DNA of 64,000 nucleotides from Siderastrea siderea (lineage: Eukaryota; Cnidaria; Anthozoa; Scleractinia; Rhizangiidae): NCBI GenBank assembly GCA_964030785.1, contig OZ034971.1:41171804-41235803 (forward strand), read 5' to 3'. Under the pieces are notes generated by a model. The model was given only the letters and a program-made list of their open reading frames with translations. It was not told the origin of the DNA and did not search any database. This document shows, piece after piece, positions 1-64,000 of the stretch. Each line of letters opens with the position of its first letter. Positions within the stretch are counted from its first letter, which is position 1. A program made the translations under genes and the position numbers.

Positions 1-197
1 AACATAGATAAAACATAGATTTCAGTAGTCCTATTTAAAGGAATTTTAAAAAGGAAATGAAGCCGTTTTACACAACTTAAGATTTGACGTTGAAAGATCT
101 TAAACATACAAAATGCCCTTTTAAATCTTCAAATTGTAAAGGGATGTTATTTTTTTCTCTGTGTCATTATTGGCTAATTGACAAGCTTCTTTCTTAC

Positions 198-340
198 CGT
201 GCCGTGTCCTCTGCCTGAAAATCGCTTCCAATTTCTTTCAGTACAGCATCATTTGCTTCAACGGTATCTTCACTTAATGGAATAGCTAAGCCAACGGCCA
301 GCACAAAGCTAACGAGGGCTAAAAGGATCAATGTCTTCAT
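198..340 (-). CDS. RRGG-peptide precursor copy A, first coding exon (partial; rest lies left of the window)
   Basis: This is a 143-nt exon with ATG at 340-338 and a splice donor (GTAAGA) just below 198. It encodes 47 residues plus two bases, the same length and phase (2) as the first exons of copies C and E. The product starts MKTLILLALVSFVLAVGLA, a typical signal peptide, followed by a pro-segment with the family motifs PLSED and KEIGSDFQAED. The acidic/arginine exon should begin about 200 nt beyond the left edge, judging by the 403-405 nt first introns of C and E, so 1-197 is intron. A lies in the opposite orientation to all other copies. Its signal peptide is the most divergent of the set (VSFVLAVGLAI against FGFVLTVGLAL). 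I see no lesion in the visible part. The function is that inferred for the family; whether the complete gene is intact cannot be told. Confidence 0.85.
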
Positions 341-386
341 CTTAGCGTCTTCTTTGCTTCTACTTCAAGATCAACACAAACTTGTG

Positions 387-394
387 CTTTTATA
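387..394 (-). promoter_or_regulatory. TATA box of copy A
   Basis: TATAAAAG on the minus strand, 47 nt upstream of the ATG and preceded by TTTATCCAAACA, exactly as in copies C and E. A GCCAATAAC motif about 80 nt further upstream (minus strand, near 475) matches the CCAAT-like motif of copy C. Confidence 0.8.
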
Positions 395-479
395 TGTTTG
401 GATAAACATGCCCGGATGTGCGTTATCTGACAAATTGCCAATGAAATTGTGATACTTCTAACGTATGTTACGTTATTGG

Positions 480-1190
480 CCTCAGACACTAATTTTACAA
501 ATACAACAAACTGACAAATACTAATTTTAGGGGCCTTTTTATTTCAAGAGCCTTTTTTATATTATAGTATAAGTTGTTATAGTATAAGTTGTACAACTTA
601 TAGTATAGTATAGTACAACTTATAGTATAAGTTGTTGTCAAAATTAATATCAACTCAATATGAACGAAATGGGTTGATGTTCGCATTACTTCTAAATACT
701 CCATTGCAACCAATCGTTCGTGTGATTTACCTCATTGTCACCTAATAAAAAAACCTAAACAAACAAGAAGAACAAGGAAATAAAACTCAACTCCAATAAA
801 CTTAAAACATGAGAAAATGAAAGTGGTTCTCAACTCAGTAATTGGTTTACAATATTTCATGTGATTTGAATCCTTAATGTCTTCATGCCTATATCACTTT
901 TTTATGCATTTGTGAAATTTGTCACAATGGTAACAATGTTGGAAGAAAGAAGAGACAACTCGGAGAAAGCACAGCCTTTATATATTTTAATTCCACATTC
1001 GAGTGTTGAAACAGCTTGATCAGAATGCCGAGGGTTTGTTGTTGCTGATACTTTTGTTGCTGATGTTGGTGCTTCTGTCATCTCATGACTTACTAATAAA
1101 TAAGCAAGAAAGTTATATAATAACAACAGATGTTTAATACTTTCCCACTGAGGTGGAAAACGCAGTGCCTATTAGTGCTTAACGCTACAG
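480..1190. other. Head-to-head spacer between copy A and the upstream module of copy B
   Basis: No credible gene is seen. The part at about 890-1140 is paralogous to 26209-26870: shared wording around 'cctatatca', the TTTGTGA/CAATGG stretch and 'ttaattccac'. Copy A points left and the B unit points right, so this interval contains the turning point of an inverted duplication. Confidence 0.5.
562..635. repeat. AT-rich palindromic repeat
   Basis: Three to four overlapping copies of TATAGTATAAGTTGT and its reverse complement ACAACTTATAGTATA, which can fold into a cruciform. It sits about 170-250 nt upstream of the copy A TATA box. Confidence 0.7.
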
Positions 1191-4100
1191 TTGACGGGTA
1201 GCTAGGACAAGTATACTTTGGGTATCAATAGTATTTGAGGTGCTGTCCTGACGTCTATAAGGTCTAATCTCCAGTACCTTAACTTGATAACTTATTACGT
1301 TCATGCAATGCGTTTTGTCCTTAAATAAATAGTTTAGGCCTATGGTAAGATATCGCAATTGTATTAGGGCAGCACACACACACTTTATCATTCGTTCGGT
1401 ATTACCTGCCTCTTCAAAATGTGGTTTAGATATTTTTTATCCGCCTAAATCGATGATAACAGAATAGGTTGGGAACCCCTCTTTATTTAGTTTTTCGCCA
1501 TGTTATGCAGATCATTTAAGAACGAGAATACCCACCAATACAACTGCAAGTATCACACCGTACTGCACTCATCTTAGTTCCCGCAATCGTGCGCAGCCTA
1601 AAGTAAGAGAAACGACAAATTTATCCGAGAAAAAAGTTTCTTCATCAGAGCGTGCTCCGAAGACTAAATATCCAGCCCTGTAACTTTTTGCAAACAACCT
1701 ACAATTATGAGGAGCTCTTAGAGGATAACCTCACGTACACAGCAGGATATCTCCCTCTGGAATTTGACTTTTAAGTAGCTTAATTGAGATGCACATCGTA
1801 CATGTAAACTGCGAGCGAAAGACATTTTAAAGGGTTGAGATCACCACTGCACTGCTTTCAATGATAATATTAATAGTGATAATAACAAATTTTTAAAAAG
1901 GGCCTTTGGTCACAGTCTAAAAGGTGCTAATTACAATACAATTTGCAATACAAACAAGATATACAAAAAAAGAGAAAGTCAACAGTGCTATTTACAGAAT
2001 AGAAATAAAACAAAGAAGTGGAAAGCACATTTTAAAAGGGATATCCTAATTTCAAAATGACACTAGAATTGGGGCAGCCACAGAAAAAGGACTGCCCCTG
2101 TAAAAATAACAATATAGAGTAATTTTAGCAAATAGCTATATTCCAATGATGATTACAGTCAACCATTATCTACCAATGTTGCAGTATTAAAATGCAATTG
2201 TTGGTTGTCTAATCATAAGACAATTTATACCCTTTTCTACCCAAACCCTGATCACGTCTCAGCTAATGAAGTGGTATTGTAAACTAATAATTAAGTTTAA
2301 CCACAATGAAAGCAACTGTTCAAACTTAAACACGCCTGCAGTGCTCTGCTATTAATTCTCTATATTCATTCATTGTTGACTGCTTCAAGGAAAGAATCGA
2401 AAGGGTTAAGTGTCGTTTTTTCTTACCTGGAAATATCAAGTAATTAAACGAACGTTGGATTTGAAATTCTTTGAAACTGAAAAGTTTTCAATGTAAAGTT
2501 AACACAGTACATTTCTTTTTTTTTTTTTACATATGCTTTTCAGTTATTGGTTAATTGTTTGTTTAAGGTAGTCTTAATTGGTTTCCGATGGTTTTCTTTC
2601 TATGAAGTTTCTTAGTAAAATGAAATAATTTCGGCGCAATAGAGGCAATCAACTTTGCCTTGTCATAATCCCTTCGACCAAACTTGATTTGAAAAGGTCA
2701 TATTCTGAGGCAAGTCATGTTATTGTGTATTTTATGCTAGATAGAGCCTGGTAATTCCACATTCTTTTCAGCTAGGACAGAGGAATTTAATAGCCTGTAT
2801 TTTCTTTAAAAATGTTTTATGACGACAATCCATTTAGCATTTTTCCCATTGAAAGCTTTGAAGCTTTCGTTTTGCCACCGTAGCGCGAGACCATTGCTGC
2901 ACTGTTTTCGCAGTGCCACAGGAAGGGGACACGAGGGAAGCGATACAACGATTGCAGTCTTACCTTGGTCTCACAGATTTCATGAGAAATAATTGAACCG
3001 CTGATATTTTAAAAGGCCATAATGGAAATACAAAATGGCTGATATCGCACTCAGTACTTATCAAGCACTGTGGATGGCAAGGATTCTTTAATGACGACAT
3101 TACAACTTGTGATGGCTTATGAACTCAGTCAATCTAGCTGCCGTTCTATATAAGTATATTTAGATAATTTACTTCAACAATAGAGCTCTTAAAAGGAGTC
3201 GTCAACTTAAACAACCTTTTTGTTTCGTTCTTTGACACTAATGGAAATAATTAGTCCCTATGAATGTTTTGGACTTAAAGTTACTTTAACCATGTTTAGT
3301 ATGGAAATTTCAGAGAGATTTAAAACAAGCCCCAAAACGTATTGTATAAAACAGCCCACCTCTCACGGTCTGGCGTTTCGAAGCTTTACTCGTTAAATTG
3401 ATGCAGAAATATCACTCACTGCAGATGAACGAAGAATACGTTGAGAAGATTTAAATAACTGTCAACTAAAAAAAGGGAAAAAAAAGATGTTCAGATGTAG
3501 ACTTAATGGCGGCCGAGCGATGTTTTGTTGTTCGATAAGTTAGCCATAAATATTGACCAAATTCAACTCTATATCTAGAATAGTTAGTATTACTAATTTT
3601 CGAAGAGTACACACCAATCGCGAAATAAAAACTGCTGCAAAAAAGACGCGAAATCTTGTTAATTGCACACTACATTTTCTCGTCTTTCCACACAGAGAAG
3701 ATTAAACTGCAATAACGGATTTTCAGTAAACGACGAAGACGTTAGGTCGCTCATTCATGTAAATTAAGAGATGAAATAACACAGACAAAGAAGGAAAAGA
3801 AAGCAAGCTTTCGTAAGCAAACCAAAATATATCTATAACTATTTAGATCAGCAGTGTTTGTCTGGGAAAGCAAAACGCTTTTTTTAAGATGCAGGGGACA
3901 TGCCTTTGACGCACCCCTAAATAGAGAAGTTTTTTTTTTCTTTAAGCCAATTTTATTGGTTGTATATTACAGCATAATATTTGCGATATTTATTTTTCTA
4001 CAAAGTTGATTTTGGTTCCAATATCGTCATTAAAATCATTTTTTATCAAAAAGATTATGATAAGGCGTAGTTCAACAACTGCCGTAACTCAGTTATCTAG

Positions 4101-5033
4101 TAATACTAAAGAATTCCACAGAAATATAAATATCGGAAACCACTTAAGTCTATTTTTTACCAAATATAAACGCAGGAATTTGATTGTATGAGTTTGAAAA
4201 GAACGAAAAAATTCATAAACACACAAACAAATTTCAAATCCAAGGGTCGAAAACTAGGTTAAGCTGTTTACAGAGAATATGTACGATAAATTGATTAATC
4301 ACTGAACTCTTTCCGTCCCTAGAGCAGCCAACATTATAACAAGAATAAGAATAAACTGAAATTCTATTTTACAGAATAATAGCGAATTAGGAGTACCGTA
4401 CTTGGTGGAATATTGTAGAATACCTTTTATTTGACAGTGATCATACTTTTAAATCGTACTTTATTAGCTGAGACGCGCCTGGCTTTGGGCATGAAAATAT
4501 ATTAAGACAAGTATTATTTTATCGTGTTAGTAATATGAAGACAACAAGGGCATCTTTAATATTGATTTAATTAGCTTTAAGTTGTTCAAAGAATGATTAA
4601 TGCTGTACGTAAATACTGCATCAGTATCGCGACGTCATGTTTTCAAGTCTCGTTCCAGTCTTGAACTTTTCAGGTTTTCTCACTGACTGCTCAATTTGAT
4701 GAAATCTCAGGGACGATCTCCAAGTTTAACTCTTTTTAAATGTCTTCCACTCTCACTTCGCATATACGCAGTGCCTTCCAATAAGCTAATTAACATAAGC
4801 ATAAATTCCTTAGTGAGACATCCTTATGTGTATATCACATTATGCTTTAAAAGTTATTGTAATTAGTGGTTTCCAGCAGAAAAAAAAGGGTCGGAATTTA
4901 ATTTTTTTGTAGCACAAAAAACTTTCTCCTGGAGAAACTGTTTCTAGAACAAATTTGCCGTTTCCCTTAATTTGGGCTACACACAATCAGGTGAACTCAT
5001 TGAGTACAATACGTGTGATATTGGCACTTAATG
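1190..5033 (+). repeat. Upstream module of the duplicated unit (copy B)
   Basis: Non-coding. It is paralogous in blocks to the sequences upstream of C (26930-30000), D (33720-35700) and E (47800-53440). Landmarks shared between copies include 'aaggtctaatctccag' (1259 and 26988), the block around 'cagctaatgaagtgg' (2262, compare 28500, 34040 and 51150), and the polypyrimidine block at 3930-4020 that in E carries the LINE. No ORF in it is conserved between paralogues, so I annotate no gene here. Confidence 0.6.
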
Positions 5034-5822
5034 TAGGGTGGATTTATTTGCAGCATACGCGTATACTCCTCGCATTCTGAACGCATACCCTGTTGCAAAT
5101 AAACGTGTAGATAACCCCCAGAAAACTACCGGTGCGAAACGTGTATTGTTTTTAACTTGATAATTACGTTCAAGGTCAAGGCGGAAAGAAAGGAAAGCTT
5201 CAAAACTTATATTTCTTGGGTGCCTTACTTGACTTTAAATGCTGTAGAGCGTGACACCTTATTAGAATTTAGTAAGTTGTAGTGGAAGAAGCTATTAGAA
5301 TATGGCAGGCACAAGCAGACGGGAAGATGGAATAATGGTACAAAGTAAAGATGATGATGTATTTTTTCTATTTTTCTAGGAGGAAATAATTCATGATAGG
5401 GTACTTCTGATTAATCTATGGTGACAGCAAAAGGTATTTAGGTTGTCTGCAAAACCGTGATAATTGACATACTGAAAGGGTGGGAAATTCGAAAGCCTGT
5501 TTATTTGCATCGCATTTGGGATATGCGTATAGGGTATGCGATTAATCAATGGCGTATCGATTCATCTTATTCAATGAAGATATATTTGCACTTTTGGCCG
5601 CACGGGAAAATGCAATCCTTTCGCAAGCATTTGAGCAGGCAATTGCTTCCTTTGGGAAAAGTAATCAGAGTTGACAGCAGCAAAAAAGCCAATGAAGTAC
5701 GAGCGCACGCTGGAACGCGCCGTTGATTTATCGCCTACCCCTATTCGTAACCTAAACGCGATGCAAACAAACAGGTTGTCACATTTTCTGCTATACGCGT
5801 ATGCTACAAATGAATCCACCGG
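5034..5822. mobile_element. Non-autonomous DNA transposon (MITE, about 0.79 kb)
   Basis: Terminal inverted repeats of about 30 bp: the left end contains GGTGGATTTATTTGCAGCAT followed by ACGCGTATA, and the right end is its near-perfect reverse complement. A 5-bp direct repeat TAATG flanks it (5029-5033 and 5823-5827). Paralogues at 41920 and 58360 lack the insertion and read straight across. The ORFs inside are not transposase-like. Confidence 0.8.
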
Positions 5823-6376
5823 TAATGTGCATTCTCACTCTCAAAAAAAAAAAACTAAAGCAATGAGGAGATCAAAACCTATTTTGGAATCACTGACATA
5901 GGGACTAGGTATGCAAATTAATTTTAGAGAGGCATGAAACACCGAAAGAACCATATTCTGTGTGTATGTTGATGCAAGATATTTTCAATATTTTCCCTTG
6001 GGCCAAAATGTTGACTGACAACTCTCATTTCAAGAAAGTGGTATCAGGGCAAGGACCTGGGGATTTGACGTTATGCAAGTCAGGGCAACCCTTAAAATAG
6101 TTTTAATACCATATGTATAACTTTGTCCTGATTACCCGTCAATTGTAAATTTAAAGCTCCAACAGGTTGGCAGTTTTCCCCTTTCTTAAATTGTGTTAAA
6201 TACCTACCGTATTTGCAAATAATCTGACTTATTTATCATTAAGCCTTACATAAACCAATGACAACATCAGTGTAAGGAACATCGACAACAGGGACCAAAA
6301 TCCCTCGACATTCCGATCAGGGCCTTTAGGTTCTGCTTTCTACAAATTTTTCTTTTTGTCAAAATGGCAACCTCGT
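5823..6376 (+). repeat. Upstream module of copy B, continued
   Basis: Paralogous to 41925-42360 and 58380-58830; for example 'acattccgatcag' and 'ttctgctttctacaa' occur in both. It ends abruptly at the left end of the fold-back element, about 600-800 nt short of where the promoter and start codon should be. Confidence 0.65.
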
Positions 6377-9300
6377 CCCCAGGGTCTTCTCGCTTATCAA
6401 AATGGTGGCGGCTCGGGAGAAGACCCTGGCACACAGCAGATCACGTGTCTCCAACGAGGATGGAGATATATTCAAAATGGCGGCTACGGCGAAAAGGGTG
6501 AGAAGAACTGGGTACGAGATGCCAAGGTGAAGATAAACAAAATGGCGGAAAAAGCTGAAGTTCAGTTCAAGAAAAAATAGGAAAACAGACACGTTTTGCA
6601 TGTAAGAGTCTTAGGAATATGACAAAGTGTTAGAGGTCTTGTTTTTGCTGTTCAATGTTTCTTTTTTGTTATTTTCAAGTTAAGAATAATGGGGTTTGAG
6701 CGTACTCGACTGCCGAACTCCGTACCGCTATTTGATTCAATGTTGCTCAAATGAACATATTATCTTTTTGATTCATGAGACTTTAGGCAATAAATTGTCT
6801 TATCGTTACGTTGTTACAAATCCTTTCTTCTTAAATATTGTTATAAATCCGTCCTTCTTAAAATTATATATATATGCTTCAGCTTTAGACTTTTAAAATA
6901 TATCAGGCTCAGATTAAGCTTAAAATATAAATCTTATGGAGTGAGCTTAGGCCTTAAATAAAACTAGTGCTACAAAATATTTATTCTGCATGGCTTACAT
7001 CTCTCTGAGTTCAGTGGAAATGACTCATTTATGGAAATGACTCATTAATTTTTGATCTGGCATATTCCAAGTGCTGCTTTGGAGGCAGTGATAACCATTT
7101 TGACTTCGTTGAATTTATTCAGTGTGCCCATTCTTTGCGCTACAGTTTTGCTTGTACAGTTGTAGATCTCCAGGGCTTTGTCACTTTCAATATTGTTTTC
7201 TACATTTTAGCTTCAGTGAGTCACATTAAACACTAGAACTGAGGAGATTGTGAGACTGTAAACAATGGAAAAATAAAGCATTTTAACAGTTCTGGGGATA
7301 ATATTCCCAGGTTTGAAAAAATTTTCTGCTTAACAACTTCAATCAATTGAGTAACCTGCAGCTGGGTGAAGTTTGAAAGTGTTTCAAAAATAGAAATGGG
7401 AAAGAGAGGATTGAACTCACCTGAGGGAGTAATACACAAGTGATGGAATAGTACACATCTGACGGAGTAATCATCCAACGGAATTATCATCCAACTGACT
7501 GAGTGTAACACAACTGACCGAGTCTGAGACAACTGACTGGGTAATACACAACTGATCGAGTAATGCACAACTGACAGACAAGTGCACAACTGACCGAGTA
7601 ATGCACAACTGATGGGGAAGTACACAACTGACCGAGTAATACATAACTGACAGCGTTATCATGCAACCCACTGAATGACACAGAACTAGCAGAAAAATGC
7701 ACAACTGGCCAAGTGATGCATAACTTCCAACTGCAACTTGCAACATGCAACTGACAGAAAGGTTACACAAGTGACCAAGTAAAGCACAACTGATGGGGTA
7801 ATACCCAACTGATAGAATTATCGTACAACTGACCGAGTGATACACACACAGGACCTTTGCATCAAATTCCCTACTCTTCGGGCAAGGAAAATACATGTAG
7901 CCAAATGTCTGAGGTATGCCCGGAGGGGAGGGGGGGGGGGGGATGTTGAAGATTCGAATTGATCAGCACATAACCTTAAGTTACAAATCCCACTTTTTAG
8001 GATGACTCGTTATTTCTTTGAACCTCTGTTGTAACTTTTAGTGAATTTTTGTGGTGTTCTAATTGGATCTGCAAACCCTTTTTATTTGGCTTAGACTGAC
8101 ATGAGAATAGTTTTAAAGTAGAAACATGAGATGGGAAATCATTTTAAGAGACCATAAAAAACTGATATCCACATAAGAGCACCCGGGCTGATAGCAGTCA
8201 ATTATGATATTCCTTTCCTTGTTCTTAACTTTAAGCCCCGATATCAACAAACATGTTCTCCTGACTATTCTCTGTAAATGTCTTAACTTATGGTACTACT
8301 TGAGAGAATTCACATCCAGACATTTTATTTTTGGTGATCATTTCCTTTATTCTCAGGGCCTGTATGTTTGAACAAGTAGTGATATTGTAAGGAAAAATTA
8401 GATGTTTGTTTGTCACTACTGGGGCTGAACGGCCTAACTACAAATTCCAATTTCAAAACTTCATGAAATCTTTTTCTCTTCTTTTCTTTTTCATGAAATC
8501 CACTCTTTCCCATTGATTGAAATTTTTTCAAACACTTTCAAACTACACCCAGATAACTCAATTGATTGAAGTTGTTTAGCAATAAATTTTTCAAACCTGG
8601 GAATATTATACCTAGAACTGGTCTAACATGCAAAGAGGACTTTATCTATACACTGTTAAAATGTTTTATTTCTCCATTATTTACAGTCTCACAATCTCCT
8701 CAGTTCTAGTATTTAATGAGACTTACTGAAACTAAAGTGTAGAAAACAATATTGAAAGCGACAAAGCCTGGAGATCTGCAAGTGTACAAGCAAAACTTTA
8801 GCACAAGGAATGGGCACAAATAAATTCAAGAAAGCCAAAATGATTATCACTGCCTCCAAAGCAGCACCTGGAATATGCCGGATCAAAACTTAGTTTAACC
8901 AGTCCATACAACACTGCTCTTTTCCCATTCCCTTGCACTTTGTTAAATCTAGGTTGCACTGTAAATAAGCTTAAATAAATAAGTATGTAAATAAATAAAT
9001 AAACGAGTCATTTTCTATTAAAAGCCTAAGCTCACTGCGTAATATTTAAGCTTTAATAATATTTCAAGCTTAATCTGAGCCTGATATATTCGAAAAGTCT
9101 TAAGGTGAAGCATATAATGTTAAGAAGGACGGATTTATAACAATATTTAAGAAGGCCAGATTTGTAACAATGTAACGATAAGACAATTTCTTGCCTAAAG
9201 CCTCATGAAACAAAAATATAATATGTTCACTTGAGCAACATTGAATCAAATAGCGGTACGGAGTTCCGCAGTAGAGTAAGCTCAAACCCATTACTCCTAA

Positions 9301-9603
9301 CTTTAAAATAACAAAAAAGAAACAATGAACAGCAAAAACAAGACATCTAACATTTTGTCGTATTCCTAAGAATTTTACATGCAAAACGTGTCTGTTTTTC
9401 CTATTTTTTCGTGAACTGAACTTCAGCTTTTTCCGCCATTTTGTTTATCTTCACCTTAGCATCTCGTACCCATTCTTCTCACCCTTTACGCCGTAGCCGC
9501 CATTTTGAATACATCTCCATCCTCGTTGGAGACACGTGATCTGCTGTGTGCCAGGGTCTTCTCCCGAACCGCCGCCATTTTGAAAAGCAAGAAGACCCTG
9601 GGG
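6377..9603. mobile_element. 3.2-kb fold-back element with about 1-kb inverted repeats, replacing the 5' end of copy B
   Basis: The left arm (6377 to about 7390) and right arm (about 8520 to 9603) are inverted copies with scattered mismatches and a ~100-nt length difference. Both outer ends read CCCCAGGGTCTTCT and hold an inner copy of AGAAGACCCTGG, so each end is itself a small hairpin. The arms carry repeated AAAATGGCGGC-type motifs. The ORFs at 6696-6896 (+) and 9100-9384 (-) are mirror copies of the same arm sequence and show no recognisable domain. The centre (7425-7860) is a minisatellite. I see no transposase, so this is probably a non-autonomous fold-back or Polinton-unrelated TIR element. 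Confidence 0.75.
7425..7860. repeat. Minisatellite with ACAACTGACCGAGTAATAC-like unit
   Basis: About twenty degenerate units of 18-20 bp, consensus close to CACAACTGACCGAGTAATA, in the loop of the fold-back element. Several frames stay open across it only because of the periodicity; I therefore call no gene. Confidence 0.8.
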
Positions 9604-10484
9604 AAATTGCAAGCGACTTTCAAGCAGACGACAAAGAAAAGTAAGAGGAATTTTAAGCTGACTCTGAAAAACATGGGATCCGGAAGAAATTTTGTCTTTG
9701 TCATCCGATGTGTGTAACCTCTTTCATTCCAACATCAAATGCTAAGTTATATAATAGAACCTTTTCATTTTCAGTAACCTTTCATGTGATTCTGTTATTT
9801 GTTTTTTCCAAAATGTAACATTGTTTTTCGAAAAAAAAAGCAAAAAAAATTGTATTAGTTCTTTTCTTAAGAGCTGCACATCGTCTTTTTTGTCAAATAC
9901 TCAGTTTTTGCTCATGTTAAGCTAGGTGCCGATGTAAACCAATTTTAAGGCCATATAATGAGAATTATCTTCTCTCGCAACAAAAAATAGAAGACAGTTC
10001 AGTTTTTAAAACGCCAAGCAAACTTTGATGTTGATTTTTGCGTATTTTTGACAGTGACACTGACTTTGTAGATGAAGATGAGAACTCGGGTGAGGACAAA
10101 CTAGCTGAAGATGAAGATGCAGATAGTGAAGGTGAAAATGACGAGGCTCAAGATAATAATACAGAAGATGAAGATGAAAACGCTGATGATGAAGACGAAG
10201 AAGATAATACAGAAGAAGATGAGGATGATTTGTCCAGTCCAGTGGAGAAGTCATCAGGTCCAATCCGTTTTCGTTTGCGTCCGCGTCGCATAATCCGCCG
10301 AATCATCCGTCGTGGAGGACGCCGCGGTGGACGGCGGGGAGGACGTCGAGGAGGACGGCGTGGAGGACGCCGCGGAGGACGTCGTGGGGGACGCCGTGGA
10401 GGACGCCGTGGAGGACACCGTGGTGGACGCCGTGGAGGACGCCGTGGAGGACGCCGTGGAGGACGCCGTGGTGGACGCCGTTAG
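9602..10484 (+). pseudogene. RRGG-peptide precursor copy B, 5'-truncated
   Basis: Only the last ~39 nt of the first coding exon remain (9602-9640, encoding EIASDFQADDKE), followed by a normal donor (9641) and a 414-nt intron. Exon 2 (10055-10484) is fully open: an acidic block of about 60 residues, then PIRFRLRPRRIIRRIIRR and 14 RRGG units (one reads HRGG), ending in RR and a stop. The promoter, start codon and signal peptide have been replaced by the inverted-repeat element. In the gene frame a TGA lies about 60 nt upstream inside the element with no ATG between. Copy B also lacks the DENENA segment before LSSPVEK and the RGRRRG tail. It is a pseudogene unless a distant exon in the element or beyond splices in. 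Its open exon 2 suggests that the damage is recent. Confidence 0.85.
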
Positions 10485-10875
10485 AAAGGCGAGCTACTGA
10501 TTAAAGTTAAAGTAAAAAACAACAGTTGCCATTATGAACTATTATTTTTTTGTACATTAATCTAAACTAATCTTGCTAGGAAACAATATATTTTTAATTT
10601 TTGTTTTTGAAAAATGTTTGTTCAATGCTGCAGAAAAGGCATCTGAGACGTTAAAAAGGCATCTGAAAAATTCAGTGCCTTACAAATTTATATTAAGCTT
10701 TGCCTGTTTCTTTTCTCTTTACAGATTTACCAGAATTTCCCATCAAATTAACAAGAAGTGGAACTTCCAATTTTGTGAAATACATTAAAAGAAAAGTAAC
10801 AGGATATGACTAAATAAATTTTTGCTTTCTTTAGTTAAACTTGATAAATTTGTATTGACATTATACGTTAGTTTT

Positions 10876-10881
10876 AATAAA
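10876..10881 (+). terminator. Polyadenylation signal of copy B
   Basis: AATAAA in the context GTTTTAATAAAAAT, conserved at the same place in C, D and E. A conserved 3' exon begins at 10725, after a CTCTTTACAG acceptor. Confidence 0.6.
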
Positions 10882-13670
10882 AATCGAAAATCATGTGTGA
10901 GTTGCATTTTCCGTTTTCCTTTATACGACATGTACTTATTTCCTTATCTGTTTTGCAGCTATAACCTCCCTAGGAACTAATGCGCTAGTTTTTGGTAGCT
11001 AAAATGAACGTGGGAATTAATTCAAAGCTACAAATTCCGTGAGATTAATGTGCCGATTAGAGGCAACCAAGTCGGCAGAATTATTCTGACTGATGCATGC
11101 AATAGTCGCACAAAAGTTAGCGTCGGGTGTAATTGGTAACCTGTGACGTTGAAGTTTCCTCAACTACTATTTTACAATTTTGACGCTAACGACTCGGATT
11201 GTTATGTCTTGTGCAGCTCGTTCCAAATTCACACCTTTCCGTTACGTTTAGTTGGTGACTTACTATTTGTTACTCAAAATAACATCTTCGATTCAAGAAA
11301 AACTATGGCAATGTTTTGGTTGTAATATAGGAACAGCATATTGCATTTTGAATCAGTATTGTTATCCCTTCTTCTCGTAGAAGTACTTGTTTTAAATTCG
11401 CGTGACCCTTAACACTTCACTTAACTTATCGGGGTGACAAAACAAGTTGGGGGTGATTGCTTTTCAACAAAGGTTCAACTCCTTTTATTGTTCATTGAAA
11501 ATGTTGAAAACCACTGGTGGAAACAGTCACGAAATTCTGTGGTTTAATGATTTTTGGCAAACATGTGACGTATGAATCAAATGTTTATTGCTCGCTGTTC
11601 TTTATTAATCTCATTCTGATATGGTCTTGAAATGTACGTATAAGTTACCTCTAAGTAGTTCCATAAAGAGAGCTTAAAATATCTCCAGCCGTGCAACCAA
11701 GAACTTGTAGCTTGTAAAAAAAAAAAAAAAAGTGAGAGAGATTAAGCATCCTATTCTAACCTTGTAGGGAAGCAACAGATATTTGACGACCGTCAGGGAT
11801 TTTTTTCCCATTGTTAAACGGCATGCGTGTAAAAGGTGCAGAAGTTACGGTAATGCGGTCCTTGACCATGCTGCAATACTTCATTTTTCCGGTATTTTTA
11901 ACGTAATTCTAACAATTTTTTTTTACAATGTTACAACAAACCACAATCGGCAAAACACATACCCAGTATCGAGTATCTCGTAATAGCACATGGACATCAT
12001 CAAATCAAGGGTTCCAACACGTCGACAAACAAGGTCAGAATATTTCTCATATTGCGTTTATCTGCGCGACAACTGTAATTTCAAACGAGGCAGAAAATCA
12101 CAAAGTAACCTATACGAATAATTCATTCATCAAATTACTTAGAAAAGATGAGAACTTTGAATAAAACACCAGATGTGATCGGTTTCTAGCGTTTGAGTCG
12201 GTTGAAATGTAACGAAAGTTGTCAAGCGTGTAGTATAAATTTTAACGACAATAATTGTTTTTCATTATCATAGAGTGCACAATTAATGTCCATTTCAATA
12301 GACACACTTTAATATTTCGTCCAAAGCTTCAGAAGCTAAACCCACCTGGTACGGTATAATATACGAACAGTACCCCTGGAAAGTGGATGACTTTCATTTT
12401 AATTATCACACTTCAAAATTTAGTCCACGGACTTAAACATTAGAACCACCTTGTTTAGGGCAATAAATTAGATCGTTCCCAGGTTTACATGTGGACGGAA
12501 GAGAAAGCCTTCAGAGGTTAGGGAATAACCTTTGAAACTACGACAAACATTATCCACCAATTAAATAATTATGCTAAATCGAGACACACTGTTAGAGGTG
12601 ACCGCATTCCTCCTGTTCCCAAGAACGCTCAAGAACGATCCAGAATTATCATTGAATTTGACAAATTCATCAGCTCTGAACTTACCACCTTCTAAAGGGT
12701 ACTTCGTCCTTTTACCCGAAATAAGGGACATTTTGCGCCAGCGATAATACCGATCAGCCTGGTGATAAACCTGTGAAGATTAACGTCACGGACCGTTCAG
12801 AGCAATCTCTAACATAATTGCATGTGTAGGAATTACTGTAAAATATATATTGTGGACTAAGACTTTCGTTTACCTTGGCTTGTTGCAGGCGTTCGGACTG
12901 GATTTGGCCTTCGAGGAAAATATTAGTTAGGACTAGAGAAAGTGGTGAAGGAATTTTCTCCCCACTTCCAGTGGAGCCTGTAATATGTTTTCCTTGGGCC
13001 CACTGCTTTTGGTTCGTTCCCGATGATCATGTAGAGTACATGTAGTGTGGTGATAAAATCTTTGGGGGCTGGGGGGGGGGGGGGGGTGCAGAAATTTGCA
13101 AGTCTTCATTAACCACATGGGCACATGGCCACGTTCCAAAGCGGTAAGTTTTTAGTTGGTTTAGAGACCAGATTGGTATCATTTCTTAAATACTAAACCT
13201 CAAAATAACTCTTTTTACTTTTTATTTACTATTCATGTTTTATCAGATACACCAAATACATTGATACAATATTTGCATCGCGTTACTTTGTTTCTTACAA
13301 TAGCTACATAGCTACGTGCAAGACGTACTTGATCTGTTCACATGCACACATTCTCAGGATTTTCTCATACTTAAATTGTCGAACGCACAGGTGAAATAAA
13401 AAGCTCCCGGCCATAGACAGAGCTTAGAGACATGTACGTCAACTGAATATTTGGGAATTTAACTATGAAAACTCCCTTTTCACTCCATATTTTTGATCGC
13501 TACTACTGATAACAGTAATGCACCAAGCTTACGGAAAATATCACCAGAACTATCAGCAACTGTTTCTATGAAGTATTTTAGTTTGTTATTTTCAAAAATA
13601 GCAAATGATAATACTTGTGTCCTCACATTGTCAATGAATTAAATTGCACCTGTAGCTTTCAAGGTGGCTC
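10882..13670 (+). repeat. Downstream module of the duplicated unit (copy B)
   Basis: Non-coding 3' flank, paralogous to 21472-24000, 32343-33722, 44832-45530 plus 47250-47790, and 61096-63302. Landmarks include 'tcatgctgcaata', 'ttagtccacggacttaaa' and 'actagagaaag'. The short ORFs at 11783-12164 recur in damaged form in the paralogues (21547, 62150), with different reading frames and stops, so I do not treat them as genes. A G tract lies at 13072-13086. Confidence 0.6.
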
Positions 13671-15840
13671 GCAAAAGTTTTTGGGACTTTGGAGTGTATC
13701 TTTTGAAATCAAAATTTCGCACAGAAGATAAACTTCGATTTCCTTGATACTACACCACCTTTTCAACATATGATAAAATGGTATTTTCTCATTGGTTTCC
13801 TAGCAACAGCTGTCACCATAGCAACGGCAATGAAAAACCCCTCATTTTAGATAATGTCGAATATCTCGAAAACTAGTCAGACACGTTATGACGAAACTTG
13901 AACTATTTAAACTACTCAACCTACACAACTTGTATGCGAAATTAGGGAAAAATCTGTAAGAGCGTTTTCAAGTAAATCATAATTCATTTTTTTACAGGCT
14001 GATTTTGGTCCTTCCTGCTATTTTCTTCAGTATTTCAAGAAAGATAAAACTTAACGGTTTTTCTTTTCAGTTGAAAGATCTTTTATGATAGTAAAACATT
14101 CTTAATGTACATTGAGCTTCCCAGGTGGCTGCGATTTTGATATTTATATCTAAAAACTGCTAAAATCCATCACAAATCAGTCAAAAAGTTCCTAATTTGC
14201 ATAGACATAAATATTCTAAACTGCCCTTACAGACATTTCTTTTAAATTGATTGCCGTTAGAATAATAATTCTTTTTGATGTTCCAGTGAGCTTTCGGCTG
14301 AATAAACATTTCTGTTATTAGATAAGAAGGCTGAATCTCGGTCAAGTTTTAGTCGTTATTAACTGTCAACGAGCAACAGTTTTATTATGTTTTTCCTGGT
14401 CTATTTAACAATTATTCTACGAGGGCGCGCTGGATATCGAATGATAGATAACCAACTCGGCGCTACGCGCCTCGTTGGTTATAATCATTCGATATCCAGC
14501 AAGCCCGAGTAGAATAATTATTTTATTAAAAACTCAACCACTGTAATTGTTATAAAATAAAGAAAGGAAGAAAAAAATGAGAAAACAGAGAAAAAGGAAA
14601 CAAGAATCGGTCACATGACTGAGCGACAAAGGCGCCAAAACTTTGCGAAGTGTTGCAGCGTTTCTTTCCAAAGCTGAATGAATCAATGAAACTGCTCCGA
14701 TGTGAACGAGGTGGCACAAGGTTTGGGGAAAAATTATTATTGGGGAGTAATTATTGGCTCTGAAATGTGTTACGTGTTTGACTTTTCTTGAAACTTCGTT
14801 GAAATTATCGTTCAAAGCCGATTGAAGCTGTACGATTTTACCATATTAGCTGCGGGAGTTGAACTGAACAAGTTTGTAATCCGTTCGCACAACGGCGCCA
14901 TAATGTGTCGACATGTGCTTGTTTCATCGAACTGAAGACAGAATTTGAACTTGAACAGGCATTTCTATGCAGCTTAGAAACAAGATCACTGTTGTGAGGA
15001 ACGTCAGAATTCACAGCCTCAGTTTGTTAAACGCAAAGCGAAAAACGCAGTTGTTCTCAGTTTAGAGGTTGCCGACGGAATGGTAAAAACAACACTCAAA
15101 CGACTGGGAAAGCGATTCAACTCCTTTTACATGGCATTCGATTTGTAACTAAACATTTGGAGCTTTTGGAAGACAGAGCTATACAACGAGTGCAGGTAAG
15201 GCAGTGTCAAATTTGCGTGGTATAGGCGAAAAAATGTCGCCCTTCCTTCCTTCTTGGTAGTTTGTTCAGTAGTTGTTTAGATTGCTTCTCGATTTCTGTA
15301 CTGGCTCGTTGTGAATGTGTGACAGTTTTTATTGAATGCTTCTCTCCCATTTTACTGTGTTTTATTTTATGTCTTGTCTTGATATTTCGAAATAGAAAGC
15401 CTTCCTAACAAAACTTACCGTTTGTAAAATGTTAATGATCGACGTATTAAATAATTGTAAACACAATGCAAAATGCTTAAATTTCTATCTGTACACAGTT
15501 TCTTGTCGTCCTAAGGTGTCAGGCACTCCGGGAGAATTTTGAGTTGTGTGTCAGTGACGCTGTTGGAATTTCTGTTTAACTGAAATTCGCTCTAAAGTGA
15601 TTTTTCTCGTCCATTTTTCTCGCCGGGCTGCTCACGGGGAAAAAAACTCTCAGCTCACTTGTTGTTGAGTGTTCATTGACCATATTTGGTCACAGAAGGT
15701 ATATGAGCTGATAGCCTAGCACCGTTCAGCCAATCAAAATGCTAGAAATCCAATATACCTAGTCCAGTTTTTAATAATTACGGTTATTCACGTGCAATGA
15801 ATATTTATACACGCTGCACTTGTGTCCTCTCGTGAGCTTA
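13670..15840. other. Inserted sequence of unknown nature in the B flank
   Basis: The paralogue at 25505-25790 is continuous where this stretch interrupts the B flank, so about 2.1 kb has been added here. I see no domain-bearing ORF and no clear terminal repeats. It contains the hairpin at 14408-14523. Confidence 0.4.
14408..14523. repeat. Large imperfect palindrome
   Basis: The outer arms ATTATTCTACGAGGGC and GCCCGAGTAGAATAAT and the inner arms GGATATCGAATGAT and ATCATTCGATATCC pair over about 50 bp. A GC-rich loop (GGCGCTACGCGCC) is itself palindromic. It is probably a short hairpin-type repeat dispersed in the genome. Confidence 0.75.
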
Positions 15841-16022
15841 TAATTCTTAATGCCATAAAAAAGTCTAAAAATTTAGTTCCGTGGTGGGAAGAGACGATTT
15901 TTTTTAATGGGACGGCTTTTTATTTGGTTTTAAGATTTCCGTTGGTTTAAATTTTATTTCCCTCTGTTTTTGGGTGTGACAATGTATGATGATAAGTTTA
16001 AACAAAGGAAAATAAAATTTAA

Positions 16023-17247
16023 CAGTGCGGGCCATAGACAATTTTGTCTATATCATTTCTAGCAATGTGATTGGTCTAGACGACACCAAAACAAACTCAT
16101 TTGGCCGAGAGGGACTGGAACTATGTTTATTTTTCTTGCTGCCTCATGCCTGGCAGCAAGGGGGACAGTGAAATTAGCAATAAATTACACGAAACATATC
16201 ATTTATTTATTTTCACATCACAAATAACTTTCCACCTCTGGTCTAATTTTCGAAATCTACTGGCATATGCATTTCATTTTCACACTCCGCGAACTCGATG
16301 AAGCAATTCGGTTGCAAACTCTGTCTCTAAGTCGCCGGACGTAAGCTCCTCCGCCGGCCTGCTCATTTCTTCGGAAATTTTGTTCCGTTTGGGGGCAAAA
16401 AGTTAGGGTGGTTCTCCACATACAGTCCTAGGAAAGAGAGGACAATAAAACTTCATTAACACAATACATTTACGAGAAGCAAATTTACTAAAGATTACCG
16501 CTACATTTTCATTTTGAACGCAAAAAATCTGACGTACCTCAATTTTCCATTTTCATGGTCGCGGGTAACCTCTCGCACGCATCAAACTAGACGTGGTCAC
16601 TCAACTTCAACAGACGATAAATTGCCACGATTTCAACCGACGCCGTTCATACCCCCGAATATCAGACTCAGTGGGCAGCCGTTTGCCACATGATCGACAG
16701 ACTGTCTCCAAAATAAAAATATGACGATCCATTAGCTGAAACAAAAAGCAAAAACGACCTTTTAGAATAGGAAATCATAAGAAGCCATAACGCCATGGCG
16801 GCGAATCTCAACACTACAAGTTAAAATTACAACGGCTGTGCACTTGGACAAAACCAACGTGCACTCAACTTCTCTTCCGATAACTTCGAAGCAACTTTAT
16901 CAATGTCTTACGTAGTATTTTTATTTTTTACTGAAAAAAAATATTTCTTACCTCAAATATCTATTTTTGTGGTAGCATGTACGTCTTCAAAAGCCCCAAA
17001 CAAGACATGAACGCTCGCCTTTAACAACCGATTTCTTTACTACATTTGAACCGACACCATTCACGTTGTTTTGTCTTTGAAGCTCTGTTGGTTCTCTTTC
17101 ACGGGAATTGGGAACCAAGGGACAAAACAATCAGAGACAAAAATGCGGGGCTAAAAATTGGGACCGGCATAAGGTTTTGGGAATTGTACCCGGAAGCCAT
17201 ATTTGATGACGTAGCCATGTAGACAAAACTGTCTATGGCCCGGACTG
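16023..17247. mobile_element. 1.2-kb non-autonomous DNA transposon
   Basis: Inverted termini CAGTGCGGGCCATAGACAAT (left) and the reverse complement of CAGTCCGGGCCATAGACAGT (right), extending to TTTTGTCTA on both sides, 28-29 bp in all. It is flanked by TTTAA (16018-16022 and 17248-17252). No transposase ORF is seen inside; the ORF at 16101-16301 shows no domain. Confidence 0.8.
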
Positions 17248-17252
17248 TTTAA

Positions 17253-18840
17253 TCCATGCAAAAAATTGAACCACAACATACATATTAATATGAACCTGTA
17301 CAGTCAAACCGCTCCTTATGGACACCTCTCTATCAAGGACAGTTTCTTTGGCCCAAAGGAGACCAAAATTCATCCAAACCCTACTCCTATAATACGGACA
17401 CCTCCATAATACAGACACTCATCCCTGTCCCTTCAGTGTCCGTATAAAAAAGGTTTGACTGTGTGCATATCTATCTCTCATTTATTATCTACAGAATGGT
17501 ATACATGTTTATACCAGAGTTCAAAATATTGCTCTTTGACGAAATATATATAAAATGTGACCTTTTCTTTCCTCATCAAATATGTAACAAAAGAAACAAA
17601 CAGGCGTGTAATAGGAATTTTTTCGTACAGCAGAGTTTTGAGCAGGTTATTTGCTTCTGAAGTTTACAATCATATCATTGGAGTGATGCAATTCTGCGGT
17701 CAATATTTTTCCTTTTCCAACATTTTAGTGAAGTTGAAATAGTTAACGGAGTAATTGAAGCAGCAACTGCTGTGAATCAAAGAATACACCGAATTCACAA
17801 ATGGCGGCTGACCTGGGGCGAGTGAGCGGCCGAGCATGGAATCGAGGCTTATCAGGATAGTCGCCAAAGAGAACACGAAAACATGACTGTTTTGTATGTG
17901 GTTTTGTCCTTGCCGAGGGCAATATCCTGTCTCTGGATCCTCCTTAGATGGAAGAAATCTATCGGAGCTGATCATGAAAAATTACGACTTAAGTTTATTG
18001 GCTTTTTATGCTGCAGTTGTCTCACTTAATTTCATCTTGTTAGCGGTGAGTTTGTATCGCTTGATCTATCTGTTGATTCGATGTTCATCGATTTTTTTTT
18101 AATTTCTCACCTGATAAAGTCTATGCTTATCCCTTTGTGTTCCTGAATCCTTTAGCGTTGAAGGCTACATCATATATTGTTTTCTTATTTATTCTGATAC
18201 AATTTGTTGTACACAAACCGAAAACGTGCCAATCTATCTCTCTGCAAGGATGACTCATGTAGACTTTGTAAGTCTTTGAGCACTATTTTTCAGGACAAAC
18301 ATATTGATTGCCCTGATTACCGTGTCATAAAGTTGATGTTTGAGTGAAAAATGAGAAATAAAATTGCCAAATGTCTCTCTTGGAATATTTGCCGCAATGC
18401 GGACCTAGACCACAAAAATTATTCTTCCAATTTGAGAGTTCTGCGGCGATCTCTTACTGAGAGTAGCCCAGAGGTATGTAGAGTTCCTTTAGTTATTTTT
18501 CTCATCGTATAAAGAGTTAACATTCCATTTTCGACTGAAAGCTCGCATATTAACACCATTTCCCCCCTGGGTTTACATATATGAGCATTCGTTAAATGGT
18601 GAGAAAAATTGCGAACCCAACATGAAACGAAGTTGATCAAATCCGCAAATTATCTATGCAAACTTGCGTGATTTCAACTCGGCATTCTCCCACTTAATTT
18701 TCGGTGTGAGCATTTCCCAGTTGGATCTAAGTATTTTGTAGTCGTTCTTTTAAAACTGATTCTTTCTCATTTACTCAGACAATTTCCTTTTGATTGAATA
18801 AAGAGCTGGAAGTTTGTATGACAGATACTTGTATACCACT
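17253..18840. other. Unassigned region
   Basis: No convincing gene. A short frame at 17896-18102 ends in a hydrophobic stretch (LLAFYAAVVSLNFILLAVSLY) and contains a possible splice donor (gcggtgagt, near 18043). One exon-like frame without partner exons is too little to call. A small MITE lies at 17301-17461. Confidence 0.3.
17301..17461. mobile_element. Small mariner-like MITE
   Basis: 161 bp with inverted ends CAGTCAAACC and GGTTTGACTG and inner GGACAC/GTGTCC motifs repeated along its length. A TA precedes the left end, as expected for TA-targeting elements; the right flank has TG instead. Confidence 0.65.
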
Positions 18841-19334
18841 ATATAGAAATTACTCCCGAGTAGTAAGGGGGGCTACTATGAGACTAATTTATTCATAACC
18901 GAACCAAATCTAATTTATTCATAACTGAACCGAATCGAACCCGCGTTACTCTGAACGGGGTTCGCCCTAAGTTGCGAAGCGACTTCAACCCTAGAATTTT
19001 TTCTAAGTCTTTTTCTAAGTTGCGAAGCGACTTCCACCCAAATTTTTCTAAGTCTCTTACTTGAAAAAAAAGTTGCGCCAGCCGGGTGTTGAACCTGAAG
19101 AAGAATTTAGAAGACCAATTACTAACCTAATACTTACCTGAGTGCGCCAGTCCCGGGCTGACTGGTTAATGAGTTGTAATGGTTCTAGTAATACCGACGG
19201 GTTGCGGCTAGTAAAGGTTTTTACCGACAGGGTGCCGTTCTGAGGTCACGATTCTTAGAAAAAACGTCATAATAGAGAAAAAAACTTTATAACCAGACGG
19301 ATTTTTTACGATTTTTTTACACGCAAACATTGAG

Positions 19335-19826
19335 TTGACCGATACTGAAATGAACGCTGCTTACGATGACTTTGAAGACGATCACATCTTGAATGAAGCG
19401 TACAACAAGTTTGAAAGAAAAGAAAAACTTTGGAACAAGAGTTGTGAAGAGTTTAAAGACCCAAGTTTAAGATTGAGTTATTACGCTTACCTCTGTGACG
19501 GTACACCATTGGATCTTACACACGAGGGTTACAGGGAACTACAAAGATCAATCCGAACAAGTTCACCTAAATTTAACTGTAAGAGTGTTTCTGCCTGGAG
19601 AGTCGAAGCGTATGAAAGCGAATGGACTGAAAAGGAAAAATTAAAGGAACGTTTTTGCGAAAAATGTCATGGAACATTCAACAAGGAACATAAACAAGGA
19701 TGTAAAGGCTGTGAAAAATGTCAACTAGAAGAAGAAAGAAAGAAAGAAAGAAAGAGAACGAAAAGAACGCATACAACTTGCCAAACTCAGAAAAGCTCAG
19801 GAGAAAGAATCAAGAAGGATTATTAA
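19335..19826 (+). CDS. Acidic-start, Cys-rich, Lys-rich-tail protein of unknown function
   Basis: 163 codons open; the listed start is TTG and the first ATG is at 19350. A splice acceptor-like sequence precedes the frame, so a short upstream exon is possible, as in the neighbouring gene at 20673. Visible parts are an acidic N-terminus with EDDHILNEAYNKFE (about residues 14-27); a middle part with no motif; a four-cysteine cluster CEKCHGTF...CKGCEKC around residues 108-128 that could bind zinc; and a Lys/Arg/Glu-rich helical tail. The N-terminal motif resembles WDDDDILNTAIELHE of the product starting at 21001, suggesting a common origin or a shared docking signal. Function is not recognised. 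Confidence 0.5.
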   Translation: MTDTEMNAAYDDFEDDHILNEAYNKFERKEKLWNKSCEEFKDPSLRLSYYAYLCDGTPLDLTHEGYRELQRSIRTSSPKFNCKSVSAWRVEAYESEWTEKEKLKERFCEKCHGTFNKEHKQGCKGCEKCQLEEERKKERKRTKRTHTTCQTQKSSGERIKKDY

Positions 19827-19878
19827 ATTTGATATTCCTATTTTGTAACACAAAACTTTTTATGCTTGTAAATAAATT

Positions 19879-20397
19879 TTATTCTTGTAACTTATTTTTC
19901 AACCATTGGTAAAATAAAAAAGTCTCCTGTTTGGGGTAATGGATAAATTTACACGTGTGTTCTTTATGAAATCCGCATGATTTCCCGGGTGGGTAATGAC
20001 TAGACCACAAGGAATCGGCTTTCGGACATCCAAACTCTTCTAAATCCACACTCGGTAAACCCATCTTGTCCAACGCATCTTTTTCCAAATGTCCACCTTT
20101 GTAAGCAATCAATCCACCATGATACAACACACGAATGACTCCTTCTACATCTCTTTGCGGCAACGCAGCTTCTTTGTAAGCGGCTTCAAAGCGCAACCCG
20201 TGAACGTGGCGGTATACATGATTGACCGTTCGCCGATCTTTATAACTCAGTTGACTATATTTGATCGGAGAATAAAAATGTTGACTGTCGTTCGCTCCTT
20301 CTAAAGTACACCAACCTAATTCTCTGACGATAAAACCCGTAGAAATCCGAAAACCATCGATATCGATAATTAAAGAGACTTGACTCAACAACGACAT
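19879..20397 (-). CDS. Conserved-looking protein of unknown function (possible nuclease-fold remnant)
   Basis: A 172-residue frame with a true ATG (20397-20395). Notable features are IIDIDGF (10-16) next to FIVRELGW (22-29), HVYRHVHGL (60-68), AYKGGHLEKD (98-107), and a C-terminal Cys/His segment ending in YQWL. The Asp-x-Asp strand followed by a conserved Arg-Glu, and the Lys-Gly-Gly..Glu-Lys-Asp motif, recall DEDD/RNase H-fold exonucleases. From memory, related proteins are common, unnamed and often repetitive in invertebrate genomes. This is a fold guess only. The gene is divergent from the gene at 20673; the 275-nt gap between their ATGs carries promoter-like motifs. Confidence 0.5.
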   Translation of the reverse strand: MSLLSQVSLIIDIDGFRISTGFIVRELGWCTLEGANDSQHFYSPIKYSQLSYKDRRTVNHVYRHVHGLRFEAAYKEAALPQRDVEGVIRVLYHGGLIAYKGGHLEKDALDKMGLPSVDLEEFGCPKADSLWSSHYPPGKSCGFHKEHTCKFIHYPKQETFLFYQWLKNKLQE

Positions 20398-20438
20398 CTT
20401 TTCTTTTCTGAGAAGCGGCTTGTCTCAACACGCCCGCT

Positions 20439-20556
20439 TGACGTCACTGTTCTAAGAAAAAGAATTTGCATGCACGCGCTGCACCCAATTCTAAAAACCT
20501 GAACGTCACAATAAGACTACACCCAAGAACGTCACAATACAGGCTTAGATATAAAA
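20439..20556. promoter_or_regulatory. Divergent promoter region with CRE-like site and TATA box
   Basis: A palindromic TGACGTCA (20439-20446), two direct AACGTCACAATA repeats (20502-20513, 20528-20539) and a plus-strand TATAAAA (20550-20556) lie between the divergent genes at 20397 and 20673. The TATA is 117 nt upstream of the plus-strand ATG. Confidence 0.55.
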
Positions 20557-20672
20557 CGCACTGGAAAATTTCTCTCAGTTATCTTTTAGTCTGCGTCTAG
20601 AACGAATCTCTGTCAGTTATCACCACGATTATCACAAGCATCAAGTCAAGTTAAAAGTTGTTCAGCATCGCA

Positions 20673-21531
20673 ATGGACCTCAACCGTAAGTGATTTTTCT
20701 TGTCCTCTAGCGAATTGGATTTTCTTGTTTTTTTTCTTTAGACCAAAGATTTAAAAACAGTTGTGTAAAAGTTCGCTTTTAACCTGCGATCTTTGATCTA
20801 GTTGAAAAAACAACCTTTTCAAACAAATTCCTTAACTGGTTAGATAAAAAACGGGTGAATTTCTCAATTGTTGACTCTACAAAATTAACAGACGAATTGA
20901 CAAACTTTAAGACAAATTTTTTGTAAGTTTCCCTCCTCATATGAGGAGTCAATTTTGATTTGAGAACTTATACCCGTTTTTTTTTTTATTTTAAGAATCT
21001 ATGAATTCCGATCAAGACTTAAATGACTTGATAAATCAAGTCGAAGCGTATGCGAACGATGAGTGGGATGACGACGATATTTTAAATACTGCCATCGAAT
21101 TACACGAGTTGAATCAATATTATGCGGCAGCCCGGGATCGTGGTCGGGAATTTCAACGTAACCTTATTGAACAATCGGGTGGACAGGTAAACCCTGATGA
21201 ACCGGGTCGTTTAGACTTTGACTTTGAACGTATTTCTCAAGATCGAAACAAGCGCTTCAACATCAATGCCACCCGTTACCGTGCCACCATGCGTCAAACA
21301 GGAAACTTGATTGCCAACTCCGATTTAGCCGCAGCGCTTCGCGAAGGACTTCATCGCAGCATCAGTCAAGCTCTAAATCTGCAAAACCTCAGCAACAACC
21401 ATCGCCTGTTCGTCCATGTCTACTCGGACCGCCTTCACAATGGTAATTTCCACGGGACTTGCAGCAGTCACGATAATGTGGTCCTTGGTCATGCTGCAAT
21501 ATGTCATTTTTCCGGCTCTTTTCCAACGTAA
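20673..21531 (+). CDS. Two-exon gene for an acidic-start protein, 3' end truncated
   Basis: Exon 1 (20673-20685) encodes only MDLN plus one base and ends in a consensus donor (GTAAGT). Exon 2 starts at 20996 after a T-rich tract and AAG, and joins in frame to give a product beginning MDLNQSMNSDQDLN. The segment EAYANDEWDDDDILNTAIEL follows, then a charged helical region and a segment around LFVHVYSDRLHNG. From about 21470 the DNA is the unit's downstream module, so the last ~20 residues before the stop are foreign and the real C-terminus is missing. From memory, the DDDIL start plus an SDRL-type segment resembles N-terminal regions of large proteins of DNA-polymerase-bearing invertebrate elements. 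This is unverified and no catalytic domain remains. Confidence 0.5.
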
Positions 21532-24000
21532 TTCTGACAACTTCTTATGGTAACATTACAACAAACTACAATCGGCAAAACACATACCCAGTATCGAGTA
21601 TCTCATAACAATATATGGACAGCAAATCAAGGGTTCCAAAACATCGAAAAACAAGATCAGAATATTGCTCTCATTGTGTTTATCTCCGCGTGCACTGTAA
21701 CTTCAAACGAGACAGAAAATTACAAAGTAACCTATACGATTAAACAATTCGTTGAATTAATTAGAAATGATGAGAACTTTGGATAAAACAGATGTGATCG
21801 GGTTCTAACTATGGAGTCGGTTGAAATGCAATGAAAGTTGTCAAGCGTGTAGTATAAATTTTAACGACAATAATTATTTTTTATTATCATACAGTGCACA
21901 ATTATGTCCATTTCAATAGACACACTTTAATATTTCGTCCCAAGCTTAAAAAGCTAAACCCACCCAATACAGTATAATATACGAACTGAGTACCCCTGGA
22001 AAGTAGATGCCTTTCATTTTAATGATCACACGTTAAAATTTAGTCCACGGACTTAAAGATTAGAACAGCCTAGTCCAGGGTAATAAATCAGATCGTTCCC
22101 ACGTTTACATGTTGAGGAAGAGAAAACGTTCAGAGGTTAGGGAATAACCATTTAAAATTCCACAAACATTATCCACCTATTAAATAGTTATGTTAAATGG
22201 AGAGTCACTGTTAGATGTGACCACCCCCCCCCCCTTCCTGTTCCCTAGAATTCTCAAGAATGATCCAGACTCATCCCTGAGTTTGACAAATTCATCAGCT
22301 CTGAACTTACCACCTTCTAAAAAGCACTTGATCCCATTACCAAAAATGAGGGACATTTTGCTGTAACGATAAAAATGATCACCATTAAGCTGCGAGGATG
22401 CTAAGCAAATTTATAATGGCAGAAACCATTCGGTGCAACCCCGAACGTAACTATATGTGAAGGAATTACTGCAAAATATATTATATGGACTGAGATTTTT
22501 GTTAACCCTTGACTTGTTCCAGGCGTTCGGGCTGGAGGGACGAAGAAAAGTTGGCCCTCAAGGAAAAACTGTTAATTAGGACTAGAGAAAGGGTCCGAAG
22601 GAGTTTTCTCCCCACTTCCTAGCTGCAGAGCCTGTAATTTGTTTTCCTTGCGTCCACTGCTTTTGATTCGCGCAGGTAATCATGCAGAGTGCCTGTAATA
22701 TGTATGTGTATTCAAATGGTGACGAGTGAAATTATTCCTAATTCTACAAGTATACCATTTGATTACCTATTCGTATCATGCTGGACAAATTACGCTCGCA
22801 ATCGTGGAGTTTTGACTTGTTTATCGCATCGAAAACTTAGCCAAGCATTGAATAGTTTAAAGCATATAGTTTGGCTAAAATTCACAATTTTCTAAGTGAT
22901 ATAATGAAACAATCTTTTGGGAAGTTTATACCACGCTTTCACGATTTCATGTATTTGTAACCGACAGCAAAATACACGTCTATGATTTTTTACTTAAAAA
23001 AGCACTAAAACAAATCGTTCGGCAAAGGATACCCGCGTTTTATCCTACAAATTCTTTGAATCTAGCACCACTTTGCTCCATCAATCAATGCGTCACAAAT
23101 GCATTCAAAATACGCACAGCAAACTTGTTTTAACGATAGTAAACTTCGGAAGCAAATTTGGATAAAACTGTCCTTTATTCCATTCGAAGAAGTGCCCAAA
23201 TCCACTGAATTACTTCTCCGAGTTTGAAGTCAATCACTCGATCAGCAACTCCCGGCTCACCGTTCAAAACTTTTGGGGTCACACTGTCACACTGTCACAA
23301 ATAATCTCTTCTTTTTGCCCCGCAGTTGGTTTCTGAGAAGTTCAGTCAATTAAAAGTCAAAATTTACAGATTGCTGATTGTGTCCTCAATAAATATTTCC
23401 AGGATTGCTGTATTTCTGGACAAAACATCTTCATCCGTAGCGTCTTTAACAGCGACGCCATCTTGGCACTAAGCTATAGGCACGTTGCCATAGTAATTTT
23501 GTAATTTCACCTGTGAAATTATAAATTAACGCTGAAATTTCGTGCCAAAATTAAGGAGTAATTTGTCACCCATAATTTTAGGTAGTAAAATCTGGAGTTT
23601 TTTCAGGGTACGCATCATCAAACACATGTACACAAGGCCACGATTCAAAAGCAGCAAAGTGCAGAAAATTATTTTAGTTTAAAACAATACTGGTTTAGAG
23701 ACCAGATTGTCATTATTTCTTAAAACTACTTCTAAATGACTCTTTTCACTTATTTGTTCACTGTTCGTGAATTACCAGATACACCAAATACGCTGACACA
23801 ATTATATGTTTTCTTACAACAGCAACATAGCTACGTACAAGATGTAACTTATCTCTTCACATGCACACAGTTTCAGGATTTTCTCATACTTAAATCGTCG
23901 AACGCGCAGGCGAAATAAAAAGCTCCGGGCAATAGACAGAGCTTACAGAATATTAGTATCTGTATGTTAAATGAACAGTTGGGAATTTAATTAAGAAAAC
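21472..24000 (+). repeat. Orphan copy of the downstream module (no peptide gene in front of it)
   Basis: Closely parallels 62060-63300 and 11850-13450, including 'cacgataatg/ctgtccttg', 'ttagtccacggacttaaa', a C tract (22224-22234) and the 'aggcgttcgggctg' block. No RRGG gene precedes it; its place is taken by the large-element fragment. The small ORFs are not conserved in frame. Confidence 0.7.
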
Positions 24001-25387
24001 AAGTCATAAAACACTAGGCTTTATCGCACTAGACAAAATATAACGTAAGTTCTAATTCGCTACGCTCAAACGAACGTAATTTATTTTCCCCTTAAATACT
24101 GTAGAAAACGTCACAACAGCTTGATGGTTGGATGCTCAGGCAATCCAACCACGCGAGACTTCACAAAGTAAAAAGATAAAAGACCTTACTGCGAGAAAGC
24201 TGAGAATCACTAGTAGACTTAAACTTCTTGACAGCATTGTAGCATTTCGTCTCTTTTCTTTTTCTTTTGGCTGCGACTTTCGCCTTGCGAAGCTTTTTCT
24301 CATCGTCTGAGTCGGAGGCAAGATCCTCGGATTCGTACTCTTGAACTACGAGCCAACCGTCTTTATTTCTATCTTTATTTCTTTTATTTTTTTACCTTTT
24401 GGACTTCGGAAGGCTTCTCGACGCTGTCCTTGAGGGTTCGGCGCTTTTCTTGTTCACCCGACAAAACAGCTTCTTCTAAAAACGACTCCTGTCCTGGCGC
24501 AGTCGTTTCCCTTTTAGTGATATCAAAAGGAAACGCCAGAGTGGAAAGCGAGGGCGAGAGGAATCGATTAACTCTTGCAGAACCTTAAATACCAGAACCA
24601 TTCAATCACAGAATCCCTGGAGACACGCCTTCAGGCGTGTACTACAATAGAACAAACTTAACCTGCTAATGAACTGTATCAACTCAATACCAGCGGAAAA
24701 TACATATATATTATTTGCCGGCCGGGAGGTCCGTATTGAGAAAAACTGTGCCAGAGGTCTTGAGTACGGCCCGAGGCCGCAGGCCGAGGGCCGTGCTCAA
24801 GACCGAGGGCACAGTTTCTCTCAATACGGACCGACCAAGGCCGGCAAATAATATTTTTATTTTTTTCTTGTTGTTTTTCAAAAGTTAAACGTGTCTTGTT
24901 GTTTTCGGAAAGCAACGTTTTGCAAGCGCGCGTAAAATGAACCATGAAACGAAGCCGTTTGTGACACCAGAGCAACAAAATACGCTTTTTTACTCTGTTA
25001 AAACTCAGAAATCACAGGAAGCAATATAACTAAAAGAAACCCCTTTATTTTCCCAAATTTCGATACATGTAGCTAACTCCTGCTCGATTTACTCAAATGT
25101 TTGTCGAAAGGGAAGAGGCGATTTACATTGTACAACCTTCGGTATTTTAACAAGAAATTTTGGAAAGAAAGTTTTTAACGACAATGTACAAAAAATTTCA
25201 GAATTCTAAGTTTCGGAGAACGTTTTAAAGATTTTAAAGGTTTTAAAAACCCATTACAAATTTTTTGTTATTGACGTTCCGTTGACCGCGGTCAAGATCG
25301 GAAAATTCCGCCCGCTCCCGGAACCAATCAGATTGCAGGATTTGGTTCATCTTGCCCGCTCACGCGCTGAGAAAAAAATAAATATAC
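24001..25387. other. Insertion of unknown class in the orphan flank
   Basis: At 13460 the paralogue runs continuously from the GGGAATTTAA block to AACTCCCTTTTCACTC, while here about 1.4 kb intervenes. No domain-bearing ORF. It contains the palindrome at 24711-24852. Confidence 0.45.
24711..24852. repeat. Near-perfect long palindrome
   Basis: The arms TATTATTTGCCGGCC and GGCCGGCAAATAATA, then GGTCCGTATTGAG and CTCAATACGGACC, then CTTGAGTACGGCC and GGCCGTGCTCAAG, enclose a GC-rich centre (GAGGCCGCAGGCC). It is likely a dispersed hairpin repeat. The ORFs reading through it on both strands are by-products of the symmetry. Confidence 0.8.
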
Positions 25388-26250
25388 TGAACTCCCTTTT
25401 CACTCGATATTTTAATTTATACTACTGACAACAGTAATGCACCAAGCTTATATTATCAGTTGTATCAGCAACTGTTTCCATGTAGTGATAACACTTATGT
25501 TCTCACATTGTCAATGAATTAAATTGCACCTGTAGCCTGCATTGAAGGCTCAAGACTTCTACTGGAACTACATTTTTTATTACAATCCTCGTGAAAAGCC
25601 GCTAGTCTACACTACACTGGCAGCTTCGAAATATCTAACTCAGCACCAAAAATGGGACCGTTTCATTTGAAAAATAATAGTGCTATGTTAAGGTCTCTTT
25701 TTTTTTAATTGGGACAACTAGAGTTAGGGTCTAAGTCTATGAGCGATTTAGAGTCTCAAATGCCATAAAAAGATCTAAAGAATTGAGTGATATGGTGGGA
25801 AGTGACGATTTTTTTATGGGACGGCTTTTTATCTGGTTTTAAGATTTCCGTTTGTGTTTCCCTTCACTGGGATCAGTTGCTAATTACGTAAAAGGTTACC
25901 GCAGGTCTGTTAACCTTTCCAAGTGTGTTTCTGGGCAAAGTCCACTAGAAATAGCAATACTGTCTTCAGCTACCTTGAAAACAGAGGAATAAAAGAGCAG
26001 GTGCTGGAAATATATCAAACGAATTATGTTATGTTATGGGAGGGAGAGAACCACGTTTAGCTACCTGGGGAGGGAGAGGGGGCAAGGTGCTGACAACTAA
26101 GATGCGAAATCATGTCTTAGAAATCCGTCCTATTTTGCACAAATTATAGGTTTATTTCGTTTTTAAAATCCAACATGTTTCTTCTTGAAATAGTTTTTAA
26201 GTGTCTCAATGCCTATATCATTTTTTTTCATAAATTTGTGACAATGGCAA
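25388..26250. repeat. End of the orphan downstream flank and spacer
   Basis: 25388-25520 matches 13466-13640, and 25750-25850 matches 15845-15950 ('gacggctttttat', 'ggttttaagatttccg'). Nothing coding is seen. Confidence 0.5.
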
Positions 26251-26259
26251 CAATGAAAG

Positions 26260-26640
26260 AAGATGTGACCATCGCAGTTGTAATTGCAATTTTAAAAAAA
26301 ATCGGGGCCTAAACAGGATTCGAACCCGTGGCCTCTGCGTTTGTATGCAGTACACTACCAACTGAGTTATGAAACTCATACGTTGGCAGCAGGCTAATTT
26401 TTTGCGTCCATCTTAACCAATGAAAAGAATGAAACATGGAATGAAAATGATGTGAACTGCAGAAATACGAATGAAATGAAGATGTGACCATCACAGTTGT
26501 TATTACAATGTATGTGTCTCCATAGCTAAGTTGGTAGAGCACTGCAGTGCGGTTGGGGGGGGGGGGGGGGCTTTATTCGATGGTCACATCTTCATTTCAT
26601 TTGTATGTTTGCAGTTCTTATCTTCATTCGATGGTAACAC
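26260..26640. mobile_element. tRNA-derived SINE pair, inverted
   Basis: On the minus strand (26379-26304) the sequence has a tRNA-like D arm (ACTCAGTTGGTAGTG), a CTGC/GCAG anticodon-type stem and a T arm with GGTTCGAATCC. The acceptor stem does not pair, so it is not a functional tRNA. On the plus strand (26517-26550) a second D-arm-like start (TAGCTAAGTTGGTAGAGCAC) is followed by a G tract. GATGTGACCATC repeats flank both. The paralogue near 935 lacks the insert. Confidence 0.65.
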
Positions 26641-29600
26641 TGTTGTAATTGGAAAAAATGAGGAAAAAACTCAGTTGGAGAAAGCACAACCTTGAATATT
26701 TTAATTCCACGTCCGAGTTTTGAAAAAAGCTTGATCAGAATGTCCAGGGTATTTGTTGTTGCTGAACTCATGTTGCTTTTGCCGTTGTTTCATCTCAGTA
26801 TTTACTGATACTGAATAAGCAATAACGTTTTACAGCAGACGTTTTTAAAATACTTTCCAACTAAGGTGCAAAACGTGATGATGTTTGTAAAACCTGTTGG
26901 TATTTTAAGTCTACAATTGACGGGTAATGACGACAAAATTGTAGTTACGGTATAAATATTGTCTAAGGTGCTACCCTGACTGGCATAAGGTCTAATCTCC
27001 AGATCCTTAACTTGATACTAGTTCATGCAATGCGAGTTGCCAGTCAAAACATAACAGTGCCGTGGCAATATGTCACAGTTATAATGTCGCAGCATACACA
27101 CCGTATATAGTTTGTTCGGTATTTCCTGCCTTTTCAAAATGTGTTAAGACACCTCTTACCTAAATCAATGATTCCAATGTAGGATCTATCCTTATTTTTT
27201 TTGTCTTCGTATTATGCATATTTTTTTCAAAGTGAGAATGCAAAACACGGAAAGTGTAAATATCACACCATACTCCCCTGATCTTTGGTTTCTTGATTGT
27301 CCACAGCCTAAATTAAGAAGAACAAAAAAATGTAGTCCAAGAAACACGTTTCTTCAGCAGAAAGTGTCATGTGCCCTAAAAATCCAACCCTATTACTTTT
27401 TGCTGAAAATCTCCAATAATAATGACGGCCTTTGGAGGATAACTTGATGTACGCATCAGGATATCTCCCTCTGGATTTTGACTTTCAATTAAACTGGAAG
27501 ATTAAAAAAGTTTAAAAAAGAAGAAGAAGAAGAGAAAGGCGCTCACTACAATTCAAATTACGATACAAATAAGACATACGAAATAGATAAAGATATAGTG
27601 CTATATATAGAATAGAAATAAAAAATGTTAAAGGCATATTTACAAGAACTATCTTCAGTTAAGATTATGTCACTAACATTGACGTTTTTAATGTTCTCTT
27701 GTAAACTCTGCCACAATACCGGGCAGAAACAGAAAAAGCATAGCGACCAAAACAATTTCAATTTCAGACAGGTATTCTGCTAAGTATAGCCCTGTGAATT
27801 TCTAAGGATGGAACACGACTCGAACTCATGACGTTGCGATACTAATGCAGCTTTTCATACTGTATACATTAATCTTTCAACAACATAGAGCTAATGTTGT
27901 TCATCTCAGCAGCTACTGGAAAATTGGCAGAATATTCTACAAAGAGAGATACAGTAGCAAAACACCAATGATTATAGTAGATTATAGTAGAAGCTGTAAT
28001 GGCATGCACTAATACCATTAAAGGTATTAGTGAAATCAAGTTAAATCTCCATGTCCTTAACTTCATGCTAGCTTCCGAAATGCGAGTTATAACGATGACA
28101 TGATCAACTAAGCCAATAGTTTTAATTGGCCTTAAACAATAAATATGTCGCAATTATATTGTTGTAAAATACAAGCAATGCATCAACCTTGTTAATGCCT
28201 AAAAAATAATAATCCAAAATAAACCAAAAGACGATTTCAAAGATTAGGGTTAAACCGGGAGACTATCCCTTTCATTTTAGCATGTACAGTACGCTCAGAA
28301 ACTGAACATACGGTAACGCTAGAACTAGACGGCAACACCAAAACAAAAAAAAGACTTTTGGAGCCTGCAACCGCTCTATATACGACAGCATATCCTAGTG
28401 TATTGGTCACCTATTATCTACGCTCGTTGTTCGTCTAATTATAACCATAATATAAGAATATTTTTATTGCTCTTTTCAACCGAAACACTGGTCACGCTTC
28501 AGCTAGAGAAGTAAGATTGTAAACTAAAGTTTGTGGATGACACCATAAAGGCTGACCGTTCCACCAAAAGCTACTAGGCAATATGTCAATGCCCTGTACA
28601 TACTGAGCCATTAATTATCCATCCAAAATAATATTTTTACTGTCAGTCGATATTGGCTGCTTCACTGAAAGGAAAGGGTTAAGTGTCGAATTATTATACG
28701 AAGATATACCATAGGAAATAATAGTTTTTCTCCTATCTTGAACCTTTGATTTGAAATTCTTTCAAACTAAAACGTTTTCAATGTTAAAAAAAAGTACGTT
28801 ATTTTTACTTTACGAATCTTATCATTTTAAGCATATGCATCTACACGCATTGATCTATCTTTGATTGTCTCAATTTCTTTCCGATAGCCTTATTTCTATA
28901 TAATTTTTTCGTAATATGATTCAATTAAGGTGCCCAAGCGAGCACATTTTTTCAGCAAGACCCTAAGAAAACATTTTAGTTAAAAGCCTGTATTTCTCTA
29001 ACACAGTCGCACATGCAATTGCATATGAATATTTGTGTTTGTGTGGGTCTCTCGAAAGCTTCCAAATAGTCGGACCCGAATAGCCATTTGTTAAAACATA
29101 AACCACACATTCTTAATAATGCCTTTAAGATTAGAGCTGTTTCAATTAAAAAGAAGTACTTTCCCTTCACAAGATACAGAGCGATTTATGACGTGCCTGA
29201 AATCGGTTCAAAGGGTTTTTAGGTTCTCGAGAAACGCACGCTGTTTGAACTAAGCTTTGTTGTTCTTTACCTTTCTTTTCCGCAATTACAAGGATTTTTT
29301 GATGACAGCAATCCAAGTTTTGTGCCCATTAAAACCCTGAAGCCTTCGATTTAGCACTGCATCGCGAGACCATCGCATTTAAAGAGAAACATTTTAGCAC
29401 GAGGAGAACGCGCTCCCTATGGAAGCAAACAAAATATCGCCGAAATAGCTTTGGCCAGCACTTCAACGCATTGGATTTCTTTGGCTTTACTTGTAGGAAA
29501 CCCATGAAGGTCGTCCAAGTTTGATTTGTGTGGTGAGCTTGACTGCTTTTGTGCTGCCAGGGGTAGGGGATATGAAGCGAGCGATGCAACAATTTCAGTC

Positions 29601-30800
29601 CTGGCTGGTTCTCACCAATTTTATGACAAAAACAAAACAAAACTCGTACACAAATAACCGATCAATTATAACTGCAAAGAAGGCTATGATGGTAAGTAAA
29701 GATCCAAACTGACTGCATTGGCTAGGAAACAGCAGGATTTCAAATCACTGCGGAAAAATCCTAATATTTGATGGAAAAGATTATGACAGTTACTTAATAT
29801 TACGAAAGAATTCCACAAAAATAGACATCGGAAACCACTTAAATCTAAAGCATTGTTTTACCAAACCCATGAATTGATTACGTCTGTTTTGACGACAATA
29901 ACATATACTTCCAACTGTCTAGAGAATTCTAGATCTAAGGGTCAAAAACGTAGTTAAAATACTATTTGCTGAGGCCATAACCATTTATGATAAATCGATT
30001 AATCACTGAACGCTTTCCGTCCCCAGTACAGCCAACATCGACAGACGAACAAAGTCAAATTTTCTTTCACAAAATATGTAGTATTAATAGCAACATATGT
30101 ACAAGAATATTGTGCACCACCCTTTTAACACGCGTTCGTGTTTTTCCCCTTTATTGAATTTTGTTAAATACCTAGAACATCAGCAACAGGAAACAAAATA
30201 CCTCGACATTCCGATCAGACTGCCTTTTAAAAGGTTTAAAGGTTCTACTTTCTACAAGTTATTTTTTTTCTTTTCTGCTACAAATATGCCATTATCGGAA
30301 AATTGTAGAGAAATGATACAGGCAGGTAGGCACTCAAAAATCACAGGAAATATTCTAAATGTATTTAAAAAACGTAGTGAATCAATAACTGACCCAAGAG
30401 CCACTTAAATTTCTTCAAGTCCAGTATATCATCATATGATTATTATTTCTTTTCCTATGATTTTTATTTATTTATTCATTTTTTAATTTACTGAATGACA
30501 ATGGGTTAAGTCACAAGAAGGACTGCTTTCAATGGAGTTAAAGCACTTACAAGTAATGGGAAAGGTGGTATCAAAATCTAGTACCCATATCATTCACATT
30601 TTGAGTTGACATTTATTTTATTTTTTTAGCAAGTTGCTCTTTAATGTTAAAACAGCGCTTGAAATAGGAATTCTGCTAAAATTAGTGTTTTTGAGTTTGT
30701 TGTGTTGGTAAAATTAGTTTCTATGGCCAATAACATAACATGATTTGGCAATATCGCAACTTTGTGGGGAACTTGTCACAAAACCCACACCACGGCATAT
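26640..30800 (+). repeat. Upstream module of the duplicated unit (copy C)
   Basis: Non-coding; paralogous in order to 960-4400, 47800-48500, 49950-52700 and 57300-59500. No frame in it is conserved across copies. A GAA-rich tract lies at 27518-27535. Confidence 0.65.
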
Positions 30801-30811
30801 TTATCCAAACA

Positions 30812-30819
30812 TATAAAAG
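30812..30819 (+). promoter_or_regulatory. TATA box of copy C
   Basis: TATAAAAG 46 nt upstream of the ATG, in TTTATCCAAACATATAAAAG. The proximal promoter back to a GCCAATAAC motif (about 30724) is conserved in copies A and E. Confidence 0.85.
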
Positions 30820-30864
30820 CGCCAGTTTGTGTTGCATTGAAGCAGAAGCAGAGAAGACGCTAAA

Positions 30865-31885
30865 ATGAAGACATTGATCCTCTTAGCTCTGTTTGGCTTA
30901 GTGCTGACCGTGGGCTTGGCTCTTCCATTGAGTGAAGATAAAAGTGAAGTAAAGAATCCTGAACTGAAGGAAATTGGAAGTGACTTTCAAGCAGAAAACA
31001 AAGAAAAGTAAGAGAAACTTTTAGCTGAAAACTAATTGACGATAACAACGCAAAAGTTTGGACGAAAAAAGTCACATTCCAAACCTGATATTAAGTCAAA
31101 TATTATATTATGTCATAGAACATCTTTTCAATTTCAGTAGTTCTTCATGTGATGCTGTTAGTTGTTTTTTCAAAATGTAACTTGAATTTTCGAAAACTTG
31201 AAAAAGGTCTGTATAAGCTCTTCCCTAATGGGCTGCAAAGCTATTTTTTTAGTCAAATACTTCTATTCCTGTTAAGCTAATTGCCGATATTACTCGATTG
31301 TAACGCCATATAATGGGAATTATCTTCTCTCACAACAAATAAATAGTAGAGGATTCATTTTTTAAAACGTTCAGCAAACTTCGATGTTGATTTTTGCATA
31401 TTTTCGGCAGTGACATTGACTTCGACCATGAAGATGAGGACTCGGATGAGGACGAACTGGCTGAAGATGAAGATGTAGACAATGAAGATGAAAATGACGA
31501 GAACCAAGATAACAATGAAGAAGAGGAAGATGAAAACGTTGATGATGAAGACGAAGAAGATAATATAGGAGAAGATGAGGATGATTTAGACGAGAATGAG
31601 AACGCTTTGTCCAGTCCAGTGGACAAGTCATCAGATCCGATCCGTTTTCGTTTTCGTCCGCGTCGCATAATCCGCCGAATCATCCGTCGTGGTGGACGGC
31701 GGGGAGGACGTCGAGGAGGACGGCGTGGAGGACGCCGCGGAGGACGGCGTGGGGGACGGCGTGGGGGACGGCGTGGGGGACGGCGTGGGGGACGCCGTGG
31801 TGGACGCCGTGGAGGACGCCGTGGAGGACGCCGTGGTGGACGCCGTGGAGGACGCCGTGGAGGACGAGGACGTAGACGCGGTTAG
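30865..31885 (+). CDS. Secreted acidic/RRGG-repeat precursor, copy C (intact)
   Basis: Two coding exons: 30865-31007 (donor GTAAGAG) and 31411-31885 (acceptor TTTTCGGCAG), phase 2, giving 205 residues. Residues 1-19 (MKTLILLALFGLVLTVGLA) form a signal peptide. Residues 20-47 are a short pro-segment. Residues 48-116 are dominated by Asp/Glu, about 43 of them. LSSPVDKSSDP leads into IRFRFRPRRIIRR with a furin-type RPRR at 130-133. Fifteen RRGG units fill 140-199, and RGRRRG ends the chain. About 41 arginines nearly match the acidic residues. This layout of signal, anionic pro-part and cationic C-terminus is that of cnidarian antimicrobial precursors such as arminins, but no sequence homology is claimed. 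Alternatives are a nucleic-acid-binding or mineral-matrix protein. The last intron follows the stop (donor 31911), only 25 nt downstream, so decay of the mRNA is not expected. Confidence 0.88.
31685..31864 (+). repeat. Coding 12-bp minisatellite, 15 units (copy C)
   Basis: The unit CGCCGTGGAGGA and close variants encode RRGG. Differences are almost all synonymous (CGC/CGT, GGA/GGG/GGT). As the unit is a multiple of three and has no stop in any frame, all six frames stay open, which yields spurious 'VEDA' and 'TAST' ORFs. Confidence 0.95.
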
Positions 31886-32029
31886 GCTGTACAAATACTC
31901 CCCATTTAAGGTAAACTGCATTAAAGTTCTCTCTCTTCATTAGAAAGGCAAGCTAGTGATTAAAGTTGAAGTCAAAAATAACTGTTGCCATTATGAACTA
32001 TTACTATTACTTTTTTTTTGCTAGGAAAA

Positions 32030-32031
<2 letters not shown>

Positions 32032-32068
<37 letters not shown>
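32032..32068. repeat. (TA)n microsatellite
   Basis: About 18 TA units within the intron after the stop codon of copy C; absent from B, D and E at this place. Confidence 0.95.
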
Positions 32069-32069
<1 letters not shown>

Positions 32070-32195
32070 TTTTTAATTTGTTTTTGAAAGTGTTTGTTCA
32101 ATGCGGAAAAGACATCAGACGTTTTTAAGGCATCTGAAACATTCTGTGCCTTAAAAGTTTATATTAAGTTCTGCCCTTTTCTTTGCTCTTTACAG

Positions 32196-32342
32196 ATTTA
32201 CCGGAATATCCCATCAAATAAACAAGAAATCGAACGTCAAGTTCAGCTGTGAAATATATTAAAAGAAAAGTAACAGGATATAATTAAATAAGTTAAACGT
32301 GATAAAGCTGTACTGACATTATATGTTATTAGTTTTAATAAA
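32196..32342 (+). terminator. Copy C 3' UTR exon with polyadenylation signal
   Basis: The exon starts after GCTCTTTACAG with ATTTACCGGAATATCCCATC, a stretch nearly identical in D and E. AATAAA lies at 32337-32342. Confidence 0.65.
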
Positions 32343-33722
32343 AATTCAAAATCATGTATGAGTTGCCTTTACTGTCTTGTCTGTTTTGCAGCTATAACTT
32401 CCTTGGGAACTAATACGCTAGTTTTTGGTAACTAAAATGAACGTGGGGTCAATTAATGCAAAGTTACAAATTCCGTGTGATTTAAGTGCCATTGTTAGAG
32501 GCAACCAAGTCGACAAAATTATTCTGGCTGATCCATGCAATAGTGGCACAAAAGTTACCGCCTGGTGTAACTGCTAACATGTCACATTGAACTTTTTTCA
32601 ACTACTATTTTACAATTTTAACGCTAACGACTGGGATTCTTATGTCTTGTGCAGCTCTCGCCACGTTCACACCTTTCCGTTTCGTTTAGTTGGTGCCTTA
32701 CTATTATTTTGTTACTCAAAATAACATCTTCGATTCAAGAAAAACTATAGCAATGTTTTGGTTGTAATATAGGAACAGCATATTGTATTTTGAATCAGTT
32801 TTGCTATCCTTTCTTCTCGTGAAAGTACTTGCTTTAAATTCGCGTTACCCTTATCTTACACAGTTCATTTAACTTAAAATAACATCTTCGACTCAAGAAA
32901 AACTATAGCAAAGTTTTGGTTGTAATATAGGAACAGCATATTGCATTTTGAATCAGTATTGCTATCTTTCTTCTCGTAATAGTACTTGTTTTAAATTTGC
33001 GTTACCCTTATCTTAACATTTCATTTACATGTAACTTATCCAAACCGCTGTGACAAAACAAGTTGCGCGTGATTGCTTTTCTAAGGTTCGACTCCTTCTG
33101 TTGTTCATTGTAGATGATGAAAAGCACTTGTGGAAAGAGCACCAGGATTCTGTGGTTTAATGATTTTTGGCCACATGTGACGTATGAAACCAATATTTAT
33201 TGCTTCGCTGTGCTTTATTAACCTCATTCTGATATGGTTTTGAACTGCATGTATAGGTTAGTTCTAAGCAGTTCCATAAAGAGAGTTTAAAATATCTTCA
33301 GCCATGCAACCAAGAACTTGTAGCTTGTAAAAACAAGAGTGAGAGAGATTAAGCATCCTATTCTAACCTTGTAGTAATAAGAAAAGTAGCAAATATTTGA
33401 TGAAGGTCAGGGATTTATTTTTCCCATCGTTAAACGGCCTACGTAAAATAGTGTAGAAGTCACGATAACGCAGTCCTTGGTCATCCTGCAATACTTCATT
33501 TTTCCAGCTATTTTCCAACGTATATCTAACAAATTCTTTTCGCAATATTACAACAAACCACAACCGGCAAAACACATACCCAGTATCAAGTATCTTGATT
33601 CGGTGTATGGAGTAATAACATGGATAGCAAACCAAGGGGTTCCAAAACATCAAAAACAAGATCAGAATATTGCTTTCAGTGTGTTTATTTCCACGTCCAC
33701 TATAACTTTAAACGAGGCAATT
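32343..33722 (+). repeat. Downstream module of copy C, truncated
   Basis: Matches 61096-62310, including an internal duplicate of the 'aaaataacatcttcga' to 'gaatcagt' stretch (32716 and 32876). It ends at about 33720, where AAACGAGGC joins ATTATATTGCTGTAAAATAC, a phrase of the upstream module (compare 50836). This is a recombination junction between units. Confidence 0.7.
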
Positions 33723-35705
33723 ATATTGCTGTAAAATACAAACACCATCAACCTTATTAATGACTAAAACAAATTTTGGGTGTTTTCTGTTTGAAACACC
33801 AGTTTCATTCTAGCATGTACAGTAGTCTCAAAAACTGAAATTACTTAAAAGCTGGAACTGGATTACAACACCAAAACGCAAAACTACTATTGGAGCATTC
33901 AACCGCTCTATAGAGAGCATATACTAGTGTTTGAAAAACGATATTGGTCACCCATTATCTTCTCTCGTTGTTCGTCTAATTATAACCATAATATAACAAT
34001 ATTTTTATTTCCCTTTTCAACCCAAACGCTGGTCACGCCTCAGTTAGAGAAGTATGATTGTAATTTAAAGTTTGTGGATGACACCACAAAGGCACAAAGA
34101 AGCTACTGGGCAATGTGTCCATGCCCTGTACGTACTGAGCTATCAATTATCCATATTCTAAAGAAAAAAATATATTTTCTGCCAGTCGACGGTGGCTGCT
34201 TCATTGAAGAAAGAATTAAGTCTCGATTTTTTATACCTAGATATACCCCTTGGAAACAATGGTTTTCGCATATCGCATGACCCTTTGGTTTGAATGTTTT
34301 TGAAACTGAAAAGTTTCCAATTTAAAGTAGTACTTTTACAAATCTTATCTTGCCTTAACATATGCATCTAGACTCATTAAGTCTCAATTGGTTTCCGATT
34401 GTTTTATTACTGTATACTTTCTTCGCAATGTGAGGCAATCGAGGCCCCTCTGCAAGCATTCCACTTTGCCTCTTATAATAATCTCTTCGCGAAAAGTAAA
34501 AGCTCTCAGTCAGGCAAGCCTTTGTTATTGTGTATTATATGGCACGTAAAGAGGAAACATTTCACATTATTTTCAGTTAAACCGTAAGAAACCTTTTTTA
34601 ATTAATGGCCTGTGGCACATACAACTGCGTATAAATATTTATGTCCAGTTAAACACACGAACTGTCAACGCGCAGTGAAGCAAAACGTACTGAAGACATA
34701 TAGGGACTGTAAGCAGCTGAGCGGACTGCGTCATCAGATCTCATTTGCATGTTACAAATCTCGTGGTGTGGGTCTCTCTAAAGATTCCAAAACTATTCGG
34801 CCCCAAAAAGCGATTTGTTAAAACATAAACCTCACATTCTCAATGATGCCTTAAAGATTGAAGCTGTTTAAATTAAAGCAAAGGTTCGTGTTTAGAAACT
34901 TCTCTGTTCACAAGATACAGAGTGAATAATGACGTGCCCGAAATCGGTCCGAAGGTTTTGGGGCTCTTGAGAAATGCACGCTGTTCGAACTGAGCTTTGT
35001 TGTTTTTTACCTTCTTTTTCCGAAATTACAAGGTTTTGTTATTGACGACAGTCCAAGCTTTGTTCCCATTAAAGCTCTGAAGCTTTCTATTTAGCACTGC
35101 ATCGCTACACCATCGCATTTAAGGAGAGACATCTCAGTACGAGGAGAACAAGCTCCCTAAAGAAGCAAAATATGGCCGAATATAGCTTTGGCCAGCACTT
35201 CAACGCTTTGGATATCTTTGGCTTTACTCGAAGGAAACCATGAAGGTCGTCCGATTTTGAAGTGTGTAATGAGCTCGACTGCGTTCGTCCCGCCACGGAA
35301 AGGGGACATTAAGCGAGCGATGCAACAGTTACAGTCCTTGGTTATGGTCTCAACCATGCTTAGCGTGGAAATTTCAGAGAAACCAGTGAAGTGCCTTCGA
35401 GATTTGAAACCACGACGAATCCCAGCGGCCAAGCTATTTTTCGGCTGTTCAACAAATTTTCCATTTACAACAGACAAATCCAACTCCAACTGTATTACTA
35501 ATTTTTGAATAAAATACACAAGTCAAAAAAGGAAACCCTTTACAGAATCTTTACCCTTTACCAAATCTTGCATGTAAATTAAGCGCTACATTTTCTCGTC
35601 CCTTCACCGGAAAACAATAAACTATTATAAGTGATTTTTAGTAAAACACTCAAACAGCAGATCGAACATTCACAATGTTTCATGAAATAAGAAAAAAGAA
35701 ATATG
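33722..35705 (+). repeat. Upstream module of copy D, first part
   Basis: Paralogous to 50830-53260, with the same order of blocks. No gene seen. It is interrupted at about 35705 by an AT tract and the Penelope-like fragment; the paralogue at 53275 continues TATATATATGACTATCTAG. Confidence 0.65.
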
Positions 35706-35707
35706 TT

Positions 35708-35708
<1 letters not shown>

Positions 35709-35746
<38 letters not shown>
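35709..35746. repeat. (AT)n microsatellite
   Basis: Alternating AT run at the edge of the Penelope-like fragment. Confidence 0.9.
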
Positions 35747-35749
<3 letters not shown>

Positions 35750-36545
35750 TCTCACAAGCATCCATTCTTGTAGTCTCTCATAACGATCATATAAATTTAA
35801 CACAAATGAAGACAAACTCTAACTTTTTTTGTTTAACACCTATATTTCGAGTACATTCAGTACTCTTCTTCAGGGTGACTAAAAACCGTTACAAGAATCG
35901 TATTACAATAGTCAAACTGTACATTTCAAAATTGCGTTACTAAGGACACGCGTCTTAAACGATTTTTATCGCGCGCGTACACCCGCACGTGACTTCTTGT
36001 TTTGTGCGTAAAATCCGTCATTGTCGTTGAGGCCATGGGGCGCCAAGGTCGCCAGTTTGTAAATCCTGTGATTTTATCTTTCTCGTAATTCTTTTTCTCC
36101 TTTGACATGGTCTATCAGCTGTATTTGCATGTCTTCTAAACCTCTGTGCCCGTCACTATTGAAATGTCTGTATATGAGGTCATCTTTCCCTTTTTGATTT
36201 AAACTTAAATTAACATGAGCATTGACCCTGCTTTTATGATTATTAAATCGGGTTCTAAACCTAGTCGTAGTAGATCCTACATATTGCACTTTGCACTTAG
36301 TACAATTGATCAGGTAGATTACGTTACTACAGTATATAATATTTGAATTTCTTGTAATCGGTCCCACAAACAATGTTGTCCACGGAGTCTGTAACGGAGG
36401 ATCACTAGAAGCGATCATGGAAACTTGAATAATTGAAACAGAATGTATATTAGTGACGGTCAAGTAGCCAACTCCAGTTAAGACTTTTCAGCTTTATTTG
36501 CTCAACGTTTCGGCCGTCTCGGCCTTCTTCAGCAGCGTAATGACT
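35750..36545 (-). mobile_element. Penelope-like retroelement fragment
   Basis: On the minus strand this holds the C-terminal GIY-YIG part of a Penelope-like element followed by its 3' non-coding end, which includes CACCCTGAAGAAGAGTACTG. Upstream (36475-36545) lies a second 3'-end-like stretch, CTGCTGAAGAAGGCCGAGAC followed by GGCCGAAACG. Partial tandem copies of this kind are typical of the group. The reverse transcriptase part is missing. Confidence 0.8.
35966..36463 (-). pseudogene. GIY-YIG endonuclease domain of a Penelope-like element, broken
   Basis: The frame read from 36463 downward contains NVIYLINCTKCKVQYVGSTT and RFNNHKS, the GIY-YIG core with its characteristic Cys pair and the following Arg and His. 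In the parent element this domain is the endonuclease fused behind a reverse transcriptase and nicks the target DNA. A TAA at 36076-36074 interrupts it after ELRER. The same frame then continues with KLATLAPHGLND, the usual end of these proteins, to a TAA near 35966. There is no start and no RT domain, so this is a dead fragment. Confidence 0.8.
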
Positions 36546-37597
36546 GTATAACGGTGAGTGTCAACGGAATTATTCACAGGAAAATCGAGTGTGTTAAATA
36601 ACACCGAGAGTGGTATAAATTTACACGATATTCGTGTTACCACGACACTGACAGAGTGTAATTACAACATTACACTAATTTTGCGTTAGATAACACCTTA
36701 ATGGTGTAATCGAATCAGGATGCAACACCTTCCTGGCTTTTTTTTTTTTTTTACTCTAAAGCTGTGTTGCAAAAACCTTGCGAGGTTTTTTCAGGATTTA
36801 ACACCGCTGATAGGTAATTTAACACTGCATCGTGTAAGTCAAGCACGAACAAGGTGTAAAGTCACACCAAATGTCAATTACGTTTTCTTGTCGGGCATCG
36901 ATCAGGCAACTTACTAAAACGACTAGATCACCTCCACATATGACGTCTGGGCTGCAAAATCAGCTTATAATTAAATAGAAGTTACTGTACAAGGTAGCTG
37001 ACAAGATAGGTTTGCTGTTTAGACTGGTGGATAGCTCAAAATAACTACCTTTTTATAAGATCTCAAAACAAATCCGCCATTAAATGCAATATAATACGAG
37101 GGACATTCTGATCATTTGTTTTCGTGAGCAGCTTTTGCGCAAAAGGTTTACCATAAGCCTGGAAGATAATAAGGGTTGCAGCGAATATAGCAATTGCCCC
37201 GGTGAACCCCGGTGGGACAAGCTGAATGCAAGTTGTACTAGCAGTGGCGGACATTGGATTACGCCACATTTTAGGGGAGTGTCATATGAATAATTTCTCT
37301 TTCCGGCAGGGATTGAAATAAATATTAATGGTCAGTGCAGATGTTAGTTTTTTTTTTTTGCTTTTTACGAGCGGATTGTCTACTACTGCCCGACAGTTAT
37401 TGCGGTCAGCGATGCCTCGCTGCTCTTGATGTGTTGTGCGCACGCTAGCACAGAATGACGAGACGAGCACATGCTTCAAGCGATTTTCGATTCTTTTCGT
37501 GTGCTTGTCGTTTATTCCTAGTGCATTCTGGTTTCTAGCATTGCCTGATGTCCTGCTACTGCAAGACCGTCAATAAGACACGCGGTAAGTGACTTTA

Positions 37598-38045
37598 ACT
37601 TGGACTGTGCTCCTTCAAAGAAGGTGATTATTTATCAGAGTTTGCCAGAGCAGAACAGAAAAAATGAGAATAGAAAAATCAACTGACAAATCTTTTACCT
37701 TCTCTTTTCATTTTGAATTCAATGTCACCCTCTCTCTGAAGGACACAGTGTGCCTTGCATAGTTGTGTAAAGTGGTTTCCCGCTTTTAACCAGCTCCAAT
37801 GTTGAGTGGCTGTTGTCCGCTCATTACTTGGACTGTAGTCCTTCAAAGATGGTGATTTTCTTATGAAACACAAGAATTCAGAATAGAAAGGTTAAATGAC
37901 ACATCTTTTACTTTCACTTTTAAATTTTGAATTCAATGTCACCCTCTCGTTGAAGGAAACAGTGTGCCTTGTGTAGTTGTGTGAAGTGGTTTTCCGCTTT
38001 TAACCAGCTCCATTATGTTGAGTGGCTTCTGTCCGCTCATTCAGG
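37598..38045. repeat. ~230-bp tandem repeat, first pair
   Basis: Two consecutive copies starting ACTTGGACTGTGCTCCTTCA and running through 'atgtcaccctctc' and 'gttgagtggc'. The second pair lies at 39073-39380. Confidence 0.8.
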
Positions 38046-38890
38046 GATCATGCTACTCCTTGAAGTCCTTGAAAAGCCCTTGAATTTAATTTTAAATTCC
38101 AAGGGTGCTTGAAAAGCGCAGATTTTATAAACATTGAGTGCAGATTTTAAAATCGGAGACATGCTGGGTGGAATTCTGTGTTGTGTGCATTGCATTCTGG
38201 GATCAGTTTCTTAACTATGTGATCAGGTGGAAGCCATCTTGTACGTCTTGTATGCGTAGTTAGGGTGAGCGGACGAAAACTCATCTAAACATGAATCGAA
38301 ATGCCTGGCGGAGGTGAACGTGTTTTCAATTCTGATTTAGCTTGTAGACCTTGTGTAATAAGGTTGGTTACAAGGTGTCAAAGATGATAAACGTGCTGCT
38401 TATTGTAGGCTGTGCTGCCGAAAGTTTAAATAACCGAGCATAGGCCAAGCAGCTTTGAAGTTTCATATGGAAGGAGCAAAAGCCCAAACATGCGTTATGG
38501 ATTCTGCAAAACCAGTTCCTATTGCAGACGATTTTCATGATCAGATAGAGACACTAAAATCATGTTTTACTGCCATGCTGTGTGTTCAGGAGTTTTAAAG
38601 ATTTCGGGCCAGAATTATAACAATTTTATCCTTTCCAAAAGCCTGTTGTACCTCAGTGTTGTTGTCAGTATGTGTCTGCCGTCAACTTTCAGTGAAAAAC
38701 ACAAACATTGCTTTCAGACTATATTGTTGTTAAGATTATTGTTGAGATTATTGTTTGGTATAGTGTTGCTTTATTGGATTATGTGTTTGGTTTTCTTCAC
38801 CACATACAAGCCTTTTGGTCCCGTATTGTTATGCATCCCTGTTTATGAATTATTACAGACTTGATGTTGCATTTGTGCATTTTATATCCT

Positions 38891-38909
38891 GGGGGGGGGG
38901 GGGGGGGGG
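38891..38909. repeat. Poly-G tract (19 G)
   Basis: Longest of several G or C runs in the window; others are at 7929, 13072, 26555, 22224 and 47305. Confidence 0.95.
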
Positions 38910-39072
38910 CTTTTTTAAAGTTGCTATTGACCAATGAAAACATATCAAAAGATAATGCAAGACGAAGTAAACTTGCCATGAGCACTCCTTGAAAACTCAG
39001 TTTTTGGTGCTTGAATACTCCTTGAATACTCCTTGAACATTATATCCACAAACCAGCATGAACTCTGCTCAT

Positions 39073-39380
39073 TACTTGGACTGTGCTCCTTCAAAGATGG
39101 TGATTATTTATCAGAATTTGTCAGAGCGGAACAAAAAAAAAAATGAGAAGAGAAAAATCAATCGACAAATATTTTACTTTCTCTTTTCATTTTGAATTTA
39201 ATGTCACCCTCTGAAGGACACAGTGTGCCTTGCACAGTTGTGTAAAGTGGTTTTCCACTTTTAACTAACACCAATGTTGAATGACTGCTACCCACTCATT
39301 ACTTGGACTGTGCTTCTTCAAAGATAGTGATTATTTATCAGAATTTGCCAAGACAGGACAGACAAAATTAACTCACAAAT
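39073..39380. repeat. ~230-bp tandem repeat, second pair
   Basis: Two further copies (39073 and 39301, the second one short) of the repeat at 37598. Confidence 0.75.
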
Positions 39381-39494
39381 CTTGCAAGGGGGGAAAAGAC
39401 AGTACAATGGCATTGCCATTTTTTTTTTCCATCAAAGTAGCAGAGGGTCAGATTGTACTGTAGTAGAGTCCTGGCCCTCATTGCCTACATGTAC

Positions 39495-40620
39495 AGTTGT
39501 AAACAGGAACAGACTGAGTGATACATCCAACTTACTGAATAATATACACAAGTGACCAAATACATCTAACAAAGCATTGGTCGCTCTGTTGATTTTGTTC
39601 TTTTGTTTCATGAAGCAAAGGATTAATTGGTTTCTTTTGTTTAGGTTTTTAACAAAAGAAAACAGAAGATGGGGCCTCATTTTTTGGCCTTTTCTGGAAA
39701 ACTAAGTGTAAACCGGCAGGAAAAAAAAACACGGCATGTTCTCTGTATAAATTGAAGCCCGCATGCAAAAATTCAGGCACTTTCAAGCTAAAAAACTGAC
39801 CAACAAAAATCTCTTAGGGGACTTTCCACTAGCCTCTTCAAATGGTGTTTACATATAGAGTGGTCCAAAACTGACTGAGTGATACACACAACTGACCAAC
39901 ATACCACTCAGTTAAAGCCATGTTGTCACTCACTGAATTGAATATACATTTCACTCAGCAATTTATGCCAACTGGTCAATTGTATGGACTGCTCAGTCAG
40001 TTTTGTGTACCCCTGTGCCAGTTGTGTTTTTCACTACAGCTGTTAAGTCAGTTACATCACTAAGTGAGTTGTGTGGAGTTATCCACACATTTCACTGAGT
40101 GGCTCCACAGCTGAAGGAGTATTACTCACAACTGACAACTGACCTGAATGATACAACTGACCCAGTGGTGTACATAACTGACTGAGTGGTAGCCACAACT
40201 GATCAAGTAACGGGGTGGTACTCACAAGTTAGCAAGTGGTGCACACAACTCACAGGGTAATAAATGACTGAGTGAAACACAGTTGTAAACGTTATGTGTT
40301 CTTAGTGGTGCACATAACTGACTTAGTAGACAAGACGGGTACATGTAGTCACAACTGACTAAGTGTCAAACTGGATGTCCACCCTGCTCTTCCAAGTGGT
40401 ATAAAGACTGTATGCAATATTACTCAACTTACTGAGTGATCCACATAACTGATCTAGTGGTATAAACAACTGACTGAACTGATTGAGTGGTTTGCTCAAT
40501 TGACTGAGTGGTATACAATACTGACCACGTATTTAACACTTAACAGACTGAGCAATACAGTACATTTATGTACAACTGTCTGACAGAGTATTCTATCTAA
40601 CTGAACAATAAGTGTTACTG
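39495..40620. repeat. Degenerate CAACTGACTGAGTGGTA minisatellite
   Basis: Dozens of irregular 18-30-bp units around ACTGACTGAGTGRTACACA. The motif is the same as in the loop of the fold-back element at 7425-7860. Confidence 0.75.
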
Positions 40621-41854
40621 AGGGCTGTTTGCGTTTAGAGCTGTAGTGGTATTTTGTAAATTTTGTATATAGCTGACCAAAATAAGTTTGTTTCCAGATC
40701 TTGGTGCAAAAAGGAATAAACTTGAATAAGTGACATTCAGTATTGCCTAATCATGGTGCGTACAAGTGGCTAATTAATATAGCATTACTAATTTTTATCT
40801 TTTCTTTTTTTTTTTTTTACAGTGGATTGATGAATCAGATGGAGGTGGTTTCTGAACTGGGTGTGGTTTATCATCAAAATCACTCACTCAATCTGCATTT
40901 GTTGATTTCATTTTTCTATAACAGCTAGAAAAGTACTTTAAATCAAAATGCCTTTTGAAAGGCCTTTTATTTTTGTATGGGTTTGGTTTTCATTATTTTG
41001 GCACATCAACTTAGATGTTAACAAAAACGAAGCATACAGAAGTTAATGCACTGTTTGGACTGAAATCTTTGTAGCTTTCATATTTTTTACACCTATCTTA
41101 CTCAGTGTCACTACTTTATTGAATTCTAAAGCATGAGAGAAGCATCTTCGTAATTTATAGTGAGTTTCCACGGTTGCACTGAAAGGTCTATTTTTATACA
41201 TGTAGACTTATTGTTTTTGGCAAAAAAATTGTATTTTTGGACGCATTTTGTTTTTTAAGGTATAGTATACCAAATAAATATTCACTGTGAAATAAATTTA
41301 GAAACTAGTGATGTCTGTCTCCTTCAGCAGCAATGATTACAATGTTTTAAGTAGCCCACATGCATCTTTTATTTTAGTGTTGAAGTACACTAGAACAGTG
41401 TTACCATAACACGTGGAGGGTGTTATTCAACAAAGTTGGAAGTGTTATTTTACACAATTGTAGTGTAAAATTATCTCTGGTGTAAATTAACCTTGTTTCG
41501 GTGTGCACACAGCTGCCAGTTGTTTTACACCATTTGGGTGTCACAAGTACACAATTTTAGTGTAAAGTTATCTCTGGTGTAAATTAACCTTGTTTTGGTG
41601 TGCACACAGCTGCAAATTGTTTTACACCATTTGGTTGTCACAAGTACACAATTTTAGTGTAAACTTACCCGAATTCCGCGTCTACATAACACTGTGTTGG
41701 TGTTTTTTTACCCAATCCAAATCAGAATTGTTAGTGGTTCACACTATTGTGGTGTAAATGTACACCATGTTGGCGTTACTTTTACACTTAATTGGTGTTC
41801 ACACAGCTGCAAAAACTTACGCTTTTTCGGTGTAACCATAACACACTCACTTTT

Positions 41855-42850
41855 TCTATGCTTAATTCAGGGTGCACACAATTAAAATAAACTTACTAAG
41901 TGCAATAAGGTGTGAAGTTGGCATTTGCTCAAGTGTGCATTATTACAAAACAACCATCCAAAGCTATTTTGGAATCACCAAGAATGAAAATAGGTATCCA
42001 AATAAATTTTAAAGAGGTAGGAAACACCGAACGAACCGTGATATAATGTATATTTTTTTTTGCAGCAATATATTTGCAATATATTGCCTTGGGCCAAAAT
42101 ATTTTATTGACAGACAAACCTTATTGCGTGAATGTAGTATCAAGTTAAGCAAGTCGGTCAAGTCGGGGCATCACTAAAATAGTATTGGTATCATAGCTAT
42201 AATTTTGTTCTGATTACTCGTCAATTTTAAATCTCAAGCACCAACAGATTCGCGTTTTTCCCTGTTATTGAAAATACGTCCAACATCAGCAAAAGCGACA
42301 TCACACAACAGGAACAAAACTACCTCGACATTCCGATCAGATTGCTTTCTACAAGTCGTTCTTTTCTTTCTTATCATTATCGGAATGATATAGGCAGAAA
42401 GGCACTCAAAAATCGCAGGATATACTTTTAATAGATTTTAGAACAATAGTAAATCAATAACTGAGCCTAGAGCCACTTGGATTCCTTCAAGTCCCGTATA
42501 TCGTCATCTCCTTATTATTTCTTTTCTTATGATTTTTTCAGACTTTTTTTTATTTCTTGAATGACAATGAGTTATATCACACGAATGAGTGGTTTCAATG
42601 GACGTAAAGCATTTACAAGTAATGGGAAAGGTGATATCAATATCTAATACCCATATCGTTCACGTTCTGACTTGTTTTTTTAGCAAGTTACGCTATAATG
42701 TTGAACGGCGCTTGAAATGGAAATTCTACTAAAATTAGTGTTTTTGAGTTTGCTGTGTTGGTAAAATTACTTTCCAAAGCCAATGGCATATTATGATTTG
42801 GTAATATCGCAACTGTGTGGGCAACTTGTCCGAAAACACACATCCAGGCA
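41855..42850 (+). repeat. Upstream module of copy D, second part
   Basis: Parallels 58310-59560 up to the promoter. No gene. Confidence 0.65.
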
Positions 42851-42910
42851 TGTTTATCCAAACACACCAGTTTGTGTTGTTATTGAAGCAGAAGCAAAGA
42901 AGACGCTAAA

Positions 42911-43690
42911 ATCAAGACATTGATCCTCTTAGCTCTGTGTGGCTTTGTACTGACCGTGGGCTTGGCTCTTCCATTGAGTGAAGATAAAGGTGAAGTAAAG
43001 AATCCTGAACTGAGGGAAATTGCAAGCGACTTTCCAGCAGAAGACATAGAAACGTAAGATAAAAATTTAGCTTAAAACTAATTGACGATAACAATGCAGA
43101 CGTTTGGACTCCTTTTCATTTTCAGTAGTTCTTCATGTGATGCTATTAGTTGTTGAGAAAGATCTGTATTAGCTCTTCCCTTATGGGCTGTACAGTCAAC
43201 TTTTTAGTCAAATACTTTTTATTGCTGTTAAGCTATGTGCTGATAGAAATCAGTTGTAAGGCCATATAATGAGAATTATCTTCTCTTGCAAGAAATAAAA
43301 AGCAGAGATGTTGATTTTTGCATATTTCGACAGTGACGCTGACTTTCAAGATGCAGATGAGGACTCAGATGAGGACGAACTAGCTGAAGGTGAAGAAAAT
43401 GAAGATGGAAACGACAAGGATCAAGATAACAATAAAGAAGATGAAGATAAAACGCTGATGATGAAGACGAAGAAGATAATGCAGGGGAAGATGAGGATGA
43501 TTTAGACGAGAATAAGAATGCTTTGTCCAGTCCGGTGGAGAAGTCAGCAGATCCGATTCACCGTCATTTTCAACCACGTCACTTAATCCGCCGATTAATT
43601 CATCGTTTCCGTGGAGCGTGGAGAACGGCGTGGGGGCGCCGTGGGGGTCGGCGTGGACGCCGTGGTCGTCGAGGACGTAGACGCGGTTAG
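42911..43690 (+). pseudogene. RRGG-peptide precursor copy D, multiply broken
   Basis: Exon 1 is 42911-43053 and exon 2 is 43334-43690; splice sites and phase are kept. Four lesions are visible. The TATA box is gone (the promoter reads AAACACACCAG at 42860-42870, where C and E have AAACATATAAAAGCG). The start codon is ATC. One base is missing in the acidic exon near 43448, which leads to a TAG at 43503. The arginine part is degraded: Arg to His and Gln changes precede it, and only a few RG pairs remain instead of 14-15 RRGG units. The first intron is shorter (280 nt). Conserved intron sites and 3' exon show common descent with C and E. Confidence 0.92.
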
Positions 43691-43990
43691 GCTGTGCAAA
43701 TGTTCCCCATTTAAGGTAAGCTACATTTAAAAAAAATTGTATCTTCATTAGAAAGGGTAGCTACCGATTAAGTCGAAGTCATAAACAACAAGTGCCTTTA
43801 TGAACTATTCATTTTTTGTACACTAATCTAAACTAGTGTTGCTAGGAAAACAATATATTTTCAAATTTGTTTTTTAAAAAGTGTTTTTTTTTTCAATGCA
43901 GAAAAGGCATCAGACGTTTTAAAGGCATCTGAAACATTCTGTGCCTTACATGTTTCTATTAAGCTGTACCTGTTTCTTTGCTTTTTACAG

Positions 43991-44125
43991 ATTTACCGGA
44001 ATATCCCATCTAATTAAGAAGAAGTGGAACGTCCAATTTGTGAAATACATTAAAAGAAAAGTAACAGGATATAACTAAACAAATGTTAAAGGTGATAAAT
44101 CTGTACTGACATTAGTTTTAATAAA
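43991..44125 (+). terminator. Copy D 3' exon and polyadenylation signal
   Basis: Begins ATTTACCGGAATATCCCATC after CTTTTTACAG; AATAAA at 44120-44125. The post-stop donor (43716) is also kept. Confidence 0.6.
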
Positions 44126-44226
44126 AAGTGAAATCATGTATAAGTTGCATTAAATGCCTTGTTAAGTTTTCCTTCGTACGATATGTACTCATTTCGTTGC
44201 CTGTTTTGCAGCTTTAACTTCCTTAA

Positions 44227-44827
44227 GGTGATTTTATTCAATTGCATTGCGCACCATTTCTCCGCATCTTATTTTTGCTTGATTAGCGCGCGCGCACGTT
44301 CGGAACTTGGTAGGTTTCCTATGAAAACTGAGCTGTTCATAGAAATAAATTGTCGCTTTCTCCAAAACGAACCCAGTGACCCACTTTCTTATTCCATTTA
44401 TTTGAAGAAGATACCACTCTGCGGGATATATCCACATTTGAAGAATTTTTCGTTATTCAATTTTCAAATATTCTGATTAATTCACCATTACAATGTGATT
44501 TAAGATGTTTGACTGGAAGCGTGCAAACGCTCGACTTGTCTATTATTTCATTACTTTCATTTTTACGGCAACTCTACTGTAACATCGTTTTGCTATCACA
44601 AGAATAAGCCTTATTTGCTAGTAATAACTTTGTTAAAGTAGGATAGTTTTTTTTTAATATTGCTGTCGATAGCTAGCAAGGTACCTATATACTAGAGCCC
44701 TGTAGCGTAAAGTCAGACACGGTGACCCCTTCTTTTTATTTTATTTTTTCAACGTAATAGGTGTAATAAGTACCTGTGCAAAGTTTCAACAAATTCTTAT
44801 TACAACTGCTTCTTCGATGAAACCACC
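44227..44827. mobile_element. 0.6-kb TTAA-flanked non-autonomous transposon
   Basis: Ends GGTGATTTTAT and ATGAAACCACC are imperfect inverted repeats, flanked by TTAA on both sides (44223-44226, 44828-44831), the target duplication of piggyBac-type elements. The paralogues of B, C and E read 'aactt(c)cttaggaact' without the insert. The ORFs within are incidental. Confidence 0.75.
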
Positions 44828-44831
44828 TTAA

Positions 44832-45530
44832 GAACTTATGAGTTAGTTTTTGGCAGCAAAAATGAACGTAGGTAATTCAAAGTTACAAATTCCGTGTGAT
44901 TTAAGTGCCGTTGTTAGAGGCTGAACCAGGTCGGCAGTATTATTCCGCCTGATCCATGCAATAGTCTCATAAAAGTTAGCGTTGGGTGTAAATGGCGACC
45001 TGTAACGTTGACATTTTCTCAACCACTATTTTACAATTTCAACGCTAACGACTCGGGTTGTTACGTCTCATGTGCAACTCGCCCCACTTTGACACCTTGC
45101 CATTTCGTTCAGTTGGTGACTTGCTATTTTTTACTCTAAATAACATCTTCCATGCAAGAAAAACATTTTGGTTGTAACATAGGAACAGCATATTGCATTT
45201 TGTATCAGTATTGCTATCCCTTCTTCTCGTAAAAGTACATGTTTTAAGTTCACGTTACCCTTACCTTAACAGTTCATTTAACTTATTCAAATCGGGGTAA
45301 CAAAACAAGTCAAGGGTGATTGCTTTTCTAAGGCTCATCTCCTTCTGTTGCTCATTGAAGACGATAAAAGGCACTGGTGGAAAGAGTCATAGAATTGTGT
45401 GATTTAATGATGGTTGGAAAGAGTCATAGAATTGTGTGATTTAATGATGGTTGGGCGCATGTGACGTATGAATCCAATTTTTATTGCTTTGTTGTGCCTT
45501 ATGTCTCATGGTATTATGGTTTTGGAGGGA
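44832..45530 (+). repeat. Downstream module of copy D
   Basis: Parallels 61195-61860. Contains a 37-bp tandem duplication at 45382-45458 (unit starting GGAAAGAGTCATAGAATTGT). It breaks off at about 45530. Confidence 0.65.
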
Positions 45531-46171
45531 ACGTATATTAGTTACTACTAAAATGACATTTCAGGGACTTTCGAGGGAAAAACAGGAGACCAAAGGAGAC
45601 AACCAAAGGACAAATACGATTCGTGTGATTTTTTCCCTTAGCAATGTCTTGCTTGTGTTACACGCGAGGCAAAAAGCCGCTGCGTGTGTTACACGCGAGG
45701 TTCTCAAACCGATAACTCAGTTTTCACTATAGCTTCGGTTGTAAATGAGAAGTTGTTTTGCTTTGAAAGAGTTAAAAATAAAATACATTTTACTTGGAAG
45801 CCCGTTTATGTTTCACATCTTCAATCACCTGCTAAAAATTAATGACGCAACTCAGAAATGAAATTTGAGTTGGTAAAAAAATAACACGTTTCAAACAAGC
45901 GAGGCCTCGAGTTGATGGTTTCTTTAATAAGTATAAAAAAAAATCTATTATCTCTTAGACAAACAAGCTGCCTAGTACATTGAGCGTCAGCTCAATTTGC
46001 TTAAGTGGGCCTAAATTTTAAGTTCAAAAATTTGTACATCCTTAATCTTTGTACAGAGATCCAATTAAAATAGTTTCAATAGATTTGGCTAAGTTTAATT
46101 GTTTCTTAAATCCTTCCACAAAGCACTGCTAATCTTTCATGCAATTCCAGTTCAAATTTTACTTCGCATGA

Positions 46172-46861
46172 TTACTTGCGTAGCGGTGCATGAAACAGCA
46201 ACAAATTTCTTCGTTCACAGAGAGTCTCACTGTCTTTCTTGCAAATGTTTTCCACAACTCCAAGTTGCTTTTGGAGCACTGGTCGGTTGACCACGCCGGG
46301 ACTCTCAGTCTCAGTTACGTTATGCTTATGCAGCCTTTTTTGCTTAGCTTCACCTGTCAAGTTGAGGTCAAGTTTTCGATGTTCTTCTTCAAAACGTTGG
46401 CGCCAGTGGTCAGCCGTGGTTTCTGCTACCAGGCGAGCATGGTTTGCGTCAATCAAGAAATTGATTAAGGCTGTGTGTTGACTCTTATGAAAGTTATAAA
46501 TATCCAGCGTAAATGCTTGTTGCCGACAAAGGTCATCGTCTTTTATAGATACCATTTTCATCGTTTCCTCTTCCAGCAACTTGACATGATTCACCAAGGT
46601 GCGAATTTCTTCTTGCTGTTTCTTCACTAATTTTTTCGCCTCATAAAGAGAACCTTCTAAATCTTGCAAATGTTGGATTGAGGGAATAGGGCGGTACAAC
46701 AACTCCAAGATTTGCTTGCTCTCACTTTCGCTCGTGTATTTGTAAATACACTCCAAATCTGGATATTTTTTCTTGATATCATCCAATTCTTTTTGAAGCT
46801 CTGGAACTGGTTTTCTGGTATCTTCATCAGGTTGATCGTTTTCTTTTAATTTTGTGACTAA
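46172..46861 (-). CDS. Coiled-coil protein, last exon or 5'-broken ORF; function unknown
   Basis: An open frame of about 229 codons without an early ATG. Upstream it ends at a TAG that overlaps acceptor-like AG dinucleotides (cagtcagtag), so it could be a terminal exon. A heptad-rich segment (LQDLEGSLYEAKKLVKKQQE through HVKLLEEETMKM) suggests a coiled coil. A helical part with HKSQHTALINFLIDANHARL and HWRQRFEEEHRKLDL follows, then a polar tail with two late cysteines. No known domain is recognised. It lies in DNA foreign to the duplicated unit, so it may belong to a mobile element or a retained host gene fragment. Confidence 0.45.
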   Translation of the reverse strand, partial: LVTKLKENDQPDEDTRKPVPELQKELDDIKKKYPDLECIYKYTSESESKQILELLYRPIPSIQHLQDLEGSLYEAKKLVKKQQEEIRTLVNHVKLLEEETMKMVSIKDDDLCRQQAFTLDIYNFHKSQHTALINFLIDANHARLVAETTADHWRQRFEEEHRKLDLNLTGEAKQKRLHKHNVTETESPGVVNRPVLQKQLGVVENICKKDSETLCERRNLLLFHAPLRK

Positions 46862-47017
46862 CTACTGACTGTTCGAGTTAATTCTATGTTGAGGTGGCGT
46901 TGAGAAGAAAGAAAACTCAGACTTCACTTTCAAGTGAAATAAATATTATCACAAGTTGAATGGTACAGAATAACTCAATTTTCGCGCTTTATTTTGATAG
47001 CATAATAGATTCTTGAG

Positions 47018-47108
47018 AACCAATCAGCGTGAGAAGGCAGCAGGCAAAGGACGCTCATTGGATTTGGAGGCAATTCAAATCGTGACGTCAACCTTTTCAC
47101 GACGTCAC
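47018..47108 (-). promoter_or_regulatory. CRE/CCAAT-type motifs upstream of the coiled-coil ORF
   Basis: TGACGTCA (47083-47090), a second GACGTCA eleven bases on, and CCAATCA (near 47021) lie 160-250 nt upstream of the ORF. The TGACGTCA site recurs at 20439 in the other ORF-bearing insertion. Confidence 0.4.
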
Positions 47109-47249
47109 GTTGCTTTTGGTTGCTAGGCTGATAGTTTATTTTTTGCTTGCTATGGGAATTTGGTTGCTAGTATATGTCACATACGAGCCCACAATACTAC
47201 TGAGAGTATAAAATTTCTTCTATGAGAAAAGTAACCAATATTTGGTGAA

Positions 47250-47790
47250 AAGGAAAGAATGTTGGCTAGGACTAGAGAAAGGGGCGAATGAATTTTCTTC
47301 CGTTCCCCCCCCCCCCCCCCCCCTTAATGCAAGGCTTGTAATCTGTTTTCTTTGCGCCCACTGCTTTTGGCTCTTTCCGAATGATCATGCAAAGTGCTTG
47401 TAATATGGTGACAACTTATCATCAAACACATGTACGCATGGCCACCATTTAAAAGGAGTAAGGTGCGGAAAAGAGTTTTTATTTCAATAATATTGGTTTA
47501 GAGACCAGATTGTTATCATCTCTAAAATACTTCCTCTAAATGACTCTTTTTACTTTTTATTCACTATTCATGTTTTACCAGATACACCAAATACGCTGAT
47601 ACAATATTTGCATAGCTTAATTGCGTAACTTTGTTTCTTACAACACTAGCAAAGCTACGTGCAAGATGTACTTGATCTATTCACATGCACACATCCTCAG
47701 GATTTTCTCATACTTAAATTGTCGAACGCGCAGACGAAATAAAAAGCTCACAGCCATAGACAGAGCTTAGAGAATATTAATACCTGTACG
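47250..47790 (+). repeat. Downstream module remnant
   Basis: Matches 22560-23950 ('ggtttagagaccagattg', 'agatacaccaaatacgctga'). Contains a 19-nt C tract (47305-47323). Confidence 0.65.
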
Positions 47791-47799
47791 TATGTCTAA

Positions 47800-48542
47800 G
47801 TCTACAATTGACAGGTAATTAGGAGAAAATTGTAGTTACGGTATAAATATTATCTAAGGTGCTGCCCTGACTGGCTGAAAGTCAAATCCCCAGGTCCTTA
47901 ACTTGATACTATACGTTCCTGCGAAGCGAGTTGTTAGTCAATAAAGTACCTATGGCAATATATCAAAATGTCGCTGTTATATTGCCGCTGCATACACACA
48001 GTATATGGTTCTTTCGGTATTTTCTGCCTTTTCAAAATGTGTTAAGTCGCCTCTTACCTAAATCAATGATTCCAAAATAGGATCTATCCTTGTTTTGTTT
48101 GTCTTCGCATTATACATATCATGCAAACCACGACAAGTGCAAATATCACACCGTATTCCCCTGAGCTTGTTTTTTTTTTCTTAATTGTGCACAGCATAAA
48201 GTAGAAGAACTACAAATGTAGTCCAAGAAACAGTTTCTTCAGCAGAAAGCTTCATGGGATCTGAAAATCCAACCCCATTACTTTTTGCTGAAAATCTCCA
48301 ATAATAATGACGGCCTTTGGAGGATAACTTGATCTACACATCAGGATATCTCCCTCTGGATTTTGACTTTGAAGTAGAGTGGGAGATAAAAAGAAAAAGA
48401 AGAAGAAGAAAGAAAGAAAAAGAAAAAGAAGTTATAAAGCGCCCTTTCTCGCAGATTCAGAACCGCTAATTACAATACGTCAATCGACGATACAAATAAG
48501 ACATTAAAAAGAGATAAAGATTATGGTGCTAATTATTGAATG

Positions 48543-48618
<76 letters not shown>

Positions 48619-48978
48619 TAATAACATTTCGAAAGTGCCCTTTCCCAACGGTCCAAAGGCGCTATTTACAATAAAATTATCAATTTAAAAAAGCACGGAA
48701 ACAAAAAATGTTAAAATGGAAACAAAAAATGTTAAAGATTGTCTTCAGTTTAAATTATGTCAGTAGAATTGGCGTTCTTAATGTCTTTCGGTCAACTGTT
48801 CTACGATTGCGGGCAGAAACAGAGAAAGCAAAGCGACCGAAAGAATTTAACTTTTAAAATTAATAGGTATTCTGCTAAGTATAGCAGTGTGAATTTCTCA
48901 GGATGGAACACGACTCTAACTCATGTTGAGGGTAGAGAAAACCTTCAGAGGTTAGGGAATAACCATTGAAAATTCGAC
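47800..48978 (+). repeat. Upstream module, first (partial) copy before E
   Basis: Parallels 26925-27800. It is followed at 48930 by downstream-module sequence ('cagaggttagggaataacc'), so this partial copy is scrambled. No gene. Confidence 0.55.
48542..48618. repeat. (AAT)n microsatellite
   Basis: About 25 units of a trinucleotide repeat. Confidence 0.95.
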
Positions 48979-49888
48979 TATTAGCGGAGCCAGCGCGCTA
49001 GCGCGTCAGCGGAGCTTCATTGCCAAGGAAATTTGGTAACCTATCAAGCCAAAAAATTTTGGGAGTGACGTAATAGTCACGTGACCGTCCGTCCGTACAT
49101 CCGTACGTCCGTCCGTCCGCACCAGAGGGCTACCAATACACTTCATACACTGGACATAACCCTGTGCTGAATCCGGTGTGTTTTTGGCGCGAAATCGCAT
49201 GTTGACCCGCGTTGCAGCAAAACAAGCAAAGACAACAAAAGTCAAAAACAAATTTGTGAATGAAAAAAAAAAGTTCAAAAGAACACTTAGTTGTCTTTTT
49301 GGTGGAGGGGGAAAAGTTCAATTTAGGCGAAAGGAATTAGGCGATAAAGTTCAGGCAAAAAGTTCAAATTTGTCTCGTCGGTTCTGTTCAAACTCGGTCG
49401 GCACACCGCTTGAGTTCGCAGTTTTTCGCAGCGGTTTCGACGCCAAATATAGCAGAACTAGTGCTTTTTGGTTTTTTTCTGTCCACAACCATGGTTTTTA
49501 CGGCGTTTCGAACACATTTTGCCAGGAAAAACACCATCATTTTCATGCTGATAGGCAGCTTGTCACCAAGAAAGAAATAAGTGTAAAAATTAACTTTTAA
49601 ACGAAGGTTAAATGCCCATGGCCTAGTGGACCGGACTAGGCACCGGCATTACACGTCGACGAGCCGGGTTCGACATTCAGCGGGGGCAGGAATTCTTTTT
49701 CTTTTTTTTCCTTTGTTTTTTGTTTTTTTATTTTTTTATTTAACGATTTGAATGAGAGTATTTTCACAAATTAATAACTGCCAGCAAAAACAAAACAAAA
49801 AAAAAACAAAACAAAAACAAAAAAACAAAAAGAAGACAAGAAAAAAAGGGGGGCTCCGCTTTTAGGCTTGGCTAAATCTATATATTAT
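48979..49888. mobile_element. 0.9-kb repeat element with a tRNA-like segment
   Basis: Interrupts the stretch that is continuous at 12520-12570 ('gggaataacc...acaaacattatccacc'). The ends carry AGCGGAGCC (left) and GGCTCCGCT (right). Inside are a CGTCC-rich tract (49083-49120), a frame at 49178-49600 with no domain, and a tRNA-like stretch (49619-49672) with TGGCCTAGTGG and GCCGGGTTCGAC, followed by a T-rich tail. It may be a composite of a SINE and a hairpin repeat. Confidence 0.55.
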
Positions 49889-52800
49889 ATATTATCCACC
49901 TACTAAACAATTATGCTAAATCGGGACTCGCTGCTAGAGGTGACCACCCTCATGCAATGCCAGTTGACAGTCAAAACATTTTTGGCCTATGGCAATATGT
50001 CACAGTTATATTGTTGCAGCATACACACAGTATATGGTTCGTTCGGTATTTCCTTCGTATTATGCATATCATTTCAGTGTGAGAATGCAAACCACGACAA
50101 GTGTAAATATCACACCGTATTCTCGATTGTGCACTGCACGGCCTGAATTAAGAAGAACTACAAACGTAGTCCAAGAAACAGTTTCTTCAGCAGAAAGTTT
50201 CATGTGATCTGAAAATCCAACCCCATTATTTCTTTCTGAAAATCTCCAATAATAATGAAGGCCTTTAGAGGATAACTTGATGTACGTATCGGGATATAGC
50301 CCTCTGGAATTTGACTTTCATGTACACCGAGAAAAAGGCATATTTAAAAAGAGTGTCTTCAGTTAAAATTATGTCTTTAGAACTGACGTTCTGAATTTCT
50401 CCGGTAAACTGGTCTGCATTTCCGGCCAGAAACTGAGAAAGCACACGACCGACAAAAAGTAAATTTCAAACTGTTTTTCTAGTTAGTATAGCAGCATGAG
50501 TTTCTCAGAATGGAACGGAACTCGAACCCATGACGTTGGATGCTAATGCAGCAATGACATACTGTATATATCAAGCTTTGAACAACATGGAGCTAATTTG
50601 GTTCATCTCGGTAGCTACTGGAAATAAGACAGAACACTCTACAAAGAGAGCTACAGTAGCAAAACACCAGTAATTATTGCTCACAAGTATTGACTATTCT
50701 ACCTCATTAGCTCTTGTTCTCGGGTAAGAGCTACAGAGAATTAAATACCTCTTCGCTTCGAGCGTCGGTCAAATGATCTAACTAAGCCAATAGTTTTAAT
50801 TTTGCCTTAAACAAAAAATATGTGCATGTGGCAATTATATTGCTGTAAAATACAAACAATATATCAACCTTATTAATGACTAAAACAAATTGTGGTTGTT
50901 TCCTGTTTGAAACATCACTTTTATTCCAGCATTTACAGGAGTCTCAAAAACTGAAATTACGTAAAGGCTGGAACTGGACTACAACACCAAAACGCAAAAC
51001 TACTGTTGGCGCATTCAACCGCTCTACACACAGCATATACTAGTGTTTGGAAAACGATATTGGTCACCCATTATCTACTCTCGTTGTTCGTCTAATTATT
51101 ACTATGATATAATAACATTTTTATTGCTCTTTTCAACCCAAACGCTGGTCAAGCCTCAGCTAGAGAAATAGGATTGTAAACTAAAGTTTGTGGATGACAG
51201 CACAAAGGCACAAAGAAATTTACTGGGCAATGTGTCCATGCCCTGTACATACTGAACTGTTAATTATCCATGTTTTTTTTATAGAAAAAAGATATTCTTT
51301 CTGTCAGTCGATGTTGGTTGCTTCATTGAAGAAAGAGTTAAGTCTCGATTTTTTTATACATAGATATACCCCTAGGAAACAGTAGTTTTCGCCTATCGGG
51401 ACCCTTTGGTTTAAAATTGTTTGAAACTGAAAAGTTTTCAGTGTTAAAATAGTACGTTTTCGAATACTATCTTGTTTTAACATATGCATCAACACTCATA
51501 GTATCGATTGGTTTCCGATTGCTTTATTTCTGTATACTTTCTTCGTAGTATGATGTAATCAAGGCCCCTCAGCAAGCATTCCACTTTGTCTCTTATAATA
51601 ATCTCTTCGTGGGAAGTTGATTTGAAAAGCTCTCAGTCACGCAAGCCTTTGTTATTGTATATTATATGGTAGACAAAGCAGAAACATTTCACATTATTTT
51701 CAGTCAAACCGTAAGAAACCTTTTTAATTTACATCCTGTCGCACATTCAACTGGGTATAAATAATTGTCTAATTAAATACACGAACTGTTAAGGTGCAGT
51801 GAAATGAACCGTACTGAAGACTCATAGGGACTCTTAGCGGCTGAGTGGACTGCGTCATCAGGTCTCATTTGCATGTTAGAAATCTCGTGGTGTGGGTTTC
51901 TCTAAAGCTTCAAAAATTTTTCAGCCCCCAAAAGCCATTTGTTAAACATTAACCACATATTCTTAATGATACCTTTAAGATTGAAGCTGTTTAAATTAGA
52001 ACGAAGCTTCGTGTTTAGAACCTTCTCTGTTCACAGGATACAGAGCGAATTAAGACTCCCGAATTGGGGCTCCCGAGAAATGCACGCTGTTCGAGCTAAG
52101 CCCGGTTGTTCTTTACCTTCCTTTTCTGTAATTACAAGGATTTTTTGATGACGATATAGTCCAAGCTTTGTTCCCATTAAAGCTCTGAAGCTTTCGATTT
52201 AACACTGCATCGCGAGACCATCGCATTAATTTACTGAGAGACATTTTAGGAGAACGCACTCCCTAAAGAATAACTTTGGCCAGCACTTCAACGCGTTGAA
52301 TATACCTTTGGCTTTACTCGAAGTAAAACCATGAAGGTCGTCCAATTTTGAAGTGTGTAATGAGCTCAACTGCTTTCGTGCCGCCACGGGAAGGAGACAT
52401 TATGCAACAGTTACAGTCCTGCCTAATGGTCTCACAAATTTCACGACAAAAACAGAAAAAACGCACACGAATAACCGATCAATTATAACTGCAAAGAATT
52501 TCTTAAAGGCTATGATGGCAATTTAAGATCCAAACTGACTGCATTGGCGAGCAGCAGGATGTCAAATCACTGCGGAAAAGTCCTGAATTTTGATGGAATA
52601 CAAAATGGCGGCCTCGCACTCAATACTCGCGAAGCACTGTGACGTGGGTGGCTTACGGATTCTTTAATGACGACATTGCAACTTGTAATGGCTAATAAAC
52701 TCTGTCAGTTTTGCTTCCGTTCCAAGTATCTGTAGATAAGTTACCCAATCAGCGGAGATCATAATCAAGGAATCGTTAACTTGAATACCTTTTTGTTCCG

Positions 52801-53441
52801 TTCTTTAACTCTAATGAAAATAATTAGTCCAGGTGAATGGTTTGGACTAACAGTTACTTCAACCATTAAAGTGCCTTCGAGATTTGAAACCACAACAAAC
52901 CCCACAGCCCACCTCTCACGGAAAGGCGCGTCTCTGAAATTACTGGTTAAATTGATGCAGGAATGTCATTCACTCCAGAATAACGAAAAAACATGTTGCG
53001 GAAAAACACGGTGGCCGACCTATTCTTGGGCTGCTCAACAAATTGTCCATCACCAACAAACAAATCCAACTCCAACTGCATTACTTATTATTGAATAAAA
53101 TAAACAAAAAAAAAGACATTCCACAGAAAGACACGAAATCTTGTAGGTTAAGCGCAACATTTTCTCGTCCCTTGACCTGTAAAACAATTAACTATATTAA
53201 GTGATTTTTAGTAGAGCACACAGACATCAGATCGCTCATTCACAAAATTTCATTAATGAAGCAGACAGAGATATGTATATATATGACTATCTAGATAAGC
53301 ATTGTTTGTCTGCTAAAGAAAAAGCCTTTGTCAAGATTCAAGGGACTTCCTTTTCAAGAACACATAAAAAGAGATGTTTTTTCTATTTTTTTTTTTGCCT
53401 TGAGCCAAAGTTCAATATGTTGGCTGTGTATTACAGAAGAA
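49889..53441 (+). repeat. Upstream module of copy E, first part
   Basis: Second, longer copy of the module (compare 27000-30000 and 33720-35700). No gene. It ends at the LINE target site. Confidence 0.65.
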
Positions 53442-53734
53442 CATTCGCGTTATTTTTTTTTTTCCGAAGTTTACTTTCTTTTTTTTTTCTTTTTTTTATT
53501 GTCATTTTAACATCTTTACATACACACATCGACTGAGATTACTGACTACATTGCATACGTTACACTACATACATTGCATTACATCACTGTCATAGATAAA
53601 GATAAACGGCCTATACACACTAAAACGAAAAAATAAATAAGTAAAAAAATAAATAAAAAATAAAATAAAATAAAATTAATTTAATAATGAATTAAATTTA
53701 AATTTTTCCAGCGGTACAGTATCTTTTTGATACA

Positions 53735-56402
53735 TTAAATATTAAGCAAAGGCTTCCACTTCCCTTCGTGTATGTTAAGTCTGTTGTTCTTTTTAGCTAT
53801 TGCTCGTTCAATAGATTCTGTATACCTTAATTTAGCTATAAGATGAGACAGTAATGGTACATAGTTTTTCAGACGGTTTTGATAGATAATCTGTTTGCCA
53901 GCAATGATTATATGATTTAAAAGCAGCCAGTGAGGCCTCTTTTGTATAAGACCAAAAATGATGTCGCAATCGTTTAGAGAGTCAATGTCAATGTGCAAAG
54001 ACTTAACCCAAAGAACAACAGACTTCCAGAAAGCTATAGTAAATTCACAACTACATAATAGATGCTCGAGGGATTCATCTGAAATTTTACAAAAGGTGCA
54101 AAGAAGTGAGTCGACTAACCTCATTTTGTATAGTGTTTTGTTAGTAAAGATTATTCGATAAAGTACTTTATATTGAAAAGTTCTTGTTTTGGTGTCTAGG
54201 GTGACAAGGTGCGGAATCAGATAGATTGTATCCCAATCAAGATTGCAAGTAGAAAATCGAGTAGTGTATTTGACTCGTGCAGAGGGGTAGACCTGAATAG
54301 TCTCTATCTGTTTCCAGTACAGTTTTGAGGATGTAATTGAGTCAAGGCTCAGAGTATCGTCCTTCAAATTAAGAGTGAATTTAAGGGCAGTGTTTTGAGA
54401 GATAGATGGATCATCAGCTTCATCATTGGATTTAATGAGTTTTTTCCATGCAAAAGGGAGCGATTTATAAAGACCTATAAGTAGAAGATAGTCGTTGGGA
54501 TTTAGTCCATTTACTTTAAAAAAATTCCAAGGTTTGAGATTTCCATTTTTTGTCAATATGCTTCCAAGGGATATTATACCGTTAGAAGATATTTTCTTGC
54601 AGAATACGGGCTTTCCGTCAATGCGAAGGAATTGGTTGTTCCATAATACTTGTTCTAGGACATGTTCGCGAGTTGAAACAGATAAGGTTGATAGTTTGCA
54701 CCAGACTGTGAAACACTCTTTATAGAAATTTGGAAGATAGCTAGGTAAATCAGCAACACTAAAATTACAATGCAAAAGAAATTTGCCCCCGTAGTCCTTC
54801 AGAAAAAAAGACAGGATGTACTTCCAAGGGGAAATATAGTCCTGAGAATATTTTTTAAGACACATAATGCGATGTGTGTCGATTAATGTTTCAATGTGAG
54901 GCATTCTTAAACCACCGTTTTTGATAGTTTTCGATATCGATTTCAATACAGCATCGAAATTTAGTTCTTGACATTTGCGCCAGTTGTAAGTAAAATGCAC
55001 CCCTAGAATCTTGATTGGTTTATTAACTTTCTCTATATCGATATACGGAGGGTTCTCGTGATTGCTCCCCAACCATAAAGCTGCGGTCTTCTCCGCATTT
55101 AGTTTCAGACCTGAGCAGATTCCAAAGCCGTCTAGAATTATAGAAAGGCGTTGAAAGGAGTTGATTCCTTGTAAGAATGTAGTTAAGTCGTCAGCAAAAG
55201 CTGCTAATTTTATTTCTCTATTTTCAACCATAATTCCTCTAATCTCCTTATCGCAACGAATTTTGATAAGCAATACCTCCAGGGCCACGATGAAAAGATA
55301 GGGCCGACAGCGGGTCACCTTGTCTAACACCCCTGCGTACTTCAAACATTTGTGTCGCAAAGCCGTTGTTGAGGACGCAGCTTGAAATATTGGAATAAAG
55401 TGTAGAAACCCATTTAATGAAGGACTCACCAAAGTTAAAAGATTTCAAAGCTTTAAACAAAAAAGGCCAACTTAATGAATCGAAAGCTTTTTCGAAGTCG
55501 AAAGCAACCATTAGTCCAGGTAGCTGTTTGATTTTAGTGTATTCCATAATTTCGTCAATTGTCCAGTCGGAATATTTTGAGGTGATGAGATGGATATAAG
55601 TCGCATCGTCTAAGAGGCTAGAATTAAATTTCCAGTGAGAAGGGCCAAATGGTTGCTTATCTAGGCTATTTATTGTGAGAGTTATTGCCGAATGATCAGA
55701 CTTAATAGCAGGGATTATGTTTGCTTCCGTGATGTCATCTTGAATTTCTGTGCTGATGAGCCAGTAACCTAGGCGTCGTCTTATTAACGGTTTCTTTTGA
55801 GTCCACGTGTATTGCTTTTTTTCGGGGTTGCGAATTCTCCAAATGTCAATAAGATCCATTGCCGTCATTATTTCGTTAATTTTCTTAACAGAAGGTTTGG
55901 ATTCTATTCTTCCTCCTAGATTATCAAGTATAGGGTCAAGATGAGTGTTAAAGTCACCACCAATGATAATTTGACTGTTGGGGTCGGCATTCATGTTTTC
56001 TAAAGCCTCGGCAAGGCGATCAAAGAAAGGGCATTGTTCACACCTTTCCGTTGGCGCATATAAATTAACAAAAAGAAACGGTGTATCTTGAACAAGTGCT
56101 TCCACAAAGATATATCGGCCTTCGCTATCCCCCTGCACGTTCTTAATATCAATCTGAAGATCGCTGCTGAAAAGAATAAGAACGCCTTTGCTGTGAGTTG
56201 TGCCGTGCGAAAACAACATTTTGCCTAGCCATTGAAACTTCCATTGATTTTCAATTTCACGGGAGCTGTATGTTTCTTGTAGAAAAGCGATATCGACTTT
56301 TTGTTTCTTAATCCATGTAAAAATTGCTTTACGCTTATGAAAATCTCGAATCCCTCGAGCATTTAAGGACAAAAGCTTACAATTATAATTAGCGATACTC
56401 AA
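53735..56402 (-). pseudogene. LINE ORF2: endonuclease and reverse transcriptase, broken
   Basis: From 56402 down: an APE-type endonuclease with LLSLNARGIRD, AFLQETYSS, GGDFNTHLDP and SDHSAI motifs. After YTKIKQ the frame jumps directly to LPGLMVAFDFEKAFDSL, reverse transcriptase motif A, so the linker and the RT fingers (roughly 200 or more residues in intact relatives) are missing. RRGVRQGDPLSA follows; then one extra base in the G/C run at 55301-55305 shifts the frame. The second frame (to 53735) carries FADDLTTFL, the catalytic FADD box, and ends with a CTFC...EHLLCSC zinc-knuckle-like segment common in L1/Tx1 relatives. The intact protein would nick DNA and copy the element's RNA; this one cannot. 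Confidence 0.92.
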
Positions 56403-56640
56403 GTGAGGGTGTTAAAAGTAGTAGATGGAAACAAAAGGAAGTGGAGCCGAGTGAACAAAAAGAGATAATTACACTGCAAAAACTGATAAACTTATTGAAA
56501 AAACTGATATCTGGAAAAACTTTAAACACATACAAAACAAAACAAAGAAAAAAGCATAGTGTTACCCATTGCCCCAAAACAAGTTGTGTGGGCGTCATCT
56601 TCTCCAGGCGTCATGCACGCTCCGCAGAGCCGTTAAAAGG

Positions 56641-57207
56641 CTATTCAAAGCAAAATCCTGCATTCTTGAATAATTTTTGTTTCTTACAAGAGTAGTGTCT
56701 CAAAGTTATATAATTTATGAAGGAAAAGACAATAAACCTAGAAAAACGGTTGGTTTCCAAAAACTGCTTACGTAGGTTTTCGATGTCTGAAGTACAGCCG
56801 TCTTTGATGTCATAGGCATTCTTTTTCATTTCCTCAATTTCATCTTAAAAGAAACTTACGCTTTCTTTCAGCACGTTGATCGACTTGTCGATGGTCTTGG
56901 GTTTAGAATCGAGAGCTGAGACTTCTTTTTCAAGCCTACTCACGGACATTTCAATACTGGAGACCGAGGTGGTAAGGTTGTTTAGACGGAGTTCGATCTG
57001 ATCCAGTTTGTCAAGCTTGGACAATTTCGATAAGATAAGGTCGACCTTCTCGGCCAAACCTTCCGCCATACCTTCCGCCATATTGAAGGCTTCAAGGATA
57101 ATATCTCCGGAACTTTCTTTTTGTTTCTTCTCGTCTGGGGAGCAGGCAGAGTCTCCAGAAGATGAACCTCGCGATTTTCTCTTGATAGTTGATCTGAAAA
57201 ATTCCAT
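56641..57207 (-). pseudogene. LINE ORF1 remnant with coiled coil
   Basis: The frame from ATG 57207 gives a basic/Ser-rich start (MEFFRSTIKRKSRGSSSG) and a long heptad region (LILSKLSKLDKLDQIELRLN and beyond), the trimer-forming part of L1-type ORF1 proteins. It hits TAA at 56847-56845, yet the same frame continues with DEIEEMKKNAYDIKDG to 56641, so the stop is an inactivating point change. The RRM and C-terminal domains expected behind the coil are absent, which points to a second internal deletion between ORF1 and ORF2. Confidence 0.75.
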
Positions 57208-57307
57208 ACGCGGGATTTTAGGCTAAAATTTTTTAGTTTTCCTGCGGAGCGTTGCAAGAGACGTCCTCACTCCTCCATGATCAGCGGTTCCGTTCATTCG
57301 CGTTATT

Positions 57308-59560
57308 ATTTTTAAACAAAGTTTACGTTTTGCGTTTTAATTTTGGTTAAAATCAGGCTTAATCGAAATGATCAAGACTCGGTTACCTAATATTTCGAAA
57401 CAATTCCACAAAAATAAACATCGGAAACCACTTAAATCCACTGTTTTACCAGGATAAACCCATGAATTTATGGCGTATGTATCGAAAAAATAACATATAC
57501 TTTCAAATGTTTGGAGAATTCTAAACCCAAGCGTCAAAAACGTAGCCAAAATACTGTCTGCTAAGGGCATAAGCATTTATGTTAAATCGATTATATAATC
57601 ACTGAACCCTTTCCGTCCCTAAAACAGCTAACATCGAAAAACGAACAAGGTCAAATTCTCCTTCATAGAATATGTAGTATTGATAGCAACATATGTTCAA
57701 GAATATTGTTCACTACCCTTGGCTTTTAGTCGAATGATTATAATTTCTATAGTTTTATCCACAAATTCAAAACGGTTCGAACCATACCTAATTAGCTGAG
57801 ACGTCACTGCCTATGGGAATGAAAGGATTAACACAATGAGTCTTATTTTATGGTTATAATTAGAGAACCAACAAGGGCATCTTTCATATTACAACAAAAA
57901 TAAGCAGTGGTGACTTAAATCCTCTCCGGATTGTAACCTTTGACTGAAATTAGCTTTGTGTTGTTCTAAGATTGGTATATTCTCTATCTAAATGCTCCGT
58001 TAGTATCGCAACGTGATGTCTTCGAGCCCCATTCCAGCCTGAATTTTCAGGCTTTTACTATGACTGCTAATAAATCTTCCAGTTCAACAATTTTAAATAT
58101 CTTTCACTCTCATTTCACATAAACGACATGTTTCTCAAATAAACTAACTGAAGGAGAAATTCCAGAGGGGATATCCGTCCGTGTACATAACATTACCCTT
58201 TTAAGAGTGTTTAGATAATTAGAGGTTTTCGGCAGAAAGAAACAGTTATTTTTGGCGCAATTGAACTTTCTGCTAAAGAAAATGTTTCTTGTTGCTGTAT
58301 CTCTTAATTCAGGATGAACACGATCAAATGAACTTACTAAGTGCAATAAGGTGAGAAGTTGGCTTTTGTTTTAATAGTGTGCATTCTCAAAAAACAACCA
58401 TCAAAAGCTATTTTGGAATCACCGAGGATGATAATAGGCACCCAAATATATTTTAAAGAGGCAGGAAACACCGAACGAACCATGACATACTGTGTGTCTT
58501 TTGCGGCAATATATTTGCAATATATCGCCTTGTGCCAAAATGTTTTTTTGACGGACAAATCTCATTGCGTGACTGTGGTATTTAGTTAACCGCATGGAGA
58601 TTTGACGTCAGGTAAGTCATAGATATAATTTTGTCCTGCTCACTCGTCAATGGCAAATCTCAAGCACCACTGACAGGTTCGCGTTTTTCCCCTTTATTAA
58701 ATTGTGGTAAATACATACAACATCAGCAAAAGCAACCTCAACAACAGGAACAAAAATCCCTCGACATTCCCATCAGACTGCCTTTTAAAATATTAAAAGG
58801 TTCTGCTTTCTACAAGTCTATTTTTTCTTTTCTGCAACATTGATGCCATTATCGGAAATTTGTGAAGAAATGACACAGGCAGAGAGACACTTAAAAATCA
58901 CAGGAAATGCTCTGAATAGATAAACAAAAAAGTGAATCAATAACTGACCCGAGAGCTGCTTGAATTCCTTAGAGTCTCGTGTATCATCATCTGCTTATTA
59001 TTTCTTTTCTTGTGATTTTTTTTTTATTTAATGACAATGAGTTAAGTCACACGAAGGACTGGTTTCAATGGAGTTAAAGCATTTACAAGTAATGGGAAAG
59101 GTGGTATCAATATCTAGTACCCATATCATTCTGAAAAATCCTAAACAGATTTAAAAAACGCAGTGAATCATTAACTGACCGGAAAGCCACTTCAATGTCT
59201 TCAAGTCCCGTATATCATCATCTGCTAATTATTTCTTTTCTTATGATTTTATATTTATTTATCTTTAAATTTATTGAATGAAAATGAGTTAAATCACACG
59301 AAGGACTCGTTTCAATGCAGTTAACGCATTCACAAATAATAGGAAAGGTGGTATAAATATCTATATATCATTCAAATTTTAAGTTAATGTCGATTTATGC
59401 TATTATGTTCAAACCGTGCTTGAAATGGAAATCTAATTCTAAAATTAGTGTTTTTGAGTTTGTTGTGTTGGTAAAATTAGTTTCAAAGGTCAATAACATA
59501 ACATGATTGGGTAATATCGCAACTTTGTGGGCAACCGTGTCAGAAAACTCACACCGCCCC
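57308..59560 (+). repeat. Upstream module of copy E, second part
   Basis: Parallels 29750-30800 and 41860-42850, with a local internal duplication: the 'acttcaatg/agtcccgtatatcatcatctgc' to 'aggaaaggtggtat' stretch occurs at 58955-59115 and again at 59190-59355. No gene. Confidence 0.65.
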
Positions 59561-59578
59561 GGCATATTTATCCAAACA

Positions 59579-59586
59579 TATAAAAG
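59579..59586 (+). promoter_or_regulatory. TATA box of copy E
   Basis: TATAAAAG 47 nt upstream of the ATG in the same TTTATCCAAACATATAAAAG context as copy C. Confidence 0.85.
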
Positions 59587-59632
59587 CGCCAGTTTGTGTT
59601 GTTATTGAAGCAGAAGCAAAGAAGACGCTAAA

Positions 59633-60637
59633 ATGAAGACATTGATGCTCTTAGCTCTGTTTGGCTTTGTATTGACCGTGGGCTTGGCTCTTCCCTTGAG
59701 TGAAAATGGAAGTGAATTAAAGAATCCTGAACTGAAGGAAATTGCAAGCGACTTTCAAGCAGAAGACAAAGAAAAGTAAGAGATTATTTTAGGTTAAAAC
59801 CTATTGACGATAACAACGCAAAAGTTTGTAGGAAAAAAGTCACATTCCTAAACCTGATATTAAGTCAAATATTAAATTATATAATATAATTTCTTTTCAA
59901 TTTTAGTAGTTCTTCATGTGATGCTGTTAGCTGTTTTTCCAAAATGTAACTTGAATTTTTGCAAAATTGAAAAAGATCTGTATTAGCTCTTTCCTTATGG
60001 GCTGCACAGCCATCTTTTAGTCAATTACTTTTTATTCATGTTAAGCTAATTGCCGATATAAATCAATTGTACGGCCATATAATGAGAATTACCTTTTCTC
60101 GCGACAAATAAATTGCAAAGGGGTTCAGTTTTTAAAACTCCCAACAATCTTTGATGTTGGTTTTCGCATATTTTTGGCAGGGACACGGACTTTGACGATG
60201 AAGATGAGGACTCGGATGAGGACGAACTAGCTGAAGATGAAGATGAAGACAATGAAGACGAAAATGACGAGGATCAAGATAAAGAAGATGGAGATGAAAA
60301 CGCTGATGATGAAGAAGAAGAAGATGACGCAGGAGAAGATGAGAATGATTTAGACGAGAATGAGAATGCTTTGTCCAGTCCAGTGGAGAAGTCATCAGAT
60401 CCTATCCGTTTTCGTTTTCGTCCTCGTCGCATAATCCGCCGAGTCATTCGTCGTGGAGGACGCCGCGGGGGACGGCGGGGAGGACGTCGAGGAGGACGTC
60501 GAGGAGGACGGCGTGGAGGACGGCGTGGAGGACGTCGTGGGGGACGCCGTGGAGGACGCCGTGGAGGACGCCGTGGAGGACGCCGTGGTGGACGCCGTGG
60601 TGGACGCCGTGGAGGACGAGGACGTAGACGCGGTTAA
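59633..60637 (+). CDS. Secreted acidic/RRGG-repeat precursor, copy E (intact)
   Basis: Exons 59633-59775 and 60181-60637 (acceptor TTTTTGGCAG; intron 405 nt, phase 2) give 199 residues. There is a signal peptide (MKTLMLLALFGFVLTVGLA), then the pro-segment PLSENGSELKNPELKEIASD, where NGS is a possible N-glycosylation site absent from C. The acidic block (about 44 Asp/Glu) runs to residue 114. RFRFRPRRIIRRVIRR follows with a furin-type RPRR at 128-131. Fourteen RRGG units (138-193) and the RGRRRG tail end the chain, with about 39 arginines. No lesion is seen in promoter, start, splice sites or frame. Exon 2 on its own has no ATG in its acidic part, so simple ORF finding misses most of this gene. 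Role as for copy C. Confidence 0.88.
60449..60616 (+). repeat. Coding 12-bp minisatellite, 14 units (copy E)
   Basis: Units of CGCCGTGGAGGA type; the first are more mixed (GGACGTCGA, GGACGGCGT), the later ones more uniform. Confidence 0.95.
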
Positions 60638-60935
60638 GCTGTACAAATGCTCCCCATTTAAGGTAAGCTACATTAAACAAGTTCTCTATCTTCATTAGAA
60701 AGGCAAGCTACTGATTAAAGCTGAAGTCAAAAATAACAGTTGCCGTTATGAACTATTACCTTTTTGTAAACTAATCTAAGCTAATCGTGCTAGGAAAACA
60801 ATCTATTTTTAAGTTTGTTGTTGAAAAGATTTTTTTTCATTGCAGAAAAGGCATCAGACGTTTTGGAGGCATCTGAAACATTCTGGGTCTTACAAGTTTC
60901 ATATTAAGCGCTGCCTTTTTCTTTGCTCTTTACAG

Positions 60936-61095
60936 ATTTACCGGAATATCCCATCAAATTAAGAAGAAGTGGATCGTAAAATTTGTGAAATATATTAAAA
61001 GAAAAGTAACAAGATATAACTAAATAAATTATTGCTTTCTTTAAGTTAAACGTGATAAATCTGTACTGACATTGTATGTTGCTAGTTTTAATAAA
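60936..61095 (+). terminator. Copy E 3' UTR exon with polyadenylation signal
   Basis: Acceptor GCTCTTTACAG; the exon starts ATTTACCGGAATATCCCATC; AATAAA at 61090-61095. The matching donor (AAG|GTAAGC) lies at 60663, 25 nt after the stop. Confidence 0.65.
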
Positions 61096-63302
61096 AATTG
61101 AAAATCATGTATGAGTTGCATTTACTGTCTTGTTGAGTTTTCCTTTGTACGACATGTACTTATTTCCTTACCTGTTTTGCAGCTATAACTTCGTTAGGAA
61201 CTAATGCGCTAGTTTTTGGTAGCTAAGATAAACGTAAGGTTAATTAATTTACAAATTCCGTGTGATTTAAGTGCGATTATTAGAGGCAACCAAGTCGACA
61301 AAATTATTCTGACTGATCCATGAAATAGTTGCATAAAAGTTACTGTCGGGTGTAACTGCTAACATGTCACATTGAACTTTTCTCAACTACTATTTTACAA
61401 TTTTAACGCTAACAACTGGGATTGTTATGTCTTGTGCAGCTCGCGCCACGTTCACACCTTTCCGTTTGGTTTAGTTGGTGTCTTACTATTTGTTACTCAA
61501 AATGACATCTTCGATTCAATAAAAACTATAGCAATGTTTTGGTTGTAATATAGGAAAGGCATATTGCATTTTGAATCAGTATTGCTATCCTTTCTTCTTG
61601 TAAAAGTACTTGTTTTAAATTCGCGTTACCCTTATCTTACACAGTTCATTTCACTTATCGAAATCAGAGTGACAAAACAAGTTGGAGGTGATTGCTTTTC
61701 TAAGGTTCAACCCCTATTAATGTTCATTGAAAATGGTGCAAAACCATTAGTGGAAACAGCCACAGGATTCTGTGGTTTCATGATTGTTCGCCACATGTGA
61801 CGTATGAATCCAATACTTATTGCTTCGCTGTGCTTTACATCTTATCGTGATATGGTTTTCAGTTGTGCGTATAAGCTACTAAACAGTTCCATAAAGAGAG
61901 TTTAAAATGTCTTCAGCCGTCCAACCAAGAACTTGAAGCTCTTAAAAAGAGATAGAGATTAAGCATCCTATTCTAGCCTTGTAGTAATAAGAAAACTAGC
62001 AAATATTTGACGAACTTCAGGGATTTTTTCCCATTGTTAAACAGCATACGTGAAAAAGGGTGCAGAAGTCACGATAACGCTGTCCTTGTTCATGCTGCAA
62101 TATGTCATTTTTCCGGCTATTTTCCAACGTAATTCTGACAAATTATTATGGTAATATTACAACAAACTAAAATCGGCAACACACATACCCAGTATCGAGT
62201 ATCTCATAATAACATATGGACAGCAAATCAGGGTTCCAAAACATCGAAAAACAAAATCAGAATATTGCTCTCATTGTGTTTATCTCCGCGTGCACTGTAA
62301 CTTCAAACGAGACAGAAAATTACGAAGTAACCTTAACGATTAATCAATTAGTTGAATTACTTAGAAATTATGAGAACTTTGGATAAAACAGATGTGATCG
62401 GGTTCTAACTATGAATTCGGTTGAAATGTAATGAAAGTTGTCAAGCGTGTGGTATAGATTTTCACGACAATAATTGTTTTTTATTATCATATAGTGCCCA
62501 ATTACGTCCATTTCAATAGACACACTTTAATATTTCGTCCCAAGCTTCAAAAGCTAAACCCACCCAGTACAGTATAATATACGAACAGTACCCCTGGAAA
62601 GTAGATGGCTGTCATTTTAATGATCACACTTTAAAATTTAGTCCACGGACTTAAAAATTAGAACCATCTTTTTCAGGGTAATAACTTAGATCGTTCCCAC
62701 GTTTACATGTTGAGGAAGAGAAAACCTTCAGAGGTTAGGGAATAACCATTAAAAATTTCACAAACATCATCCACCTATTAAATAGTTATGCTAAATCGAG
62801 AGTCGCTGTTAGATGTGACCCCCGCCTCCCCCGCCCCCCCCCCCCTTCCTGTTCCCTAGAACTCTCAAGAACGATCCAGACGCATCCCTGAGTTTGACAA
62901 ATTCATCAGCTCTGAACTTACCGCCTTTAAAAAGCCCTTGATCCCATTACCAAGAAAGAAGAACATTTTGCTGTAACGATAAAAATGATCACCATTAAGC
63001 TGCAAGGATGCTTAGCAAATTTATGATGGCAGAAACCATTCGGTGCAACCCCGAACGTAACTATATGTGAGGGAATGACTGAAAAATATATCATATGGAC
63101 TGAGATTTTTGTTATCCCTTGACGTGTTCCAGGCGTTCGGGCTGCAGGGGCGAAGAAAAGATGGCCCTCAAGGAAAAATTGTTAATTAGGACTAGAGAAA
63201 GGGTGCGAAGGAGTTTTCTCCCCACTTCCTAGCTGCAGAGCCTGTCATTTGTTTTCCTTGCGTCCACTGCTTTTGGTTCGCGTAGGTAATCATGCAGAGT
63301 GC
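61096..63302 (+). repeat. Downstream module of copy E
   Basis: The most complete, uninterrupted copy of the 3' module; the best reference for the others. C-rich tract near 62821-62846. No gene. Confidence 0.65.
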
Positions 63303-64000
63303 CACATATTCTTAATGATACCTTTAAGATTGAAGCTGTTTAAATTAGAACGAAGCTTCGCGTGTTTGGAAACTTCTCTGTTCACAGGATACAGAGCGAA
63401 TTAAGACTCCCGAATTGGGGCTCCCGAGAAATGCACGCTGTTCGAGCTAAGCCCGGTTGTTCTTTACCTTCCTTTTCTGTAATTACAAGGATTTTGTGAT
63501 GACGATATAGTCCAAGCTTTGTTCCCATTAAAGCTCTGAAGCTTTCGATTTAACACTGCATCGCGAGACCATCGCATTAATTTACTGAGAGACATTTTAG
63601 GAGAACGCACTCCCTAAAGAATAGCTTTGGCCAGCATTTCAACGCGTTGAATATACCTTTGGCTTTACTCGAAGTAAAACCATGAAGGTCGTCCAATTTT
63701 GAAGTGTGTAATGAGCTCAACTGCTTTCGTGCCGCCACGGGAAGGAGACATTATGCAACAGTTACAGTCCTGCCTAATGGTCTCACAAATTTCACGACAA
63801 AAACAGAAAAAACGCACACGAATAACCGATCAATTATAACTGCAAAGAATTTCTTAAAGGCTATGATGGCAATTTAAGATCCAAACTGACTGCATTGGCG
63901 AGCAGCAGGATGTCAAATCACTGCGGAAAAGTCCTGAATTTTGATGGAATACAAAATGGCGGCCTCGCACTCAATACTCGCGAAGCACTGTGACGTGGGT
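63303..64000 (+). repeat. Start of the next duplicated unit
   Basis: Nearly identical to 51951-52649, base for base over about 700 nt with few differences. It joins the E flank at 'cagagtgcc|acatattc' (the paralogue at 22690 continues instead with 'tgtaatatg'). Confidence 0.9.

Follow-up and report, generated by a model that had tools for sequence, protein, structure and literature searches.

The window considered here, which is the whole 64-kb stretch of DNA that was analysed (C6:41171804-41235803, from a genome of 830.9 Mb in 402 contigs), contains two intact paralogous genes, C and E, both encoded on the forward strand and both modelled on the basis of splice motifs and open frames. Gene C is preceded by a TATA-type promoter element, TATAAAAG (30812-30819), and consists of two exons. 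Exon 1 (30865-31007) runs from the ATG at 30865 through a signal-like segment of 19 codons (30865-30921), judged by eye like the other signal peptides of this analysis, to the start of the acidic pro-part. A phase 2 intron of 403 bp (31008-31410, GTAAGA...CGGCAG) separates it from exon 2 (31411-31885), which encodes an acidic block, the linker ALSSPVDKSSDP and a cationic tail, and is closed by a TAG stop codon that ends at 31885. Within the tail, an RPRR motif (31655-31666) is followed by the amphipathic core IIRRIIRR (31667-31690) and by an array of 15 RRGG units with a 12-base period (31685-31864), and the predicted protein has 205 residues. Gene E (59633-60637) is organised in the same way, with the element TATAAAAG at 59579-59586, exon 1 at 59633-59775, an intron of 405 bp and exon 2 at 60181-60637, which includes 14 RRGG units (60449-60616); its predicted product has 199 residues.

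The first-pass annotation had described C and E as intact genes that join a signal-like segment to separate acidic and arginine blocks, and their coordinates and reading frames are confirmed. Its estimate of about 43-44 acidic residues corresponds exactly to the exon-2 block located ahead of ALSS (43 in C, 44 in E), its 39-41 arginines are the 41 of C and the 39 of E, and its C-terminal part of about 70 residues with 14-15 RRGG units is the stretch after RPRR, which comprises 72 residues with 36 arginines in C and 68 residues with 34 arginines in E, and is devoid of acidic residues in both proteins. Beyond the signal-like segment, the product of gene C contains 26 D and 27 E together with 41 R and 5 K, and that of gene E contains 27 D and 27 E together with 39 R and 6 K, with net charges of -7 and -9, respectively.

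A self-comparison of the window places C and E within a large duplicated unit that has additional copies. Copy 0 (c0) presents an intact exon 1 on the reverse strand (198-340), and its exon 2, located beyond the window (L010), ends in RRGG units followed by a long RG array. Copy A (9602-10484, forward strand) has an open exon 2 with 14 RRGG-type units, including one HRGG, and is missing the start-codon exon. Copy D (42911-43690, forward strand) is a pseudogene that has lost its ATG and its upstream TATA element, and in which the exon-2 frame is broken and the array has collapsed. Other features of the window include a 699-base stretch found twice on the forward strand at 99% identity (51953-52649 and 63302-64000), which we read as a recent duplication within the array of duplicated units; the remains of a LINE-type element on the reverse strand (53738-56411), with pieces of an endonuclease and of a reverse transcriptase that occupy two overlapping frames; a reverse-strand ORF with a GIY-YIG domain (36077-36487), perhaps from a Penelope-like element; a tandem repeat of a 97-base unit (41451-41667, 2.2 copies, 94% matches); and a reverse-strand open frame of 229 residues (46175-46861), coiled-coil-like by eye and without a Pfam match.

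A clustered family with a common pro-part and diverse tails

The two intact paralogues of the first-pass annotation turn out to be a small part of the family, as 23 intact genes were modelled, together with 13 broken or unresolved loci. When searched against its own genome, the exon-1 peptide gives at least 32 matches, 32 out of 32 being located on C6 within 0.98 Mb (41.011-41.987 Mb), and the exon-1 region as DNA gives at least 31, again all on C6. Exon 2 of gene C, searched as DNA, matches at least 51 places, 23 of them on C6 (41.01-41.81 Mb); the remaining 28, on other contigs, are weak (E 1e-13 or worse) and cover acidic-repeat parts only. The set of intact genes is composed of c0, C, E, m11, m12, m13, m15, m17, m19, m20, m21, m23, m25, m26, L043, L046, L047, L051, L016 (whose exon 1 lies in L037, across a 4.9-kb intron), L060, L061, L049/L058 and the five-exon L062/L064. 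Their exon-1 donor is GTAAG, except for GTATG in L051 and L062 and GTGAG in L049. The broken or unresolved loci include copies A and D, two loci in L009 that carry no cationic tail, L014 and L035, which contain runs of N, L018, with a deletion in the signal exon (exon 1), L022/L048 and L024/L044, both broken in the exon-1 frame, and L050, L052 and L054. The far end of the cluster (L062, L063, L064 and L065) harbours two distant relatives. In L062/L064, several short acidic phase-2 exons precede the cationic exon, an arrangement that may represent an older gene layout; in the case of L063, counted as the last of the 13 broken or unresolved loci, a cationic exon was looked for across 8.7 kb and not found.

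What the family has in common is a signal, an acidic block and a linker close to ALSSPVEKSSDPI, the latter altered in m15, m21 and L062. According to the tail that follows, the intact genes can be separated into several subfamilies. Plain RRGG tails are present in C, E, m11, m12, m13, m19 and m20, RRGG followed by (RG)n in c0, proline-arginine repeats of the type (RPI)n with RRGG in m15 and m21, and RRGG/RRVG units with GPPLPTR in m17. The tail of m25 and m26 is FLRRLFGRFRRGRGRG, whereas the HPF group (m23, L043, L046, L047, L060 and L061, with L049 as a variant) carries GRRIIRRFRRRRGRG or a close form of it with RFRF. Finally, L051 ends in GRRVIRLGRRVIRRV with RRG repeats, L016 in RRGG/GRGG units with a Cys-rich end and L062 in GRIIRGGKRIARRVGRVIRGGKR... 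Long arrays are found in the seven RRGG-clade genes and in copy 0, and non-RRGG units occur in the intact genes m15, m17 and L016, outside the RRGG clade. Tails resembling known classes of antimicrobial peptides (AMPs) include the RRGG/RG arrays, the (RPI)n repeats of two genes, PFLRRLFGRFRR, GRRIIRRFRRRRGRG...RFRF and, in one gene, FCPWICRRRCWLPRCRRCCRFRK. The combination of RPRR and RRGG, regarded at first as the mark of the family, therefore holds for some subfamilies and fails in others, whose tails are of the RPI, RFRF, Cys-rich or amphipathic kinds. The distant member L062/L064, with a tail core of 87 residues, has the KKSSAPIRFR junction in common with the family. The putative cleavage site differs from subfamily to subfamily; a cut at RPRR would leave the conserved IRFRF on the pro side, and RXRR arises from composition alone in Arg-rich tails. 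A tree built on the pre-pro sequences of 19 genes separates the HPF group from the rest with a support of 100/99, and leaves 7 of its 16 inner branches open. The introns of the RRGG clade show a divergence of 10.8%.

Across the 23 genes, net charge ranges from -25 to +20, with pro-parts of -28 to -69 and cationic parts of +18 to +52. The charges of these two parts are not significantly correlated (Spearman 0.33, p = 0.16, 19 genes), so charge balance was rejected as a design rule; the earlier description of the precursors as charge-balanced, loosely true of C and E, applies to the whole family only in a loose sense, given the spread of net charges and the lack of a significant correlation. Regarding amphipathicity, the 87-residue core of L062 has a mean hydrophobic moment of 0.86, a value reached by none of 1000 shuffles. 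Five of eight other cores also exceed shuffles at 100 degrees (p = 0.007-0.028, with C/E and m23/L043 being close kin), among them the IIRRIIRR region of gene C (p = 0.007), and the cores of c0, m25 and m17 are not significantly amphipathic at that angle. At 170 degrees, significance is reached in none of the eight.

Selection on the coding parts, and promoters

Exon 1 is only weakly constrained, with a dN/dS of 0.73 in the RRGG clade and of 0.59 in a set of 14 genes, and the acidic and linker part gives 0.31 in both. Among cationic parts, the values are 0.15 for the RRGG core, 0.16 for the RPI pair and 0.37 for the HPF group (4 genes), so purifying selection acts on all three of the tail groups tested. 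In the arrays of the seven intact RRGG-clade genes, which add up to 99 units, 104 of the 106 departures from consensus affect the third codon position, and both exceptions are found in the terminal RRRG (the last partial unit) of m19; the units of an array are not mutually independent in this count. L018, whose signal exon is broken, accumulates four departures at codon positions 1-2 within 7 units. This decay of the array is not general, since copy A, likewise without its start exon, has just one such departure in 14 units.

Promoters were examined for 19 of the 23 intact genes. Every one of them carries the TATA-type element at a similar position, and in 15 it is exactly TATAAAAG. An NF-kB-like site was found in none of the 19, and no enrichment of NF-kB, AP-1 or ATF sites was observed in this set.

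Relatives and comparable systems

The first-pass annotation did not recognise the protein. Pfam searches with six proteins (C, E, L062, L016, m21 and L047; E up to 1) gave no convincing match, and a PDB sequence search with C and the L062 tail returned low-complexity matches only. Two candidates were rejected, namely the match of m21 to Bflower in Pfam, which lies within the RPI repeats and just under the cut-off (24 versus 25 bits), and that of the L062 tail to designed switch proteins in the PDB (E 0.0011), which looks composition-driven. A full-length query against 5.8 billion proteins, in which the best 8000 candidates were scored at E <= 1, gave 11 matches. The best five of the 11 (E 1.9e-9 to 4e-7) display the same order of parts as the fly protein nemuri, and comprise P0005, which is named nemuri, one luc7-like protein 3, one hypothetical protein and two proteins from metagenome sources; five further matches are low-complexity in appearance. 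The sole clear relative among those 11 is P0007, encoded in a 4.3-kb ENA contig, which is identical to L016 in 121 of 126 aligned residues outside one array gap and provides little additional depth. In this otherwise near-identical pair, the RRGG/GRGG array is 16 residues shorter in P0007, which suggests array-length variation. When P0007 was used as the query, no relative was recognised among the best 8000 candidates, which yielded P0007 itself and 17 weak matches (E 0.046 or worse), three of them inspected at the sequence level. Residues 1-56 of C, used as a protein query, gave no match from 58 candidates, and none of 600 pattern matches in viral contigs was confirmed. Identity in the cationic part is uninformative owing to its Arg content. 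Among the titles and abstract openings listed from an open-access library, no description of the family was recognised, and the data sets of a cnidarian AMP mining study (PMC11820242) may contain such sequences.

Nemuri is similar to C and E in that it is composed of a signal peptide, a net acidic middle, an RxRR motif, then [IV][IV]R, and a cationic end rich in RRGG, and the 64-residue nemuri peptide is described in a review as killing Serratia and E. coli (PMC10059942). At the junction, P0005 (from D. teissieri) reads RARR-IVRAGRRRGGRRGG, compared with RPRR-IIRRIIRRGGRRGG in this family. The cationic parts of nemuri and of the family score above 1000 out of 1000 shuffles, whereas the score of the pro-parts (51) is matched by 618 out of 1000, so homology by descent is unsupported. 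When the signal is included with the pro-part, 16 out of 1000 shuffles score as high, a mild excess that is attributed to the hydrophobic signal. Moreover, the middle of nemuri is weakly acidic (21 acidic and 14 basic residues), whereas the acidic block described here is far stronger and belongs to a large and diverse family. We read the resemblance as architectural convergence.

Vertebrate cathelicidins combine a common pro-part with varied cationic tails, some of them rich in RG and others in Pro and Arg. Their working principle of one pro-part with diverse cationic tails is shared by this family, although the gene layout differs, consisting here of two exons (five in L062) and an acidic low-complexity pro-part, and a cathelicidin/cathelin pro-domain is absent from the Pfam matches of the six proteins searched (E up to 1). 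The cod cathelicidin is reported to resemble nemuri (PMC10059942). The likeness to cnidarian host-defence precursors proposed in the first-pass annotation matches published descriptions of the Hydra AMP families, which are characterised by a signal peptide, a bipartite charge and tandem clusters of paralogues (PMC10945409). Periculin-1 is described as having an anionic N-terminus and a cationic C-terminus (PMC11767717). By description, arminins and periculins are, like the family studied here, bipartite anionic/cationic precursors encoded in tandem clusters; unlike it, they are described without long RRGG/RPI arrays, and their genes are reportedly confined to Hydra (PMC10945409). The myticalins of Mytilus are presented as linear cationic peptides, rich in Arg and for the most part also in Pro, that bear an anionic extension of low complexity; they are encoded by a lineage-specific multigene family whose members are clustered and fall into subfamilies according to tail composition (PMC12294457). 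In that account the cationic part precedes the anionic extension, whereas the order here is reversed, with the acidic part first and the cationic part last in 23 out of 23 models. The designed AMP zyk-1 is described with an IIKKIIKK stretch (PMC9495127), of which the RRIIRRIIRR found here is an Arg analogue. Common ancestry with this family is shown for none of nemuri, the myticalins, the arminins and the cathelicidins.

Possible function and its alternatives

The overall interpretation offered by the first-pass annotation is partly supported, as the genes probably encode a family of secreted acidic/cationic proteins. The explanation that we favour, with moderate confidence, is that of a tandemly expanded family of putative secreted host-defence (antimicrobial) peptide precursors. 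According to this model, exon 1 would route the protein for secretion, the acidic pro-part, with 28-69 net negative charges, would keep the cationic tail soluble and inactive, and processing at a basic site would release a tail of roughly 40-135 residues, able to bind polyanions such as bacterial envelopes. One pro-scaffold may have given rise to several effector chemistries, including RG-rich, Pro-Arg-rich, Arg/Phe/Ile amphipathic and Cys-containing tails, by unequal crossing-over and by turnover of the repeats. In favour of this explanation are the confinement of the exon-1 matches to one cluster, the likeness of the tails to AMP classes, the amphipathic cores of L062 and of five other members, the selection on the tails together with the array changes of L018, and the precedent of nemuri. 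The AMP reading parallels the published descriptions of the Hydra AMPs and, in reversed order, of the myticalins. Points against it are the few hydrophobic residues of the pure RRGG tail, unlike classic helical AMPs, the lack of NF-kB-like sites in the 19 promoters examined, the dN/dS of exon 1 in the RRGG clade, the cores that are not significantly amphipathic, the near-intact array of copy A, the non-RRGG units of m15, m17 and L016, the variable cleavage site and the little depth gained from P0007.

A rather unlikely alternative is that these are matrix, mucus or skeletal proteins, either self-coacervating polyampholytes or molecules whose acidic block binds calcium while the Arg tail anchors them to polyanions, in both cases with a structural function instead of a killing one. 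The pairing of acidic and basic domains is known in coral matrix candidates such as Amgalaxin-like 1 from Acropora, for which an acidic region of pI 3.21 and a Cys-rich region of pI 12.39 are reported (PMC2726143), and the C and E precursors are not far from neutral. The Amgalaxin-like proteins are described, as is the case here, with a signal peptide, an acidic domain and then a basic region. However, their basic region is made of di-Cys repeats, whereas C and E contain no Cys, and galaxin-type di-Cys repeats are absent from the 23 models, in which a Cys-rich end occurs in L016 only and lacks such repeats. The tails of the paralogues are also chemically disparate (RPI, RFRF, Cys and amphipathic), a diversity that a shared function as scaffold would not require, and the accounts of coral skeletal proteomes consulted mention no such Arg-rich member. 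It is likewise unlikely that the proteins act mainly as secreted traps for nucleic acids or other polyanions, with RGG-like arrays that would catch extracellular DNA/RNA, LPS or mucin to form condensates or traps, killing being secondary. The RRGG/RG arrays, long in eight of the genes, do look like RGG RNA-binding tails, but those of the RPI and HPF kinds are not RGG-like, and the RRGG clade keeps a conserved amphipathic core adjoining the array. The weak PDB match of C to an H/ACA RNP subunit (E 0.0019) is low-complexity and apparently composition-driven, and RNP-type RGG homology was rejected.

Peptide hormone or neuropeptide precursors, cut into many short peptides at repeated basic pairs, would also present a signal-like segment, stretches rich in acidic residues and recurring basic ones. 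This origin is very improbable, given that cleavage at each RR would leave Gly-Gly only, that the RPI units carry no amidation glycine and that a conserved short unit is predicted, whereas the units found here vary by subfamily. Hardly any weight is given either to readings that involve no secreted function, be it an ordinary intracellular RGG or simple-repeat ORF or a gene on the antisense strand. Antisense to exon 2 of gene C there is an open frame of 183 residues with PPRR repeats (31330-31881, reverse strand), and comparable frames lie opposite other RRGG arrays. These frames exist because of the CGN/GGN codons, and, since the third codon positions of both strands coincide, the third-position test alone cannot pick the strand. 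The sense-strand call rests instead on exon 1, splicing, the promoter and a frame test: the sense exon 1, the splice sites and the TATA-type element recur in 19 models, all 32 exon-1 matches fall in one cluster and, among the six frames of the acidic part, dN/dS is lowest in the sense one (0.32, compared with 0.43 for the next best).

Within the host-defence explanation, a broader proposal, to which we give somewhat less than even weight, is that one lineage-specific pro-scaffold, in one cluster, may have independently yielded the main linear AMP chemistries of otherwise unrelated families, and would be to cnidarians what the cathelicidin system is to vertebrates. The chemistries concerned are RG-rich (as in nemuri and the cod cathelicidin), Pro-Arg repeats (PrAMP), amphipathic Arg/Ile/Phe (arminin/IIKK) and Cys-containing, and the cluster would then include a near look-alike of nemuri, the sleep-immunity peptide of flies. 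Published accounts list 10 cnidarian AMPs in 10 families from eight species, with several of the anthozoan ones having six cysteines (PMC11767717), and put those thoroughly characterised at around 13 (PMC11820242). If the animal is a coral, as is probable, and the peptides act as proposed, a set of 23 or more intact precursors of the linear cationic type would alter this picture of cnidarian AMPs, and the cluster would offer an example of convergence between this family and Drosophila nemuri, as well as a range of naturally occurring effector tails built on a single scaffold, useful for structure-activity work.
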